Shown here: positions 1 to 64,000 of the stretch, piece after piece
Position numbering within the stretch: position 1 is the stretch's first letter
Layout: each line of letters starts with the position of its first letter
Source: Janthinobacterium sp. UMAB-56
GTDB lineage: Bacteria > Pseudomonadota > Gammaproteobacteria > Burkholderiales > Burkholderiaceae_D
Assembly: GCF_900095265.1 (NCBI RefSeq)
Contig: NZ_LT607655.1
Location: 154,914 to 218,913, forward strand
DNA: 64,000 nt
Direction of reading: 5' to 3'
The notes under the pieces: model-generated
What the model saw: the letters and a program-made list of their open reading frames with translations, nothing else
Databases searched by the model: none
Told to the model about the DNA's origin: nothing
Program-made: the position numbers and the translations under genes

Positions 1-28
1 AGCGCTCTCCCAGCTGAGCTATACCCCC
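1..28 (-). tRNA. tRNA-Ala, 5' part only (cut by window edge)
   Basis: Read on the minus strand, the first 28 bases begin GGGGGTATAGCTCAGCTGGG and continue AGAGCGCT, which is the acceptor 5' strand, D arm and start of the anticodon stem of an alanine tRNA. The anticodon lies outside the window. The AGAGCGCT ending fits the GGC isoacceptor of proteobacteria better than the TGC one of rRNA operons, but this is inference. A good sigma-70 promoter lies just upstream at 46-73. In E. coli tRNA-Ala genes also lie near gltX. Confidence 0.85.
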
Positions 29-45
29 GTTGGTGCAGAAACAAG

Positions 46-73
46 AGTATAGCAAAGAAGTTTCACTCTGCAA
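46..73 (-). promoter_or_regulatory. sigma-70 promoter of the tRNA-Ala gene
   Basis: On the minus strand, TTGCAG (68-73) is followed after 16 bases by TATACT (46-51). The tRNA 5' end at position 28 is 17 bases beyond the -10 box. The -10 box differs from TATAAT at one position and the -35 box from TTGACA at two. The position suits a short leader before a tRNA. Confidence 0.6.
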
Positions 74-152
74 ATACCCTTTTTCGTCTATGAGCAACTT
101 TTCATAGGGGCGGTTTCTGCACTGCATTTACACGTTCAATTCCGCGCAGCGA

Positions 153-1559
153 TTACAGCCACTTTGCCAGGCGCGCCAGCACGGTATCGCGGCCAAAAAT
201 CACCACCACCTGGTCGATGGCCGGCGTCTGCAACTGCCCCGTCAAAATCAAACGCAAAGGCATGGCCAGCAGCGGCATCTTGATGGTGTTGGCAGCCAGC
301 ACTTCCTTGATCATGGCGGCCACGGCTTCCTTGCTCCACTCCACCGTGGCGATACGCTCGGCAAACTGTGCCAGCACGGGCTTGATGGCATCCGTGATGT
401 GCTGCGCCACCAGCTCCGCTTCCGGCTGCGGCGCGCGGAAGAACAGCATCGAAGCGCTGGCCAATTCATTGACCGTGTTGGCGCGTTCTTTCATCATGCC
501 CAGCACTTGCGCCAGGTCCGGCGCGCCTTCGAAGACGGCGCCGGCGGCCAGCATTTGCGGGCGGGCCAGGTCGGCCAGGCGGGTGTTGTCGGCCTGCTTG
601 ATATAGTGGTTGTTCAGCCAGGCCAGTTTTTCATTGTTGAACTGGGCCGCCGATTTCGACAGGTGATTCAGATTGAACCACTCGCAGAACTGCTCGGTCG
701 AGAACACTTCATCGTCGCCATGGCTCCAGCCCAGGCGCGCCAGGTAGTTCAGCATCGCTTCTGGCAAAAAGCCCTGCGCCGGGTAATCCATCACGCTGAC
801 GGCGCCGTGGCGCTTCGACAGCTTTTCGCCATCCGCACCCAAAATCATCGGCAGGTGGCCGTACAGCGGCAGCGGTGCGCCGATGGCGCGCAGGATATTG
901 ATCTGGCGCGGAGTGTTGTTGACATGGTCGTCGCCGCGGATCACGTGGGTAATCTGCATGTCCCAGTCATCGACGGCCACGCAGAAGTTATACGTCGGCG
1001 TGCCGTCCGGACGGGCGATCACCAGGTCGTCCAGCTCGCGGTTGGAAATCGTGATCGTGCCCTTGACGACGTCGTCCCACGTCACGTCGCCGTCGAGCGG
1101 GTTCTTGAAGCGCACGACGGGCTTGCGGTCGGCAGGAATGGCCGGCAGGGTCTTGCCCGGTTCCGGGCGCCAGGTGCCGTCGTAGCGTGGCTTTTCGCCG
1201 GCGGCGCGCATGCGCTCGCGCATCGCTTCGACTTCTTCCGGCGAGGAATAGCAATGGTAAGCCGTACCCTCTGCCAGCATCTGCGCCACCACTTCGCGGT
1301 AGCGGTCCATGCGCTGCATCTGGTAGAACGGGCCTTCGTCGTGGTCCAGGCCCAGCCACTTCATGCCTTCGATGATGGCTTGCACGGCTTCCGGCGTGGA
1401 ACGCTCCACGTCCGTGTCTTCGATGCGCAGCACGAAGGTGCCGCCGAAGTGGCGGGCATACGCCCAGCTGTATAAAGCGGTGCGGGCGCCGCCCAGGTGC
1501 AGATAGCCGGTCGGGCTGGGGGCGAAACGGGTGCGGACGGGAGTAGCTATTGTGGTCAT
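153..1559 (-). CDS. gltX: Glutamate--tRNA ligase
   Basis: Charges tRNA-Glu with glutamate in the cytoplasm. The 468 residues match the usual length of bacterial GluRS. The class I signature [14 protein letters not shown] lies near residues 14-27 (HIGH-type) and KLSKRHG near residue 245 (KMSKS-type). The GluRS zinc-region cysteines are not complete here: HCYSSPEE replaces the C-x-C pair, as in many proteobacterial enzymes. The ATG at 1559 gives [15 protein letters not shown], the normal start next to the Rossmann fold. It is followed on the same strand by the tRNA-Ala gene, which has its own promoter. I see no strong terminator between them, only a weak stem around 93-112. Confidence 0.97.
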
Positions 1560-1629
1560 CGAGGTAATCAGGCTTGAATAAGTAAAACGCCATTTTACTC
1601 TGTTGACCGCCGCCGCTCCACAAGCGCCG

Positions 1630-2541
1630 TCATAGCTGCAGCAAGCGCCTTTTCACCTCGTCCGCCTGCGCATGCAGCGCCTGCTCGAACAGGGCGACCA
1701 GTTGCGACAAAGGCCGGTGCAAGGGCTTGACCAGATTCACCGTGAACGGCAAGGACACGCCGAAACGGCGGATCTGCAAGCCCTGCCCCGCGTAGTCCAG
1801 CGCCGTCAACGGATTGACGATGGCCAGACCCACGCCTTCGCGCACCATGGCGCAGACGGAGGCGGCGCTGTGCGTGTCGAGCGCCATGCGCCGTTCCACG
1901 CCGGCCTGCGCGAAGATGGCATCGATCTGCTGGCGGTAGGGATCGACGGCGGCCAGGCTGATGAAAGGCTGGCCCGCGAAATCCGCCGGCTGCAGCACGG
2001 CCTTGCTGGCGAGCGCATGGCCGTCCGGCAGCACGCACACTTCATCGACAGACATCAGGGTGTCAAGCACGGTGCCCGGCGGCGCATTGCCCACTTCCGT
2101 CAGGCCGATATCGTGGCGCTGCGCCGACAGCCACTCTTCCAGCAGCGGCGACTCCTGCGGCGTGATACTGATGCTCACGTTCGGAAAGTCGGCGACGAAG
2201 CGCTTGCACGCCTGCGGCAGCAGCGACTGGGAAAACACGGGCAGGCAGGCGATCGACAACTGCCCCTGGTCGAACTGGCGCAAGGCCGCCGCCGTGCTGA
2301 CGATGCGCTCCAGGCCGAAATACGCGCGCTGCACTTCCTCGAACAGCTGCAGCGCCTGGGCCGTCGGGCGCAGACGCCCCCGCTCGCGCTCAAACAGGGT
2401 CAAGCCCGTCAAATGCTCAAGGCGCGCCAGCTCGCGGCTGACGGTGGGCTGCGAGGTGTGCAGCATGGCGGCGGCCGCCGTCACGCTACCCGTCGTCATG
2501 ATGGCGCGGAAGACCTCGATATGGCGCAAAGAGATAGTCAT
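1630..2541 (-). CDS. lysR: LysR-type transcriptional regulator, likely controls lysA
   Basis: A 303-residue LysR-family regulator: N-terminal winged helix-turn-helix ([20 protein letters not shown], then [16 protein letters not shown]) and a C-terminal periplasmic-binding-protein-like effector domain. It is divergent from lysA with about 100 bases between the starts, the arrangement of E. coli lysR/lysA, where LysR activates lysA in response to diaminopimelate and lysine. I chose the ATG at 2541 ([11 protein letters not shown]). An ATG at 2547 adds two residues; longer readings run into the promoter region. The assignment as LysR rests on the neighbour and could be another paralogue. Confidence 0.88.
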
Positions 2542-2643
2542 GGTCATATCATAAATGAATAAGGTTGGCTTAAATAGATATTTTATAGTCGAGGCACAAT
2601 TGGCCATCATGCAGTCATTCCCTCATTCCGCCGAAAGCACACG

Positions 2644-3882
2644 ATGCAGCCCGTCAACGACCAGACCCTCGCCCAACTCGCCCAGGAACACGGCACCCCC
2701 CTGTGGGTATATGACGCGGCCACCATCCGCGCGCGCGTGGCCCAACTGGCACAGTTCGACACCGTGCGCTTCGCGCAAAAAGCCAATTCGAACATCCATC
2801 TGCTCACCCTGATGCGCGAAGCGGGCGTGCACGTGGACGCCGTCTCGCTGGGCGAGATCGAACGCGCGCTGCAGGCAGGCTTTACGCCGGCGCAAACGCA
2901 TGGCGCGGCCGGCGTGGTGTTCACCTGCGACCTGTTCGACCGTGCCACCCTGGCGCGCGTGGCGGCGGCGAAGATCGAAGTCAATTGCGGCTCCGTCGAC
3001 ATGCTGCGCCAGTTGGGCCCTGTGTCGCCCGGCCACCGCGTCTGGCTGCGCATCAATCCCGGCTATGGCCATGGCCACAGCAACAAGACCAATACGGGCG
3101 GTGAAAACAGCAAGCACGGCATCTGGCACGAAGAACTGCCAGAGGCGCTGGCCGTCATCCGCGCACATGGACTGCACCTCGTGGGCCTGCACATGCACAT
3201 CGGCTCGGGCGTCGACTACAGCCACCTGGAAACCGTCTGCGGCACCATGGTCGACCTGGTGAAAAACATGGGCCACGACCTGGAAGCCATTTCCGCGGGC
3301 GGCGGCTTGTCCGTGCCCTATCGCGAGGGCGAGCAGCCCGTCGACACGAACCACTACTTCCAGCTGTGGGATGCGGCGCGCAAGCAGATCGAAGCGCACC
3401 TGGGCCACGCCGTGCATCTGGAAATCGAACCTGGCCGCTTCCTCGTGGCCGACGCGGGCCTGCTGGTGGCCGAAGTGCGCGCCACCAAGCAAATGGGCGG
3501 CAAGCACTTCACCTTGTTAGATACGGGCTTCAATGAACTGATGCGCCCCGCCATGTACGGCAGCTACCATGCAATGTCGGTCATCGCGCATGACGGCCGA
3601 ACTCTCGATGTGCAGCGCGCCACCGTGGTCGGCGGCCCCCTGTGCGAATCGGGCGACGTCTTTACACAGCGCGACGGCGGCGTGGTGGAAACCCGCTTGC
3701 TACCGGCAGCGCAAGTGGGCGACTACGTGGTCTTCGAAGGCGCCGGCGCGTATGGCGCGTCGATGTCGTCGAACTACAACAGCCGCCCGCATGCGGCGGA
3801 ATACCTGGTCGATGGAGCGCAGTCCCGTTTGATCCGCCGCCGCCAGACGGTGGCCGAGTTGATCGCGCTGGAACAGCTGTAA
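2644..3882 (+). CDS. lysA: Diaminopimelate decarboxylase
   Basis: Last step of lysine synthesis: decarboxylates meso-diaminopimelate to L-lysine with PLP. At 412 residues it has the length of E. coli LysA. Visible features are the PLP lysine in FAQKANSN (about residue 45), the glycine-rich phosphate-binding GGGLSVPY, the EIEPGRFLVADAG block, and the substrate-site CESGDVF motif near the C-terminus, typical of group IV decarboxylases. The HGIW segment after NTGGENSK also fits LysA. The divergent LysR gene supports the role. The intergenic stretch is AT-rich, as expected of a LysR-regulated promoter. Confidence 0.95.
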   Translation: MQPVNDQTLAQLAQEHGTPLWVYDAATIRARVAQLAQFDTVRFAQKANSNIHLLTLMREAGVHVDAVSLGEIERALQAGFTPAQTHGAAGVVFTCDLFDRATLARVAAAKIEVNCGSVDMLRQLGPVSPGHRVWLRINPGYGHGHSNKTNTGGENSKHGIWHEELPEALAVIRAHGLHLVGLHMHIGSGVDYSHLETVCGTMVDLVKNMGHDLEAISAGGGLSVPYREGEQPVDTNHYFQLWDAARKQIEAHLGHAVHLEIEPGRFLVADAGLLVAEVRATKQMGGKHFTLLDTGFNELMRPAMYGSYHAMSVIAHDGRTLDVQRATVVGGPLCESGDVFTQRDGGVVETRLLPAAQVGDYVVFEGAGAYGASMSSNYNSRPHAAEYLVDGAQSRLIRRRQTVAELIALEQL

Positions 3883-3945
3883 AACCTCGCCAGCGTGCGG
3901 GCATGCGCATCTGCTAACATCGAGGCAACTCGATGAAAGCCCGCC

Positions 3946-5508
3946 ATGCCCGCCACCACCCTTGCCCGCCGCAGCACCAGCTTGCTGCTGCCCCTGCTGC
4001 TGTCCGCCGTCCTTGCCGGCTGCGCCGCACTGCCGACGCTGGAAGGCCGCACCTCCTCCAGCGTCATCACCGATACAGCGGACACCCGGCTGGCCACGGC
4101 CATTGCGCCCCTGGTGGCGCAGCATCCCGGCATGTCCGGCATCTATCCGCTGGTCGACGGGCGCGACGCCTTTGCCGCGCGCGCCCTGCTGGCCGCCGCC
4201 GCCGAGCGCAGCCTCGACGTGCAGTACTACATCTGGCACAAGGACATCACGGGCACCCTGCTGTTCGACGCCCTGCGCCAGGCGGCCGAACGGGGCGTGC
4301 GCGTGCGCCTGCTGCTCGACGATAACAACACGGCGGGCCTGGACCAGACCCTGACCATGCTGGGCAAGCAGCAGAATCTGGAAATCCGCCTGTTCAATCC
4401 CTTCGTGCCCCGCGCGCCGCGCGCGCTGGCCTTTGCCACGGATTTTTCCCGCCTCAACCGGCGCATGCACAACAAATCGTTCACGGCCGATAACCGGGCC
4501 ACCATCGTTGGCGGACGCAATGTGGGTGATGAATACTTTGGCGCGGCCGGCGACGTGCTGTTTGCCGACCTTGACGTGCTGGCCATCGGCCCCGTCGTCG
4601 ACAAGGTCTCGCAGGATTTCGACCGTTACTGGAACAGCGCCTCGGCCTACCCGGCCCGGCTGCTGCTGACCAGTCCAGTCGACGGCGACGCGGCCAGCAT
4701 CGCCGCCGAGGCGCAGCGCCTGGACGATGCCAAGGCGGCCGGGCAATACGTGCAGGCACTGCGCACCTCGCCGTTCGTCAGACAGATGATGGAACGCACC
4801 CTGCCGTTCGAATGGGCGCGCACGCGCATGGTCAGCGACGACCCGGCAAAAGTGCTGGACAAGGCCAGGCCAGGCACGGGCGTGGCGGAAAACCTGCAAA
4901 ACCTGCTGGGCGTGCCGGAAAAGGAAGTGGACCTGGTGTCGCCGTATTTCGTGCCCGGCAAAGCGGGCACGCAGGCCTTTGCGGCGCTGGCCAGAAAAGG
5001 CGTGGGCGTGCGCATACTGACGAATGCGCTGGAAGCGACCGACGTGGCGGCCGTGCATGCTGGCTATGCGAAGTGGCGCAAGCCACTGCTGGAAGCGGGC
5101 GTGCTGCTGTATGAATCACGCCGCTCATGGGAACGGGGCGATGCGCGCGAACAGCCGGGCAGCTTCGGCAGCTCCGCCTCGAGCCTGCATGCAAAGACCT
5201 TTGCGGTCGACGACCGGCGCATCTTCGTCGGCTCCTTCAATTTCGACCCGCGCTCGATCGAATTGAACACGGAAATGGGCCTCGTCATCGACAGCCCCGT
5301 GCTGGCCAGCCAGCTGGGACGAGCCATGCGCACCACCATCGCGCAGCGCGCCTACCAGGTGCTGCTGGGCGACGACGGTGCGCTGTACTGGCTCGCCCGC
5401 GACGCCAGCGGCACCACCACGCGCTACGACACGGAACCGGGCACCAGCGTGTGGAAGCGCATGGGAGTGGCGATTTTGTCGGTGCTGCCGATCGACTGGT
5501 TGCTGTAA
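3946..5508 (+). CDS. Phospholipase D / cardiolipin-synthase-like lipoprotein
   Basis: A 520-residue protein with two HKD (PLD) catalytic motifs: HNKSFTADNRATIVGGRN from about residue 175 and HAKTFAVDDRRIFVGSFN from about residue 415, both with H-x-K-x4-D intact. The N-terminus has a hydrophobic stretch ending in the lipobox LAGC (LLLSAVLAGCAAL), so it is probably a lipoprotein. Such two-HKD proteins include ClsC-type cardiolipin synthases and phospholipases D, which transfer phosphatidyl groups. Whether this one makes cardiolipin or hydrolyses phospholipid cannot be told from sequence. It ends seven bases before a convergent phosphatase gene, with no terminator visible between. Confidence 0.85.
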   Translation: MPATTLARRSTSLLLPLLLSAVLAGCAALPTLEGRTSSSVITDTADTRLATAIAPLVAQHPGMSGIYPLVDGRDAFAARALLAAAAERSLDVQYYIWHKDITGTLLFDALRQAAERGVRVRLLLDDNNTAGLDQTLTMLGKQQNLEIRLFNPFVPRAPRALAFATDFSRLNRRMHNKSFTADNRATIVGGRNVGDEYFGAAGDVLFADLDVLAIGPVVDKVSQDFDRYWNSASAYPARLLLTSPVDGDAASIAAEAQRLDDAKAAGQYVQALRTSPFVRQMMERTLPFEWARTRMVSDDPAKVLDKARPGTGVAENLQNLLGVPEKEVDLVSPYFVPGKAGTQAFAALARKGVGVRILTNALEATDVAAVHAGYAKWRKPLLEAGVLLYESRRSWERGDAREQPGSFGSSASSLHAKTFAVDDRRIFVGSFNFDPRSIELNTEMGLVIDSPVLASQLGRAMRTTIAQRAYQVLLGDDGALYWLARDASGTTTRYDTEPGTSVWKRMGVAILSVLPIDWLL

Positions 5509-5515
5509 GGAGCGC

Positions 5516-7210
5516 TTAGCGCACCACCTCCGTCAACACCCGCCCTTCCGACGCCGATGGCTGGCGTATGCGCAGCAAATGGGCAAGCGTAGGCGCGATA
5601 TCGACCACTTCCGCATACTGTCCATACGCGCCTGGCTTGATCCAGCGGGGGCCGAAGACCATCAGCGGCACGTTGGTGTCATATGTGTATGGCGTGCCGT
5701 GCGAGGTGCCACCAACGCCCTTGCCGAAGTACCAGGCCGGCTTCGTCACCAGCATCAGGTCGCCCGAGAGCTGGCGGTTCCAGGCGCGGCGCATCAGGGT
5801 GTCCATGCGCGTGGCGACGGCTCCCGTTTCCATCTGCGTGCGCGTATAGACTTGCGCCAGGCCGTCCTGCTGCAGCAGGAAGCGGGCCGCCGCGTCTTCC
5901 AGGGCGGCACGCTGGATGCCACTCTTTTCTGCCAGCGCGTAATCGAGGTAGATATTCGGCAGCGATGACGTCGTCACCAGCTTGTCCACGCCCAGGGTCG
6001 TGGCCAGGTGCTGATTCAAGGCGTCGACCAGTTTGGCGCCGTCGATGCGCTTGGCGGAGAAGCCGCGCGTTTCAGCGAATTCCGGCACGTTGGCAAAACC
6101 ATGGTCGGCCGTCAGCACCACCAGCACATTGTCCATGCCGACTTTTTTATCCAGGTCGGCAAAGAAGCCAGCCAGCATGCGGTCCAGGCGCTGCAGGTGG
6201 TCGTGCGACATCTTGCTTTCCGGGCCGTAGGCATGGTTCACATAGTCGTGCGCGGACAGGCTCACGCCCAGGATGTCGGGCACGCCGGCCGGATTGTGGC
6301 CCAGGTTTTCGCCATCGATGGCGGCGCGCGCGAATTCCAGGGTCAGTTCATCGAGGAAGGGGCCGGCCTTCAGGCGGCTGTAGTACTCGCCATCGAGCTT
6401 GCCGCTATCGCTGTAATAGGCGAACGGGAAGGTGTTGCGCGTGCCCGGCTTGGCCGGCACCAGATCATCACGGGCGTCGCGCGCATAGGCAGAATCGGCC
6501 AGCAGCGGCGTCCAGCTCTTGCCGTAATAGCGGTCCTGCGGCTTGCTGGCCTGGTAGCGCTGCACCCATTGCGGATGCTGCTGCATATAATAGGTGCTGC
6601 TGGCGAAGTTGCCGGTCTTTTCCATGTACATATAGGCCGTGCCCGTTCTCCCCGCCAGCAGGATGGCGCCCCGGTCCTTGCCCGACACGGTGACGACCTT
6701 GGCCTTGTCGCCCGTGGAATAGCGCAGCTCGTCTCCCAGGGTGCTCACGCGCAGCTTGGTCGGCGCCGTTCCATCGTCCGGCTTCGTCTCTTCGCCGATG
6801 TAATGGAAATTGCCATCCTCGGTGCAATAGACGGATTTTTTCGTGACGGGATCGATCCAGTTATTGCCGATCACGCCATGCTGGTAGGGGTAAGTGCCCG
6901 ACAGCACGGCCGAGTGGCCGATGGCGGTCACCGTGATGCCATGTGCCTGGTGCGCATCGCTGAACCACGCGCCCTGTTCCAGCAGGCGGCGCAAACCGCC
7001 CTGGCCAAACTGCTCGCGGTAGCGCGTCACCTGCTCTTGCGGCAAACCATCGACCACCAGTACCACCACCAGCTTCGGCTGCGCCGCAGTGGCAGCAGCA
7101 GCAGCAGCAGTAGAAACCGCCTTGGCAGCATGCGCCTGGCATGCCGCCACGCTGGCCGCCAGCAACAAGGCCTGCGCCAGTTGCCGGGAAAGGGAGAAAT
7201 TCTTGCTCAT
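5516..7210 (-). CDS. Alkaline phosphatase superfamily enzyme (PafA/nucleotide-pyrophosphatase type), secreted
   Basis: A 564-residue protein with a signal peptide (AQALLLAASVAACQAHA). It belongs to the alkaline phosphatase superfamily: metal-binding VVVLVVDGLPQEQ near the mature N-terminus, the nucleophile region TVTAIGHSAVLSGTYP, HGVIGNNW, SLSAHDYVNHAYGP, and the C-terminal metal site LTADHGFANVPE, with GTSHGTPYTYD towards the end. Proteins of this type hydrolyse phosphate mono- or diesters in the periplasm. The ATG at 7210 (MSKNFSL) was preferred to an in-frame GTG at 7216. Substrate is unknown; no Pho box was recognised upstream. Confidence 0.88.
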   Translation of the reverse strand: MSKNFSLSRQLAQALLLAASVAACQAHAAKAVSTAAAAAATAAQPKLVVVLVVDGLPQEQVTRYREQFGQGGLRRLLEQGAWFSDAHQAHGITVTAIGHSAVLSGTYPYQHGVIGNNWIDPVTKKSVYCTEDGNFHYIGEETKPDDGTAPTKLRVSTLGDELRYSTGDKAKVVTVSGKDRGAILLAGRTGTAYMYMEKTGNFASSTYYMQQHPQWVQRYQASKPQDRYYGKSWTPLLADSAYARDARDDLVPAKPGTRNTFPFAYYSDSGKLDGEYYSRLKAGPFLDELTLEFARAAIDGENLGHNPAGVPDILGVSLSAHDYVNHAYGPESKMSHDHLQRLDRMLAGFFADLDKKVGMDNVLVVLTADHGFANVPEFAETRGFSAKRIDGAKLVDALNQHLATTLGVDKLVTTSSLPNIYLDYALAEKSGIQRAALEDAAARFLLQQDGLAQVYTRTQMETGAVATRMDTLMRRAWNRQLSGDLMLVTKPAWYFGKGVGGTSHGTPYTYDTNVPLMVFGPRWIKPGAYGQYAEVVDIAPTLAHLLRIRQPSASEGRVLTEVVR

Positions 7211-7286
7211 ATGCACTCATCCAAAGTTAGGCCACCGGGCAGCATACGCAAACTATATGACGCAATCATGACAGGAAGCACGACCA

Positions 7287-7321
7287 TGAAAAAGGCCGGG
7301 CACCATTGCTGGAACCCGGCC
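7287..7321 (-). terminator. Rho-independent terminator after the DUF4399 gene
   Basis: On the minus strand a 7-bp GC stem (GGCCGGG at 7294-7300 against CCCGGCC at 7315-7321) with a 14-base loop is followed by five T residues. It lies 28 bases after the stop of the DUF4399 gene and upstream of the phosphatase gene, so it separates two same-strand transcripts. Confidence 0.75.
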
Positions 7322-7349
7322 TGATGCCGACATGAATCAATATGCGCGA

Positions 7350-7757
7350 CTATTTGACAGTCACCTTGATGCTTTTGCTCAGTTCCGGCCCATACGACTG
7401 GTGCGCGCCATTGGCGAACTGCATGGTCAAGGTGTACTGGCCCGGCGGCAAGGTGACGTCCGTTTCCGTCTGTCCTTTGCCGAAATGCAAATGCTTGTCA
7501 TCCATCGGTATCATCTCGCCCGCCTTCATCGGCCCCATATTGATGAGCAGATGATGGTGACCCGTCTTCGCCGTCATGTCGCCGGCCGGCTTGACGTCCA
7601 TGCCGTTGACGGCAAATTTCACCTTGAACGGACTGGTCACCGTCGCGCCATCAACAGGCTCGACAAATGATACGGCTTGGGCGTAGGCGCTGGCGGCCAG
7701 CAGGCTGCCAACAACCACGGCTGCGGCTTGGCGCAGGAATACAGTGTTCAGGTGCAT
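7350..7757 (-). CDS. DUF4399 secreted protein
   Basis: A 135-residue protein with an N-terminal signal peptide (VVGSLLAASAYAQA). The mature part has the DUF4399 pattern: VSFVEPVDGATVTSPFKVKF, then KTGHHHLLIN, then GQTETDVTLPPGQYTL and LQFANG-like MQFANGAHQSYGP, ending in a beta strand. The histidine-rich HHH turn and the beta-sandwich character suggest a small periplasmic binding or copper-type fold, but the function is not known. It has its own terminator (7287-7321). A large structured repeat (7867-7980) lies upstream, between it and apbC. Confidence 0.85.
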   Translation of the reverse strand: MHLNTVFLRQAAAVVVGSLLAASAYAQAVSFVEPVDGATVTSPFKVKFAVNGMDVKPAGDMTAKTGHHHLLINMGPMKAGEMIPMDDKHLHFGKGQTETDVTLPPGQYTLTMQFANGAHQSYGPELSKSIKVTVK

Positions 7758-7866
7758 GATGTCTCCTCTTGTTTAATAACAACACGGACTGCATGAAAAC
7801 ATATTCCTGCTGACATTGGCGCCGGGGAGCAGTTAACCCCATGGATAAATCCAACAGTGCCACGGT

Positions 7867-7980
7867 GGCCTTGAAAACCGTAGCGAGCAAGCTCAATGTC
7901 GGGTTGAGTAACGCAACCGTACTTTAGTACGGTGAGTAACGCCGACCCGAAAGTGAGCTGCGCTGTAGGTTTACAAGGCC
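7867..7980. repeat. Three-tier inverted repeat, copy A of an intergenic structured element
   Basis: About 114 bases that can fold almost end to end. Outer arms are 7867-7879 and 7968-7980, pairing at 12 of 13 positions. Middle arms around 7890-7906 and 7942-7958 share AGCTCA and TCGGGT. The inner stem is a perfect 8-bp ACCGTACT/AGTACGGT with a 2-base loop (7916-7933). The phrase AAAACCGTAGCGAGC is shared with copy B at 16495-16608. It starts 10 bases beyond the apbC stop. It is probably a mobile or repetitive structured element that may act at mRNA 3' ends. Confidence 0.8.
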
Positions 7981-7989
7981 GCCCAGCCG

Positions 7990-9078
7990 CTAGTCGTTCT
8001 TGATGACGATCGACGGGAACTTGCTCGTCATATCCTTCGCCTTTTCCGCCACCTTGATGGCGATGGTGCGGGCGATCTGCTTGTAGATCACGGCGACGGG
8101 GCCATCGGGCTCGGCCATCACGGTCGGCGTGCCCGAATCCGTCTGCTGGCGAATCGCCATGGTCAGTGGCAAGGCGCCAAGGAATTCCACGCCAAAGTCG
8201 GCGCACATCTTCGCACCGCCACCGGCGCCGAAGATTTCTTCCGCATGGCCGCAATTCGAGCAGATGTGCGTGCTCATGTTTTCTACTACGCCCAGGATGG
8301 GGATGCCGACTTTCTCGAACATTTTGAGACCCTTGCGCGCATCCAGCAGCGCGATGTCCTGCGGCGTCGTGACGATCACGGCGCCCGTGACAGGCACTTT
8401 CTGCGACAGGGTCAATTGTATGTCGCCCGTGCCTGGCGGCATGTCGACGATCAGGTAATCGAGGTCGCGCCAGTTGGTCTGGTCGAGCAATTGCTGCAAG
8501 GCTTGCGTGACCATCGGGCCGCGCCACACCATCGGTTCGTCCGGATCGATCATGAAGCCGATCGACGACACTTGCAGGCCGTGGTTTTCCATCGGCTCCA
8601 TGCTCTTGCCATCGAGGGTCTTCGGCTGGCCGCTGATGCCCAGCATCATCGGCTGCGACGGGCCATAGATATCGGCGTCGAGCATGCCGACGGTGGCGCC
8701 TTCGGCCGCCAGGGCCAGGGCCAGGTTGACGGCCGTGGTCGATTTACCCACGCCGCCCTTGCCGGAAGCCACCGCAATGATGTTTTTCACATTGCTCATC
8801 GGCTTCAAGCCGCGCTGCACCGTGTGGGAAATGATTTTCGACGAGACGCCCACACTGACATTACCCACGCCCGGCAGCACGCGCAGGGCGGCCAGCACGG
8901 ATGTGCGGATCAGGTCGATCTGGCTTTTGGCGGGGTAGCCCAGTTCGATGTCGAGCGAAATATCAGCGCCATCGACCTTCAGATTCTTGACGGTTTTGCT
9001 GGAAACAAAATCTTTATGTGTATTTGGATCAATAACCTGGGCCAGCGCGGCCTTGACGTCTTCTACAGTGATGCTCAT
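7990..9078 (-). CDS. apbC: Iron-sulfur cluster carrier ATPase ApbC/Mrp
   Basis: A 362-residue Mrp/NBP35-type P-loop ATPase that carries and delivers Fe-S clusters to apoproteins in the cytoplasm. An N-terminal DUF59 (MIP18-like) domain (about residues 1-85) precedes the deviant Walker A motif SGKGGVGKST near residue 105. The cluster-binding pair is in CSNCGHAEEIFG (CxxC). DMPPGTGD is the Walker B region. The ATG at 9078 (MSITVEDVK) was preferred to an upstream in-frame start at 9090. It is divergent from metG, a common betaproteobacterial arrangement. Confidence 0.95.
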   Translation of the reverse strand: MSITVEDVKAALAQVIDPNTHKDFVSSKTVKNLKVDGADISLDIELGYPAKSQIDLIRTSVLAALRVLPGVGNVSVGVSSKIISHTVQRGLKPMSNVKNIIAVASGKGGVGKSTTAVNLALALAAEGATVGMLDADIYGPSQPMMLGISGQPKTLDGKSMEPMENHGLQVSSIGFMIDPDEPMVWRGPMVTQALQQLLDQTNWRDLDYLIVDMPPGTGDIQLTLSQKVPVTGAVIVTTPQDIALLDARKGLKMFEKVGIPILGVVENMSTHICSNCGHAEEIFGAGGGAKMCADFGVEFLGALPLTMAIRQQTDSGTPTVMAEPDGPVAVIYKQIARTIAIKVAEKAKDMTSKFPSIVIKND

Positions 9079-9238
9079 GTAAATCTCCATGTGTACTACC
9101 TATATGCAATACGCGCAGTCTAGCGCAAAATCACCATGCGCGATAAAGACAAAAGCATCACTTGCCAGCGCCGCATCTGCTCATATTGCCTTTCCGCTGT
9201 TAAAATGTCCTATTATCCATCCCAAAAGTGCATCAATC

Positions 9239-11395
9239 ATGACTCGCAAGCTGTTCGTCACCACTGCCCTGCCTTACGCAAACGCCGCTTTCCACATTGG
9301 CCACATCATGGAATACATCCAGGCCGATATCTGGGTCCGGTTCCAGCGAATGCAACGCGATGGCGCAGCCGCGCGTGAAGTGCACTTTGTGGGCGCCGAC
9401 GATACGCATGGCACGCCCATCATGATCGCCGCCGAAAAGGAAGGCATCACGCCGCAGCAATTCGTCGCCAACATCGCCGCCGGCCGCGCCCAGTACCTCG
9501 ATGGCTTCCATATCGCCTTCGATAACTGGTATTCGACCGATTCGCCGGAAAACGTCGATCTGTCGCAATCGATCTATCGCAAATTGCGCGATACGGGCCT
9601 GATTGTCACGAAAACCGTCGACCGCTTCTTCGACCCGGTCAAGGGAATGTTCCTCGCCGACCGCAACATCAAGGGCGAATGCCCGAAATGCGGCGCGAAG
9701 AACCAATATGGCGACAATTGCGAAGTATGCGGCGCCGCCTACCAGCCAACCGACCTGGTCAACCCGTTCTCGGTCTTCACCAACGCGACACCCGTGATGA
9801 AGCCGTCGGAACAGTATTTCTTCAAGCTGTCCGACCCGCGCTGCTTCGAATTCCTGAAAAGCTGGCTGAATACGCCAGGCCGCTTGCAGCCGGAAATGGT
9901 CAACAAGGTCAGCGAATGGCTGGGCGAGGCGGGCGAAAAGCTGGCCGACTGGGATATCTCGCGCGATGCGCCCTACTTCGGCATCCCGATTCCCGATGCG
10001 CCGGGCAAGTTCTTCTATGTGTGGATGGATGCGCCCGTCGGCTACCTGGCCAGCCTGAAAAACTATTGCGACAAGCAGGGCCTCGATTTCGACGCCTTGC
10101 TGAACGATCCTGCCACGGAACAAATTCACTTCATCGGCAAGGACATCGTTTCCTTCCATTTGCTGTTCTGGCCCGCCATGCTGAAATTTGCCGGCCACCC
10201 GGTGATCGACAAACTGAAAGTCAATGTGCACGGCTTCCTGACGGTCAACAATGAAAAAATGTCGAAGTCGCGCGGCACGGGCATTTCGCCGCTGCGCTAC
10301 CTGGACCTGGGCATGAACCCGGAATGGCTGCGCTACTACATCGCCTTCAAGCTGAACTCGAAAGTGGAAGACCTGGACTTCAACGGCGACGACTTCGTGG
10401 CCCGCGTAAACAGCGACCTGATCGGCAAATACGTAAACATCGCCAGCCGCTGCGCCGGCTTCATCGCCAAGCGCTTCGACGGCAAGCTGGCATCAGTGCT
10501 GTCGGAAGGCGCGCAAAGCTGGATCAACCGCGCGCTGACGGTGGACGTCAACGGCGTCATCGTCGAGCGCCAGGCCAGCATCGCCGCGCACTTTGAAAAC
10601 CGTGAATTCGGCAAGGCCTTGCGCGAGATCATGGAAATCGCCGACATCACCAACCAGTATGTCGATGAAAACAAGCCGTGGATCCTGGCCAAGGATGCGG
10701 ACAAGACGGCTGAGCTGCACGACGTGTGCACCACGGCACTGATCCTGTTCCGCCAGTTGACGATACTGCTGTCGCCCGTCCTGCCGGGCGTGGCGAAGAA
10801 CGTGGCCTCGTTCCTCAACGATGCCGAGTTCAGCTGGGCAGATACGCAAGTATTCGGCGACGCCGTCTCGAACAGCATGCTGGGCCGCACCATCGGCGCC
10901 TACAGCCATTTGATGACGCGCATGGATGCCAAGATGATCGAAGCGCTGTTCGATGCACCGCAAGCGGCCGCCGCCATTGCCGCACCAGCGCCTGACGCCG
11001 CCAATGACGGTGCCGCCCCCGCCACGACGGCAGCCGCCATCGAGGAACTGGCGCCGGAAATCAAGATCGACGACTTCCTCAAGGTCGACCTGCGCATTGC
11101 GAAAATCGTCAACTGCGAACTGGTCGATGGCTCCGACAAGCTGCTGCGCCTGACCCTGGACGCGGGCGAAGGCCGCTTGCGCAATGTCTTCTCCGGCATC
11201 CGCTCGGCTTACCAGCCGGAAGAGCTGATCGGCAAGCTGACGGTGCTGGTGGCCAATCTGGCGCCACGCAAGATGAAGTTCGGTATTTCGGAAGGCATGG
11301 TCATGGCCGCCTCCGCCGCCGATGAAAAGGCGAATCCGGGCATCTACATCCTGAACCCGTGGCCGGGCGCCGAGCCTGGCATGCGCATCCGTTAA
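9239..11395 (+). CDS. metG: Methionine--tRNA ligase
   Basis: Charges tRNA-Met. The 718-residue protein is the long dimeric form: HIGH motif in [11 protein letters not shown] near residue 15, zinc knuckle [17 protein letters not shown] around residues 145-161, KMSKSRGTG near residue 340, an alpha-helical anticodon domain, an Ala/Pro-rich linker (about 580-605) and a C-terminal tRNA-binding OB domain starting [16 protein letters not shown]. The ATG at 9239 gives [15 protein letters not shown], the family start; the open frame extends further upstream without homology. Confidence 0.97.
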
Positions 11396-11410
11396 GGGCG
11401 ACAGGGATCG

Positions 11411-11893
11411 ATGATGAATATCGTGGTGCGCGAAGCAACAAATGCCGATGCACAACTAATGGCCGAGCTGACCCGCGCCGCGTGGGCCGGCAAGGTTGCC
11501 GCGTCGTCCAGTGGACACCACGAAACGGCGCAGCAGGTGGAAGCCCAGCTGCGCCACGGCGGCGGCTTCGTGTTGCTGATCGACGACATTCCAGCCGGTT
11601 CGCTGCGCTGGATGCCGCTCGACAGCGACCCCGCCATCTGGAAGATTTCACGCATGGGCGTGCTGCCCGCCTACCGGGGCAACCACGTCTCGCAGCACTT
11701 GCTGGAAGCCATCATTCATCACGGCCTGTCGTGCCAGGCAGAGGAATTGCGCCTGGCCGTGCGGCGCGACCAGCGCAAGCTGATCGATTTTTATGCGGCC
11801 TTCGAATTCGACCTGGCCGAAGAACTGGAATATTCGCACGCCAACCCCGCCGAACCGGCGCCGATGGTGATGCGACGATTGTTGCGTTATTGA
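11411..11893 (+). CDS. GNAT family N-acetyltransferase
   Basis: A 160-residue acetyltransferase. The GNAT core is visible: an N-terminal VREATNADAQLMAEL helix, the central beta strands GGFVLLIDDIPAGSLRWMPL, the acetyl-CoA loop region ISRMGVLPAYRGNHVSQHLLEA (the R/Q-x-x-G-x-G/A site appears as RGNHVS, somewhat degenerate) and a late FYAAFEF segment. The substrate is unknown. It begins 15 bases after metG and is probably cotranscribed. A second ATG three bases later (11414) could also be the start. Confidence 0.8.
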   Translation: MMNIVVREATNADAQLMAELTRAAWAGKVAASSSGHHETAQQVEAQLRHGGGFVLLIDDIPAGSLRWMPLDSDPAIWKISRMGVLPAYRGNHVSQHLLEAIIHHGLSCQAEELRLAVRRDQRKLIDFYAAFEFDLAEELEYSHANPAEPAPMVMRRLLRY

Positions 11894-12001
11894 TTTTTAG
11901 CAATTTCGCCCCCGCATTTGCCGATACAACAACCCGCCAAGCGGCACGGCGCGGTAAAATACGGCCGGCTGACCTTACCGATAAGACACTCAGAAGAGAA
12001 T

Positions 12002-12211
12002 ATGAAACTGCCTGCAAAACACAACAACTACGTATCCGACCATACCTTGTTCATCGCCGAACTGAAGGCCAAGAATCCTGGCATGGAAGCGGGCCAGCAA
12101 GCGGGCCGCGCCCTGCTGTGGGACAAGCCGGCCGTCAGCATCGATGAGCAGGAGCGCCAGCTGGCGTCGGCCGTCAAGCAACAGGCTTACGTTTACCAGA
12201 ACAAGAACTAA
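12002..12211 (+). CDS. DUF3460 family protein
   Basis: A 69-residue conserved protein: MKLPAKHNNYVSDHTLFIAE then a charged helix, LLWDKPAVSID, and a C-terminal EQERQLASAVKQQAYVYQ. DUF3460 proteins are restricted mostly to Betaproteobacteria and typically lie directly before scpA, as here. The function is unknown. I chose the ATG at 12002 because the open frame upstream has no family similarity. The preceding stretch contains a TAAAAT that may belong to a promoter. Confidence 0.85.
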   Translation: MKLPAKHNNYVSDHTLFIAELKAKNPGMEAGQQAGRALLWDKPAVSIDEQERQLASAVKQQAYVYQNKN

Positions 12212-12227
12212 GTCTGGTACCGGCACG

Positions 12228-13160
12228 ATGTTGCCTGAGGAGTCTGCAGTCACGCCTGAAGCCGGCGCTTCCGGTGCCGGCGCAGTCATCGCGTCGCCCG
12301 AAGTTGCCGCTGATGGCGACGGTAGCGGCGACGCTGCAGCATCTGCCACCGCAGTGACGGACGCGGCGCCCGCCGCCGACCCGCTGGGCATCGCCCGCCT
12401 GTATGGCGAGCCGATGCTGCGCATGCCGACGGATTTGTACATTCCGCCGGATGCGCTGGAAATCTTCCTCGAAGCCTTCGAAGGCCCGCTCGACTTGCTG
12501 CTCTACCTGATCCGCAAGCAAAACTTCAACATTCTCGATATTCCGATGGCGCAGGTGACCCTGCAATATCTGAAATATGTCGACCAGATCCGCGTGCGTA
12601 ATCTGGAATTGGCCGCCGAGTACTTGTTGATGGCGGCCATGCTGATCGAGATCAAGTCGCGCATGCTCTTGCCTTCACGCAAAAGCGACGTCGAGGAAGA
12701 TGGCGGCGACCCACGGGCTGAACTGGTGCGCCGCCTGCTCGAGTACGAGCAGATCAAGCTGGCCGCCTACGACCTGAACGCCATCCCCCAGTTCGAGCGC
12801 GATTTCGTGCGCACGCAGATTTTCATCGAGCAAAGCCTGACGCCCACCTGGCCCGACGTGGAGCCGGTGGACTTGCAGCAGGCCTGGCTCGACGTGCTGA
12901 AACGGGCGAAGCTGACCCAGCATCACCGCATCAGCCGCCAGGAACTGTCCGTGCGCGAGCACATGTCGAGCATCCTGCGCCACTTGCAATCGTCGCGCTT
13001 TGTCGAGTTCAGCGAGCTGTTCGACATTGCCGGCGGCGTGCCCGTGGTGGTGGTCAACTTCGTGGCCCTGCTGGAACTGGCCAAGGAAACCCTGATCGAA
13101 ATCACGCAGGCAGAACCGTTTGCCCCCATCTACGTCCGGCTGGCCTATTCGCCCGCCTGA
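12228..13160 (+). CDS. scpA: Segregation and condensation protein A
   Basis: Kleisin subunit of the Smc-ScpAB condensin that compacts and segregates the chromosome. The 310-residue protein has an Ala/Gly-rich N-terminal extension (about residues 1-50), then the conserved core LEAFEGPLDLLLYLIRKQ, NILDIPMAQVTLQYL, and an AAMLIEIKSRMLLP helix that would contact the Smc head. The C-terminal winged helix contains SRFVEFSELFD and VVNFVALLELAKETLIEI. The ATG at 12228 is the best in-frame start after the DUF3460 gene, but the low-complexity N-terminus makes the exact start uncertain. No scpB is in the window. Confidence 0.92.
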   Translation: MLPEESAVTPEAGASGAGAVIASPEVAADGDGSGDAAASATAVTDAAPAADPLGIARLYGEPMLRMPTDLYIPPDALEIFLEAFEGPLDLLLYLIRKQNFNILDIPMAQVTLQYLKYVDQIRVRNLELAAEYLLMAAMLIEIKSRMLLPSRKSDVEEDGGDPRAELVRRLLEYEQIKLAAYDLNAIPQFERDFVRTQIFIEQSLTPTWPDVEPVDLQQAWLDVLKRAKLTQHHRISRQELSVREHMSSILRHLQSSRFVEFSELFDIAGGVPVVVVNFVALLELAKETLIEITQAEPFAPIYVRLAYSPA

Positions 13161-13202
13161 TCCCCTCCCTTTGTCACTGACCACCGTACAACGGGGTTTT
13201 AG

Positions 13203-14054
<852 letters not shown>

Positions 14055-14066
14055 ACGCAATCACAG

Positions 14067-14087
14067 CGGGGCCATTCGGCCCCGTTT
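14067..14087 (+). terminator. Terminator after panC
   Basis: A 7-bp GC stem (CGGGGCC at 14067-14073 with GGCCCCG at 14078-14084), a 4-base loop and a short TTT run follow the panC stop by about 12 bases. It lies between the convergent panC and lipoprotein genes; on the minus strand there is no T run, so it mainly serves panC. Confidence 0.6.
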
Positions 14088-14093
14088 CTCCGC

Positions 14094-14540
14094 CTACTTC
14101 TCCATTCCTACCAGCCTGAGTTCGGCAAACAGCGGCCTGTTGCTGCCGCGTGCCGCTTGCAACATGTCATAGCTGGCCGCGTCGAGCACGATTTCCTCTC
14201 CCGCCCACAGCTTGCGCTGGCTTGCAGGCAGCCTCAGGCTGCGCAGCATGGTCCGCGCCTGCGTCGGGTCGGCTGCCAGCAGGCGGATCGCGTGTGCTGG
14301 GCGCTGCGTGCCCGTGAGTACCGGCAAGCCGCCCTGCGGGCCCTGCTGGCTCAGGCTGACATAGTCATGGCCGCCCACGCGGTGCAAATAGGCATGCCGG
14401 CCATCCTCTTCAGCAGGCAACTGCGCGGCCGGCTCCTGCATTTCGACGGACGCGACAGGCTCAAGATGTTCAAGGCTCACGCCACAGGCCGCCAACAGGG
14501 CCGTGCTCAGGGCGAAAAATAATACGGGTGTGCGGCGCAT
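14094..14540 (-). CDS. Hypothetical lipoprotein
   Basis: A 148-residue protein not recognised as a known family. The N-terminus is a lipoprotein signal (VLFFALSTALLAACGVSLEH) with lipobox LAAC, so it is likely anchored in the inner or outer membrane. The mature part is mixed alpha/beta: HAYLHRVGGHDYVSLSQQ, HAIRLLAADPTQARTML, GEEIVLDAASYDMLQAA and a final LFAELRLVG strand. It is convergent with panC. The 289 bases upstream hold a large palindrome (14707-14736) and the cheY terminator, but no clear promoter. Confidence 0.7.
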   Translation of the reverse strand: MRRTPVLFFALSTALLAACGVSLEHLEPVASVEMQEPAAQLPAEEDGRHAYLHRVGGHDYVSLSQQGPQGGLPVLTGTQRPAHAIRLLAADPTQARTMLRSLRLPASQRKLWAGEEIVLDAASYDMLQAARGSNRPLFAELRLVGMEK

Positions 14541-14706
14541 CGTGCGCTCCTTCTTGTCGGGGTCGGGGACAAAGGTGGAATACTGCAGCGATGATGGGCC
14601 AAATTATTTGACGTGTAAAGTTAACTTTGGGAAATATTTAATTCTGCTTCGCAACTGGGCGCACTGCATCGATAGGACACAGTATCGCCCCGGGAGAGCA
14701 CGTTGC

Positions 14707-14736
14707 GCGCCGGGTCTGTGGCCACAGTCCCGGCGC
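14707..14736. repeat. 30-bp near-perfect palindrome upstream of the lipoprotein gene
   Basis: Arms GCGCCGGG (14707-14714) and CCCGGCGC (14729-14736) enclose the perfect palindrome CTGTGGCCACAG (14716-14727); only the two T residues between the tiers do not pair. With no real loop it looks more like a DNA-binding site than a terminator, and no T run follows. The rest of 14541-14770 holds no gene. Confidence 0.55.
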
Positions 14737-14771
14737 GGGAATGGGGGGCTGCTCTGAGGCACTTGTGGATG

Positions 14772-14807
14772 AAAAAAACGCTGCCGGTTTGCACGGGCAG
14801 CGTTTTT
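14772..14807 (-). terminator. Terminator after the last chemotaxis gene (cheY)
   Basis: A perfect 12-bp stem (14774-14785 against 14796-14807, core ACGCTGCC) with a 10-base loop; the flanking A and T runs give it terminator character on both strands. On the minus strand it lies 23 bases after the cheY stop and closes the chemotaxis block. Confidence 0.85.
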
Positions 14808-14829
14808 CTTGATAACGGTCAAACCGGGA

Positions 14830-15228
14830 TCAGGCGCCGGCTTTTTCCAGCTTCTCGAAAATCTTGTTCAGCTTTTCATCGAGGGTCGCGGCCGTGAACG
14901 GCTTGACGACATAACCGCTGGCGCCAGCCTGGGCAGCGGCGATGATGTTCTCTTTTTTCGCTTCGGCGGTCACCATCAGCACGGGCAGCTTGGCCAGTGC
15001 GGGATCGGCGCGGATATGCTGCAGCATCGTCAGGCCATCCATGTTTGGCATGTTCCAGTCCGAGACGACGAAATCGTAGGATTCCGCGCGCAGCTTGGCC
15101 AGGCCCATCACGCCGTCTTCCGCCTCATCGACGTTGGCATAACCCAGTTCCTTCAACAGATTCCGGACAATGCGGCGCATCGTCGAAAAATCGTCAACGA
15201 CTAAAAATTTCATCTTTGGATCAGCCAT
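14830..15228 (-). CDS. cheY: Chemotaxis response regulator CheY
   Basis: A 132-residue single-domain receiver that, when phosphorylated by CheA, binds the flagellar switch. It shows the paired acidic residues [11 protein letters not shown], the phospho-acceptor Asp in [13 protein letters not shown], the Thr of [11 protein letters not shown] and the Lys of GYVVKPF. The [17 protein letters not shown] helix and WNMPNMDG are very close to enteric CheY, more so than the second receiver at 22852-23217, so this is the likely motor-binding CheY. It is the last gene of the block and has its own terminator. No cheZ follows it; a CheZ-like gene is further upstream. Confidence 0.93.
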
Positions 15229-15375
15229 GAATAACTCCGTTGTTTCTGTAGCGGTTTGTTAATAATATCGACATGAATGCCGACATTATGGTCGACACTA
15301 CGGCAGCAAGTTGTAGGATAGCATTTTCGTTGCTTTTAGGCGAACAAACTTGCCTCCGATCATATAAAACGTGGC

Positions 15376-16446
15376 TTACACGCGCAAAGCACGCATGCCG
15401 TGTGCAGCCAGGTGTCCCAGCACCATGCCAGGCAGCGCCGTCAAAGCGCCCACTTCATGCGTAGCACCGACGGCGATCGCCTCGCGCGGCATGCCAAACA
15501 CCACGCAACTGGCTTCATCCTGTGCAAAATTATACGCTCCTGCGGCCTTCATCTCCAACATGCCTTGTGCGCCATCCTTGCCCATGCCAGTGAGGATCAC
15601 GCCGACGGCATTTTTACCGGCCGATTGCGCGGCCGAACGGAACAGCACATCGACCGACGGGCGGTGGCGGTTGACCGGTTCGCCCTGGTCGATCTTGGTC
15701 ATGTAGTTGGCGCCGCTACGCGTCAGGGTCAGGTGCGAATGGCCGGGCGCGATGTAGGCGTGACCCGGCAGCACGCGTTCGCCGCCTGCCGCTTCCTGCA
15801 CCGATATCTTGCACAGCGAATCGAGGCGGCGCGCAAACGAGCGCGTAAAGCCTTCCGGCATGTGCTGCGTGATCAGAATGCCGGGGCAATCGGATGGCAT
15901 CTGCATGAGGAATTCGCGGATCGCTTCCGTGCCGCCCGTCGACGCTCCGACGATGATCAGCTTTTCGCTCGACGTCAGGGGACTGCGCAGCGCTGGCAGC
16001 GGCGTAGCCACCTTGTCGCCGGCCGATGGCAAGGTGCGCGCGCGGATGCGGGCCTTGGAGGCAGCGCGGATCTTGTCGGCGATCATGTCGGTATACTCGC
16101 GCATGCCGCTCTGGATGGAAATCTTCGGCTTGGTGACGAAATCGACGGCCCCCAGCTCCAGCGCGCGCATGGTGATTTCCGAACCGCGCTCGGTCAGCGA
16201 CGACACCATCAGCACCGGCATGGGGCGCAAACGCATCAGCTTTTCCAGGAAATCCAGGCCATCCATCTTCGGCATCTCGACGTCGAGCGTCAGCACGTCA
16301 GGGTTGGTCTGCTTGATCATCTCGCGCGCTACCAGCGGATCGGGTGCCGCACCGACTACTTCCATGTCGGGCTGGCTGTTGACGATTTCCGTCATGACGC
16401 TGCGGATCAGCGCCGAATCATCCACGATCAATACCTTGATCTTCAT
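15376..16446 (-). CDS. cheB: Chemotaxis protein-glutamate methylesterase CheB
   Basis: Removes methyl groups from receptor glutamates and deamidates glutamines, resetting receptor sensitivity. The 356-residue protein has an N-terminal receiver ([14 protein letters not shown]; phospho-Asp in [12 protein letters not shown]), a linker, and the CheB catalytic domain with the triad in [14 protein letters not shown] (Ser), [10 protein letters not shown] (His) and [10 protein letters not shown] (Asp). It is transcribed after cheD, separated from it by 166 bases that contain structured repeat copy B, which may affect readthrough. Confidence 0.96.
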
Positions 16447-16494
16447 AAAATATCCTTCCAGGCCTTGCGGCCCTTATTCTAAATCGGTAAAAAC

Positions 16495-16608
16495 GCCAGA
16501 CAAAACCGTAGCGAGCGGCACTGATTTGCGGCTAAGAAGCGCAACCGTGCCGAAGCACGGTGAGCATCGCAGGCCGCAAAGCACGACGCGCAGCAGGTTT
16601 GGTCTGGC
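16495..16608. repeat. Three-tier inverted repeat, copy B of the intergenic structured element
   Basis: About 114 bases with the same architecture as copy A (7867-7980). Outer arms 16495-16507 and 16596-16608 pair at 12 of 13 positions, with the single mismatch at the same place (eighth base) as in copy A, although the first seven bases of the arm differ. The middle arms share TTTGCGGC. The inner stem is ACCGTGC/GCACGGT with a 4-base loop (16544-16561). The AAAACCGTAGCGAGC phrase is identical to copy A. It starts 4 bases after the cheD stop, inside the che block. Confidence 0.8.
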
Positions 16609-16612
16609 ATTA

Positions 16613-17221
16613 CTAGAACAGCTCGACCTCGCCGCCGACTGGCGCGACCTTGAGGCGGCTTGCGTAATCGAGTTCGCGCCGCACCAGGGTGTCGTTATGC
16701 GTCTGCATCAGCTTTTTCACCAGCACCTTGCCGCTGCGCGGGAAAAAATACACCTTGCGCGGGTGGATGTCGTTGAGGTCTTCGGCCACCACGCGCATCT
16801 TCTCCGCCTTCAGGTAATTGATGACGAAAGCAGCATTGCGTTCGCCCACGTTGATCGCCGTGAAGCCGCGCAGCACGGCGCCGCCGCCGAACACTTTCGC
16901 TTCCATGTTCTCGCGCCGCGCGCCGGCCTTCAGCAAATCGTTGATCAGGATCTCCATGGCGTAGGTGCCATAACGCATCGACGCGGAAATCGGGCTATTC
17001 GGATCGCTGCCGCCATCGGGCAGCATGAAGTGGTTCATGCCGCCCAGGCCCGTGACGCGGTCGCGGATGCAGGCCGAGACGCAGGAGCCGAGCACGGTGA
17101 CGATCAGCATGTCCTTGTTGGTAAAGTAATACTCACCAGGCAAGATCTTGGCGGCGTCACAATTGAACGTCCTGTCGTAATAGACGTTAGTGGCGAATTG
17201 CTCTTTGGATTCCAGGCTCAT
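16613..17221 (-). CDS. cheD: Chemoreceptor glutamine deamidase CheD
   Basis: Deamidates glutamines on chemoreceptors. The 202-residue protein has the catalytic Cys in [13 protein letters not shown] and the catalytic His in [12 protein letters not shown], both intact; the [10 protein letters not shown] and [10 protein letters not shown] blocks are also typical. Its C-terminus, GGEVELF, ends like that of the CheZ-like protein at 23301-23849 (GDIELF). It is transcribed 9 bases after cheR, the usual cheR-cheD-cheB order. Confidence 0.95.
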
Positions 17222-17230
17222 ATTTCACTC

Positions 17231-18103
17231 TCATGTACGATGCGACGGTGCCTTGGGCGCGGCGCCCCGAGGCTGATCGAGCTCATAGACTGTTTTACCG
17301 CGCAGCTTCAATGAATCCGACACGTACAGAAAATTCTCCGAATGCCCGGCAAACAGCAGGGCATCTGGCTTCATCAATGGCACAAAGCGCGACAGGATCT
17401 TGCGCTGCGTCGCCTTGTCAAAATAAATCATCACGTTGCGGCAAAAGATGACGTCGAACTGCCCTGTCAATGGCCAGCTGTCGGCCAGCAGGTTGAGCGG
17501 CTTGAAGGTGATCATCTGGCGCAGTTCCGGGCGCACCCGCACCTGCCCTTCGCGGTCGCCCTTGCCGCGCAAGAAAAAGCGCCGCGCACGGTCGGCCGGC
17601 ATCTTGTCGAGCCGGTCCAGGTTGTAGACGCCATTGGCGGCCGTGGCCAGCACATTCGTGTCGATATCCGTGGCAATGATGGTGACCGGCGGCGTGAGCG
17701 TGTTGAACGCTTCGCAAGCCGTCATGGCGATCGAATACGGCTCCTCGCCGGTGGAACTGGCCGAACACCAGATGGTGATCGGCCCGCTCAGTTTTTTCAC
17801 ATGCTCGGCCAGCAGCGGAAAGTGATGCGCCTCACGGAAGAACGACGTCAGGTTGGTCGTCAGCGCATTCGTGAACGCTTCCCACTCGTCGCCCATGCGC
17901 CCGGCTTCCAGGTCGTCCAGGTAGCGGACGAACGAGGAGATGCCAGTCGCGCGCAGGCGCCTGGCCAGGCGGCTGTAGACCATCTCCTGCTTGCTGTCGG
18001 CCAGCGCGATGCCGGCCCGCTTGTAAATCATGGCGCGGACCCGTTCGAAGTCCTTGCCGGTGAAATCAAATTCCTTGACCGAATCCGTTTTAGTTTGCGG
18101 CAT
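17231..18103 (-). CDS. cheR: Chemotaxis protein methyltransferase CheR
   Basis: Methylates receptor glutamates with S-adenosylmethionine. The 290-residue protein has the N-terminal helical domain with RLARRLRATGISSFVRYL (about residues 45-62), and the Rossmann domain with IWCSASSTGEEPYSIAM (SAM motif I) and FCRNVMIYFD. The receptor encoded directly upstream ends in a WEEF tether, which fits CheR docking. It is cotranscribed with cheD. Confidence 0.95.
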   Translation of the reverse strand: MPQTKTDSVKEFDFTGKDFERVRAMIYKRAGIALADSKQEMVYSRLARRLRATGISSFVRYLDDLEAGRMGDEWEAFTNALTTNLTSFFREAHHFPLLAEHVKKLSGPITIWCSASSTGEEPYSIAMTACEAFNTLTPPVTIIATDIDTNVLATAANGVYNLDRLDKMPADRARRFFLRGKGDREGQVRVRPELRQMITFKPLNLLADSWPLTGQFDVIFCRNVMIYFDKATQRKILSRFVPLMKPDALLFAGHSENFLYVSDSLKLRGKTVYELDQPRGAAPKAPSHRT

Positions 18104-18174
18104 TTTGTTTTTACCTCTCTATGACTACTCTGACCAATGCCTTTGCAAGTATAACTAGCGGGACCGGGTTGGCG

Positions 18175-19887
18175 TCAGAACTCTTCCCAATCGTCGCCGC
18201 CGGCCGCCGCCAGCTTTTTCGCGGGCGGTGGCGTGCCGGCTTGCGCCGTCTTTGCCAACCGCCGTGTATTTGCCACTACGCCAGGTGCCGGCCGTGCCGC
18301 CGCTGGCACCGGCACGGGCGCGGTCACCTGCGCTGCGCTCTCGCCGTCCAGCTTGAAGATGCTGACGGCGTCGGCCAGCTTCTGCGCCTGCTCCTGCATG
18401 CTTTCGGCCGCCGCCGCCGCTTCCTCGACCAGCGCCGCATTTTGCTGCGTCATCTGGTCCATCTGCGCGATGGCCTGGTTCACTTCCTCGATGCCATGGC
18501 TTTGTTCCTGCGTTGCCGCCGTGATCTCGCCCATGATGTCGGCCACCTGCCGGATCGACGTGACGATCAGGCCCATGGTCTGCCCCGCCTCGTCCACCAG
18601 GCGGCTGCCGGCATCGACCTTGTCGACCGAATCGCCGATCAGGCCCTTGATCTCTTTCGCCGCGCCAGCGGAGCGTTGGGCCAGATTGCGCACTTCCGAC
18701 GCCACCACCGCAAAACCGCGTCCCTGTTCGCCTGCGCGCGCCGCTTCAACGGCTGCATTCAAGGCCAGGATATTCGTCTGGAACGCAATGCCGTCGATGA
18801 CGCCGATAATATCGACGATCTTGCGCGAACTGTCCTTGATCGACCCCATGGTATCGACCACTTGCGCCACCACCTTGCCGCCCTGCTCCGCCACCGACGA
18901 CGCCGACACGGCCAGCTGGTTGGCCTGGCGCGCGTTGTCCGCGTTCTGCTTCACGGTCGACGTCAGCTCTTCCATCGACGATGCCGTCTCTTCGAGCGAA
19001 CTGGCCTGCGTTTCCGTGCGCGCCGACAGGTCCGCATTGCCGCTGGCGATCTCGCGCGACGCCACGGTAATGGTGTCCGTCCCATTGCGCACATCGCTGA
19101 CCGTCTGCACCAGGCTTTCGTTCATGTCCTTGAGCGCCTGCTGCAGCGCGCTCGTTTCATCCTTGCCTTCGACCACCACGCACGACGTCAGCTCGCCGGC
19201 CGCGACCTTCTGCGCCACCGCCAGGGCGCCGGACAATGGCACCGTGATCGAGCGCGTGATGAAGATGGCGCACCAGGCACCGATCGCCACCGCCGCGCCG
19301 CCCAGGATGAACAGTATCGTCATCAGGCGCGCATCGGCCGCCAGCGAGTCGTCCATGAAGCTTTGCTGCGCCACGCGCTGCAAGTCGAGCAGCTTGTTGA
19401 TATCGGCCAGGGTCGTCTTGTTCAACGGGTCGATGCGGGTGGCGATCACCTTCGCCGCGCCCTCGCTGTTAAATGCCAGCACCTGCCCCATCGCTTCCTT
19501 GAAGGCGGCATCAACTTCGCCGTCGACCCTGGCGATGTTGGCCAGCAGCGCCTTCTCGCCGTCGGACAGGCCCAGGCCGGCCAGCTTGCCGCGCGCGCCG
19601 TCGTACAGCTTGCGCTGCGCGCGCACCTTGCCCTCTTCCGCCTGCATCAGGCCCACATCGCCCTGCAGGCCGATATTGCGCATGGCGATACCGGTTTCCA
19701 GCATCGCGCTTTTCATCAGCGACGCCTGCGTATTCTTTTCGCTTGCCAGTGCCAGGCCCGTGAGCAACTGGGCCTTGTTACGGTAATTCAGGGCATTCGC
19801 CGAAACGATCACCACCACCAGGATGGCGAGGATGCTGCCAAAACCTATCCCCAGCCGGGTGCCTATCTTGAAATCGCGCAAACTCAT
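18175..19887 (-). CDS. Methyl-accepting chemotaxis protein with C-terminal CheR tether
   Basis: A 570-residue transmembrane chemoreceptor. Order: TM1 (about residues 11-31), a four-helix-bundle periplasmic sensor (to about 190), TM2 ([18 protein letters not shown]), HAMP, and the signalling hairpin with [20 protein letters not shown] at its tip, followed by [20 protein letters not shown]. An Ala/Pro linker leads to the terminal DDWEEF, a WxxF pentapeptide tether for CheR/CheB. The ATG at 19887 with GGAGAC just upstream was chosen over an in-frame TTG at 19899. A hairpin terminator separates it from cheW, so it may have its own promoter. Ligand unknown. Confidence 0.94.
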
Positions 19888-20040
19888 TACAGTCTCCAAT
19901 ATTTATGTGAACGGCGCCCGTTCAACCGGACGGCGCCGTGTTGTGGCCTGGTCTCTGTCGGACCTTGCAGCCTGCCGGCGCGCCTCTAAGCAATACTGCC
20001 CGCGCCGGTACATGCATATCTGTAGTGATTCTTTGCGTGC

Positions 20041-20067
20041 CAAAACGGCGGCGCACCGGGCGCCGCC
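20041..20067 (-). terminator. Hairpin after cheW, possible terminator
   Basis: On the minus strand an 8-bp GC stem (20047-20054 against 20060-20067) with a short loop is followed by GTTTTG. It lies 11 bases after the cheW stop and 150 bases before the mcp start. The T run is short, so it may only attenuate. Confidence 0.5.
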
Positions 20068-20077
20068 TTGCTGCCGC

Positions 20078-20584
20078 TTACGCTGCCAGCTTGTCGATCA
20101 GGCCCATCTCGCTGCTCGACATCAGCTTGTCGATGTCGACCAGGATCAGCATGCGCTCGTCGATGGTGCCCAGGCCGATCATGTAGTCGGTCGAGAAGGC
20201 CGTCCCCATTTCCGGCGCCGGTTTCACCTGCTCCGGCGTCAGGGTGGTGACGTCGGAAACGCTGTCGACCACCATGCCGACGATGCGACCGCCGATGTTC
20301 AGGATGATCACTACCGTGAACTGGTCGTACACGGGCGTGCCCAGGTTGAACTTGATACGCATGTCGACCACGGGAATGATGATGCCGCGCAGGTTGATCA
20401 CACCCTTGATGAATTCAGGCGCGTTGGCGATGCGGGTGACCGCTTCGTAGCCACGGATTTCCTGGACCTTCAGGATATCGATGCCGTACTCTTCGGAGCC
20501 CAGGGTAAAGGCCAGGAATTCACGGCCGGCGATGTCCTTGCCGTCGCCCGCATTGCTTCCGGATGTTTGTTGAGTATCTGACAT
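20078..20584 (-). CDS. cheW: Chemotaxis coupling protein CheW
   Basis: Adaptor linking receptors to CheA. The 168-residue protein has the CheW SH3-like double barrel: [26 protein letters not shown] near the N-terminus, [19 protein letters not shown], the conserved [12 protein letters not shown] strand and a C-terminal helix after [10 protein letters not shown]. It is the next gene after cheA (31 bases) and is followed by a possible terminator. Confidence 0.95.
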
Positions 20585-20615
20585 GGTGCGTTTTCCTATC
20601 TTTTATCTATCGGTA

Positions 20616-22808
20616 TTACGAAAAAATGGACTCGTCGGCCAGCTGGCGAGAGGAACGGATCAGGGCGGCGACATCGAGAATCAGCGACACGCCGCCATCT
20701 CCCAGGATGGTGGCGCCGGAAATGCCCACCACCTTGCGGTAATTCGATTCGAGGTTTTTCACCACGACCTGCTGCTGTCCCACCAGGTCGTCGACAAACA
20801 GGGCAGCCTTGCGTCCTTCCGTCTCGAGGATCACGCAGATGCCTTCCGAGGGGCTGGTAAAACGCGGCGCGATGTCGAACATCTGATACAGCGGGATCAA
20901 CGGCAGGTATTCGCCGCGCACTTTCACCACCTGCCCCTTACCGCTGATGTCCTTGATATCCTCAACGGCTGGCTGCAGCGATTCGATGACAAAGCCCAGA
21001 GGTAAAATATACACCTCATCGCCGACGCGGATAGACATGCCGTCCAGGATGGCCAGGGTCAGCGGCAGCGAAATGGAAATCGTCGTGCCGAAACCCTTCG
21101 CCGAACGGATGTCGACGACGCCGCCCATGGCGCTGATATTGCGCTTGACGACATCCATGCCCACGCCGCGGCCCGACACGTCGGTGACCGCTTCGGCGGT
21201 AGAAAAACCTGGCGCGAAGATCAGTTGCCACACGTCGGCGTCGCTCATCGTCTCGGACACGTCCAGGCCCTGCTGCGCGGCCTTGGCCAGGATACGCTCG
21301 CGGTTCAGTCCCGCACCGTCATCGGATACTTCGATGATGATGTTGCCGCCCTGATGGCTGGCCGAGAGGAACAAACGGCCAGCCTCGGTCTTGCCGGCGG
21401 CCACGCGGGCGGCCGGCATTTCCACGCCATGGTCGATACTGTTGCGCACCAGGTGCGTGAGAGGATCGACGATGCGCTCGATGAGGCCCTTGTCCAGTTC
21501 AGTGGCGGCGCCATTCGTGATGAAATCGACTTTCTTGCCCAGCTTCGTCGCCAGGTCGCGCACCATGCGCGGGAAGCGCGAGAAAACGAAATCCATCGGC
21601 ATCATGCGGATCGACATCACCGCTTCCTGCAAGTCGCGCGTATTGCGCGTCAGGTGGCTGACGCTGTCGAGCAGTTTTTCATGCAGCATCGGGTCGAGCG
21701 CGCTGGCGCGCTGCTCGATCATCGCCTGCGTGATCACCAGCTCGCCCACCAGGTTGATCAGCTGGTCGACTTTCTCGATCGAGACGCGGATCGACGACGA
21801 CTCGGCACCGGCCTTGTCGCCCTCTTTCTTGGCCGGTTTCTTTTCCTGCTCCGCTTCGGCCACGGCGCTCGCCACGGCCGGCATGGCGGCAGCGCTGGCG
21901 TTGCCCGCCTTGGCTGCATCGGCGCGAATTTGTTCGAGGGGCTGGAAAAAACCATAGCCCTGTTCGGCGTCGCTCTGCACGCCGGCGGCGGCGCGGATAT
22001 CCTCGATCGGCTGGAAGAAGCCATAACCGGGATCCGCCGCGCCAGGCGCGCCTGGCAGCGGCTCGAAGAAACCATAGCCCTGGGCTTTTTCCTGCGCCGC
22101 GCGGGCCGCTTCGGCTTCGCCTGGCGCCAGTGGCGGCGCCTGCGTGATCACCATGTCATCCGGATTGAGCACGAACGAGCAGATGGCCAGGATGTCGTCC
22201 AGGCTTTCATGCGTCGTCACTTCCAGCACCTTGCGCGCATCGGGCAGGCTGGACACGGCGACATCGCCCAGCAAGCCCAGTTCGGCCGCCAGCGCCTCGA
22301 CTTCGCGCTCTTCCATCTTCGGCAGCTCCAGGCGGTAGCGCTGGCCGCCGGCATGGCTGACGGCTTCTTTTTCCGCCGTATGGAAGGCCGGCGCGACGGG
22401 CGTGAGCGCGGCCACGGGCACGTCCTGCGAGAACGACTGCAGCATCATGCGCACATTGGCCACGGCATCCTGGTCAACGGCGCTGCCCAGGCGGTGGCCG
22501 TCGAGCTGCATCTTAAGGATGTCCTTGGCCGCCAAAAAGGCGTCGACGTGTTCCGCCGTCAGGGCCATCTGCCCCTGGCGAATGCGGTCGAGCAACGACT
22601 CGAGGATGTGCGTTACCTCGCTCATGTCGCTCAAGCCGAACGTCGATGCGCCGCCCTTGATCGAATGGGCGGTGCGAAAAATGGCATTCAGGTCTTCGGC
22701 GTCGGGCGCCGCAATATCAACGGCCAGCAGCAGCCGTTCTTTTTCAGCCAGCAGTTCTTCGGCCTCATCGAAAAAGACCTGAAAAAACTGGCTAATATCG
22801 ATGGTCAT
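20616..22808 (-). CDS. cheA: Chemotaxis sensor kinase CheA with a triple GYGFF linker motif
   Basis: Histidine kinase at the core of the chemotaxis array, passing phosphate to CheY and CheB. The 730 residues show P1 with the phospho-His in FRTAHSIKGGAST (His48), a P2-like segment around residues 155-222, an unusual linker with GYGFF at 244-248, 261-265 and 284-288, the P3 dimerisation helices, the P4 ATPase (LVRNSIDHGVE, DDGAGLNRE, GRGVGMDVVKRNI) and the P5 CheW-like domain ending QQVVVKNLESNY. It sits between cheY and cheW in the block. Confidence 0.96.
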   Translation of the reverse strand: MTIDISQFFQVFFDEAEELLAEKERLLLAVDIAAPDAEDLNAIFRTAHSIKGGASTFGLSDMSEVTHILESLLDRIRQGQMALTAEHVDAFLAAKDILKMQLDGHRLGSAVDQDAVANVRMMLQSFSQDVPVAALTPVAPAFHTAEKEAVSHAGGQRYRLELPKMEEREVEALAAELGLLGDVAVSSLPDARKVLEVTTHESLDDILAICSFVLNPDDMVITQAPPLAPGEAEAARAAQEKAQGYGFFEPLPGAPGAADPGYGFFQPIEDIRAAAGVQSDAEQGYGFFQPLEQIRADAAKAGNASAAAMPAVASAVAEAEQEKKPAKKEGDKAGAESSSIRVSIEKVDQLINLVGELVITQAMIEQRASALDPMLHEKLLDSVSHLTRNTRDLQEAVMSIRMMPMDFVFSRFPRMVRDLATKLGKKVDFITNGAATELDKGLIERIVDPLTHLVRNSIDHGVEMPAARVAAGKTEAGRLFLSASHQGGNIIIEVSDDGAGLNRERILAKAAQQGLDVSETMSDADVWQLIFAPGFSTAEAVTDVSGRGVGMDVVKRNISAMGGVVDIRSAKGFGTTISISLPLTLAILDGMSIRVGDEVYILPLGFVIESLQPAVEDIKDISGKGQVVKVRGEYLPLIPLYQMFDIAPRFTSPSEGICVILETEGRKAALFVDDLVGQQQVVVKNLESNYRKVVGISGATILGDGGVSLILDVAALIRSSRQLADESIFS

Positions 22809-22851
22809 AGGGTGACTCCGTCAATTGCATCGTTGTGCTGCGCGGCTGGCA

Positions 22852-23217
22852 TCAGCCGATCACCTTCTTGACCACCTCGATCAGGCGTTGCGGATCGAAG
22901 GGCTTGACCAGCCAGCCATTGGCGCCGGCGGCACGACCCTTCGATTTCATCTCGTCCGACGACTCGGTCGTCAGCATCAGGATAGGCACCTTCTGATAGG
23001 TTGGCAGTTCGCGCAGCAGCTTGATCAGCTCCAGGCCATCCATGCGCGGCATGTTCTGGTCCGTCAATACCAGGTCCACGCTTTGCAGCTTGGCTTTTTC
23101 CAGTCCGTCCTGGCCATCGACGGCCTCCACCACCTGATAACCGGCGGCCTTCAGACTGAACGCCACCATCTGGCGCAATGAGCTGGAATCGTCCACTGCA
23201 AGTATCGTTTTGGCCAT
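22852..23217 (-). CDS. cheY: Second CheY-type response regulator
   Basis: A 121-residue single receiver domain: AVDDSSSLRQMVAFSLK, the phospho-Asp in LVLTDQNMPRMDGLEL, the Thr in LMLTTESSD and the Lys in GWLVKPFDP. It resembles the receivers encoded just before cheA in many betaproteobacteria. It differs from the receiver at 14830-15228 around the alpha-1 and alpha-4 surface, so it may act as a phosphate sink or second output. ATG 23217 (MAKTILAVDDS) was chosen over an in-frame start at 23229. Confidence 0.92.
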   Translation of the reverse strand: MAKTILAVDDSSSLRQMVAFSLKAAGYQVVEAVDGQDGLEKAKLQSVDLVLTDQNMPRMDGLELIKLLRELPTYQKVPILMLTTESSDEMKSKGRAAGANGWLVKPFDPQRLIEVVKKVIG

Positions 23218-23300
23218 CTTTGCTCCCACTTATTCCGGGCATCCTGCCCGAGTATTTGATTAATCAATCCATGCAACCACAAGCGTTCCGCACTGGCATG

Positions 23301-23849
23301 CTAGAACAGCTCGATGTCGCCACTTTCCAAATGCTGCTGACTGACAGCCTTGCGCAGCACGCTGCGCAACTCCAGGCTTTGAATCGCCAGCGCCATGCTG
23401 ACCCTCCCCAGCAAGGCGACAATTTCTTCATTGTCGCTCTCCGGCAACATCTCCGCGCCATGCGAGCCCAGGGTACCGAGGAACTCGCGCAAGCCAGTCA
23501 CGCGCTTCAAGGTGCGCTCGATCAACTGGCTGGTCATGTCCTGGAACTGCAGGCTGGTGATGGCGGCATTCACATACCCCCCCACCTCATCCTGCAACGC
23601 CAGCAGTTTTTCCCGCTGCTGCTCGGCCGGAATACCGCCGTCGAGCAACAGGGCGATGGTATCTTGCTGCGCAGCGACGGCCGCATGTATCGCCATGAAA
23701 TTGAAGGACAACTTCTCGATCGCCTCTTCCAGCAAGATGCCGGTCTGCACCAGGTCGGTTTCCACCTCCGTCAAGTGCTTGCGGCCATGGTCCGACACGC
23801 CAGACAGCAGGCGTTTTACATGCGAGCCAAGTATTTTCTTTCTTGTCAT
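23301..23849 (-). CDS. CheZ-like chemotaxis phosphatase (candidate)
   Basis: A 182-residue largely helical protein between motB and cheY. Its segment LQFQDMTSQLIERTLKRV (from residue 100) aligns with the active-site helix of CheZ; Asp104 and Gln108 give the DxxxQ spacing of the catalytic Asp and Gln in E. coli CheZ. That enzyme dephosphorylates CheY-P. It is shorter than E. coli CheZ (214 residues), and the C-terminal CheY-binding peptide is not recognisable; instead it ends GDIELF. Since no other cheZ is in the block, it probably fills this role, but it could be a different helical partner. Confidence 0.7.
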   Translation of the reverse strand: MTRKKILGSHVKRLLSGVSDHGRKHLTEVETDLVQTGILLEEAIEKLSFNFMAIHAAVAAQQDTIALLLDGGIPAEQQREKLLALQDEVGGYVNAAITSLQFQDMTSQLIERTLKRVTGLREFLGTLGSHGAEMLPESDNEEIVALLGRVSMALAIQSLELRSVLRKAVSQQHLESGDIELF

Positions 23850-23895
23850 AAAGGTCTCATTGTTTCAATACACCACGCGTTGACAGCCTTGCGTG

Positions 23896-24873
23896 TTATT
23901 TTTTCGCCGCTACCGGGCTGGGGGCAGGCGCCGCTGCGGGCGGCGCTCCGGCCACCAGGCCTGAAGCAACAGCGGCGGAAGCGGCATCGGTCACAGGCAA
24001 CTCGATCGCCGCCCCATCGCGCAGGACATTTTCTTCCGTGCGTTTGTTCATGACGATGATGCTGATGCGCCGGTTGATCGGATTGAAGGGATCGAGCTTG
24101 TCCAGGTGAGCGGCCGAGCCCAGGCCCACCACGCGCAAAACTTTTTCTTCCTTCATGCCACCAATCACCAGTTCGCGCCGCGACGCATTCGCGCGGTCGG
24201 CCGACAATTCCCAGTTGCTGTAGCCGGCATCACTCATATAGGGTGTCGAATCCGTATGGCCGGACAGGCCGATGCGGTTGGGCACTTCATTGAGCACGGA
24301 GCCGATGGCATGCAGGATTTCCTTGGTGTACGGTTGCAGATTCGCATTGGCGAGCGCAAACATCGGACGGTTTTGCTCGTCGACGATCTGGATGCGCAAG
24401 CCTTCGCTGGTAATATCGAGCAGCAACTGGTTCTTGTATTTTTTCAGCAGGGGGTTGGCGTCGATGGTCGCTTCGATGCGTGCCTTGAGCGCCTGCAGGC
24501 GCTTGCCTTCCTCGCGTTCGAGCGCAGCCTTGGCGGAATTGAGGTCGAAGGACTTGCGCTGCTGCTCTTCCTGCGCCTTGCGTACCTGCCCATCCTGGCG
24601 CGACAGGTCCTGGCCGCCGCCCTGGATCACGGAATTGCTTTCACCGCTGCCGGAACCGCCTGCCATGGCCACTTTCAGGGGCGTCTTGAAGAATTCGGAA
24701 ATGCCGTTCAAGTCGCCCTTCGAAGTCGAGCCCAGCAGCCACATCAGCAGGAAAAAGGCCATCATGGCCGTGACAAAGTCGGCGTAGGCAATTTTCCATG
24801 CCCCGCCATGGTGTCCGCCAGCCGTCTTCTTGATACGCTTGACGATAATCGGGCGCATGCCTTCATCGGCCAT
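23896..24873 (-). CDS. motB: Flagellar motor stator protein MotB
   Basis: Stator subunit that anchors the motor to peptidoglycan. The 325-residue protein has the single N-terminal membrane helix with the proton-binding Asp in AYADFVTAMMAFFLLMWLLG, a plug and charged helical region, and the OmpA-like peptidoglycan-binding domain (IGLSGHTDSTPY, SNWELSADRANASRREL, NPINRRISIIVM). The tail is Ala/Pro-rich. It is preceded by motA at 58 bases and forms the stator pair. Confidence 0.96.
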   Translation of the reverse strand: MADEGMRPIIVKRIKKTAGGHHGGAWKIAYADFVTAMMAFFLLMWLLGSTSKGDLNGISEFFKTPLKVAMAGGSGSGESNSVIQGGGQDLSRQDGQVRKAQEEQQRKSFDLNSAKAALEREEGKRLQALKARIEATIDANPLLKKYKNQLLLDITSEGLRIQIVDEQNRPMFALANANLQPYTKEILHAIGSVLNEVPNRIGLSGHTDSTPYMSDAGYSNWELSADRANASRRELVIGGMKEEKVLRVVGLGSAAHLDKLDPFNPINRRISIIVMNKRTEENVLRDGAAIELPVTDAASAAVASGLVAGAPPAAAPAPSPVAAKK

Positions 24874-24931
24874 GGCGTTCCCCTTCCGTGTGCTGCAAAT
24901 GAATCATGGTATCCAGGCGTATATTCACTGC

Positions 24932-25792
24932 TTACTTCGTTTTCGATTTCTTGATGTGGTCTTCCAGCTCATTGAACGTCGGACGCTCGGTCGAGAACAG
25001 GACCTTGCGGCCGAACTCCACGGCCAGCGCCGGCGCATAGCCGTTCAGGCTGGCAAGCAGGGTCACTTTCACGCACTGGAACATCTTGCTCGACTCTTCC
25101 AGCTTCTGCTCCAGCAGGCTGGCCAGAGGACCGACGAAACCGTAGGCCAGCAAGATGCCGAGGAAGGTGCCGACCAGCGCGTGCGCGATCAGCATGCCCA
25201 GCTCTGCCGGCGGTATGCCCACCGACTCCATCGTATGCACCACGCCCATCACGGCGGCGACGATACCGAAAGCGGGCAAGCCGTCGCCCACCTTGGCGAT
25301 CACGTGGGCCGGCACGGCGCCTTCGTGATGGTGCGTCTCGATTTCGTTATCCATCAGGTTCTCGATCTGGAAGGCATCCATATTGCCCGACACCATCAGG
25401 CGCAGGTAATCGGTCATGAATTCGACGATATGGTGGTCCGCCAGCACGGCCGGATACTTGGAAAACAGCGGGCTTTCTTCGGGCTTGTCGATATCGCCTT
25501 CGATCGACATCAAGCCTTCCTTGCGCACTTTGCTGAGCACTTCGAACAACAGCGACATCAGTTCCATGTACAGATCTTTGGTGTAGCGCGATCCCTTGAA
25601 CAGGCTGGGCAAGGCGGCGATGGTCGCCTTGATGGCCTTGTTATTGTTACCAACAAGGAAGGCGCCCAGGGCGGCGCCGCCGATCATCAGCAACTCCAGC
25701 GGCTGGAACAGCGCCGCCAGATGGCCGCCTGCCAGCGCAAAGCCGCCAAAGACCGAGGCGCAGACGATGATGTATCCGATTATGACTAACAA
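24932..25792 (-). CDS. motA: Flagellar motor stator protein MotA, TTG start
   Basis: Proton-channel subunit of the stator. The 286 residues show four membrane segments and the conserved cytoplasmic loop with charged residues (for example LEVLSKVRKEGLMSIEGD, where the Arg and Glu contact FliG), GDGLPAFGIVAAVMGVVHTM, and the TFLGILLAYGFVGPL segment. The start is most likely TTG at 25792, because MLVIIGYIIVCASVFGGF matches the family N-terminus; there is a GGGAGT upstream and no ATG nearby. The 218 bases upstream hold no gene. Confidence 0.95.
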   Translation of the reverse strand: MLVIIGYIIVCASVFGGFALAGGHLAALFQPLELLMIGGAALGAFLVGNNNKAIKATIAALPSLFKGSRYTKDLYMELMSLLFEVLSKVRKEGLMSIEGDIDKPEESPLFSKYPAVLADHHIVEFMTDYLRLMVSGNMDAFQIENLMDNEIETHHHEGAVPAHVIAKVGDGLPAFGIVAAVMGVVHTMESVGIPPAELGMLIAHALVGTFLGILLAYGFVGPLASLLEQKLEESSKMFQCVKVTLLASLNGYAPALAVEFGRKVLFSTERPTFNELEDHIKKSKTK

Positions 25793-26011
25793 GTGCCCTG
25801 ACTCCCAATAATGGCCGGGACTGTGCGCCCGGCATGTTCAAACCTGTTCCTGCCTTCTAGCGGCTGCGCCGCCGACGACGACAGCGGCAAAAAAAGCAAC
25901 CGGAAGTTAATTGAAATGTGCTGCTTTTCAATGCAATTCCGGGAAAATTCCGTGTGGAACTACAATAACGTGAGATTGCCCCACGGGCAAGCAAATAACG
26001 CTGACAATTGC

Positions 26012-26773
26012 TTAAAAGCACCATATGTAAAGCAAAGGGCCGCCCTCTGTGGCGGCGATGGTCTTATCGGGCTCGCGTGCCGCAATCTGGAATTCGTAAC
26101 TAAGAAGCATGCTACCGGGCAACATTTCCTTTTCCGCCTTGCTCCACAGGGCTGCCATCGCCGCCGGCGACAGGTAGGCAAACACCGCATCGTAGCGGCC
26201 AAAGTCGAGCCCTTCGTAATCGCCGCGCAGGAAACGCGCGCGGCTCCCGGCCAGCCCTGCGCGCAAGCGGCTTGCCAGCCACGGCAGCGGCGCCAGCTCG
26301 ATGCCGGAAAAATGCCCATCGGGCCGGCGCCGCGCCAGGTCCAGCACCAGCCCGCCCAGCCCGCTGCCGATATCGACCAGGCGCACGCCGGGACGGTCCG
26401 CGACCAGCTCGGCCACCGCCTGCCAAACCTTCGGCCCCGACGGGTAAAACGGCACTTGCGTGCGGAACGTGGACCAGTACAGGCTCAGCAGGAAAACAAA
26501 GGCCGCCAGGAACACGACCGGTGGCAAATCGAGCAGGCTGGCCGCCACCAAGGCGGGCGCAAACAGCAGGCCGATGGCGCACCACCAGCGCGCCAGTCCC
26601 GCGCGCCACGTGATGAGCGCCGCCAGCACGCCCTGCACCAGCGCCACGGCCGGCAGCGACATGGCCACGCCGGCACGCGCCAGACCATATACCAATAGCA
26701 ACATCAGGGGAAAGGCCAGCACCTGGATCAGGATGGCCTTGAGCGCAGGCGCGCGCAGGATTTGTTGCAGCAT
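26012..26773 (-). CDS. Membrane-anchored class I SAM-dependent methyltransferase
   Basis: A 253-residue protein lying between flhC and motA. The N-terminal ~105 residues are very hydrophobic, with about four membrane helices (for example VLAFPLMLLLVYGLA and PPVVFLAAFVFLLSLYW). The rest is a Rossmann methyltransferase: SAM motif I in VRLVDIGSGLGGLVLDLA, then GIELAPLPWLASRL and YDAVFAYLSPAAM. The substrate is unknown. The ATG at 26773 was chosen; an in-frame TTG at 26785 adds four residues, and neither has a clear ribosome-binding site. A terminator lies upstream after flhC, so it needs its own promoter. Confidence 0.75.
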   Translation of the reverse strand: MLQQILRAPALKAILIQVLAFPLMLLLVYGLARAGVAMSLPAVALVQGVLAALITWRAGLARWWCAIGLLFAPALVAASLLDLPPVVFLAAFVFLLSLYWSTFRTQVPFYPSGPKVWQAVAELVADRPGVRLVDIGSGLGGLVLDLARRRPDGHFSGIELAPLPWLASRLRAGLAGSRARFLRGDYEGLDFGRYDAVFAYLSPAAMAALWSKAEKEMLPGSMLLSYEFQIAAREPDKTIAATEGGPLLYIWCF

Positions 26774-26817
26774 GGGGGTAGTCAAGGGTAGAAAACGCCA
26801 GTGTAAGCGAAAGCCCC

Positions 26818-26856
26818 ATGAAAAAACCGGAGTCCGGTCTGGCGACCGCTCCGGCT
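26818..26856 (-). terminator. Terminator after flhDC
   Basis: On the minus strand a stem ending in CTCCGG (26827-26832 against 26849-26854, extended by GC pairs inside) is followed by six T residues. It lies about 30 bases after the flhC stop and closes the flhDC transcript before the methyltransferase gene. Confidence 0.75.
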
Positions 26857-26883
26857 TTCACTAAGGCTCTATTTGAGGCAGTA

Positions 26884-27447
26884 TCAGGCGACAACAACCG
26901 GCGGCGCGGCGGCGGCCGCTTCATCGCGCGCTTTCTTGGTCTTGCCGGCACGCGAAGGCATGTGGCACAGGCCGCACACATAATCGGCGTTCAGGTCGAG
27001 GCAGTTGACGACAAACTTGCCGCCGCACTTGCCACAGGGCGCCATGTCCAGCATCTTGCTGCTGAAAAAGCGCACCAGGGTCCAGGCCCGCGTCAGCGAC
27101 AGCAGCGGCTCTTCACCTGCCTCTGGCGGCATCTGCTCCAGATACAGCTTATACGCCTTCATCACGGCTTCGATGCCGGTGGCGCCGGCGTGGTCAACGA
27201 GGAATTTGTGGATATTGATGAACAGCGAGGAATGGATATTCGGTTGCCAGGTGATGAACCAGTCGGTGGAAAACGGCAGCATGCCCTTGGGCGGCGAGAC
27301 GCCTTTCAATTCCTTGTACAGGTTCAGCAGTCGTTCGCGCGAGAGCGACACTTCCGTCTCCAGCAGTTGCAAACGGGCACCCAGCTGTATCAATTCGATG
27401 GCTAACTGGATTTCCTGCGCTTCCGATACGACACTTTTCTTGGCCAT
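26884..27447 (-). CDS. flhC: Flagellar master regulator subunit FlhC
   Basis: With FlhD forms the FlhD4C2 activator of class II flagellar promoters. The 187-residue protein has the typical EIQLAIELIQLGARLQLLETE N-terminal helices, GMLPFSTDWFITWQPNIHSS, and the four zinc-binding cysteines in CGKCGGKFV and CGLCHMP. The tail is Ala-rich. It follows flhD by 39 bases. The presence of flhDC points to the enteric/betaproteobacterial flagellar hierarchy rather than FleQ control. Confidence 0.96.
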   Translation of the reverse strand: MAKKSVVSEAQEIQLAIELIQLGARLQLLETEVSLSRERLLNLYKELKGVSPPKGMLPFSTDWFITWQPNIHSSLFINIHKFLVDHAGATGIEAVMKAYKLYLEQMPPEAGEEPLLSLTRAWTLVRFFSSKMLDMAPCGKCGGKFVVNCLDLNADYVCGLCHMPSRAGKTKKARDEAAAAAPPVVVA

Positions 27448-27486
27448 GCTGCTTGCTCCGCGACTGACGAGTACTGATTTAAAAGC

Positions 27487-27810
27487 TTAGGCGATTTCTT
27501 CGACACCCTGGCCGGCCATCAGGATCGCGGCGTGCGATTGGGCCAGCGAGCGATCTTTATTGTAGTTCGTCAACATACCCAGGATGGCGCTGTCGTCGAA
27601 GCGGAAGCGGGCCAGCATCATGTTGCCGCCAGCGAGCTTCAGGATCTGCGCGTTGCTCATGCCTTCGATCAATTCGGCGATTTCGGCGGCTATGCCCAAA
27701 CGGAAGATGGCCGTTACCTTGTCCGCACGAATCATTTGCTGGGCCAGCATCAGGTAGCTCAGGTTAGCGTCGCGAATCTCAGCCATCATATCGTTAGCAG
27801 TCATTTCCAT
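27487..27810 (-). CDS. flhD: Flagellar master regulator subunit FlhD
   Basis: DNA-binding partner of FlhC. The 107-residue helical protein shows the family sequence IRDANLSYLMLAQQMIRAD, IAEIAELIEGMSNAQILKLA and RFRFDDSAILGML. It is slightly shorter than the E. coli protein. First gene of the flhDC transcript. The 586 bases before the divergent kynU contain a perfect-armed palindrome (27938-27958), AT-rich inverted repeats (28125-28242) and other likely regulatory sites, so flhDC has a long control region. Confidence 0.95.
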   Translation of the reverse strand: MEMTANDMMAEIRDANLSYLMLAQQMIRADKVTAIFRLGIAAEIAELIEGMSNAQILKLAGGNMMLARFRFDDSAILGMLTNYNKDRSLAQSHAAILMAGQGVEEIA

Positions 27811-27937
27811 CTCCTCAATCCGTTGAATTCAGCTGGCGTTATGTGTTGCCAGTGAGATACATTCTGCAGGAGCAACATCAAATGCAACAGAGGTGTAGCG
27901 CTGTATTTTTGGTCGGGAAATAGAGGGTACGGCCGTA

Positions 27938-27958
27938 GGTGTTTGTCTGACAAACACC
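27938..27958. promoter_or_regulatory. 21-bp palindrome, candidate operator upstream of flhD
   Basis: Ten-base arms GGTGTTTGTC (27938-27947) and GACAAACACC (27949-27958) are perfect inverted copies around a single T. The centre TGTC-T-GACA fits the yGTM-N-KACr pattern of FadR-type GntR operators. It lies 128 bases upstream of the flhD start. There is no T run, so it is not a terminator. Confidence 0.55.
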
Positions 27959-28124
27959 GCTCGACCATGGTCGCACGCCTGTGAGGGCGCGGATTCTTGA
28001 GATGCGCAAAGAGCCAGATTTGCCTGACTTCCCGCTTGAAATGAAATCACTTTCTTACAACAACTTGATCAGAATCAAGCCTGTTACCTAGGATAACGGC
28101 AGTTGTTGCGGGAACTTTAGGCTT

Positions 28125-28242
28125 ATTTTTAAAAATATTTAAAAAATATTGACGCTTGCCTGACCGATTACCGCCCTTCCTGTATTCATTGACGGCGGCG
28201 AATCGCAGAACTTTAGCGATTATTGAAAATATTTTTAAAAAT
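28125..28242. repeat. 16-bp AT-rich inverted repeat
   Basis: ATTTTTAAAAATATTT at 28125-28140 and its exact reverse complement at 28227-28242, 86 bases apart. Each arm is preceded by GAACTTTAG on the plus strand. A 17-base version (TTATTTTTAAAAATATT) recurs at 42584-42600 before the GGDEF gene. Confidence 0.65.
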
Positions 28243-28324
28243 CGTGATTTTTTTCGTTGACGCCCGGCAGGGAGGTACTTTCCATCCCCCGCCCGACGCG
28301 GAAACTCCGCTTTCTGGCGGGGAT

Positions 28325-28377
28325 TTGCTACACTGCCAGCTTCCGCACAATACTTTAGACCTCAAGCAATATTGTGC
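28325..28377 (+). promoter_or_regulatory. Probable kynU promoter with overlapping inverted repeat
   Basis: TTGCTA (28325-28330) and AATACT (28349-28354) with 18 bases between could be -35 and -10 boxes. The -10 overlaps the left arm of an inverted repeat, GCACAATA (28345-28352) with TATTGTGC (28370-28377). Kynurenine operons are often controlled by an Lrp-type KynR; this repeat is a candidate site, but no kynR is in the window. Confidence 0.4.
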
Positions 28378-28396
28378 AATTAAGACAAGTATCGAC

Positions 28397-29659
28397 ATGA
28401 AAGCCACCATGATTTCCCGACAAGACTGCAGCGCGCGCGACCTCGACGATCCCCTGGCCCCCCTGCGCCAGCAATTCGACTTGCCATCAGGCGCAATTTA
28501 CCTCGACGGCAATTCCCTGGGCGCACGGCCGAAAGCGGCCCTGGCCCGTGCCCAGCACGTCATCACGGCCGAATGGGGTGCGGACCTGATCCGCAGCTGG
28601 AACACGGCCGGCTGGTTCGACCTGCCCAAGCGCCTGGGCGACCGACTGGCCCCGCTGCTGGGCGCCGGCAAGGGCGAGGTCGTGATCACCGACACCACCT
28701 CCGTCAACCTGTTCAAGGCCCTGGCCGCCGCCCTGCAGATGCAGGCCAGCGATCCTGCACATGCCGCGCGGCGTATCATCGTCAGCGAACGCAGCAACTT
28801 CCCCACTGACCTGTACATGGCGCAAGGCCTGACCGCCTGGCTCGACCGCGGCTACCAGTTGCGCCTGGTCGACAGCCCCGAGGAACTGGCGCAAGCCATC
28901 GCTGGCGATTGCGCCGTCGCCATGCTCACGCACGTAAACTACCGCACCGGCTACCAGCACGACATGGCCGCCATCAGCAGCCATTGCCACGCACAGGGCG
29001 CGCTGGCGCTGTGGGACCTGGCCCATTCGGCCGGCGCCGTGCCGCTGGACCTGAACGGCGCCGGCGCCGACCTGGCCGTCGGCTGCACCTATAAATACCT
29101 GAACGGCGGCCCTGGCTCGCCCGCCTTCATCTGGGTGCCGGAAAAACACCAGGCGCGCTTCCGCCAGCCTTTGTCCGGCTGGTGGGGCCACGCCACGCCG
29201 TTCGCCATGGACCCGGGCTACACCCCGGCCGATGGCATCGCCCGCGCCCTATGCGGCACGCAGCCGATCGTCTCGCTGGCCCTGGTCGAGTGCGGCCTGG
29301 ATATCTTTGCGCAAACGAGCATGGAAGCCATCCGCCGCAAGTCGCTGGCCCTGACCGATTTGTTCATCGCGCTGGTGGAACAGCGCTGCGCCAGTCATCC
29401 GCTGGGCCTCGTCACGCCGCGCGAGCATGCGCGACGCGGCAGCCAGGTCAGCTTCACGCACCCGTATGGCTATGCCGTGATGCAGGCGCTGATCGCGCGC
29501 GGCGTCATCGGCGACTACCGCGAACCGGCCATCATGCGCTTCGGCTTCACGCCCATGTACACGAGCTTTGCCGACGTGTGGGATGCCGTGGAAATCCTGC
29601 GCGACATACTCGACACCCAAGCCTACGACATCGCCGCCAAGCGCGATGCGGTCACCTGA
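28397..29659 (+). CDS. kynU: Kynureninase
   Basis: PLP enzyme that cleaves kynurenine to anthranilate and alanine in tryptophan breakdown. The 420 residues match the family. Motifs: [13 protein letters not shown] near the N-terminus, [24 protein letters not shown], and the PLP-lysine region [16 protein letters not shown], then [16 protein letters not shown] and the C-terminal [13 protein letters not shown] 28397 was chosen; ATG 28409 is an alternative. It is followed 8 bases later by kynA, so the two are cotranscribed. Confidence 0.96.
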
Positions 29660-29667
29660 ACCCTCCC

Positions 29668-30555
29668 ATGAGCGACGACAAGACTATGAACCAGGAAAAC
29701 ACCAGCGGCTGCCCCATGCATGCCGGCGGCCAGGATGCGCAGTGGCATGGCGCGCAGATGGATTTCAGCGAATCTATGAGCTACGGCAACTACCTGGCGC
29801 TGGACCGCATCCTGACGGCCCAGCATCCGCTGTCGCCGAACCACAACGAAATGCTGTTCATCGTGCAGCACCAGACCAGCGAATTGTGGATGAAGCTGAT
29901 GCTGCACGAAATGCACGCCGTACGCGCCAAGCTGCAAAGCGGCGAACTGGCGCCCGCTTTTAAAATGCTGGCCCGCGTGGCGCGCATCATGGACCAGCTG
30001 GTGCATGCCTGGGACGTGCTGGCCACCATGACGCCGCCCGAATACACGGCAATCCGTCCCTACCTGGGCGCCTCGTCCGGCTTCCAGTCCTTCCAGTACC
30101 GCGAAATCGAATTCATCCTGGGCAACAAGAACGCGGCCCTGCTGAACGTGCACACCACGGCCCCCGACACCTACCAAGTGCTCGATGCGGCCCTGCGCAC
30201 GCCATCCGTCTACGATGAAGCCATCCAGCTGCTGGCGCGCAGCGGCCTGCCCATCGCCCCCGAGCGCCTGCATGCCGACTGGACCTTGCCGACGGCCGCC
30301 GACGCCTCGGTCAAGGCGGCATGGCTGGAAGTCTACCGCGACCCGTCGAAATACTGGGCCCTGTACGAGCTGGCCGAAAAGCTGGTCGACCTGGAAACGG
30401 CCTTCCGCTTCTGGCGCTTCCGCCATGTGACGACGGTAGAGCGCATCATCGGCTTCAAGACGGGCACTGGCGGCACGGCGGGCGTGAGCTATTTGCGCAA
30501 GATGCTCGACGTGGTATTGTTCCCCGAACTCTTCGCCCTTCGCACGGAGCTCTAA
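29668..30555 (+). CDS. kynA: Tryptophan 2,3-dioxygenase
   Basis: Heme enzyme that opens the indole ring of tryptophan to N-formylkynurenine. The 295-residue protein shows [20 protein letters not shown], the [21 protein letters not shown] core with a conserved His, [14 protein letters not shown], and the C-terminal [20 protein letters not shown], where the His is the likely heme ligand. ATG 29668 was chosen; a second ATG at 29686 is also close to family N-termini. Together with kynU it covers two of the three steps to anthranilate; the formamidase step lacks a kynB here. Confidence 0.95.
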
Positions 30556-30572
30556 CCGCAAAAGGAGATTTG

Positions 30573-31118
30573 ATGTCCGCTCTTGTCCTGACCCTGGCTG
30601 GCCTGTGGAATTCCGGGCCGCAGCATTGGCAAACCCATTGGGAGGCGCGTCACCCGCAATGGTCGCGCGTGCCGCACCGGGAATGGCAGACGCCAGACAA
30701 GGACGAGTGGGTAATGGAGCTCGACCGCGCCATCGCCGCCTGCGAGCGCCCGCCCGTGCTGGCCGCGCACAGCCTGGCCTGCACGCTGGTGGCCCACTGG
30801 GCTGCCAGCGGCTCGCCGCACAGGATCGCCGGCGCCTTCCTCGTCGCCCCCAGCGACGTCGAAGCCACCTCCTACCCCGCCGGCACGACGGGCTTTGCGC
30901 CCATGCCGCTGCAAGCCTTGCCGTTTCCCAGCCTGGTGGTGGCCAGCGGCGATGATCCCTACGTCAGCTTCGCGCGGGCGCGCGCGTTTGCCGCCGCCTG
31001 GGGCAGCGAACTGACCATGATCGGCGACGCCGGCCATATCAATGGCGACGCCGGCTACGGCCCCTGGCCGGAAGGCGAACAGCTGCTGCTGGACTTCTGC
31101 GCCGCGCACCAGGCCTGA
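30573..31118 (+). CDS. RBBP9/YdeN-type alpha/beta hydrolase in the kyn operon
   Basis: A 181-residue serine hydrolase of the RBBP9/YdeN type: LTLAGLWNSGPQHWQTHWE at the N-terminus, the nucleophile elbow AAHSLACTLVAHWA, an Asp in VVASGDDPYVSFARA and a His in GDAGHINGDAGYG. The ATG at 30573 follows AAAGGAGAT by a good distance and starts 17 bases after kynA, so it is almost certainly in the kynUA transcript. Substrate unknown. Its position suggests that it could supply the missing formamidase, but family members elsewhere are not known for that. Confidence 0.8.
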   Translation: MSALVLTLAGLWNSGPQHWQTHWEARHPQWSRVPHREWQTPDKDEWVMELDRAIAACERPPVLAAHSLACTLVAHWAASGSPHRIAGAFLVAPSDVEATSYPAGTTGFAPMPLQALPFPSLVVASGDDPYVSFARARAFAAAWGSELTMIGDAGHINGDAGYGPWPEGEQLLLDFCAAHQA

Positions 31119-31214
31119 AGCGGGGCGCGCACGATAGACCCGTATTTGCCCACAAGTAAGAACGCAGGCAGAATCGTGGCCTTTCCATTGCGGCGCCCCG
31201 GCGCCTGCCTCACG

Positions 31215-33269
31215 ATGAAACGTCTGCTACTGCCCTTGTTGCTCTGCTCCGCCCTGGCCCAGGGTGCGCCCTTCTACGAAGGCAAGAGCCTCGCCCATCC
31301 CGCCATCAACGCCTCACAGGACAGCGGGCTCGATATCGCCTTCCTCAAGGAAAAAGATGGCGTCAACGGCTATTACTGCGAATGCACGAGCAGCAGCTCG
31401 AAAACCTTCTTGCTCGACCAGTTTGGCAATGCCGTCATCCGCTCCGTCTTCTACGCCTCGCTGGACCGGGAATCGGACAGCAGCGTGCAAACCATGCTGG
31501 TGCTGTTACGCCAGGGTGACAAGAATGGCCTGCGCGCCTACCGCTACCATCGCAGTTCCGGCAAGTACCGGCGCCTGGACGGCTTGCAGCCGGCACTGAA
31601 CCGCATCGTGGCGCAAAGCAGCTCGCCCAACGCGGGCCAGGTCAAGGCGGCGCTGGCGAAACTGGCGCCGATGGACTACAGCGTCGTGCGCGGCAAGAGC
31701 GGCAATGCGGACTTCGACGCCATCGACCATACGCAAGGCGCCATCGTCGGCTACTACAGCGATGACGGCAAAACCGTGGCAGCTGGCGCCAAGGACGCCA
31801 TCACCTACAAGAAAACCTTCCAGAAAAAAGGCGACCGTTTTCTCACCGCCAGCTACACGCTGTACAGCGATGCGGGCGCCGGCATCCTGCCCAATTACCG
31901 CCTGTGGCAAGTGACGTGGGAAACGGCGCCGCGGCAGTTCACGGGCAGCGAAGACGGCCCGTCCGTGATTTACAGCCTGGCCTGGGACGACGGCTCGGTG
32001 GTCGAACGGGGCCAGTACGTGAAAGGCAAGCGACAGGGCATGTGGTCACGCGAAGGCATGCATGAAGGCAGCGAAAAGGGCCATTTCGTCAACGGCCTGC
32101 GCGAGGGAATCTGGAACTTCAATTATCCAAAGCAGAGCGAGAGCGGCATGTACCGGGCCGGCAAGCGCGAAGGCCGCTGGACCGTCATCAACTATGCCGA
32201 TGAAGAGGAAGTGACCGGCTTCGACACCTATGCGGACGGCCAGCTGAACGGCCCGCACGAACGCCGCATGGGCGGCAAGCTGCAAACGCGCGGCGACTAC
32301 GTCAACGGCGCGCGCCACGGCGCGTGGATCACGGAAGACGGCAACGGCAGCTTTATCGACGGCTTGCGCGACGGGCCGTGGAAGCTCAGGCTCAAGGACA
32401 AAGTCACGCAAAGCGTCACTTTTGTGAAAGGCAAAAAACAGGGCGAGGCCCTCGACACGGATGCGCAAGGCGCGCTGCGTGTGCGCGACCATTACCAGGC
32501 GGGCGTGCTCGATGGCAGCCGCACGCGCTATCTGGGCCCGCCCGGCAAGGAATACGTGGTCTACACGGCAACTTACATCAACGGCCAGCTCGACGGGCGC
32601 GAACAGGCGTTCGACGACAGCGGCAAGATCCTGCGCCTCGATACGCTGTGGGACAAGGGCAAGAAGCAGGGCCTGGACGCGCGCTACTACCCGAACGGCA
32701 AGCCGGAACGCCTGGCCGTCATCGACCAGGGCAGACTCCTCACGCACCTGCGCGAATACTATGAAGACGGCCAGCTGCTCAACGACATCCACCGCTGCAC
32801 CTTCAAAGAGTACAGCAGCACGCGCGACGATGTATGCGAATACCATCATATGTACTACCCTGACGGCAAGGCGCAGTATTACTACGCCTTCCAGTACGGC
32901 CAGCGCCAGGAGGGCTATTCGAACTACCCGAACGGCAAGCGCAAGGACGAACTGCTGGTCGACCGCGCCGCCGACACGTCCGTCGTCAACGCCTATTACG
33001 AAAGCGGCCAGCTCAAATGCACGGAGCCGCGCAGCGGCCACAGGACGCGCACCGTGAATGGCGAGACCATGATCAGCTATGCTTCGGCCGACCGCGATGG
33101 CGACAATATCTGCTACCACCCGAACGGCAAGGTGGCCAGCATTTTCACCTTCCGCAAGAGCGTGCTCATCGATTGCGGCAAGCGCTACGATGACACGGGC
33201 AAGCAAACCTTCCCGGGACCGGAAGGCTGCCCTCCCCCCAGGCAGGTGGACTACCCCATCGGACTGTGA
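31215..33269 (+). CDS. Secreted MORN-type repeat protein
   Basis: A 684-residue protein with a signal peptide (LLLPLLLCSALAQGA). The N-terminal part (to about 270) is not recognised. From about residue 270 onward it is built of MORN_2/YwqK-type repeats with Y-x-x-G-x motifs: YPNGKPERLAVI, YYEDGQLLNDI, YYPDGKAQYYY, YPNGKRKDEL, YYESGQLKC, YHPNGKVASIF. Such repeats are found in surface and envelope proteins and in YwqK-type immunity proteins. ATG 31215 (MKRLLLPL) gives the signal peptide; the frame is open further upstream to 31146. It is followed at two bases by the LRR gene. Confidence 0.75.
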   Translation: MKRLLLPLLLCSALAQGAPFYEGKSLAHPAINASQDSGLDIAFLKEKDGVNGYYCECTSSSSKTFLLDQFGNAVIRSVFYASLDRESDSSVQTMLVLLRQGDKNGLRAYRYHRSSGKYRRLDGLQPALNRIVAQSSSPNAGQVKAALAKLAPMDYSVVRGKSGNADFDAIDHTQGAIVGYYSDDGKTVAAGAKDAITYKKTFQKKGDRFLTASYTLYSDAGAGILPNYRLWQVTWETAPRQFTGSEDGPSVIYSLAWDDGSVVERGQYVKGKRQGMWSREGMHEGSEKGHFVNGLREGIWNFNYPKQSESGMYRAGKREGRWTVINYADEEEVTGFDTYADGQLNGPHERRMGGKLQTRGDYVNGARHGAWITEDGNGSFIDGLRDGPWKLRLKDKVTQSVTFVKGKKQGEALDTDAQGALRVRDHYQAGVLDGSRTRYLGPPGKEYVVYTATYINGQLDGREQAFDDSGKILRLDTLWDKGKKQGLDARYYPNGKPERLAVIDQGRLLTHLREYYEDGQLLNDIHRCTFKEYSSTRDDVCEYHHMYYPDGKAQYYYAFQYGQRQEGYSNYPNGKRKDELLVDRAADTSVVNAYYESGQLKCTEPRSGHRTRTVNGETMISYASADRDGDNICYHPNGKVASIFTFRKSVLIDCGKRYDDTGKQTFPGPEGCPPPRQVDYPIGL

Positions 33270-33271
33270 CC

Positions 33272-34297
33272 ATGACGCAGGCAAGACAGCCGCAGCGCAT
33301 CCAGAACCCCGAGCGCATCGATGCCGGGGCGATCCGCGCCAGCATCGCGAGCGGCCAGCAGGTGCTGGTGCAGTTCAATACCCTGGCCGAGCCGGGGCCG
33401 CTGCTGGCCGACCTCGACGCCCTGGCCGCCACCTGCGGCACAGCGCTGACCATCCGTATCTACGGCTATGACCCGAAGGTGTTCGATGCCCGCATCCTGC
33501 GCGCGCTGCCGCATGTGGCCAGCCTGTCCATCGATTGCCACCGGCAAGCCATCCATCTGGAAGCGTTGGGCGAGCTGCGCCACCTGAAGCGCCTGAGCCT
33601 GGGCGTCTACGAGCTGGCGCAAGCCGACATCCTGCAGCTGGACAATTTGCGCGGCCTCGAATACCTGAACCTGGGCGAATCGGCCAGGAACAATATCGAT
33701 CTGGCGCCCCTGCGCCACTATGCGCACCTGGCCAGCCTGGTCGTCGAGGGCCACCACCAGCATATCGACACCCTGGCCAGCCTGCCGGCGCTGCATGCGC
33801 TCTCGCTGTACCGCATCAAGAACAAGGTGCCGCTCGATTTCATATCGGAGATGGCCCGCCTGGACAGGCTGCTGTTGCAGCTGGGTGGCCGCGAATCGCT
33901 TGCGCGCATCGAGGCGCCGCTGTTGAGGAAACTGGAAGTGATACGTGTGCGCGGCCTGGAAACGCTGGGCGATATCGGCCGTTTTCCCCTGCTGCAGGCG
34001 CTATGGGTGGAAGACCAGATCAAGCTGCAGCAGATCGCGCTGGGCCCCAATTCCATGCTCGAACGCCTGGACCTGCACACCTGCAAGACGCTCGACAGCC
34101 TGCCCGGCCTCGCCACCTTGCCCGCCCTGCGCCAGCTGTCAGCATCCGAGACCATGCTCGACATCGACGCGTTGCTGGCGCATGGCTTGCCCGCGTCCCT
34201 GACGCATGCGCGCCTGCGCACCGGCAGGAAAACACGTGACGACGCCATCGCCGCGCAGCTGCTGCAACTGGGCTACGAACAAGCGCGCCCTTGCTAA
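33272..34297 (+). CDS. Leucine-rich-repeat protein
   Basis: A 341-residue soluble protein with no signal peptide. The middle and C-terminal parts show regular LRR-like units: LPHVASLSID, LGELRHLKRLSLG, LDNLRGLEYLNLG, LASLPALHALSLY, RKLEVIRVRGLETL, LERLDLHTCKTL, LATLPALRQLSAS. The spacing is about 23-25 residues. It likely mediates protein binding. The start is ATG 33272, or GTG 33266 overlapping the preceding stop; the two genes are translationally close and probably work together. The function is unknown. Confidence 0.7.
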   Translation: MTQARQPQRIQNPERIDAGAIRASIASGQQVLVQFNTLAEPGPLLADLDALAATCGTALTIRIYGYDPKVFDARILRALPHVASLSIDCHRQAIHLEALGELRHLKRLSLGVYELAQADILQLDNLRGLEYLNLGESARNNIDLAPLRHYAHLASLVVEGHHQHIDTLASLPALHALSLYRIKNKVPLDFISEMARLDRLLLQLGGRESLARIEAPLLRKLEVIRVRGLETLGDIGRFPLLQALWVEDQIKLQQIALGPNSMLERLDLHTCKTLDSLPGLATLPALRQLSASETMLDIDALLAHGLPASLTHARLRTGRKTRDDAIAAQLLQLGYEQARPC

Positions 34298-34299
34298 AA

Positions 34300-35337
34300 T
34301 CAGCGGCTGGCCGCCAGCTTGCGCTGCCACAGCGCCACGTCGATCATCACGCCGTCCGCGCCCGTGTTGCGGATGTAGACGCGGTAGCTGCCCTGCCCCA
34401 TGTCGCCATCGAGGTAGGCCGTGCGCTCGTTGCGCTGCAGCCGCGCGCCCTTGGCCAGCCGGCGGTAGCGCTCGACCACCGCATCGAAACTGGCATAGCT
34501 GCGCAGCGCCACTTCCAGGTCGCGCGGCGGGCGGCCTTCGGCCTGGTCCAGCACATTGTTCTGTTTCTTGCCCTTGAGCGTGAGCGGATAGGCAAACACG
34601 CCAGCGCCGGCCGACGTCAGCACCGTGGATTGATCGAGCAGCAGCGGCAAGAGTGCCGCTGGATAGGCAGGCGGCAGCTGGGCGCGGTTCCAGCCCGGCA
34701 GGGCCGGCTGGGCCAGCACATATTCGACGCTGGCGATCTTCTGCCCGTCGGCGCCCGCTTCCTTGTCGCCCGCGATCAGCGCCAGCATGGGCGGCAACTG
34801 CCTGGCCCAGGCCAGCAGAGGCGCCGCTTCGCCGACCAGCATGCCTTTGCGGTGGAACACCGTCAGCACCGCATTCGGATCGGGATTGCAGGCTTTCGCC
34901 AGCGGCTGCCCCTCCAGGCGGCAATGCCCATTGACCAGGCCAAAGGCGATGATGGCGCCGCGCTTGTCGAGCAGCATGGCGCCCCGTTCACGCCCCTGCT
35001 TGCGGTCATTCATCGACGCCAGCAACTGGCGGCCATCGGCCAGCGCCGTGCGCGTGGCGTCGCGCTTTTCGCTGATCGCTTCGAGCGCCTGCGCCAGCAG
35101 CAATTCATCGTCTTCCGTGTAGCTGCCGCGCGCGTAACCGAAGAAATCGAACAGCGCGGCGCGCACTTGCGGGTCTTCACTCAGGCGCGGCAAAGGGCCG
35201 CCGGCCAGCAGGGAAGACAGGCTTTTCCCAGCCGGCGCCGAGAGTGCCGCCGTGGCGCTGGCGGGCTGGGAAAGGACGCAAGCCGCTGCCAGCAGAACGC
35301 CGCCCAGGGTGCGGTAATTCGAAAAAATGATATGCAT
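34300..35337 (-). CDS. Hypothetical secreted protein
   Basis: A 345-residue protein not assigned to a family. ATG 35337 (MHIIFSNYR) gives a signal peptide (LGGVLLAAACVLSQPASATA). The mature part is mixed alpha/beta, with DFFGYARGSYTEDDELLLAQA, RGAMLLDKRGAIIAFGLVNG, VLTVFHRKGMLVGEA and a basic C-terminal region with AKGARLQRNERTAYL. It is convergent with the LRR gene, two bases from its stop. No terminator is visible between them. Confidence 0.6.
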   Translation of the reverse strand: MHIIFSNYRTLGGVLLAAACVLSQPASATAALSAPAGKSLSSLLAGGPLPRLSEDPQVRAALFDFFGYARGSYTEDDELLLAQALEAISEKRDATRTALADGRQLLASMNDRKQGRERGAMLLDKRGAIIAFGLVNGHCRLEGQPLAKACNPDPNAVLTVFHRKGMLVGEAAPLLAWARQLPPMLALIAGDKEAGADGQKIASVEYVLAQPALPGWNRAQLPPAYPAALLPLLLDQSTVLTSAGAGVFAYPLTLKGKKQNNVLDQAEGRPPRDLEVALRSYASFDAVVERYRRLAKGARLQRNERTAYLDGDMGQGSYRVYIRNTGADGVMIDVALWQRKLAASR

Positions 35338-35471
35338 GATTCTGTCTGTCGGGGATTTGGCCGCGATTCCGGCCACGCATGACGCGCCGGCGATTCTAGC
35401 ATGGCGCCAGTCTCCATGCGGTGCGCCTGGTGGACGCCGCGTGTGCCGGTGCGGCTGTTATGATGGCCGCC

Positions 35472-36212
35472 ATGACCCTCGCGCCCCTCGCCTCACCACT
35501 GCTTGTTCTCCTGCCCGGCATGGATGGCACGGCCAGGCTATTCCAGCGTTTTGACGCCGCCTTGCGCGCGCAAAGCGCTATCGAGACCCAGGCCATCGCC
35601 TATCCGGCCGCGCCGCTGGACTATGCAGCGCTGGAAGCGTTCGTGCGCGAGCGCTTGCCGCGCGACCGTCCTTTCGTGCTGCTGGCCGAATCGTTTTCGG
35701 GACCGCTGGGCGCAGCTTTGCGCGCCCATCCGCCACCCGGCATGCGCGCGCTGATATTGTGCTGTTCGTTCGTGCGCAATCCGCGCCCGCTGCTGGCGCC
35801 GCTGCGCCACCTTCTGGAATTCGTCCCCTTTGGCACCCTGCCCGGCTTCGCCCTGCGCCAGGCGCTGCTAGCCCCCTACGCCACGCCGCAGTTGCAGGAT
35901 GAACTGGCAGCGGCGCTGGCGCAAGTGCCGCCCAGCGTGCTGCGCCAGCGCATGCGGGCCGTGCTGGCGATAGCAGAAAAAGACGCCTCACCCAGCTTCG
36001 CGCGCGGCAGCCTGCCCGTGCTGTATTTGCGCGCCCGCCACGACCGCCTGGTACCGCCAGCGAACGCCTTGCAGATACTGCGGCAGGCGCCAGGCACGCA
36101 GCTGATCGCCATCGACGCGCCGCACATGCTGCTGCAAGCGGCACCGCAGGCGGCCGCAGTGGCGGTCGCCGCTTTCATCGCCGGGCTGTCAGCCGCGCAG
36201 GAATCTGCTTAA
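35472..36212 (+). CDS. Alpha/beta hydrolase
   Basis: A 246-residue alpha/beta hydrolase. It shows LVLLPGMDGTARLF (oxyanion-hole region), the nucleophile elbow as LLAESFSGPLGAAL (AESFSG, a variant of GxSxG), an Asp in LYLRARHDRLVPPANA and a His in IDAPHMLLQAAP. The chosen ATG at 35472 starts directly before the core; upstream in-frame starts add only an unlikely N-terminus. The last 24 bases overlap the end of a convergent membrane-protein gene. Substrate unknown; the fold is close to small esterases. Confidence 0.78.
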   Translation: MTLAPLASPLLVLLPGMDGTARLFQRFDAALRAQSAIETQAIAYPAAPLDYAALEAFVRERLPRDRPFVLLAESFSGPLGAALRAHPPPGMRALILCCSFVRNPRPLLAPLRHLLEFVPFGTLPGFALRQALLAPYATPQLQDELAAALAQVPPSVLRQRMRAVLAIAEKDASPSFARGSLPVLYLRARHDRLVPPANALQILRQAPGTQLIAIDAPHMLLQAAPQAAAVAVAAFIAGLSAAQESA

Positions 36213-36554
36213 GCGCGCGCTGGCCAGCACGGCCAGCCAGCTCAAGCCGCCCGACAGCACGCTGAAGTAAATGGCCCGCAGCGGATGCTGCGGCAGCAGA
36301 TACGCAAGCACGGCCGCGCCCAGCAAACCGCACAGCAGCGGCTTCAGCCTGCCGGGCGGCAGCAGCGCCAGCAGCAAATTCGTGCCCGCATACACGTAAA
36401 ACACCAGCAGCAGGGCCAGGCCGCCGGCCACGCCGCGCGAGCCGAGGCTGCCGAACAGCTGCGTGTACAGGAAAAAACCCAGCCAGCTCAACACAATAAA
36501 CAGCAGGCAGCCCAGCGCATGCGCGCCCAGGCCCGCCATCAAGCGATTCTTCAT
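36189..36554 (-). CDS. Small four-helix membrane protein
   Basis: A 121-residue hydrophobic protein with about four membrane helices: ALGCLLFIVLSWLGFFLY, GLALLLVFYVYAGTNLLLAL, CGLLGAAVLAYLL and AIYFSVLSGGLSWLAVLA. No catalytic motif or family is recognised. It overlaps the 3' end of the convergent hydrolase by 24 bases and lies just downstream of htpG, from which a strong terminator separates it. Confidence 0.65.
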   Translation of the reverse strand: MKNRLMAGLGAHALGCLLFIVLSWLGFFLYTQLFGSLGSRGVAGGLALLLVFYVYAGTNLLLALLPPGRLKPLLCGLLGAAVLAYLLPQHPLRAIYFSVLSGGLSWLAVLASARLSRFLRG

Positions 36555-36569
36555 GGTGCCCCTTAAGAG

Positions 36570-36603
36570 AAAAAGCCGGCCCTTTCACGCAGAAAGGGCC
36601 GGC
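36570..36603 (-). terminator. Terminator after htpG
   Basis: On the minus strand a 12-bp stem (36575-36586 against 36592-36603, core GCCGGCCC) with a short loop is followed by TTTTTC. It lies about 25 bases after the htpG stop. Confidence 0.85.
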
Positions 36604-36627
36604 TTGCTGACGCTGACAACAAGGCGA

Positions 36628-38541
36628 TTACTTCGCCGTATTCAGCAGCAACTCGTTGAGGCGTTTCACAAAACTGGCCGGGTCGGCCAGCGAGCCGCCT
36701 TCGGCCAGCATGGCCTGGTCGAACAGGATGTTGGCCCAGTCGCCGAACTTGCCGCCTTGCGCATCCTCATATTTCAGGCGCGCCACCAGCGGGTGGTTCG
36801 GGTTGATTTCCAGAATCGGCTTCGATTCCGGCGCGCTCTGGCCAGCAGCTTTGAGCATGCGCAGCAGGTTGCCCGACAATTCGTTTTCATCGGCCACCAG
36901 GCAGGCTGGCGAATCGGTCAGGCGGAACGTCACGCGCACGTCCTTGGCCTTGTCGGCCAGCACGGTCTTCATCTTGCCCACCAGGTCGGCGTACGAGGTT
37001 TCCGTTTCTTCGTGCTCTTTCTTTTCCGCTTCGTCTTCCAGTGCGCCCAGGTCCAGGCCGCCCTTGGCGACGGAAACGAGTTCCTTGCCTTCGAAGTCCT
37101 GGATAAACGACAGCATCCATTCATCGACGCGGTCCGTCAGCAGCAGCACTTCGACGCCCTTCTTGCGGAAGATTTCCAGGTGCGGGCTATTCTTGGCGGC
37201 AGCGTAATTGTCGGCCGTGACGTAGTAAATCTTGTCCTGACCTTCCTTCATGCGTGCCACGTAGTCGGCGAACGACGTGATTTGCTCGTCGCTGTCATTG
37301 GCGGTCGAGGCAAAGCGCAGCAGCTTGGCCAGGCGTTCCTTGTTGGCCGCATCTTCGCCTATGCCTTCTTTCAGCACCTGGCCGAATTCCTTCCAGAAGA
37401 CGGCGTACTTGTCCTTCTTGTCCTGCTCATCTGCGTTTGCCAGTTCTTCCAGCATGCCCAGAACGCGCTTGGTCGAGCCTTCGCGGATCACCTTGACGTC
37501 GCGCGATTCCTGCAGGATTTCACGCGACACGTTCAGCGGCAGGTCGGCCGAGTCGATCACCCCGCGCACGAAGCGCAAATAGGTCGGCATCAGCTGCTCG
37601 GCATCGTCCATGATGAAGACGCGCTTGACGTACAGCTTGATGCCGCCGCGCTTGTTACGATCCCACATGTCGAACGGCGCCTTGGCCGGAATGTACAGCA
37701 GCTGCGTGTATTCGCTGCGGCCTTCCACGCGGTTATGCGTGTGGCTCAAAGGCGACTGGAAGTCGTGCGAGACGTGCTTGTAGAATTCGTCGTACTGTTC
37801 CGGCGTGATGTCGGCCTTGTTGCGGGCCCACAGGGCGCTGGCCTGGTTGACGGTTTCGAATTCGTCTTTCAGGACGGTTTCTTTTTTCTCGTCGTCCCAC
37901 TCTTCCTTCTGCATCACGATCGGCAGCGAGATATGGTCCGAGTATTTGCGGATGATGGACTTGATCTTCCAGCTCGACAGCAATTCGTCCTCGCCTTCAC
38001 GCAGGTGCAGTATGATGTCCGTGCCGCGCGACGGCTTGTCGATGTTCTCGATGCTGTAATCGCCTTCGCCAGCCGACTCCCAGCGCACGCCTTCAGTGGC
38101 GCCGGCGCGGCGCGTTTCGACGGTGATCTTGTCGGCGACGATGAAGCCGGAATAGAAGCCGACGCCGAACTGGCCGATCAGGGCCGCGTCCTGCTGCTGG
38201 TCGCCCGACAGCTTGCCGAAGAATTCCTTGGTGCCCGACTTGGCGATGGTGCCCAGGTGCGAGATCGCCTCGTCACGGGTCATGCCGATGCCGTTGTCGG
38301 AAATGGTGATGGTGCGCGCATCCTTGTCGAAGCTGACCTTGATCTTCAATTCGTGATCGTTGCCGTACAGGGCGTCATTATCGATCGCTTCGAAGCGCAG
38401 TTTGTCGGCCGCGTCGGACGCGTTCGAGATCAATTCGCGCAGGAAGATTTCCTTGTTCGAGTACAGGGAATGGATCATCAGGTGCAGCATTTGCTTCACT
38501 TCGGTCTGAAAACCCAGGGTTTGCTTTTCGGAGACAGCCAT
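36628..38541 (-). CDS. htpG: Chaperone HtpG (Hsp90)
   Basis: ATP-dependent dimeric cytosolic chaperone. The 637-residue protein has the GHKL N-domain ([45 protein letters not shown]), the middle domain ([18 protein letters not shown]) and the C-terminal dimerisation domain. Length and motifs are those of typical proteobacterial HtpG. A sigma-32-like promoter (38581-38608) upstream fits heat-shock control, and there is a terminator downstream, so it is likely a single-gene unit. Confidence 0.97.
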
Positions 38542-38580
38542 TTTTACCTCATAGTCTTGTGGATGGGACGGATGCTACGG

Positions 38581-38608
38581 AGTTGGGGATGCAACGAGCG
38601 ATTTCAAG
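38581..38608 (-). promoter_or_regulatory. Sigma-32 (RpoH) heat-shock promoter of htpG
   Basis: On the minus strand CTTGAAA (38602-38608) is followed after 13 bases by CCCCAACT (38581-38588). This matches the RpoH consensus CTTGAAA-N13..15-CCCCATnT with one change. It lies 39 bases before the htpG start. Confidence 0.75.
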
Positions 38609-38631
38609 AGCCCCCGCTGAATGTCCTGAAA

Positions 38632-40050
38632 TCAGCGCAGTGCGCGCGCGAAAAACGCCCAGATGCGCTCATCCTGCACGGTGGCCAGGTTCAGGCGCAT
38701 GCGGGTCGAGGGCAGCTGGCGCGGCGAGAACAGGCTGCCAGGCGCCAGCACCAACCCCTCGGCCAGCGCCTGTTCGGCCAGGACATTCGTGTCGCAGCCC
38801 GCATCGACCCACACGAACATGCCGGCCGATGCCGGATCGAAGCGCAAGCCCGCCTGTTCGACCTTGCGGTACGTGCCCTCGCGCACCTTGTCGAGCCGCG
38901 CGCGCAGGCGCTCCACATGCTTGCGGTACAGCCCCTGCGAGAGGATTTTATACACCACGCGCTCGCCGATGTCACTGGTGGTCAAGGTGGCCAGCATCTT
39001 GCGGTCGGCCAAGCGCTGCGCCCGCTCCTTTGAGGTGGCGATGAAGCCCACGCGCAGGTTCGCCGCCAGGCTCTTGGAAAAGCCGCCCAGGTAAATCACG
39101 CGGCGCAACTGGTCCAGCGCGGCCAGGCGCGTGGCCGGCTGCACCGCGCCTCCCGGGTGCATGTCGCAATAAATGTCATCCTCGACGAGCAGGAAATCGT
39201 GCTGTTCGGCCAGGCGCAGCACCTGGAATGCCTTGGCTGCCGACAGCGACGTCGAGCTGGGGTTGTGCAGCACCGAGTTGATCACGTACAGCTTGGGACG
39301 GTGCAAGGCCGCCAGCTCGGCCAGCACGGCGATATCGGGGCCGTCACCCAGGCGCGGGATGCCGATGACGTGCATGCCCATGGCGGCAAAGGCGCCGAAC
39401 ATCAGCCAATACGCGGGATCGTCGACGAAAATGGTTTCGCCGGGACGGGCAAACTCGCGCGCCACCAGGTCCAGCGCCTGCATCACGCCCACCGTGGTGA
39501 CGATCTGCTCGGGCGGACAGGCGATTTCCAGCCCCGCCAGTTTCAGCTGCAACTGCTGGCGCAGCGGCAGGAAACCCTGCGGCGTTCCATAAGCGAGCAG
39601 CAGGCTGCCGGGCTGGCGGCTGACGTCGCGCAAGGCGCGCGCCACCAGGTCGCCATCGAGCCACTCGGCGGGCAGCATGCCGGAGCCGGGCGCGGGGATG
39701 GCAGGCGTCTGGCGGAACATATTACGGATCAGCCACACCACATCCATCGGCTGCGCCACCGCGTCCTGCGCGCCAGCGGGCGGCGCCGGCGCGTTCAGCG
39801 GCGAACGTTCGCGCACGAAAAAGCCGGCGCCGCGCCGCGATTCGAGGTAGCCGCGCGCCACCAGCTTGTCGTAGCTGGCCACCAGCGTGGCGCACGACAC
39901 GTTCAAGCTGGCGGCGCCCTGGCGGATCGAGGGCATGCGCGCGCCGCCGCGCAGCAGCTTGTCGTCGATGCGCGCCGCCAGCGAGCGCGCAATCTGGTCG
40001 ATCAGGGTTTCGCCAGAGGCGCGCGACAGCAAAGGGAGTGTATTGCTCAT
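38632..40050 (-). CDS. MocR-family regulator (GntR domain fused to PLP aminotransferase domain)
   Basis: A 472-residue MocR-type regulator. The N-terminal GntR winged helix (SLAARIDDKLLRGGARMPSI, then LVASYDKLVARGYLESRRGAG) is joined to a fold-type I aminotransferase domain: ILAYGTP-like LLLAYGTPQGFLPLRQQL, DLVAREFARPGETIFVDDPAY, and the PLP lysine in YLGGFSKSLAANLRVGFI. It is divergent from an EamA exporter (40191), which it probably controls; MocR proteins often regulate such a neighbour using a PLP-bound amine or amino acid. Confidence 0.9.
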   Translation of the reverse strand: MSNTLPLLSRASGETLIDQIARSLAARIDDKLLRGGARMPSIRQGAASLNVSCATLVASYDKLVARGYLESRRGAGFFVRERSPLNAPAPPAGAQDAVAQPMDVVWLIRNMFRQTPAIPAPGSGMLPAEWLDGDLVARALRDVSRQPGSLLLAYGTPQGFLPLRQQLQLKLAGLEIACPPEQIVTTVGVMQALDLVAREFARPGETIFVDDPAYWLMFGAFAAMGMHVIGIPRLGDGPDIAVLAELAALHRPKLYVINSVLHNPSSTSLSAAKAFQVLRLAEQHDFLLVEDDIYCDMHPGGAVQPATRLAALDQLRRVIYLGGFSKSLAANLRVGFIATSKERAQRLADRKMLATLTTSDIGERVVYKILSQGLYRKHVERLRARLDKVREGTYRKVEQAGLRFDPASAGMFVWVDAGCDTNVLAEQALAEGLVLAPGSLFSPRQLPSTRMRLNLATVQDERIWAFFARALR

Positions 40051-40190
40051 GTGACCATTACAGTATGTGGAATTATGCGTGGAAGTGTATTTGTACTGTA
40101 TTGCTATTGAGCCCTAGGATAGCAGGACGGGGCAGATACATCCACCCCGCCCTATTTATATTTACCCATGCCACCAGTACCAGGACAGCC

Positions 40191-41102
40191 ATGCCATCGC
40201 ACGCCACCACTTCCCCCAGTCACCCCTTGCGCCTCGGCGCCGACCGCAAAGGTCTGTTGCTGGGCTTGACAGCCGTCGCCCTCTTCAGCCTGACCCTGCC
40301 CTTCACGCGGCTGGCGGTGGCCGAACTCGACCCCACCTTTGTCGCCCTGGGCCGCGCCCTGGTGGCTGCCTGCCTGGCCGGCCTGTGGCTATGGCAGCAG
40401 CGCGCGCCAATGCCGCGGCGCGAACAATGGCTGCCGCTGGCGCTCGTGTCGCTGGGCTGCGTGCTGGGTTTTCCCTGGCTGACGTCGATCGCCATGCGCA
40501 GCCTGCCCGCCTCGCACGGCGCCGTGCTGGTAGGCATCCTGCCGCTGGCTACCGCCGTGTTTGCAGTGCTGCGTGGCAAGGAACGCCCTTCCCCGGGCTT
40601 CTGGCTGATGGCCCTGCTCGGCACGGCGCTGGTGGTGGCGTTCGCGCTGCGCCAGGGCGGCGGCAGCTTCCACCTGGCAGACTGGCTGATCTTTGCCGCC
40701 GTGCTGCTGGCGGCACTCGGCTATGCCGAAGGCGGACGCCTGGCGCAAGCCATGCCGGGCCAGCATGTAATTTCCTGGGCCCTGCTGCTGGCCCTGCCTT
40801 TTGTCTTGCCCGTGGTGCTGTGGAACGCCTGGCCGCAGCGCGCGCTGATGGCGCAGGCCAGCGGCGCGGCCTGGCTGGGTTTTGCGTATATTTCGGTGTT
40901 TTCCATGTTTATCGGCTTCTTTTTCTGGTACCGGGGCATGGCGCTGGGCGGCGTGGCGCGCGTGGGACAGACGCAGTTGCTGCAGCCTTTCCTCACGCTG
41001 GTGGGCGCGGCCGTGCTGCTGCACGAGCCATTGACGGGCGAAAGCCTGCTGTTTGCCGGCGCCGTGATCGCCGTGGTGGCCATCGGACGCAAGTTGAAAT
41101 AG
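40191..41102 (+). CDS. EamA/DMT-family transporter
   Basis: A 303-residue inner-membrane protein with about ten helices in two EamA repeats: the first starts at LLLGLTAVALFSLTLPFTRLAVAELDP, the second around LADWLIFAAVLLAALGYAEG and ends LTLVGAAVLLHEPLTGESLLF, the conserved EP signature. Family members export amino acids, amines or metabolites. It is divergent from a MocR regulator, and an aminotransferase gene follows on the same strand. ATG 40191 was chosen; the frame is open upstream but without family similarity. Confidence 0.88.
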   Translation: MPSHATTSPSHPLRLGADRKGLLLGLTAVALFSLTLPFTRLAVAELDPTFVALGRALVAACLAGLWLWQQRAPMPRREQWLPLALVSLGCVLGFPWLTSIAMRSLPASHGAVLVGILPLATAVFAVLRGKERPSPGFWLMALLGTALVVAFALRQGGGSFHLADWLIFAAVLLAALGYAEGGRLAQAMPGQHVISWALLLALPFVLPVVLWNAWPQRALMAQASGAAWLGFAYISVFSMFIGFFFWYRGMALGGVARVGQTQLLQPFLTLVGAAVLLHEPLTGESLLFAGAVIAVVAIGRKLK

Positions 41103-41278
41103 GCCGGCTTGACGCCCGTTTGCAACGCCATTGCGCGTGCGGATGGGCACAGCGGCGTGCAAGCCGTACAATACCGCAGCACCATGGCAGCGCCTATCCG
41201 GCGCCGCTTGCGCACGCACCGCCACAAGCGGGCCAACAAATCCAGCCGGCGCAGCTCGGCATCTTCCGTGAGACTCGT

Positions 41279-42472
41279 ATGAAAATTGAAAATCCGAATC
41301 CGATCCAATGGCGCTTTGCCGAACGCGCGGAACAGCTGCAAAGCTCGTTCATCCGCGAAATCCTGAAGATCACGCAGCGTCCCGAGATCATCTCGTTTGC
41401 CGGCGGCCTGCCCTCGCCCGCCACCTTCCCCGTGGAAGAAATGAAGACCGCCTTCGACAAGGTCCTGTCCAATAATGGCAAGGTGGCCCTGCAATACGGC
41501 CCGACCGATGGCTACCTGCCGCTGCGCCAGTGGATCGCCGACTCGCTCTCCAGCAATGGCAGCAGCATCATGCCGGAACAAGTGTTGATGACCTCCGGTT
41601 CGCAGCAGGCGCTGGACTTGCTGGGCAAGGTGCTGATCGACGAAGGCAGCAAGGTCCTGGTGGAAACCCCCAGCTACCTGGGCGCACTGCAGGCATTTTC
41701 CGTCTACCGCCCCGAATTCGTTTCCGTCGATACCGATGACGAAGGTCTGGTGCCGGCGTCGATCAACCCCGTCGCCGATGGCGCGCGCCTGCTGTATGCG
41801 CTGCCGAACTTCCAGAACCCGACAGGGCGCAGCCTGTCCGTGGCGCGCCGCGTGGAACTGGTGGAAACCTGCGCCCGCCACGGCCTGCCGCTGATCGAGG
41901 ATGATCCGTACGGCGCCCTCAGCTACAGCGGCGAACCGTATCCGAAGATGATCAACATGAATCCGGACGGCGTGATCTACATGGGCTCCTTCTCGAAAGT
42001 GCTCACGCCCGGCATCCGCCTCGGCTATGTGGTGGCGCCGCTGCCGCTGGTGCGCCGCCTGGAACTGGCCAAGCAGGCGGCCGACCTGCACACTTCGCAA
42101 CTGACGCAGATGGTCGTGCATGAAGTCATCAAGGATGGCTTCCTGGAGCGGCATATCCCCAGCATCCGCAGCCTGTACGGCAACCAATGCCAGGCCATGC
42201 TGTCGGCGCTGGACGAGCACTTCCCGGCCGGCGTAACCTGGACCCGCCCGGAAGGCGGCATGTTCATCTGGGTCACCTTGCCAAAGCACATCGACGCCAT
42301 GAAATTGCTCGATGAAGCCATCGCCAACAAGGTCGCCTTCGTGCCGGGCGCGCCGTTCTACGCGAACACGCCGGAAACACACACCCTGCGCCTGTCGTTC
42401 GTGACGGTGCCGCCGGAACGCATCCGGGAAGGCATCGCCATCCTGGGCAAACTGATCGCCGCAAAAATGTAA
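41279..42472 (+). CDS. PLP-dependent aminotransferase (class I/II, 2-aminoadipate-type)
   Basis: A 397-residue stand-alone aminotransferase. It shows FAGGLPSPATFPVEEM, LQYGPTDGYLPLRQWIAD, LMTSGSQQALDLLGKVLID, YALPNFQNPTGRSLS, EDDPYGALSYSG and the PLP lysine in YMGSFSKVLTPGIRLGYV. These are the hallmarks of the LysN/2-aminoadipate aminotransferase group, related to the catalytic half of MocR. The ATG at 41279 (MKIENPNPIQW) is the clear family start. It follows the EamA exporter by 176 bases with nothing recognisable between. Exact substrate unknown. Confidence 0.88.
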   Translation: MKIENPNPIQWRFAERAEQLQSSFIREILKITQRPEIISFAGGLPSPATFPVEEMKTAFDKVLSNNGKVALQYGPTDGYLPLRQWIADSLSSNGSSIMPEQVLMTSGSQQALDLLGKVLIDEGSKVLVETPSYLGALQAFSVYRPEFVSVDTDDEGLVPASINPVADGARLLYALPNFQNPTGRSLSVARRVELVETCARHGLPLIEDDPYGALSYSGEPYPKMINMNPDGVIYMGSFSKVLTPGIRLGYVVAPLPLVRRLELAKQAADLHTSQLTQMVVHEVIKDGFLERHIPSIRSLYGNQCQAMLSALDEHFPAGVTWTRPEGGMFIWVTLPKHIDAMKLLDEAIANKVAFVPGAPFYANTPETHTLRLSFVTVPPERIREGIAILGKLIAAKM

Positions 42473-42583
42473 CGCGCCTCTTCGCGCCCCGCCTGCTGCG
42501 GGGCGCGTCCCTGCTGCCCCTGCGTCAAGGGGCACGCGTCTTTTCCGCCCAAAAACCGCCTTCACGATAACAACTGCGTGTAT

Positions 42584-42600
42584 TTATTTTTAAAAATATT
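42584..42600. promoter_or_regulatory. Third copy of the AT-rich motif, upstream of the GGDEF gene
   Basis: TTATTTTTAAAAATATT, identical over 17 bases to 28123-28139, lies in the 289-base gap between the aminotransferase and the GGDEF gene, 161 bases before the latter's start. The rest of the gap holds a GC hairpin (42484-42492 with 42498-42506), perhaps a terminator without a T run, and nothing else recognised. Confidence 0.45.
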
Positions 42601-42761
42601 ATAAAAACAACACTTTCCACCTCTCGCAAGCTCGATTTTTTCACCCAAAAAATTGGCAAAGCGGTATGATTTGATCGCAGTATCCGATTTGAACCCGGTC
42701 AGCATCACCGACAGTGCAGCAAACGCTGGCAACGCAAAGTACATCGAGAAGGCCGGAAGCA

Positions 42762-44120
42762 ATGAGTTCAGGCAGTGTGGGACATTCCCAGCGGCGCGAC
42801 GCCGCCATTTTGATCGTCGACGATGCGCCGGCCAACCTTGAGCTGCTGCGCAAGCTGATGAGCGAGCAAGGTTATCAAACCTATGTCGCCACGTCCGGCG
42901 AACGGGCGCTGGCGATTGCCCAGCGCGTCCATCCCGACCTGATCCTGCTCGATGTGCTGATGCCGGACATGGACGGTATCGAGACGTGCCGCCGCCTCAA
43001 GCAGCACCCGCTGACGCAAGGCATCCCCGTCATCTTCATGAGCGCCAAGACGGAAACGGACGACGTGGTGGCCGGCTTCGACTGCGGCGCCGTCGATTAC
43101 ATCAGCAAGCCGCTGCGCATGGCCGAAGTGTGCGCGCGCGTGCGCGCCCAGCTGCAAATCCGCAGCAACAATGAAAACCAGCAGGAACAGGCCGAGCGCC
43201 TGCGCACCATCGTCAACAACATGGCCGAGGGCTTGCTGATCATCGAAGCCGATGGCCGCATCCAGTACACCAACCCGGCCTGCGACCAGTACCTGGGCTA
43301 CCGCGAAAACGAACTGGCCGGGCGCTTCATCGGCGAGCTGCTCAGCCCCCTCGTGACGCAGGAATACCTCGATTACTTCACCATGTACGCGGCCAATCCG
43401 GAGAAGGCGCACAAGCACGGCACGCGCGAAGTGGCGGTCCGCCACCGCAACGGCGAGACGCTGAGCATGGACCTGACCCTGACGCCCATGTATTTGCGCC
43501 AGCCCCTGTATATCGGCCTGCTGCACGACATCACGCACCACAAGGAGTCGGAAGACGCCTTGCAGCGCGCCGCCTACCTCGACCCGCTGACGCAGATCGC
43601 CAACCGCCGGCATTTCGACAGTTTCCTGGAAAAGGAATGGCAGCGCGCCGTGCGCGGCGGCGGCGCCCTGTCGCTGGTGGTGCTCGACGTCGACCACTTC
43701 AAGCTATACAACGACAGCCTGGGCCACCCGGCCGGCGACAGCTGCCTGCAACAGGTGGCGCAAGCCATCGCCTCGCACGCCGCCCGCCCGGGCGATCTGG
43801 CAGCCCGCTACGGCGGCGAGGAATTCGTCCTGCTGTTCGCCGACACGGATGCCGACGCCGCCCTGCACCTGGCCACAGCCATCCGCACGCACATCGAGGC
43901 ACTGCAATTGCCACACCCGCGCTCAAGCACCTCGCCGTGGATCACCGTCAGCATCGGCGTGGCGACCATCTACCCGCACCAACTGGACGACCGCGAAGCG
44001 CTGTTCGTCGCCGCCGACCGCGCCCTGTACGTGGCCAAGGAAGGGGGCCGCAACCAGGTGCGCGTCACGCAGTCGGGCAGCGCGGCCTGGGAAACGGTCA
44101 AGGCACTCGTCCTGCGCTAG
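42762..44120 (+). CDS. REC-PAS-GGDEF diguanylate cyclase
   Basis: A 452-residue response regulator that should make c-di-GMP. Order: a receiver domain (ILIVDDAPANLELLRKLM, phospho-Asp in LILLDVLMPDMDGIE, Lys in DYISKPL) to about residue 140, a PAS domain (IVNNMAEGLLIIEADGRIQY) at about 150-265, and a GGDEF domain with DPLTQIANRRHFD and the active-site RYGGEEFVLLF. The inhibitory I-site RPGD lies five residues before GGEEF, so both catalysis and product inhibition look intact. ATG 42762 chosen. No partner kinase is adjacent. Confidence 0.92.
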   Translation: MSSGSVGHSQRRDAAILIVDDAPANLELLRKLMSEQGYQTYVATSGERALAIAQRVHPDLILLDVLMPDMDGIETCRRLKQHPLTQGIPVIFMSAKTETDDVVAGFDCGAVDYISKPLRMAEVCARVRAQLQIRSNNENQQEQAERLRTIVNNMAEGLLIIEADGRIQYTNPACDQYLGYRENELAGRFIGELLSPLVTQEYLDYFTMYAANPEKAHKHGTREVAVRHRNGETLSMDLTLTPMYLRQPLYIGLLHDITHHKESEDALQRAAYLDPLTQIANRRHFDSFLEKEWQRAVRGGGALSLVVLDVDHFKLYNDSLGHPAGDSCLQQVAQAIASHAARPGDLAARYGGEEFVLLFADTDADAALHLATAIRTHIEALQLPHPRSSTSPWITVSIGVATIYPHQLDDREALFVAADRALYVAKEGGRNQVRVTQSGSAAWETVKALVLR

Positions 44121-44132
44121 CCGCTTTCAGCG

Positions 44133-45713
44133 TCACTTTTCAGGATAGCCGGTGATATCGGCGATTTCGCGGTACAGCGGCTGCAACCGCGCATACATTT
44201 TCTGGTACACACGCCGGTATAGCTGTTCGTAGATTTTACTGTGCTCGGGGTGCGGCTGGAATACCTTGCCCTTGCGCGTCATCGCTTGCACGGCGGCGGG
44301 GAAATCGGCATGCCAGCCCAGGCCCACGGCGACGGCGATGGCCGCGCCCAGGCCCGAACTTTCATACACGTGGGCGCGCGCGGCGGGCAAGCCGAAGATG
44401 TCCGCCGTCAGTTGCATGGCCGCGTCGCTTTGCGAACCGCCGCCCGCGATGCGCAACTCCGTGATGGCGATGCCGCTGCGCCGCTCGATGCGTTCCTTGC
44501 CTTCGCGCAGCGCATACGCGAGGCCTTCAAGGATGGCGCGGTAGATGTGCGCGCGTGTGTGCACGTCGCCAAAACCGATCATGGCGCCCTTCGCTTCCGG
44601 GCCAGGCACCTTGATGCCGGGACTCCAGTACGGCTGCAGCATCAAGCCCATGGACCCGGGCGGCACGGCTTCGACCAGGCGGTCGAACAGCGCCTCGGCA
44701 GACAAGCCCGTGCCATCTTCGGCGGCCGCCGCCCGTTCGCGGTCGCCGAACTGCTCCTTGAACCAGTTGACCATCCAGTAGCCGCGAAATATCTGCACTT
44801 CCGTACTGTAGGCGCCCGGCATGGCGGCCGGATACGGCGGAATGAAGCGCGTCACTTCCACATACTTGCGATTGGTCGTATTGATGGTGGCCGTAGTACC
44901 GTAGCTCAGGCAGGCCACATGCGGCTCGACGCAGCCGGCGCCCAGCACCTCACACGCCTTGTCGGCGGCGGCCGCCAGCAGCGGCGTGCCTTCCAGGATG
45001 CCCGTCGCCGCAGCGGCCGCCCTGGTGATGGCGCCCATGCGCGTGCCCGGGGCCACCAGCTCGGGCAGCATGGAGCGTTGAATCGCCAGCGCCTGCCATT
45101 TCCAGTCGAAGCGCCCGGCCCAGGCATGGCGCTTGTAGTCGAACGGAATGTACGCCACTTGCGACCCCGTCGAATCAATATACTTTCCGCACAGGCGGTG
45201 GTTCAAAAAACCCGACAGCAGCAGGAATTTGTGCGTGCGCCGCCAGATGTCGGGCTGGTGCGCCGCGATCCAGTTGATCTCGGCCTCGCGGCGGAAATAC
45301 GCGATCGTGCCATCGAGGCGCGTGGTGCGGAAGGCGGCGCGCCACCATAGCGCCAGCGGTGGAATGTCGCGCGTGCTGCGCTGGTCCAGCCAGGTGATGG
45401 CAGGGCGCAAGGGTACGCCGTGTTCATCCACGTTGACCACCGTGCCGCGCTGCGTCGTCACCGCCACGCCCATGACCGACGATTTTTCAATGACGGTGCC
45501 GCGCCACAGTTGCTGGCACGCTTCGCACACGGCTTGCCAGTAGCCGTCGGCGTCGTGCTCGGCCCAGCCGGGGTGCTCCGAGTAATACGCTTCCAGGAAC
45601 ACCTGCGCCTTGGCCGCCAGATTGCCGTCCCGGTCGAACAGCAGCGCGCGCACGCTCTGCGTGCCATTATCGATGGCAAGGATATACGGGCCATCGCCCG
45701 CCAGGGAAGCCAT
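44133..45713 (-). CDS. FGGY-family carbohydrate kinase
   Basis: A 526-residue sugar or polyol kinase of the FGGY family. The N-terminal phosphate motif is ILAIDNGTQSVRALLFDRDG, followed by GVAVTTQRGTVVNVDE and ITWLDQRS; the C-terminal half has the adenosine motif ELRIAGGGSQSDAAMQLTADI. It is the last gene of an operon with a GlpD-like dehydrogenase and an AGPS-like flavoprotein, so the substrate may be a glycerol derivative. It starts four bases after the stop of the small gene at 45717-46034. Confidence 0.88.
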   Translation of the reverse strand: MASLAGDGPYILAIDNGTQSVRALLFDRDGNLAAKAQVFLEAYYSEHPGWAEHDADGYWQAVCEACQQLWRGTVIEKSSVMGVAVTTQRGTVVNVDEHGVPLRPAITWLDQRSTRDIPPLALWWRAAFRTTRLDGTIAYFRREAEINWIAAHQPDIWRRTHKFLLLSGFLNHRLCGKYIDSTGSQVAYIPFDYKRHAWAGRFDWKWQALAIQRSMLPELVAPGTRMGAITRAAAAATGILEGTPLLAAAADKACEVLGAGCVEPHVACLSYGTTATINTTNRKYVEVTRFIPPYPAAMPGAYSTEVQIFRGYWMVNWFKEQFGDRERAAAAEDGTGLSAEALFDRLVEAVPPGSMGLMLQPYWSPGIKVPGPEAKGAMIGFGDVHTRAHIYRAILEGLAYALREGKERIERRSGIAITELRIAGGGSQSDAAMQLTADIFGLPAARAHVYESSGLGAAIAVAVGLGWHADFPAAVQAMTRKGKVFQPHPEHSKIYEQLYRRVYQKMYARLQPLYREIADITGYPEK

Positions 45714-45716
45714 GGC

Positions 45717-46034
45717 TTATGCCACGCTGGCCAGCGCGGCGCGCAGCGCTTGCAGCAGCGCCTGCGGGTCCTTGTCCGGCTGCGCGCTGAACACCGGCGC
45801 CTCCCAGTCCTGTCCCCGCACTGCCACCACGCGCAAGCGTCCCCGCGCATGCCAGGCCGGATACCAGCCCACGTCGACGATGTCGCCATTCGCGCAGGTA
45901 ATTTGCAGCAGGTCTTCGCCCAGGTCGTCGAGCAGGACGTCAACGCTCTGGCGCAAGTCCAGCGGCGACAGGCTGTCGTAGGTGATGCGGGCGTCGCCCA
46001 GCGCCAGGGGCTGGCCAAACAGGATGGTCTCGAT
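45717..46034 (-). CDS. Small conserved-context protein, apparent ATC start
   Basis: An open frame of 105 codons between the dehydrogenase and the kinase. It reads well throughout (ETILFGQPLALGDARITYDS, LDLRQSVDVLLDDLGEDLLQ, ANGDIVDVGWYPAWHARGRL, LRVVAVRGQDWEAPVFS, a C-terminal Ala/Leu helix) and is bounded upstream by a stop codon. There is no ATG, GTG or TTG before 45956, but AAGGAG ends six bases before the ATC codon at 46034, where translation would give fMet-Glu-Thr-Ile. A TTG start at 45956 would leave 79 residues and lacks a ribosome-binding site. No family recognised. Confidence 0.6.
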   Translation of the reverse strand: METILFGQPLALGDARITYDSLSPLDLRQSVDVLLDDLGEDLLQITCANGDIVDVGWYPAWHARGRLRVVAVRGQDWEAPVFSAQPDKDPQALLQALRAALASVA

Positions 46035-46078
46035 GATGCTCTCCTTGTGCTCTTTTTATCGTTGTTTTTCTCGTTGCT

Positions 46079-47659
46079 TCAGCCGCCCTGCGGCACGCTG
46101 TAATGGCGGCGCCACAGAATCAGGTAGCGCTGCTGTTCTTCGTCCCAGCGCGCATCGTTCCAGCCCAATTCAGACTGGCAGATGGCGCGCAGGCGCGGCA
46201 TGATAGCAAGCGCGCCGCCGGCCAGTTGCAGACCGAGGCGCGTGCGCCGCAGCAGCAAGTCGTCCAGGTGCTGCACGTCTTCCCTGCGCGCACCCCAGCG
46301 CAGCTGCGCCCACAGGGTCTGCGTGCCGGGAATCGGCTCCAGTTCGCCGTCCTGCGCCGCCTCGCACAGCGCTTGCGCGGCCGCGCCATGACGCCCCAGC
46401 AGGCGTTCGCGCTGCTCGCTATCGAGCAGCAAGGCCTTGCCCGACAAGGGCGGCGTGGCGTCGAAAATCGGCAAGGGGCGCAAATCCGCCTGCCAGCCCG
46501 GCAGCAGCGGCGCGGCGCGGCGCAGGGCGTCGAGGGCGATCACGCGAAACGTCGTCAATTTGCCGCCGGCTACCGTCAGCAAGCCGTTTTCCAGCCATAG
46601 CGCATGTTCGCGCGCTTCCTTCGACGGGTCAAGCTGGCCGCTGCCGATCACCGGGCGCACGCCGGCAAACGTGGCCAGCACATCGTTCTCGCCCAGCGCC
46701 AGTTGCGGGAACTGCCAGCGCAGCGCCGCCAGCAGATAATCGAATTCGCCGCGCGTGATGGCCGGTTCCAGGTCCAGGCTGGCGCCGTGGTCGACATCGG
46801 TGGTGCCGACCAGGGTCACGCCCTCCCACGGATACGCAAACACGGGGCGGCCATCGTGCGGGTGCATCAGGCTGACGGCTTGCGCCAGCGGCAAACGCCA
46901 GGCGGGCAGCAGCAGATGGCTGCCACGCAGGGGCCGCAGTTTCGGCTTTTCGCCCACCTGGCCGCGCAAGGCGTCGGCCCAGGCGCCCGTGGCGCTGATC
47001 ACCAGGCGCGCGCGCACCGCAGGCTTCGCGTCCCCGAGGCCATCGTTCAACACGGCGCCCACGACTTTGCCATCGTCGCGCAGCAGCGATGCCACGCCCA
47101 GGTAATTGACGGCCACGCCGCCATGGCGGCGCGCCTCCTGCAGCACGCGCAGCACCAGGCGCGCATCATCCGTCTTCGCGTCCTGGTACAACATGCCGCC
47201 CTGCAGGCCCTCGCGACGGAGGTGTGGCGCCAGCATGGCAAAGTCCGCCGCATCGACATAGCGTCGCGCGCGCCGGCCCGCCATCACGTCATAGATGGCC
47301 AGGCCCAGCATGAACTGGCGCCGGCCAGGTTTTCTGCCGCTGTAGTCGCCAAAGGCGAAGCCCTGCGGCTCGACCAGCCCGGCCGCATCCGCCAGCAAGG
47401 CTTGCCGCTCATGCACCGACTCGCGCGTCAGCGCAAACTGCCCCTGCTTCAGGTAGCGCAGGCCGCCGTGCACCAGTTTCGAGGAACGGCTCGACGTACC
47501 CCAGGCGAAATCGCGCTGCTCCACCAGCAGCGCCGTCAAGCCGCGCCGCGATGCTTCCAGCAAGATGCCGGCGCCCGTGATGCCGCCGCCGACGATCAGC
47601 ACATCCCAGTCGCGCGCGAGGATGCCGGGCAAATCCTCCCTGCGCTGCGCTGCATTCAC
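46079..47659 (-). CDS. GlpD-like FAD-dependent glycerol-3-phosphate dehydrogenase, GTG start
   Basis: A 526-residue flavoprotein of the aerobic glycerol-3-phosphate dehydrogenase family. It has the FAD dinucleotide motif DVLIVGGGITGAGILLEAS, the GlpD signature TSSRSSKLVHGGLRYLKQGQ, GTTDVDHG and a C-terminal FAD contact in VAGGKLTTFR. These enzymes oxidise sn-glycerol-3-phosphate to DHAP and pass electrons to quinones. The GTG start at 47659 overlaps the TGA stop of the upstream flavoprotein gene (GTGA), so the two are translationally coupled. Because it sits with an AGPS-like enzyme, the real substrate could be an alkyl-glycerol-phosphate. Confidence 0.87.
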   Translation of the reverse strand: MNAAQRREDLPGILARDWDVLIVGGGITGAGILLEASRRGLTALLVEQRDFAWGTSSRSSKLVHGGLRYLKQGQFALTRESVHERQALLADAAGLVEPQGFAFGDYSGRKPGRRQFMLGLAIYDVMAGRRARRYVDAADFAMLAPHLRREGLQGGMLYQDAKTDDARLVLRVLQEARRHGGVAVNYLGVASLLRDDGKVVGAVLNDGLGDAKPAVRARLVISATGAWADALRGQVGEKPKLRPLRGSHLLLPAWRLPLAQAVSLMHPHDGRPVFAYPWEGVTLVGTTDVDHGASLDLEPAITRGEFDYLLAALRWQFPQLALGENDVLATFAGVRPVIGSGQLDPSKEAREHALWLENGLLTVAGGKLTTFRVIALDALRRAAPLLPGWQADLRPLPIFDATPPLSGKALLLDSEQRERLLGRHGAAAQALCEAAQDGELEPIPGTQTLWAQLRWGARREDVQHLDDLLLRRTRLGLQLAGGALAIMPRLRAICQSELGWNDARWDEEQQRYLILWRRHYSVPQGG

Positions 47660-49266
47660 AATCCGCCCCCGGCCTCGGGCAGCAGTTTGCCGGGATTCAT
47701 CATGCCCTGCGGGTCGAAATGGCGCAGCAGCGCGCGCATGGCGGCGATGCCCAGTTCCCCTTTTTCGACCGCCAGCCACGGCGCGTGGTCGGTGCCCACG
47801 CCATGCTGGTGGCTGATGGTGCCGCCGTTGGCGACGATGGCGGCGCTGGCCGCGTCTTTCAAAGTGCGCCAGCGTGCCATGTTTTCTTCATACGTGGGCG
47901 CCAGCCGGTAGACATACGTGGTGTAGACGCTGGCGCCCTGCGCGTACACGTGCGACAGGTGCGTGTACGCGTGCACCTGCTCGCCGTGCTGCGCCAGCGC
48001 TTTGGTGCCCGCCTGCTCCAGCGCCGCCATCATGGGCGTCACGCGGGGCCAGTCGACGGCCGTTTCCACCGTGTCGATGACATAGCCATGCTCCCAGGCG
48101 CCGTTGCGCAGGTAGACGTTGCGAAAGCGCCCCTGCTTCCACTTGTCGCCCATGTGCCGCCCCACATGCACGCCTTTGTGCCGCCGCGCCAGCGCCAGCG
48201 CGCCGCGCAGGGCCGCGCGCGCCGGTTTCGCATCGCCGCTGACGCCCACCATCAGCATGCACTTGCCTTCGCCGCAGCCGCGCAGGGCCAGGTAGCGCTG
48301 CAGCAGTCCCACCAGTTTTTTGTGCCCGGCCAGGGTCAGCATGGTTTGCGTTTCCAGCGCATTCGACAGGCGCAGCATGCACAGGGGCAGGCGCGACTGG
48401 GCCAGCGCCCGCACGGCAGCTTGCGCCTGGCCCCAGTCGGCGAAAAACACGGCGTGGAATGCTTCATGGGGCGGCAGCGGCGAGACGCGCACGGTGGCCT
48501 GCGTCAAAATGCCCAGCCGCCCTTCGGAGCCGAGCACCATTTCACGCAGGTCGATGCCGGCCGCCGAGGCGGGAAAAGTGGGGATGCTCAAGGTGCCGGC
48601 CGGCGTTTCGACTTCGCCGCCCGCGAACAGCTGCTCGATGCGGCCATAGCGCAACGATTGCTGGCCCGACGAGCGCGTGGCGATCCAGCCGCCCAGCGTC
48701 GAATATTCGAACGACTGCGGATAGTGGCCCAGGGTGTAGCCATGCGCGCGCAGCTGCGCTTCCAGGTCGGGACCATACACGCCTGCGCCGAACGTGGCCA
48801 GCTGCGCTTCGCGGTCCAGGTGGCCCAGCGCGCACAGGCGCACGAGGCTCAGCGCCAGCACGGGGCGCGGCCCCGCCGCCACCGTCAGGTGCCCGGCCAC
48901 GCTGGTGCCGCCACCGTGCGGTATCACGGCCACGCACGCCTGGCGCGCATACGCGAGCAGCTGGCGCACCTGCAGCACGCTGTCGGGAAAGGCCACGCCA
49001 TCGGGCACGGCACCAAGGCGGCCATGGCGCAGCTTGAACCAGTCGGGCAGGCTTTGACCGAGGGCATGGCGCACGCGCGTGGCAGGCCGGGTGTCGATCA
49101 GCGGATGCGGCGCCAGGCGCGAAACGGGCACCCGCGCGCAGGCGTCGTCGAAAGTGGCATCGAGCACGGGGCTGCCCGGCCCCAGGCGCTGGCCCAGAAA
49201 GGCCAGCGCGTCCTCGCCCAGCGCATACGTGATGCTCTCGTCTCCCCAGCCATTCCAGCGTTGCAT
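47656..49266 (-). CDS. FAD-binding oxidase, alkyl-DHAP-synthase (AGPS)-like
   Basis: A 536-residue flavoprotein of the vanillyl-alcohol-oxidase/AGPS family. The N-terminus MQRWNGWGDESITY matches the KWNGWG opening of alkylglycerone-phosphate synthase. The FAD-binding part includes PHGGGTSVAGHLT and PQSFEYSTLGGWIATRSSGQ. The C-terminal SHQHGVGTDHAPW matches the SHHHGVG catalytic loop of AGPS, and NPGKLLPEA closes the fold. AGPS exchanges an acyl for an alkyl group on DHAP. The second ATG (49266) has GAGGGGG at a good distance; ATG 49272 is too close. First gene of the operon. Confidence 0.85.
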   Translation of the reverse strand: MQRWNGWGDESITYALGEDALAFLGQRLGPGSPVLDATFDDACARVPVSRLAPHPLIDTRPATRVRHALGQSLPDWFKLRHGRLGAVPDGVAFPDSVLQVRQLLAYARQACVAVIPHGGGTSVAGHLTVAAGPRPVLALSLVRLCALGHLDREAQLATFGAGVYGPDLEAQLRAHGYTLGHYPQSFEYSTLGGWIATRSSGQQSLRYGRIEQLFAGGEVETPAGTLSIPTFPASAAGIDLREMVLGSEGRLGILTQATVRVSPLPPHEAFHAVFFADWGQAQAAVRALAQSRLPLCMLRLSNALETQTMLTLAGHKKLVGLLQRYLALRGCGEGKCMLMVGVSGDAKPARAALRGALALARRHKGVHVGRHMGDKWKQGRFRNVYLRNGAWEHGYVIDTVETAVDWPRVTPMMAALEQAGTKALAQHGEQVHAYTHLSHVYAQGASVYTTYVYRLAPTYEENMARWRTLKDAASAAIVANGGTISHQHGVGTDHAPWLAVEKGELGIAAMRALLRHFDPQGMMNPGKLLPEAGGGL

Positions 49267-49420
49267 CGACATCCCCCTCTTATTGGTCCAGCTGATTGCA
49301 CCAGTTGCGCGCCACGGCGGCTTGCTATACTGTCCTTGCCTGATTTTCTTGCCAGATCAATAGCATATGCCGCCACACACGAAGGGTATTGGTTTTTCAT
49401 GACAATCGCATTGTTCCATC

Positions 49421-50497
49421 ATGACAAGTACTGATCGCCACCACGCGGAAGGCAGGGTCGCTGGCGCCTATCTGCAGCCGCTGCTGGAAGCGGCCGGCGC
49501 GCACGGCATCGCAACGGCCAGCCTGGCGCAGGCCGCTGGCGTGGCGCCGCACAGCCTGGAAGCGTGCGTGGCCAGCCTGGCCGCGCGCGACTACGTGCGC
49601 CTGCTCGATGCGGGCGCGCAGCTGGCGGGCGACGCGCATTTCGGCCTGCACGTGGGCCAGCGCGTGCGCATGGGAACCTACAGCGCGTATGGCTTGATAC
49701 TGCTCAGTTGCAAGAATGTGGGCCAGGCGCTGGAACAGACGGCCCGCTATGAGCGGCTGGCGCACGACCTGGGCCGCTCGACCCTGCAGCGCGATGGCGC
49801 CGTCGCGCATTACCGCTGGGCCAGCAACTACCCGGGCGCCAGCCGGCACCTGGTCGACAGCGTCTTTGCCGGCATTCGCGTCTGCGGCGACTGGCTGGCG
49901 GGCATGCCGCTGCCGCCGGCCCGGCTGGCGTTCAGCCATGATGGCGGCGGCGACCTGCTGCGTCACGCCACGCATCGCGACGAATACGTGCGCGTGCTGG
50001 GCAGCCTGCCCGCCTTTGGTGCGGACGCCAACACGGCCACCTTCGACGCGCAATTGCTGGACTGGCCTGTGCCGAACGCCGACGTCAGCCTCTACCCCGT
50101 GCTGTGCCAGCATGCCGAACAGTTGCTGGCGCAGCGCCAGGCCGCAGCGGAAAGCGGCGGCGCCATCGAAGCACAGGTCCACGCGGCCATCGTGGCGGGC
50201 TTGCGCCAGGGTTCGGCACGGCTGGCCAGCGTCGCCGCCACGCTGGCCGTCACGCCGCGCACCTTGCAGCGCAAGCTGGCCGACGCGGGCACCAGCTTCC
50301 AGTGCCTGCTGGACCAGGCCAGATACGGCCTGGCGCGCGATTATCTGCGCGCGCCGGATTTGTCGCTGGTCGACATCGCCTTCCTGCTCGGCTACCAGGA
50401 ACAGAGCGCGTTCAACCACGCGTTCCGCGTATGGGCGGGTACCAATCCCGGCGCCTGGCGCCTGCAGCAATTGCAGGCACGGCCAGCCGGTTTGTAG
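49421..50497 (+). CDS. AraC-family regulator with N-terminal arabinose_bd-type domain
   Basis: A 358-residue regulator: an N-terminal ligand-binding-like domain of the OruR/lipase-regulator type (AAGVAPHSLEACVASLAARD, then FGLHVGQRVRMGTYSAYGL) and a C-terminal AraC double helix-turn-helix (LASVAATLAVTPRTLQRKLA, then LVDIAFLLGYQEQSAFNHAF). It is divergent from the AGPS/GlpD/kinase operon with about 150 bases between, so it is the probable regulator of that operon, perhaps also of the dehydrogenase gene downstream. Confidence 0.87.
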   Translation: MTSTDRHHAEGRVAGAYLQPLLEAAGAHGIATASLAQAAGVAPHSLEACVASLAARDYVRLLDAGAQLAGDAHFGLHVGQRVRMGTYSAYGLILLSCKNVGQALEQTARYERLAHDLGRSTLQRDGAVAHYRWASNYPGASRHLVDSVFAGIRVCGDWLAGMPLPPARLAFSHDGGGDLLRHATHRDEYVRVLGSLPAFGADANTATFDAQLLDWPVPNADVSLYPVLCQHAEQLLAQRQAAAESGGAIEAQVHAAIVAGLRQGSARLASVAATLAVTPRTLQRKLADAGTSFQCLLDQARYGLARDYLRAPDLSLVDIAFLLGYQEQSAFNHAFRVWAGTNPGAWRLQQLQARPAGL

Positions 50498-50589
50498 GCG
50501 TGCGCGGGCCATGCCTGGCGCATTTTCTGGCTATACTGGCATAGTCTGACTTCCCACGATCACTCCAACCCGCAATGCAAAGGATTAAT

Positions 50590-51372
50590 ATGCAACTCAA
50601 AGACAAAGTCGCACTGATTACCGGCGCCGCCAGTGGCATCGGCAAGGAAATGGCTATTGAATACGCGAAACAGGGCGCCAAGGTGGTCATCGCCGACCTG
50701 GCCCTGGAAGCGGCCAGCAAGACGGCCGAAGAAATCAAGCAATCGGGTGGCCAGGCGTTTGCCGTCGCCATGGATGTCTCCAGCGAAGCGCAAGTCGACC
50801 AGGGCGTGGCGGATGCCGTGGCCCACTTCGGCGGCATCGATATCCTGATCAGCAACGCGGGCATCCAGATCATCAGCCCCGTCGTCGACTACCCGTTCGA
50901 TCAATGGAAAAAGATGCTGGCCATCCACATGGACGGCGCCTTCCTCACCACGCGCGCCTGCATGCGCGAAATGATCAAGGCCGGTCGCGGCGGCGCCATC
51001 ATCTACATGGGTTCCGTGCACTCGCACGAAGGTTCGCCGTTCAAGAGCGCCTACGTCGCCGCCAAGCACGGCTTGCTGGGCCTGGCCAAAGTGGTGGCCA
51101 AGGAAGGCGCAAAAGATGGCATCCGCGCCAACGTCATCTGCCCCGGCTTTGTACGCACGCCGCTGGTCGACAAGCAAATCCCCGAACAGGCGGCCCAGCT
51201 GAACATCAGCGAAGAAGACGTGATCAAGAAAGTGATGCTGAAAGACACCATCGACGGCGAATTCACCACCACGCAGGACGTGGCGCAAACAGCCATCTTC
51301 CTCGCAGCGTTCCCATCGAACGCCCTGAGCGGACAATCCATCGTGGTGAGCCACGGCTGGCACATGCAATAA
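50590..51372 (+). CDS. 3-hydroxybutyrate dehydrogenase (SDR family)
   Basis: A 260-residue short-chain dehydrogenase that should interconvert 3-hydroxybutyrate and acetoacetate with NAD. The Rossmann motif is [12 protein letters not shown], followed by NAGIQ, the catalytic Ser in MGSVHSHEG, Tyr and Lys in SAYVAAKHG, and [15 protein letters not shown], which is typical of hydroxybutyrate dehydrogenases. Start ATG 50590, preceded by AAAGGA. It follows the AraC gene on the same strand. A role in PHB or ketone use is likely; a link to the ether-lipid operon is speculation. Confidence 0.85.
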
Positions 51373-51434
51373 GTAGGCAACGCATTCGGCAGGCGGCGCC
51401 ATCCGCCTGCATCACCGCATCTGAAAGTTCCCAA

Positions 51435-52307
51435 TTGCAAGACAACACTTACCGCCACCCGTGCGCGGGCTGGCCGGGGCGCCTGTTTGCCGCGCTCGCC
51501 AATTGCACGCATTTCGCCAACGTGCGCCAGGCCGTGCTATCACGCCTGCCTTTCCTGACCCTGCACAGCGACGTGCGCGACGTCGTCTACGTGAGCTGGC
51601 TGGTCGATGCCGCCGCCGCGCAGAAATTATTGCCTCCCGGTGTGACCTTGTGGCAGCGCGGCGGCAAGACGCCGTTTACCGTACTGACCTACCGCCACGG
51701 GCATTTCGGCCCGGCCCTGCTCGGCCCCTTGCGCCGGCTGCTGCCCTCTCCCCTGCAAAGCAACTGGCGCTTGTACCTGGACCATACGCCGCCGGGAGCA
51801 CCGGACGGGCCTTGCGTGTATTTTTTGAAAAACATCATGGATAGCTTGCCCCATGCGCTCGGTACCCGCCTGTTCAGCGATATATTGCCGACACACCTGG
51901 CCGCCGGCATGACGCTGGACGTGACGGCCACGCAAGCCCGCTGCACCATTGCAGGCGGCGCCGGCAGCGCCCCCGCGCTGGAGGTGCAGGCCGATATCAC
52001 GGCCAACCAAGGCCTCGATACGCATTGGCAGCAACTGTTCGGCAACTGGCACGATGCCGTTGCCTTCCTGGCCTGCCAGGATGCGGCCATCGCGCACGTG
52101 CCGCGTAACGAGCAGCTGGTCTTCGGCGAAATCGATCTGCCCGTTGATCTGGATCAAGTGCTAGCGCTGACAGCCTTGCGCAGCGACTGCAGCTTGCTGG
52201 GGCAGCTGCCGCCCGTTTCAACGCCGTTTGCCTTTCTCGTGCCCAAGGTTGCCTTCAAGGCGCTGTCAGAGCGCCTGCTGTCGCCCGGCGCCGCCGTTCC
52301 AGCTTGA
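51435..52307 (+). CDS. DUF2071 family protein, apparent TTG start
   Basis: A 290-residue protein with the DUF2071 (YqjF-like) pattern: LSRLPFLTLHSDVRDVVYVS, WLVDAAAAQKLLPPGVTLW, FTVLTYRHGHFGP, and CVYFLKNIMDSLPHAL. These fold like acetoacetate decarboxylase, but the function is unknown. No ATG fits; TTG at 51435 (LQDNTYRHP) is the most likely start, 62 bases after the dehydrogenase gene. The 3' end overlaps the convergent receptor gene by 53 bases. Confidence 0.7.
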   Translation: MQDNTYRHPCAGWPGRLFAALANCTHFANVRQAVLSRLPFLTLHSDVRDVVYVSWLVDAAAAQKLLPPGVTLWQRGGKTPFTVLTYRHGHFGPALLGPLRRLLPSPLQSNWRLYLDHTPPGAPDGPCVYFLKNIMDSLPHALGTRLFSDILPTHLAAGMTLDVTATQARCTIAGGAGSAPALEVQADITANQGLDTHWQQLFGNWHDAVAFLACQDAAIAHVPRNEQLVFGEIDLPVDLDQVLALTALRSDCSLLGQLPPVSTPFAFLVPKVAFKALSERLLSPGAAVPA

Positions 52308-53859
52308 ACAGGGCCATGGCTTGCTCCAGCTGCAAGGTCTGGTCTTGCAGCGACGCCGAGGCGGCCGCCGATTCTTCTACCAGCGCCGCGTTCTGCTGCG
52401 TGACTTCATCCATCTGCGTGACCGCCATGTTGACCTGGCCGATGCCGTGGCTTTGCTCGCGCGAAGCCGAGGCGATCTCTTCCATGATGCCGTGCACGCC
52501 CTGCACGGCGCCCAGCATCTCGGCACTGCTGGCGCCCGCCTGCTGCGCCAGCTTCGCGCCCGCCTGCACCTGCGCCAAAGAGGCCGTGATCAATTGCTTG
52601 ATTTCCGTGGCGGCCGCCGCGCTGCGCTGGGCCAGGCTGCGCACTTCGCCTGCCACCACGGCAAATCCCCGCCCCTGGTCGCCGGCACGCGCCGCTTCGA
52701 CAGCCGCGTTCAGGGCCAGGATATTCGTCTGAAAGGCAATGCCCTCGATGATGCCGGTAATGTCGCCGATCTTCTTCGATGAAGCGTTAATTTCAGTCAT
52801 CATGGTGACCATCTGGCCGACTATCTCCCCGCCGCGCCCCGCCAGGCCATGCACCTTGCCCGCCATATCGCTGGCTTGCACGGCGTTGCCGCTGTTTTGC
52901 TGCACCGTCGCCGCCAGTTGCTCCATACTCGATGCCGTCTGCTGCAGGGCCGATGCCTGCGCTTCCGTGCGACCCGACAAATCCATATTGCCGGCGGCGA
53001 TTTCCTGGCTGGCCATGCTGATGCGCAGGAAATTGCCGCGTACATCGCCGACGATGGAATGCAGGTTCACGCGCAACTGGCGCAAGGAACGCAGCAGCTG
53101 CCCCATCTCGTCGCGCCGCGTGGTGTCGAGCTCGCCCGTCAGGTCGCCGCCCGCCATCACGTCGCATGCCTGGCGCGCCTGCTGCAGCGGCCGCAGCACC
53201 ACCTTGTGCAGGGTATGCCAGAAATACACAGCCAGACACAAGGCGGCCACGGACAGGCCCGTCAGCCAGTCGTGGGCAGCAGCCGGCAACAAGCCCGTAT
53301 CCCAGGCCAGCTGCAACAGCAAGAGCAGCACCAGCGCTCCCAGGTTCCAGGCGATGCGTCGGCCGATGGCCATGTCGCGCACGCTCGCCAGCCTGGCCAG
53401 CCAGCCCGTGCGCACGGCGGCGCCCTGGCTGAGGGCGATACCGTCGGCCTGGCCCGCCTTGATGCGGGCATACAGGGCCGACGCCTGCGCCACCTGCTGG
53501 CGCGTGGGCTTGGTGCGCACGGACATGTAACCGACGGCCACGCCATCTTCCACCACCGGCGTCACGTTCGCCAGCACCCAGTAATAATCGCCATTCTTGC
53601 AGCGGTTTTTCACCATGCCGCTCCACGAGCGCCCCGAGCGGATGGTGGCCCAGAAATCGGCAAACGCTTCGACCGGCATGTCCGGATGGCGCAAGATGTT
53701 TTGCGGCGCGCCGATCAATTCTTCCGCACTGTAACCGCTGACGGCGATGAAATACGGGTTCGCATACGTGATATTGCCTTGCAAGTCGGTAGTCGAGACG
53801 ATGGTCTCGGTATCGCTCAGTGTGATCTCGGTATCGCTGACGGGAAGATTGAGTCGCAT
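52255..53859 (-). CDS. Aer-like PAS-domain chemoreceptor
   Basis: A 534-residue receptor resembling the aerotaxis protein Aer. An N-terminal PAS domain (ITYANPYFIAVSGYSAEELI, NILRHPDMPVEAF) likely senses redox state; then membrane helices around residues 165-215 (LGALVLLLLLQLAWDTGLL and LSVAALCLAVYFWHTL), HAMP, and a signalling domain with [20 protein letters not shown] and [20 protein letters not shown]. Unlike the receptor at 18175-19887 it has no WxxF tether. The ATG at 53859 was preferred to a GTG at 53865. Its 3' end overlaps the DUF2071 gene. Confidence 0.93.
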   Translation of the reverse strand: MRLNLPVSDTEITLSDTETIVSTTDLQGNITYANPYFIAVSGYSAEELIGAPQNILRHPDMPVEAFADFWATIRSGRSWSGMVKNRCKNGDYYWVLANVTPVVEDGVAVGYMSVRTKPTRQQVAQASALYARIKAGQADGIALSQGAAVRTGWLARLASVRDMAIGRRIAWNLGALVLLLLLQLAWDTGLLPAAAHDWLTGLSVAALCLAVYFWHTLHKVVLRPLQQARQACDVMAGGDLTGELDTTRRDEMGQLLRSLRQLRVNLHSIVGDVRGNFLRISMASQEIAAGNMDLSGRTEAQASALQQTASSMEQLAATVQQNSGNAVQASDMAGKVHGLAGRGGEIVGQMVTMMTEINASSKKIGDITGIIEGIAFQTNILALNAAVEAARAGDQGRGFAVVAGEVRSLAQRSAAAATEIKQLITASLAQVQAGAKLAQQAGASSAEMLGAVQGVHGIMEEIASASREQSHGIGQVNMAVTQMDEVTQQNAALVEESAAASASLQDQTLQLEQAMALFKLERRRRATAGALTAP

Positions 53860-54004
53860 GGTCACATCCTCAGAAGTAGCCCGTACGATGACGGGTATGC
53901 AGACAAGGAACGGTTGCCAGCCAGGAAAGCGGAAACGGCAATGACATCTTTATTTTAATATTTTATTATTAACAAAATTTACTTTATTACGAGCGTGACC
54001 GCCG

Positions 54005-55270
54005 TCATGCCATGGCAGGCTCGCCGGCCCAGTAACGGTCGACGTCCTGCAAGCGCCACTGGGCTGCGCTTTCCGTGGAAACAATACGCTCCTGGCAACC
54101 CGGTGCGGCAAGGTCGATGACGGTCGGGGCGATGCAGGTGCCGGCGCGGATGGAAAAAAACACGCGCACGGTAGGCGAGGTCAGCGGCTTGCCAGGCACC
54201 TGTCCCACCACCACGGCCAGGCGTTCCGATTGCAGCCGCACCAGGGTGCCCAGCGGATAGATGCCCAGGCATTTGACGAAGGCGGCAAATAGTTGCGCGT
54301 CCAGATGCCCGCCGCGCCAAGCTGCCATGCGGCGCAGCGACTCGGCCGGACACCAGCCCTGCTTGTACGGCCGGTTCGAGGTGATCGCGTCATACACATC
54401 GCAGATGGCGCCCATGCGCGCAAACAGGCTGATTTCCTCGCCACATAAACCCTTGGGATAGCCGCTGCCATCGAGTTTTTCATGGTGGTGCAGGCACACG
54501 TCGAGCGCCACCGGATCGATCTCGCCCACTTCCTGCAACATGCGGTGGCCGGCGACCGGATGCGCGCGCACGGAAGCAAACTCCGCTTCGCTCAGGCTGC
54601 CAGGCTTGTTGAGGATGGCCAATGGCACGGCCATCTTGCCGATATCGTGCAGCAATCCCGCCAGTCCGGCCGAGCGCACCTGCTCGGGTGCCAGGCCCAG
54701 CTCCCTGGCCAGCGCCGTCATCAACGCGCACACGGCCACCGAATGCATATACGTGTAGTTGTCGGCGGTTTTCAGGCGCGCCAGGCCGATCAGCACGTCG
54801 CCGCCGCGCTGCACCGAGGCAGCGATATCGTCGACCAGTTCATAAGCTTGCGCTGCAGACAGGGCCTTGCCCATGCGCACCTCGTCGAACATCGTCTGCA
54901 CGGCCTGGCGCGAGCGTTTGATCAGGCGCCGGGCGTGTGCCAGTTCCTCGTCGCGCGAACGGGGCGGGTCAGCCTCGGCGCCGGCGCCAGTATCGGCTAC
55001 GGCTACGGCTGCGGCTGCGGGCTTGGCATCGGCGACTGGCGGCTCCACAGCAAGGGACGCGAAGCATGCCGGTGCCGGTGCCGCCAGCGCCAGGCCGCGC
55101 GCCGTGTCGATCCACACTTCGCAAAGGCGCGCCGTGCGGATACGCGCCAGGTCAGCCGGCGAGTCAAGCAAAAATGAACGCGTCCAGAACGGGGTATCGA
55201 GCCAGGAACGGCCCAGGCGTTCGACATACATTCCCAGCACCAGTTCGCTACTCGATATTTTTTTCAGCAA
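54005..55270 (-). CDS. DUF3391-HD-GYP c-di-GMP phosphodiesterase, TTG start
   Basis: A 421-residue protein that should degrade c-di-GMP. An N-terminal DUF3391 region (LKKISSSELVLGMYVERLGR) is followed by an Ala-rich linker (about residues 75-105) and the HD-GYP domain: LLHDIGKMAVPLAILNKPG (HD), HHHEKLDGSGYPKGL (GYP), DVYDAITSNRPYK. All metal-binding residues look intact. TTG at 55270 is the apparent start. It opposes the GGDEF protein at 42762 in c-di-GMP turnover, though they are not linked in an operon. Confidence 0.92.
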   Translation of the reverse strand: MLKKISSSELVLGMYVERLGRSWLDTPFWTRSFLLDSPADLARIRTARLCEVWIDTARGLALAAPAPACFASLAVEPPVADAKPAAAAVAVADTGAGAEADPPRSRDEELAHARRLIKRSRQAVQTMFDEVRMGKALSAAQAYELVDDIAASVQRGGDVLIGLARLKTADNYTYMHSVAVCALMTALARELGLAPEQVRSAGLAGLLHDIGKMAVPLAILNKPGSLSEAEFASVRAHPVAGHRMLQEVGEIDPVALDVCLHHHEKLDGSGYPKGLCGEEISLFARMGAICDVYDAITSNRPYKQGWCPAESLRRMAAWRGGHLDAQLFAAFVKCLGIYPLGTLVRLQSERLAVVVGQVPGKPLTSPTVRVFFSIRAGTCIAPTVIDLAAPGCQERIVSTESAAQWRLQDVDRYWAGEPAMA

Positions 55271-55721
55271 GACAGTTCTCCAGACATTCAGATCGCAGCA
55301 TTTATTTGCGCATTATCAATATCATACGCCGAAATATAACGATTAAACCGAATAAATTACTTTTACTGGCCAAATCACAACAAATACAAGAATAGTCACC
55401 AATTCTATCATTTATACTATGATAAAATATTAAATCAATAAATATATCAATTAAACCATATTGACTTCGGTGGATGGCATGTATCCTGCCAACGACTCAC
55501 GGGCAACTAGACGGGCAAAAGGGGCAGGAAAGAAAGTACGCCAGCGCCATGGCAGAACAGCTCAGGCGTCCGGGACAGGTGCTGGCGCTATGGGAAAGAG
55601 AAGTGTCTGCCTGCCGCCCGCGCCGCTCGGGCGGACGCGCGGCGGGACCTGGGCAGGGATGCGGGGATGCGGCCGCTGGCGCGCGGCAGCTGGGTGTGCG
55701 AGCGGTGTGGCGGCCTGCGGC
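55271..55721. other. AT-rich then GC-rich stretch without a gene
   Basis: 451 bases between the HD-GYP start and a hypothetical secreted protein. 55271-55470 is strikingly AT-rich, with TATGATAAAATATTAAATC-type runs, and may hold the HD-GYP promoter. 55480-55720 is GC-rich with small open frames on both strands that show no family and no ribosome-binding site. I see no tRNA or terminator. Confidence 0.5.
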
Positions 55722-56312
55722 TTAGCGCGGCACGTAGCGCCAGCCGGCGCTTTCCAGCATGAAGGTCAGTTCCGTCTTGATGCCTTCAGGACGGCTCGGC
55801 ATGCTCAGCATTGCGTCGCACGCCACGTAGCCCGTCGAGCGCCTGACTTCGCACTCGTTCATGGCCGTGACTTGCATGGTGCTCTGCGCATCCTGCATCT
55901 GCGCATCCTTGGCCAGTTCAGGATTGCGTGCCACTTCTTCCTTGGCCCACGCTCGGACCATGGCTTGCGCCTCGGCCGGCGACGGTCCCGCGAACTTGGC
56001 GCGTTTGCGTTCGACGCCGACCCAGGTGTCGCCCTCTTTACGCAAGGGCAATACATTAAAGCCATCGCGCATGCCGGCGCTCATGCGCACCAGGCACACC
56101 ACTTCTCCTGGCACTTCCAGCGAATCCTGGCAACCCTGCAGGCTGGTGACCTTGATGGCGAACGGCATGCTCGATTGCGTCCTGGCTTGTGTCTTGGCCA
56201 CGCCCGCCTGCACGGCGGCGTGGATTTGTTCGAGTGTCGGCATGGTGCTCGCCTGGGCCGGCAAGGCGGCGAACAGGACGGCGGCGGTCAGGGCGAAGAA
56301 AGTCAGGCGCAT
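55722..56312 (-). CDS. Hypothetical secreted protein
   Basis: A 196-residue protein with a signal peptide (FFALTAAVLFAALPAQA). It has four cysteines in the mature part (GCQDS, VVCLVR, NECEV, ACDAM), which could form disulfides in the periplasm. The middle is helical and charged (VERKRAKFAGPSPAEAQAMV, KEEVARNPELAKDAQ). No family recognised. It is transcribed after the hxlR-type gene (62 bases), which may be chance. Confidence 0.65.
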   Translation of the reverse strand: MRLTFFALTAAVLFAALPAQASTMPTLEQIHAAVQAGVAKTQARTQSSMPFAIKVTSLQGCQDSLEVPGEVVCLVRMSAGMRDGFNVLPLRKEGDTWVGVERKRAKFAGPSPAEAQAMVRAWAKEEVARNPELAKDAQMQDAQSTMQVTAMNECEVRRSTGYVACDAMLSMPSRPEGIKTELTFMLESAGWRYVPR

Positions 56313-56373
56313 GGGTATCGAGAGTAGTGAGCTAAGGCCGGCAGTCTAGCACTTTGCATAAAAACAGCTGTTT

Positions 56374-56739
56374 CTATACAGACATCTGCCCGGCATCGGG
56401 CGCGAGAAATACGCCACCCGCGTCTGCCTGCCCGCGCAAACGCAGGCCGATGCCGCGCAGCATCTCCACCAGGCCCTGCAGGCGCAGGCCCTCGTCCGTC
56501 AAGCGGTACTCGACCTTGACGGGCACTTCCGCGTAGACGGTGCGCGTCAGCAAGCCCGCCTCTTCCAGCGCGCGCAAGTCCAGGGTCAGCATGCGCTGCG
56601 AGATATTCGGCACGGCGCGGCGAATGTCGCTGAAGCGCTTCGGTCCGACCATCAGATAGCTGAGCAGCACTATGCGCCAGCGCCCGCCCAGCAAACGCAT
56701 GGCCTCTTCTACTGCACAGCCGGAGACATTCTGTTTCAT
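56374..56739 (-). CDS. HxlR-family transcriptional regulator
   Basis: A 121-residue winged-helix regulator: CAVEEAMRLLGGRWRIVLLS, GPKRFSDIRRAVPNISQRML, TLDLRALEEAGLLTRTVY, VEYRLTDEGLRLQGLVEML. The Cys at residue 7 fits redox- or aldehyde-sensing HxlR proteins. ATG 56739 has AGGAAG upstream. Its start lies only a few bases from the truncated glutathione S-transferase on the other strand, so the normal intergenic promoter region seems to have been lost. Confidence 0.87.
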   Translation of the reverse strand: MKQNVSGCAVEEAMRLLGGRWRIVLLSYLMVGPKRFSDIRRAVPNISQRMLTLDLRALEEAGLLTRTVYAEVPVKVEYRLTDEGLRLQGLVEMLRGIGLRLRGQADAGGVFLAPDAGQMSV

Positions 56740-56741
56740 CG

Positions 56742-57262
56742 TTCGCTTCCTACCTGGAAAGCATGGCGATCCTGCTGCACCTGGCCGCGCGCGCGCCGGA
56801 GAGCGGCCTGGGCTATGCACAGGGCACGCCGCAGTACGACCGCCTGAACAGCGTACTTTCCTTTTTGCACACGACCTTCACGCCGCCTTCATTCCCGCCT
56901 TCCAGGCGTCGCGCGCGGCACCGGACGATGCGCGTGCAGCCGTCTGGCGCGAGATGGCCGTCGAGAAGGTCAACAAGGGCCTGGCGCACCTGGAGCGCGT
57001 GCTCGCTGACCGCGCCTGGCTTGCCTCCGATGCCGCGCCGACCATCGCCGACGCCTACCTGGCCGCCACGGCGCGCTGGGCCGAACCGCTGCAACTGGCC
57101 AGCCTGGCCGACTATCCGCACGTGGCGCGCGTGCTGGCCGCGCTGGAACAAGACCCCGGCATCCGCTTCGCCCACGCCATCGAGGATGGCTTGCCAGCCG
57201 CCAGCCAGGGCGGTTTCCGGGGTCACGTGGCGCTCGACCAACTGGCCACTCCAGCCGGATAA
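56742..57262 (+). pseudogene. Glutathione S-transferase remnant, N-terminal deletion plus frameshift
   Basis: Two frames together give the C-terminal part of a GST. The first reads ASYLESMAILLHLAARAPES up to LSFLHTTF (about 56883). The second continues HAAFIPAFQASRAAPDDARA, MAVEKVNKGLAHLERVLADR, APTIADAYLAATARWAEPL and LASLADYPHVARVLAALEQD to the stop at 57262. Joining them needs one extra base near 56883 (TTCAC for TTCCAC). The thioredoxin-like N-terminal domain of about 60 residues is missing; the homology begins right beside the hxlR start. Both lesions make function very unlikely. Confidence 0.75.
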
Positions 57263-57380
57263 CCGGCGGTCAACTCGCGCAGCAAGCGCGGCTTTATTGC
57301 TATGATGTCGGGCTGCCGGCGGTACAGCCGGCCACGTCAATACCATATCGATAACGTCGTCATAAAAATCGGGAGTTTGA

Positions 57381-59471
57381 ATGAGTTTACGTCTGCTGCT
57401 CTTAGGAGCATTCAGTGCCGCCATGGCCACCACCGCCGTTGCTGCAAATCCGGCACTGGCCGCGCCACGCGGTTTCACCGTGGAAGACATGGTGGCCATG
57501 GAACGCGTGGGGAGTCCCGTGCTGTCGCCGGACGCCACGCGCGTCGTCTACACGGTGCGCACCACCAACCTGGACAAAAACCGCGGCAACACGCAGCTGT
57601 GGATGATCGACCTGCGCGCGCCCAACGCGGCGCCGCGCCAGCTCACGCGTGGCGAAGCCAGCGCCAGCGACCCGCAATGGTCGCCGAACGGCGACGCCAT
57701 CTACTTTCTCTCGGGCCGCTCCGGCTCTTCGCAAGTGTGGCAGCTGCCCCTGAATGGCGGCGAAGCGGCCAAGGTCACCGACCTGGCGCTGGACGTCGAC
57801 ACCTACCGCTTGTCGCCGCAGGGCGACCGCCTGGCCTTCAGCATGGGCGTCTTCCTCGATTGCGCGGATCTCGCCTGCACGAAAAAACGCCTCGATGAAA
57901 AAGCGAAAAACAAGGCGAGCGGCATGGTCTACGACCAGATGTTCGTGCGCCACTGGGATACCTGGGCCGACGGCCGGCGCAATGTGCTGTACTCGGCGCC
58001 CATCGACGCCACCGGCAAGGTCAGCGCCGCGCCCGTGAGCCTGAGTGGCACCCTCGACGGCGACGCGCCATCGAAACCGTTCGGCGACAACGGCGAATAC
58101 CACTTCAGCCCGGACGGCAAGACGCTAGCCTTTTCCGTGCGCGTGGCCGGCAGCAAGGAAGCGTGGTCGACCAACTTCGACGTCTACACGATACCGGCCG
58201 CCGGCGGCCAGGCGCCGCGCAATCTCACCGCCGACAATCCGGCCTGGGATGCGAAAGCCACCTACTCGCCCGATGGCCGTACCCTGGCGTATGTCGCCAT
58301 GACCAAGCCGGGCTTCGAGGCGGACCGCTTCCACCTGGTCTTGATGGATGTCGCCACTGGCAAGAAACGCACCCTGGCCGATGACTGGGACCGTTCCGTG
58401 GCCGACTTCCGCTGGACGCCGGACAGCAAGGCCTTCCTGGTCGCCGCCGATGACGTGGGCCAGCACCGCCTGTTCCACATCGACGCGACCAGCGGCAAGG
58501 TCAATGCGCTGACAGGCAAGGGCGCCGTGGGCGGCTTCGACGTGCGCGGCAACACCATCGTGCTGGCGCAAGCCAACCTGGCCTCGGGCGCGCAGCTGTA
58601 CACGCGTAAACTCGACGTAAAGTCGGAAAACGCGCCGATGGTCCAGCTGACGAAACAGAATGCGCAAGCGCTGGCCGATGTGCGTTTCGGCGAATATGAA
58701 CAGTTCTCGTTCGCCGGCGCGAATGGCGAAACCGTCTACGGCCACGTCATGAAACCGTGGAATGCCAAGGCCGGTGAAAAGTATCCGATCGCTTTCCTCG
58801 TCCACGGCGGCCCGCAAGGCAGTTTTGGCAATAGCTGGAGCTACCGCTGGAATCCGCAAGTGTATGCGGGCGCTGGCTACGCCACCGTCTTCATCGACTT
58901 CCACGGCTCCACCGGCTATGGCCAGAAGTTCACCGATTCCATCAGCGGCGACTGGGGCGGCAAGCCGCTGATCGACCTGCAGAAGGGCCTGGAAGCGGCC
59001 ACCAAGAAGTTCCCATGGCTGGACCGCGAACGCAGCTGCGCGCTGGGTGCCTCGTACGGCGGCTACATGATGAACTGGATCGCCGGCAACTGGCCGGACG
59101 GCTTCAAATGCCTGGTCAACCACGACGGCGTGTTCGACAACCGCGGCATGGCTTACGCAACGGAAGAACTGTGGTTTACCGAGTGGGAAAACGGCGGCCC
59201 GTACTACGATGCGCCAGCCAAGCACGAGCAGTTCAATCCCGTCAACTTCGTGAAAAACTGGAAGACGCCGATGCTGGTGGTGCAGGGCGACCTGGACTTC
59301 CGCATCCCCACGGCGCAAGGCCTGGGCACCTTCACGGCGCTGCAGCGCCAGGGTATCCCGAGCAAGCTGCTGGTCTTCCCGGACGAAAACCACTGGGTGC
59401 TGAAACCGGCAAACTCGCTGCTGTGGCATCACACCGTTTTGGATTGGTTGAATACCTACACGAAGAAGTAA
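57381..59471 (+). CDS. S9 family prolyl-oligopeptidase-type peptidase, secreted
   Basis: A 696-residue serine peptidase with a signal peptide (LLLLGAFSAAMATTAVAANP). An N-terminal beta-propeller of PD40-type blades (GSPVLSPDATRVVYTV, DPQWSPNGDAIYFLSGRSG, YSPDGRTLAYVAMT) is followed by the alpha/beta-hydrolase domain from about residue 440: FLVHGGPQGSFGNSW, the catalytic Ser558 in LGASYGGYMMNWIAG, Asp in VQGDLDFRIPTAQG and His in FPDENHWVLKP. Such enzymes are dipeptidyl or acylaminoacyl peptidases. Convergent with the next gene; a nested inverted repeat lies between. Confidence 0.93.
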   Translation: MSLRLLLLGAFSAAMATTAVAANPALAAPRGFTVEDMVAMERVGSPVLSPDATRVVYTVRTTNLDKNRGNTQLWMIDLRAPNAAPRQLTRGEASASDPQWSPNGDAIYFLSGRSGSSQVWQLPLNGGEAAKVTDLALDVDTYRLSPQGDRLAFSMGVFLDCADLACTKKRLDEKAKNKASGMVYDQMFVRHWDTWADGRRNVLYSAPIDATGKVSAAPVSLSGTLDGDAPSKPFGDNGEYHFSPDGKTLAFSVRVAGSKEAWSTNFDVYTIPAAGGQAPRNLTADNPAWDAKATYSPDGRTLAYVAMTKPGFEADRFHLVLMDVATGKKRTLADDWDRSVADFRWTPDSKAFLVAADDVGQHRLFHIDATSGKVNALTGKGAVGGFDVRGNTIVLAQANLASGAQLYTRKLDVKSENAPMVQLTKQNAQALADVRFGEYEQFSFAGANGETVYGHVMKPWNAKAGEKYPIAFLVHGGPQGSFGNSWSYRWNPQVYAGAGYATVFIDFHGSTGYGQKFTDSISGDWGGKPLIDLQKGLEAATKKFPWLDRERSCALGASYGGYMMNWIAGNWPDGFKCLVNHDGVFDNRGMAYATEELWFTEWENGGPYYDAPAKHEQFNPVNFVKNWKTPMLVVQGDLDFRIPTAQGLGTFTALQRQGIPSKLLVFPDENHWVLKPANSLLWHHTVLDWLNTYTKK

Positions 59472-59481
59472 GCTGAAATCC

Positions 59482-59547
59482 GGGGTCAGACCCAACGGGG
59501 GAATACGTCCCAGTGGGACGTATTCCGATCGCGAAGCGACTGACCCC
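59482..59547. repeat. Nested inverted repeat between convergent genes
   Basis: Outer arms GGGGTCAG (59482-59489) and CTGACCCC (59540-59547) enclose a perfect 12-bp stem (59500-59511 against 59515-59526, GGAATACGTCCC) with a 3-base loop. The GGGGTCAGACCC opening resembles dispersed intergenic repeats I recall from Oxalobacteraceae, but I cannot search for them. It lies just after the peptidase gene and could act as a two-way terminator. Confidence 0.7.
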
Positions 59548-59605
59548 TGCTCTACGCTAGCCGCACAGCTCACGCCTGCGGCTTTTTTACGTCTGTCAAA
59601 CTACA

Positions 59606-61660
59606 TCAATACGTATTGAGCGCCTTGGCGAACTTCACGATCCACAAACGGTTCGGGCGCTCGCGGTCGTCGCCACGCCCCACGCGGATGCTGTTGCCTG
59701 CGGTGCAGCCGGTGGCAGCGCTGGTGACGATGGCGCCGTTCACGTCGACCGTGCACTTGGTCACGTCGGCGTCCGCCACTTCCACGCCATTCGCGTCAAA
59801 GATCTTGGTTTTCAGGCCAAAGTCATTGTCATTGGCCAGTGCGATGGTGGAGTCGTCCACCAGGGCCAGGCCCTCGGCCTTTTCCGCCGCCCAGCCGATG
59901 GCGTTCAAGTCCAGCAGCAGCGTTTTCTTCAGCGGCGTTACGGCGGTCCAGTCGGCGCCATTGACGGCCACGCCGCCCATGCTGCTTTTCTCCAGATCCG
60001 AGGTCGTCGCGTTGAAGGCAGCGGCCGCGATATCGGTGGCGCCCTTCAATTCGACCAGCATCAGTTTATTAAATACCTTGCCCGACGGCGCGGCGCCCTG
60101 TTCGATGACGAGGAACTTGCCGCCGCCCAGCGCCACCATGTCGCCCAGCTTGGCATTGCCCGTGCGGCCATCCTGGTAGTCGGCCCCGTTGAGCGGATAG
60201 GCGTACATCTTGCCGCTGGTGCCGGTCGTCGGATCGAACTCGATCCAGCGCGTGAAGCGGGCGAAGCGCTCGACCTGTTCATTCTTCTTCGTCACCGTGT
60301 AGGGCGCGCTGCCGTCAGACAAAGGGCTTTGCAGGAAGGCGTACAGCCTGTCGTTGCTGGTATCTAAGGTCATGCCTTCCATGCCGCGATTCGCGCGGCG
60401 CTTGGCGAACAGCGCAGGCAAGCCCTTGCCCGGCTCGTACTTGGCCTGGATGACGCCCGTGGCGGCATCGATCTTGACGATGAAGGGACCGTATTCGTCG
60501 GACACCCACAGCGCATTACGCTTGGCGTCGACGACAATGGCTTCCGAATCGAGTCCACCTGCATTGAAGACAGCCTTGCCGGCCGCATCGAATTTCATCA
60601 CATCCATGACGGGAATCTCGGCCGAATTGCCGACCGCGCCCACGGGCACGGGCAAGCCCGAACTGTTGAGCGTGGCCGACACCTTGATCGGCGTCGACGA
60701 AGCCAGCACGGCACCGTTCTTGCCCACGGTGATCACGCCGAAGGAAGGGGTAAAACTGGGCGACGGGAAGATCTTGCTGCCGCTGCTGCCCTTGCCCGAC
60801 GGGTCGGACAGCAGCGGGCCGTCGCCGTTCGGGCCACGGTCCGTCAAGCCATAGAATTCCAGGTCGCCGTTCGCGTTCTTGCCCTTGTAGGCCAGTCCCG
60901 AACCGTAGGATGGCAAGAAGCCGTTCGGAAATTCCGCCTTGACCTTGGCATTCGCACCTTCGTACGGCACGTAGAATTTGTCGGCCGCCTGGATCTGGTA
61001 GCGCGTCACGGTGACTTTCACTTCGCCCACGGGGTTGGCCTGCGTCAGGGCTTCGTTGACGGGCGCGCCCACCTTGGAAGCAAGGGTATCTTCGAAATGC
61101 TCGCGCACGAGGGCGCGCCGCTCACCGTCGACCGTGCGGCCGGCGAATTTCCCGCCTAACGCGGCCAGATGTGTGGCCAGGGCCGTGTTGAATACGCTGG
61201 GAACGGCGTTGAAATCCAGCGCTTTGCCCGCCAGCGCCGCCTTCACTTCGGCTGTCAGCCTGATGCCGTTCGACGGATCGCTGTCTTCATCGAGCAATTG
61301 CAACGCCAGCAGGCGGTTGACGACCTTGTCATCGGCTACATTCGTGCTGGCGGCCAGTGTCAGCGGCGTGACGACGGCACCGCATGGCGCCGAGCCCAGG
61401 ACCAGGCCGCCCACGCTGAAAGCCACCGTATCGCCGGGGAGACAAAGGAATTCGCCCTTGGCATTGGTGCTGGCCTTGGTTGCGCTGCCAGCCACGCAAT
61501 CGAGACCTTCCACCGCGCCGTCGAGGAACACGCCTGTTTGCGCCACGGGCTTGGAAGGCTCCGCCGGCGTCGTGTCGCTGCCGCCGCAAGCGGCCAGGGC
61601 CAGGCCGGCGGCGATGGCCAGCAGGGTCAGTTTGGGGATCGACGTTACGGCAGTGTTCAT
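59606..61660 (-). CDS. Esterase-like-activity-of-phytase family lipoprotein
   Basis: A 684-residue lipoprotein: signal and lipobox in LLAIAAGLALAACGGSDTTP. The N-terminal part (VFLDGAVEGLDCVAGSATKA) is a short domain often seen in surface lipoproteins. From about residue 220 it reads as the esterase-like activity of phytase domain: GSGLAYKGKNANGDLEFYGL, TDRGPNGDGPLLSDPSGKG, LDSEAIVVDAKRNALWVSDE, GMEGMTLDTSNDRLYAFLQS and a final DDRERPNRLWIVKFAKALN. The substrate is unknown. It follows the AraC1 gene on the same strand by 71 bases. Confidence 0.87.
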   Translation of the reverse strand: MNTAVTSIPKLTLLAIAAGLALAACGGSDTTPAEPSKPVAQTGVFLDGAVEGLDCVAGSATKASTNAKGEFLCLPGDTVAFSVGGLVLGSAPCGAVVTPLTLAASTNVADDKVVNRLLALQLLDEDSDPSNGIRLTAEVKAALAGKALDFNAVPSVFNTALATHLAALGGKFAGRTVDGERRALVREHFEDTLASKVGAPVNEALTQANPVGEVKVTVTRYQIQAADKFYVPYEGANAKVKAEFPNGFLPSYGSGLAYKGKNANGDLEFYGLTDRGPNGDGPLLSDPSGKGSSGSKIFPSPSFTPSFGVITVGKNGAVLASSTPIKVSATLNSSGLPVPVGAVGNSAEIPVMDVMKFDAAGKAVFNAGGLDSEAIVVDAKRNALWVSDEYGPFIVKIDAATGVIQAKYEPGKGLPALFAKRRANRGMEGMTLDTSNDRLYAFLQSPLSDGSAPYTVTKKNEQVERFARFTRWIEFDPTTGTSGKMYAYPLNGADYQDGRTGNAKLGDMVALGGGKFLVIEQGAAPSGKVFNKLMLVELKGATDIAAAAFNATTSDLEKSSMGGVAVNGADWTAVTPLKKTLLLDLNAIGWAAEKAEGLALVDDSTIALANDNDFGLKTKIFDANGVEVADADVTKCTVDVNGAIVTSAATGCTAGNSIRVGRGDDRERPNRLWIVKFAKALNTY

Positions 61661-61731
61661 GCATTCCTCGGCTAAGGTGGGATTGAAGCCGAGGAGGATA
61701 ACTGTTCAAAGTGACAAGCCCGTGACAGTCC

Positions 61732-62658
61732 TCAGGCCTGTGGCATATCCGCCACGGGCCCGCCGATGCCGCCAAAACGGCCATCGGCCTGACGCCGAAA
61801 CTCCTTCGGTGTGACGCCCTTCACCTGCAGGAAGCGGCGGTTGAAATTGGCCACGTTTTGGAAGCCCACGTCGTAGCAGACGTTCGACACATAGTGGTCC
61901 GTATCCATCAGCAGCTGGCAGGCCTTGTTGATGCGCAGACGGCTGATGAAATCCGTGAAGCTGTTGCCCGTCGCCTTGCGGAAGAAGCGCGAGAATTTAC
62001 TCAGCGACATGCCCACCTGCTCGGCCAGCATTTCCGCCGAAATCGGCTCGCGATAATTGTCCGTGATGTAGTTGAGGACGGAATTGACCTTGGCCAGTGT
62101 GGCGTCATCGTCATACGAACGCAGGGAAGCGCTCGACAGCAAACGGTAATTGGCGGTGCGCGCCAGTTTGCTCATCAGCTGGACGAATTCGGCAAAGCGC
62201 TCGGCGCCATGCGTGACGCGGATGCGCGCCAGATGCTGCTCCGCTTCCACTCCCATCTCGAAAAACTCCACGCCATAGCTGGAGCGTTCCAGCAGCGGCA
62301 GCAGTTCGCGCAATTCGGGGAGGAGGCGCGCGGCGCCCGTCAGTGGCGCGTGGGCGAATTGCACGATCATGTCGCGCAGCGCCACGCCGCCTTCCGGCAT
62401 GACGTTGGAAATCCAGTTGTGCGGCAGACGCGGGCCCGTCAGCACCAGGTGGCCGGGCGAGAACTCGCCGATATAGTCGCCCACGAACAATCGTCCGCTG
62501 GTGGCGACGATCAGGTGCAGCTCATACTCTTCATGGCAATGCCAGCGCACGCGCGAGCTGGGATAGCCATGTTCCAGGTAATTGATGATGCCATCGTAGC
62601 TTTCGCGTTCCAGTTCGGGCGCCTTGCGCTCGCTGTCCTTCTGCCATAGGTGTTCCAT
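61732..62658 (-). CDS. AraC-family regulator, paralogue 1
   Basis: A 308-residue regulator with an N-terminal cupin-like sensor (VRWHCHEEYELHLIVATSGR, GDYIGEFSPGHLVLTGPRLP) and C-terminal helix-turn-helix pair (LAEQVGMSLSKFSRFFRKAT, then VSNVCYDVGFQNVANFNRRF). ATG 62658 (MEHLWQKD) chosen. It is a tandem paralogue of the next gene: the sensor blocks and the HTH are near-identical, e.g. both contain NSFTDF and RINKACQLLM. It follows paralogue 2 by 55 bases and is likely cotranscribed with the mannitol-dehydrogenase-type gene. Confidence 0.92.
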   Translation of the reverse strand: MEHLWQKDSERKAPELERESYDGIINYLEHGYPSSRVRWHCHEEYELHLIVATSGRLFVGDYIGEFSPGHLVLTGPRLPHNWISNVMPEGGVALRDMIVQFAHAPLTGAARLLPELRELLPLLERSSYGVEFFEMGVEAEQHLARIRVTHGAERFAEFVQLMSKLARTANYRLLSSASLRSYDDDATLAKVNSVLNYITDNYREPISAEMLAEQVGMSLSKFSRFFRKATGNSFTDFISRLRINKACQLLMDTDHYVSNVCYDVGFQNVANFNRRFLQVKGVTPKEFRRQADGRFGGIGGPVADMPQA

Positions 62659-62713
62659 GCTCGTCTCTCCCAGGCTGTCCCCGCCTGTGCCATCCAATGT
62701 ACCTTAAAAAACC

Positions 62714-63631
62714 TCAGGCGCCAAAACGGCCCAGCGCCTGCTGGCGAAACTCCTTCGGCGTCATGCCCTTCAATTCCAGGAAGCGCCGGTTGAAGTTGGC
62801 CACATTATTAAAACCTGCCTCGTAGCAGATGTTGCTGACATAGCGCTCCGTTTCCATCAGCAGCTGGCAAGCCTTGTTGATGCGCAGGCGGTTGACGAAG
62901 TCCGTGAAGCTGTTGCCCGTGGCGCTGCGAAAGAAGCGCGAAAACGTACGCTCGGGCATGTCCACCTGCTCGGCCAGCTGCTTGAGCGAGAATTGGCTGC
63001 TGTAATTGTGCACGATGAAGTTGATGGCCGAGCTGATGCGCGCCAGAGCCACGTCGTCGTCGCTCGATTGCATGGGCACCATCGACAGCAGCTGGTAGTC
63101 GCTGGTCTGCGCCAGCTCGCCCAGCAGGGTCAGAAATTCGATGAAGCGCGGCAAGCCGCTGCTGTCGCGGATACGCTGGAAGCGCCGCAACGACTGTGCG
63201 CTGACGCCGAAAAATTCCACGCCGTGCAAGGAACGCTGCAGCAGCGGAAAAATATCCTTCAATTCGGGAATGGCGGCCGCCATCGACGCCAGCGGCGCAT
63301 GGCCAAACTGGATCACCATGTCGCGCAAGGCCACGCCTTCCGGCGGCGCGCCTAGCGATACCCAGTTATGCGGCACGCGCGGCCCCGTCAGCACCAGGTG
63401 GCCAGGCGTGAACTGGCCGATGTAGTCGCCCACGAAAACCTTGCCGCTGCTCTCGACGATCAGGTGCAGTTCATACTCGTCGTGGTAGTGCCAGCGCACC
63501 AGCGAATTCGGAAAGCCGTGCTCCAGGTAGCGGATGAAACCAAAACTGCCTTTCGGCTCGAAACCGGGCGTGGCATTGCGCTGCTGTTCCAGCTCCATCT
63601 GCGGCAACGAAGCATCGGCTTTGCGTGGCAT
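62714..63631 (-). CDS. AraC-family regulator, paralogue 2
   Basis: A 305-residue regulator of the same type as paralogue 1: sensor VRWHYHDEYELHLIVESSGK, then GDYIGQFTPGHLVLTGPRVP, and the DNA-binding part LAEQVDMPERTFSRFFRSAT with VSNICYEAGFNNVANFNRRF. The ATG at 63631 (MPRKADASL) has a strong GGGGGGAGGG ribosome-binding site and starts 16 bases after the stop of the mannitol-dehydrogenase-type gene, so it belongs to that operon and probably regulates sugar-alcohol genes. Confidence 0.93.
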   Translation of the reverse strand: MPRKADASLPQMELEQQRNATPGFEPKGSFGFIRYLEHGFPNSLVRWHYHDEYELHLIVESSGKVFVGDYIGQFTPGHLVLTGPRVPHNWVSLGAPPEGVALRDMVIQFGHAPLASMAAAIPELKDIFPLLQRSLHGVEFFGVSAQSLRRFQRIRDSSGLPRFIEFLTLLGELAQTSDYQLLSMVPMQSSDDDVALARISSAINFIVHNYSSQFSLKQLAEQVDMPERTFSRFFRSATGNSFTDFVNRLRINKACQLLMETERYVSNICYEAGFNNVANFNRRFLELKGMTPKEFRQQALGRFGA

Positions 63632-63647
63632 GGCGCGCCCTCCCCCC

Positions 63648-64000
63648 TCAAGCGGCGATCTGTTCCAGCGCCCCGCGCGCGCCCAGCCCATACAGGCTGG
63701 CCAGCGCATGCGCCACGGCCTGCGTGAAGGCGGGCGTGTCGCTCAAGTCGCCGAACAGTTCGCGCAAGGACAGCAGCGCTGCGGCATCCGTCCCGCCCTG
63801 CAGCGCCAGCGCGCGCAGGCGCACCGCATACGGATCGTTCAAGGGCATCTCGCGTCCCTGCTCGTCGTGGCCTTCCAGATAGCGGAACCAGCACGCCACC
63901 GTGAAGGCCAGCAGCGTGATGGCGCCGCCCTGCGCCAGTGCTTCACGCACGGAAGGCAGCACGAATTTCGGGATGCGCGCGGAGCCTTCCGTGCCGATGC
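63648..64000 (-). CDS. Mannitol dehydrogenase family protein, C-terminal part (cut by window edge)
   Basis: The last 116 codons of a polyol or hexuronate dehydrogenase. IGTEGSARIPKFVLPSVREA matches the mannitol/fructuronate dehydrogenase C-terminal signature (GSxKxPxFxLPSxREAL), followed by AFTVACWFRYLEGHDEQGRE, PLNDPYAVRLRALAL and LRELFGDLSDTPAFTQAV. Family members oxidise mannitol, arabinitol or sorbitol, or reduce fructuronate; the N-terminal Rossmann domain is outside the window. It is followed directly by the AraC paralogue 2 gene. Confidence 0.9.
   Translation of the reverse strand, partial: IGTEGSARIPKFVLPSVREALAQGGAITLLAFTVACWFRYLEGHDEQGREMPLNDPYAVRLRALALQGGTDAAALLSLRELFGDLSDTPAFTQAVAHALASLYGLGARGALEQIAA

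Follow-up and report, generated by a model that had tools for sequence, protein, structure and literature searches.

A conserved bacterial operon with an AGPS-like flavoprotein, a GlpD-like dehydrogenase and an FGGY kinase, and its possible role in the degradation of 1-O-alkylglycerols

The window analysed here, a stretch of 64,000 nucleotides from the genome of Janthinobacterium sp. UMAB-56, contains a putative operon with a divergent regulatory gene, with the following features:

47656-49272, minus strand: AGPS-like FAD protein, 538 amino acids from the ATG at 49272 or 536 amino acids from the ATG at 49266
46079-47659, minus strand: GlpD-like FAD dehydrogenase, GTG start at 47659
45717 to about 46034, minus strand: small open reading frame of about 105 amino acids, between the GlpD-like gene and the kinase gene
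44133-45713, minus strand: FGGY kinase (PF00370 and PF02782)
49421-50497, plus strand: divergent AraC-type regulator (Arabinose_bd and HTH_18)
49273-49420, no strand: intergenic region, presumed to contain the divergent promoters

The gene order is that given in the first-pass annotation and was borne out from the sequence, the TGA of the AGPS-like gene and the GTG of the GlpD-like gene sharing the GTGA at 47659-47656. The AGPS-like gene has two in-frame ATG codons, at 49272 and 49266; translation more probably starts at the latter, since 38 aligned relatives have a consensus that opens with MRRWNGWG. The small ORF had no matches in Pfam or NCBIfam and lacks an ATG, GTG or TTG start behind its Shine-Dalgarno site, which is conserved and followed by an apparent AUC/AUU start; among 80 loci (the best 80 of 228 relatives) it was present only in Janthinobacterium. 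In addition to the operon copies, the genome contains two ordinary glycerol kinases (with the NQRETT motif) and two further GlpDs, which rules out a housekeeping glycerol operon.

The best PDB matches of the flavoprotein were AGPS structures, from Dictyostelium (E 1.2e-71) and guinea pig (E 2.6e-55, 28 % identity), whereas glycolate oxidase reached only 2.3e-20. When its predicted model (mean pLDDT 85.8) was used in a structure search, rows 1-37 were AGPS structures (TM by query length 0.74-0.90) and rows 38-50 were lactate dehydrogenases and one putative dehydrogenase (TM 0.65-0.71). Residues R301, R389, Y450, H488 and H490 (numbered from 49272) align to R419, R515, Y578, H615 and H617 of guinea-pig AGPS; we take R515 to be a substrate residue and 615-617 to be the His triad of the enzyme. 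R419 and Y578 are catalytic, the mutants R419H and Y578F being named in PDB titles. R419 was conserved in 198/198 aligned AGPS homologues, Y578 in 197/198 (one gap), H617 in 197/197 with a letter at that position, and R515 in 116/116 AGPSs of the operon type, defined as about 46 % identity or more to the AGPS-like protein of the window, and 178/198 overall. A lactate or glycolate oxidase identity, which the first-pass annotation had named as an outcome that would speak against its reading, was ruled out by the sequence match, the fold and the catalytic residues.

The window protein does not have the His-His-His triad: it has Q489 at the position of H616, so that 615-617 reads HQH, and glutamine occupies this position in 113 of the 115 operon-type AGPSs with a letter there, whereas histidine is found in 82/82 other bacterial homologues and in both eukaryote references. 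Judged from these alignments, the HQH signature is a simple way to tell the operon-type AGPS apart. In a tree of 98 of 201 sequences, built with a quick method without bootstrap, the operon-type sequences lay on one side of one branch (41/41 rows, SH-aLRT 100), distinct from the branch that holds guinea-pig AGPS. The kinase subfamily is also found with a second, distant lineage of AGPS.

The GlpD-like protein (PF01266 and PF16901) matched a solved G3P dehydrogenase with E 1.2e-79 and scored below the curated GlpD equivalog (best 261.7 bits vs 360). In an alignment to 2qcu it keeps the residues corresponding to R54, Y55, R317, R332 and K354 of E. coli GlpD, presumably those for G3P. For glycerol kinase we take R83, E84, Y135, D245 and Q246 (E. 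coli numbering) to be the glycerol-binding residues, the position of Tyr135 being uncertain in the kinase alignment. The window kinase keeps R83, W103 and D245 and has glycine in place of E84 and lysine in place of Q246. Across 96 operon kinases, R83, W103 and D245 were found in 96/96, Lys at 246 in 96/96, and E84 in 0/96 (Gly 62, Ser 12, Ala 11, others 11). The kinase scored under the GlpK cut-offs, outside glycerol-kinase membership, and the operon kinases formed a clade of their own, separate from glycerol kinase, in a tree of 50 of 103 kinases built by a quick method without bootstrap.

The combination of AGPS, GlpD and FGGY genes recurs in six phyla. Among 115 loci with an operon-type AGPS (80 + 35, one duplicate removed), both GlpD and FGGY genes were present in 87, GlpD alone in 18, FGGY alone in 4 and neither in 6; where at least 3.8 kb of downstream sequence was available, both partners were present in 86/101. 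The FGGY gene of one Chloroflexota locus (L062) is unrelated and on the other strand, so the true counts are 86/115 and 85/101. Both partners were found with only 7 of 82 other AGPS homologues, a chosen part of those listed, which were used only as a pool because the groups B, G and N within them had been sorted partly by their neighbours. By phylum, both partners were present in 58/63 loci of Pseudomonadota, 12/30 of Chloroflexota (L062 among the 12), 6/8 of Bacillota, 3/3 of Acidobacteriota, 3/4 of Myxococcota, 4/4 of Desulfobacterota, 1/1 unassigned and 0/2 of Thermodesulfobacteriota, each of the last on a short contig; the phylum of some loci is that of the search which gave them. In the part with 35 loci, neighbourhoods were covered for most of the operon-type matches, which for Chloroflexota means 14 of 20 genomes, together with the genome of L045. 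An AraC-type gene, counted anywhere within the locus, was present in 47 loci. The linkage is thus conserved far outside the relatives of Janthinobacterium, and its restriction to them, also named beforehand as a possible objection, is ruled out.

Outside Pseudomonadota, a FadR-like gene was present in 21 of 52 loci and none was seen in the other 31. All members of this cluster (25/25) match FadR models, those of L045, L050 and L167 being above the cut-off of one model (189) and under that of the other (249.2), and the regulator matched E. coli-type FadR structures with E 9e-50. The FadR-like regulator in these other phyla points to a fatty chain in the substrate, which could be acyl just as well as alkyl. 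A domain scan covered 58 of 62 co-directional neighbours (four L158 genes were left out, two of which were scanned separately), and 25 of 64 families were listed, including every family seen at least twice. Response regulator, CheW, DUF362, DAGK/YegS, glyoxalase and GMC oxidoreductase families occurred in two or three neighbours. The GMC oxidase, of the cholesterol-oxidase type (566-567 bits, cut-off 850), lies directly 3' of the kinase gene in L076 and L088 and is possibly a lipid-alcohol oxidase.

The conserved linkage, the catalytic residues, the H616Q signature, the kinase clade with its two altered glycerol contacts, the further glycerol kinases and GlpDs of the genome, the FadR-like regulator and the second AGPS lineage together suggest catabolism. 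The operon may be a degradative version of the ether-lipid pathway of eukaryotes, acting on 1-O-alkylglycerol, a reading that we consider evenly poised between right and wrong. The FGGY kinase would phosphorylate the free primary hydroxyl of 1-O-alkylglycerol, yielding 1-O-alkyl-glycerol-3-phosphate, which the GlpD-like flavoprotein would oxidise at C2 to alkyl-DHAP, passing the electrons on (to quinone, as expected from GlpD). The AGPS-like flavoprotein would then expel the alkoxide as it forms an FAD-N5/DHAP adduct, breaking the C1-O bond, and the adduct would be resolved by water (or carboxylate) and not by a fatty alcohol, giving DHAP and fatty alcohol, the latter then being oxidisable towards acyl-CoA. 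C2 oxidation of the GlpD type fits degradation, because in synthesis an alkyl-DHAP reductase follows AGPS, according to the available part of PMC9131029. Of the alkylglycerol scheme put forward in the first-pass annotation, the AGPS type and the conserved linkage stood and were joined by the hint of a fatty chain, whereas the substrate and the reversed AGPS direction are, like the step order and the nucleophile, what we infer.

Several observations count against degradation. In Chloroflexota only 12/30 loci have both partners, and 9 of 10 Chloroflexota genomes with an operon-type AGPS, selected for having no kinase close by or none yet looked for, show no operon-type kinase in any of the sequence available (best FGGY 29-33 % identity, or none), so the kinase is dispensable there. 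The regulator in the window is itself of the AraC type and not FadR, the 31 loci outside Pseudomonadota in which no FadR-like gene was seen point the same way, and no transporter or lipase family recurring beside the operon was found in the neighbour scans.

The same three-step logic could serve a different 1-substituent, such as an ester-bound acyl group (as in remnants of monoacylglycerol or lysophospholipid), an ether-bound aryl or isoprenoid group, or a natural product conjugated to glycerol, AGPS then being a general enzyme for C1 leaving groups of DHAP conjugates. For the AGPS mechanism it is enough that a DHAP conjugate carries a leaving group at C1, the mixed residues at the E84 position of the 96 kinases leave room that is not tuned to one substituent, and genes similar to YegS/diacylglycerol kinase lie near four AGPS loci. 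Ordinary lipases, however, open esters without such a route, and the FadR-like regulator disfavours substituents without a fatty chain, though not an acyl one; we regard this explanation as rather unlikely. A non-lipid function in polyol or hydroxyacid catabolism, with the flavoprotein as a redox enzyme similar to GlcD/D-lactate dehydrogenase and the kinase acting on a sugar or polyol, is the most improbable of those considered: the flavoprotein belongs to the same superfamily (116.2 bits with NCBIfam GlcD, cut-off 567.9) and the best NCBIfam model for the kinase is XylB (248.4 bits, below its cut-off of 380.25), but the AGPS catalytic residues are conserved, the fold is nearer to AGPS than to lactate dehydrogenases, and the FadR-like regulator and the G3P residues that the GlpD-like enzyme presumably keeps do not agree with it.

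Synthesis, in which the kinase and the GlpD-like enzyme make DHAP from glycerol, acyl-DHAP comes from an acyltransferase encoded elsewhere and is turned by AGPS into alkyl-DHAP for ether lipids, is the direction drawn by the authors of the GliR study (PMC8151288, available part). It agrees with eukaryotic AGPS, which makes alkyl-DHAP, and with the minor role of MXAN_1676 of Myxococcus xanthus in ether-lipid formation, as described in the available text of PMC9131029. However, at E84 and Q246 the kinase does not match glycerol kinase, the genome has its other glycerol kinases and GlpDs, no acyltransferase or acyl-CoA reductase family recurred beside the operon in the neighbour scans, the operon AGPSs are apart from the guinea-pig AGPS branch, and C2 is served by an enzyme of the GlpD type, which oxidises, and not by a reductase; we judge synthesis to have a small chance of being correct. 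No FAR or GNPAT domain was found among 15 neighbours scanned (of many) beside AGPSs of other clades, and therefore a synthetic clade among these could not be picked.

No published pathway for bacterial, above all anaerobic, breakage of alkyl ether bonds in glycerol lipids was found in the open-licence literature. More tentatively, and somewhat short of an even chance, the operon may represent a widespread O2-independent cleavage of 1-O-alkyl glycerol ethers in aerobes and anaerobes, by phosphorylation, C2 oxidation and elimination of the alkoxide on a flavin-N5/DHAP adduct of a repurposed, HQH-marked AGPS. If so, the non-redox flavin chemistry by which AGPS forms ether bonds would serve to break them too, and some of the AGPS homologues that genomic surveys take for a mark of ether-lipid production may belong to degraders, which would bear on lipid-biomarker work. 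In a Black Sea study, AGPS homologues (E < 1e-30, at least 30 % identity to M. xanthus AGPS) were taken as a sign of ether-lipid capacity (PMC11868695, available part). With L263, the row nearest to guinea-pig AGPS in the tree, as a stand-in for M. xanthus AGPS, at least 30 % identity was reached by 29/116 operon-type AGPSs, and by 25/116 with guinea-pig AGPS itself; with these proxy references the operon type could therefore partly enter such counts, which is mixed support.

The operon type itself is already known. The first-pass annotation stated that it knew of no bacterial operon described in this way, which has to be corrected, since a 2021 report described PA3026-PA3024 of Pseudomonas aeruginosa and its regulator GliR and tentatively assigned them to synthesis (PMC8151288); the catabolic direction and the wide spread are what is argued here. 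In the part of that report available, the published order is likewise flavoprotein, GlpD-like protein and FGGY kinase with a divergent AraC gene, forming a three-gene operon followed by the YegS-type PA3023, whereas in Janthinobacterium the small ORF lies between the GlpD-like gene and the kinase gene. The direction proposed there is from glycerol to alkylglycerone phosphate, opposite to the one argued here, and the spread found here goes well beyond the dozen genomes described. Excess GliR raised PA3026-PA3024 together with the phospholipase C PA3464 and the lipid kinase PA3023, which speaks for degradation (PMC8151288, same part). Against it counts that no phenotype was seen on glycerol, on citrate or on nine BIOLOG plates when PA3026-PA3024 was deleted (PMC8151288, same part). 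PA3026 was less abundant on octadecane than on hexadecane (PMC5491041), which is neutral for degradation. Unlike GliR/PA3027, the Janthinobacterium regulator is far under the GliR cut-off (190.6 bits vs 570 with this, its best NCBIfam model; QhpR almost equal at 181.2), and motifs A and B described for GliR do not occur beyond chance in the presumed promoter region upstream of the operon, another point against degradation: the best sites had three mismatches for each motif, which was matched in 58 % and 91 % of 500 shuffles, respectively.

With the eukaryotic peroxisomal AGPS/ADPS (4bby, 2uuu) the operon type shares the fold, the WNGWG motif and R419, R515, Y578, H615 and H617, but it has Gln in place of H616, and its partners are a kinase and a C2 dehydrogenase and not FAR1/GNPAT. 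In M. xanthus, compared by its description in the available part of PMC9131029, MXAN_1676-MXAN_1674 likewise form a three-gene operon with an AGPS homologue, the other two products resembling FAR1/GNPAT and an epimerase/dehydratase. The mammalian AGMO/TMEM195 also cleaves the alkyl ether bond of alkylglycerol, but as a monooxygenase it is oxygen-dependent and gives a fatty aldehyde (PMC9131029, same part), whereas the proposed route would cleave the bond without O2 and give a fatty alcohol.

The operon is on the minus strand with an AraC-type gene divergent from it, and the set and order of genes claimed in the first-pass annotation, with the GTGA overlap, are present as described:

44133-45713, minus: FGGY kinase
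45717 to about 46034, minus: small ORF
46079-47659, minus: GlpD-like dehydrogenase, GTGA overlap
47656-49272, minus: AGPS-like flavoprotein
49421-50497, plus: AraC-type gene (divergent)
50575-51372, plus: 3-hydroxybutyrate dehydrogenase (above the NCBIfam cut-off), after the AraC gene

The closest relatives of the flavoprotein among the best 80 of 228 found are from Janthinobacterium (at most 94 % identity), and judging by these the source genome (6.1 Mb in 82 contigs) is Janthinobacterium-like. The 3-hydroxybutyrate dehydrogenase gene has a 94-100 % identical copy at the same position in 14 Janthinobacterium loci and no match in the examined flanks of other Oxalobacteraceae loci. The small ORF lies behind a Shine-Dalgarno sequence (AAGGAG/GAGGAG), which is followed by AGC (AGT in locus L018), ATC (ATT in L010) and ATC, lacking ATG, and this arrangement is kept in the window and in 14/14 other aligned Janthinobacterium loci (L009-L021, L068), although most of the ORF copy in L018 is lost. 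Protein similarity persists 5' of the first TTG in the Janthinobacterium alignment, with 10, 6 and 13 changes at codon positions 1, 2 and 3, a weak test; the ORF may have a conserved AUC/AUU start.

The best 80 relatives from the first genome scan were taken as loci, and further genomes of five phyla were searched with match limits of 1e-40 (Pseudomonadota, Chloroflexota, Myxococcota) or 1e-60 (Desulfobacterota, Bacillota). Matches of at least 46 % identity, here called operon-type, were found in 16/398 Pseudomonadota, 20/251 Chloroflexota, 3/140 Myxococcota, 5/148 Desulfobacterota and 5/249 Bacillota genomes, each count including the genome of the window or of the seed. Near the 115 operon-type AGPSs examined (80 from the first scan, 35 from the later searches), both GlpD and FGGY genes were found in 87 loci, GlpD alone in 18, FGGY alone in 4 and neither in 6; both accompanied 86 of the 101 AGPSs with at least 3.8 kb downstream. 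One locus, L062, was scored as having both only through an unrelated FGGY gene on the opposite strand. For the 82 other AGPS homologues the corresponding numbers were 7, 10, 2 and 63. By phylum, both partners were present in 58/63 Pseudomonadota, 12/30 Chloroflexota, 6/8 Bacillota, 3/3 Acidobacteriota, 3/4 Myxococcota, 4/4 Desulfobacterota and 0/2 Thermodesulfobacteriota loci, and in that of one unassigned bacterium (1/1). No operon-type kinase was found in 9 of 10 chosen Chloroflexota genomes with an operon-type AGPS (six lacking the kinase nearby, four not previously looked at), which counts against strict linkage and suggests a core of GlpD and AGPS in this phylum. Myxococcota AGPSs of 42-43 % identity (L209, L213 and also L211) have a GlpD-like neighbour (38-40 %) and no FGGY kinase was found near them, possibly an intermediate form of the operon.

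In the PDB the flavoprotein matched ADPS of Dictyostelium (E 1.2e-71) and AGPS of guinea pig (2.6e-55) best, far ahead of glycolate oxidase (2.3e-20). A structure was predicted from an alignment of 38 sequences (mean pLDDT 85.8, pTM 0.86); its Foldseek rows 1-37 were AGPS structures (TM 0.74-0.90 by query length), followed in rows 38-50 (0.65-0.71) by lactate dehydrogenases and one putative dehydrogenase. Equivalents of guinea-pig R419 (198/198 bacterial homologues), Y578 (197/198, one gap) and H617 (197/197 with a letter) are all present in the window protein; R419H and Y578F are studied AGPS mutants among PDB entries. The position of H616 is aligned with Gln in 113/115 operon-type AGPSs with a letter and with His in 82/82 other homologues and both eukaryote references, and the motif WNGWG occurs in 109/116 operon-type proteins versus 10/82 others.

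In a quick AGPS tree of 98 of 201 sequences, with SH-aLRT support and without bootstrap, one branch separated the operon AGPSs (41/41 rows on one side, SH-aLRT 100), and the Myxococcota protein L263 grouped with guinea-pig AGPS. A second clade (16 rows), whose members share 29-33 % identity with the window protein, includes seven loci (L177, L197, L231, L232, L238, L248, L252) with an FGGY kinase of the operon subfamily. In a tree of 50 of 103 kinases, those of both AGPS lineages formed one clade (44 rows, SH-aLRT 100) separate from glycerol kinases and LsrK, the second-lineage kinases being scattered over several places within it. The pairing of one kinase type with two AGPS lineages speaks for a shared pathway. 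In four loci (L247, L248, L251, L253) the gene run that includes the AGPS also has a gene related to type 2 G3P oxidase and GlpA, that of L247 scoring 213 bits, below the cut-off. A further, separate bacterial clade of 24 tree rows, the N-group (e.g. L180, L182, L203, L220, L266), frequently has the motif THHHAVG; GlpD and FGGY genes were absent near its AGPS genes.

The aligned equivalents of glycerol kinase R83, W103 and D245 are retained in the operon kinases (n = 96), the alignment at Y135 being uncertain. None of them has Glu at the E84 position (Gly 62, Ser 12, Ala 11, others 11), Q246 is Lys in all 96 and F270 is Thr in 94. The loss of E84 and Q246, which are glycerol contacts in glycerol-kinase structures, would fit a substituted glycerol and proves no substrate. 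The GlpD-like protein retains the equivalents of E. coli GlpD R54, Y55, R317, R332 and K354 in the alignment, the G3P residues of that enzyme. Since NQRETT, a glycerol-kinase motif, occurs in two more FGGY kinases of the same genome, which also encodes two more GlpDs, ordinary glycerol use should be independent of this operon.

An AraC-type gene is present anywhere in the examined locus in 47/63 Pseudomonadota loci, and a GntR-family gene of one cluster in 21/52 loci outside this phylum. All 25 members of the cluster matched NCBIfam FadR models, L045, L050 and L167 scoring 217.4, 215.3 and 212.8 bits (above the cut-off of 189 of one model, their scores with the other model staying below its cut-off of 249.2), and the L045 regulator matched FadR structures at E 9e-50; three members (L232, L238, L242), from the other AGPS lineage, are just 22-28 % identical to that of L045. 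E. coli FadR binds acyl-CoA, which makes the regulator a pointer to a fatty chain. Other neighbouring genes include:

L076:13787-15388: GMC oxidase, directly after the kinase gene, nearest model cholesterol oxidase
L088:13531-15135: GMC oxidase, directly after the kinase gene, nearest model cholesterol oxidase
L238:5468-6802: DUF362 (PF04015) protein
L228:11392-12702: DUF362 (PF04015) protein

The two GMC oxidases, at 566-567 bits against the cholesterol-oxidase cut-off of 850, are candidate lipid-alcohol oxidases. In some Desulfobacterota operons a DUF362 gene adjoins the AGPS or FGGY gene (cluster C22, four loci), perhaps for electron transfer.

In its usual reaction AGPS forms a flavin-N5 adduct and replaces the acyl group of acyl-DHAP with a fatty alcohol. 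In the proposed catabolic pathway, 1-O-alkylglycerol would be phosphorylated by the operon kinase, oxidized at C2 by the GlpD-type enzyme to a DHAP conjugate and cleaved at C1-O by AGPS with water as the nucleophile. This order is favoured because the conjugate would be useful to AGPS only if AGPS acts later, in cleavage, and because the synthesis direction has a reductase at the C2 stage (PMC9131029). The opposite direction, from glycerol to alkylglycerone phosphate, was proposed by Kotecka et al. (2021), who described the PA3026-PA3024 operon and GliR of P. aeruginosa (PMC8151288). No paper proposing the catabolic direction was found in a search of open-licence literature with few subscription journals. 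The operon is real, conserved, composed of known gene types and partly described before; catabolism of ether lipids is the best of several readings, with about an even chance of being correct.

Kotecka et al. saw no phenotype for deletion of PA3026-PA3024 with glycerol or citrate, nor on nine BIOLOG plates; they placed the whole cluster in four genomes and a similar one in eight more (PMC8151288). In their study an excess of GliR also raised the phospholipase C PA3464 and the lipid kinase PA3023 (PMC8151288). Four AGPS loci, belonging to different lineages, have a YegS/diacylglycerol-kinase-like gene nearby:

L159:3067-3987
L162:11807-12700
L200:5581-6441
L240:9790-10740

The P. aeruginosa operon likewise has such a gene, PA3023, nearby.
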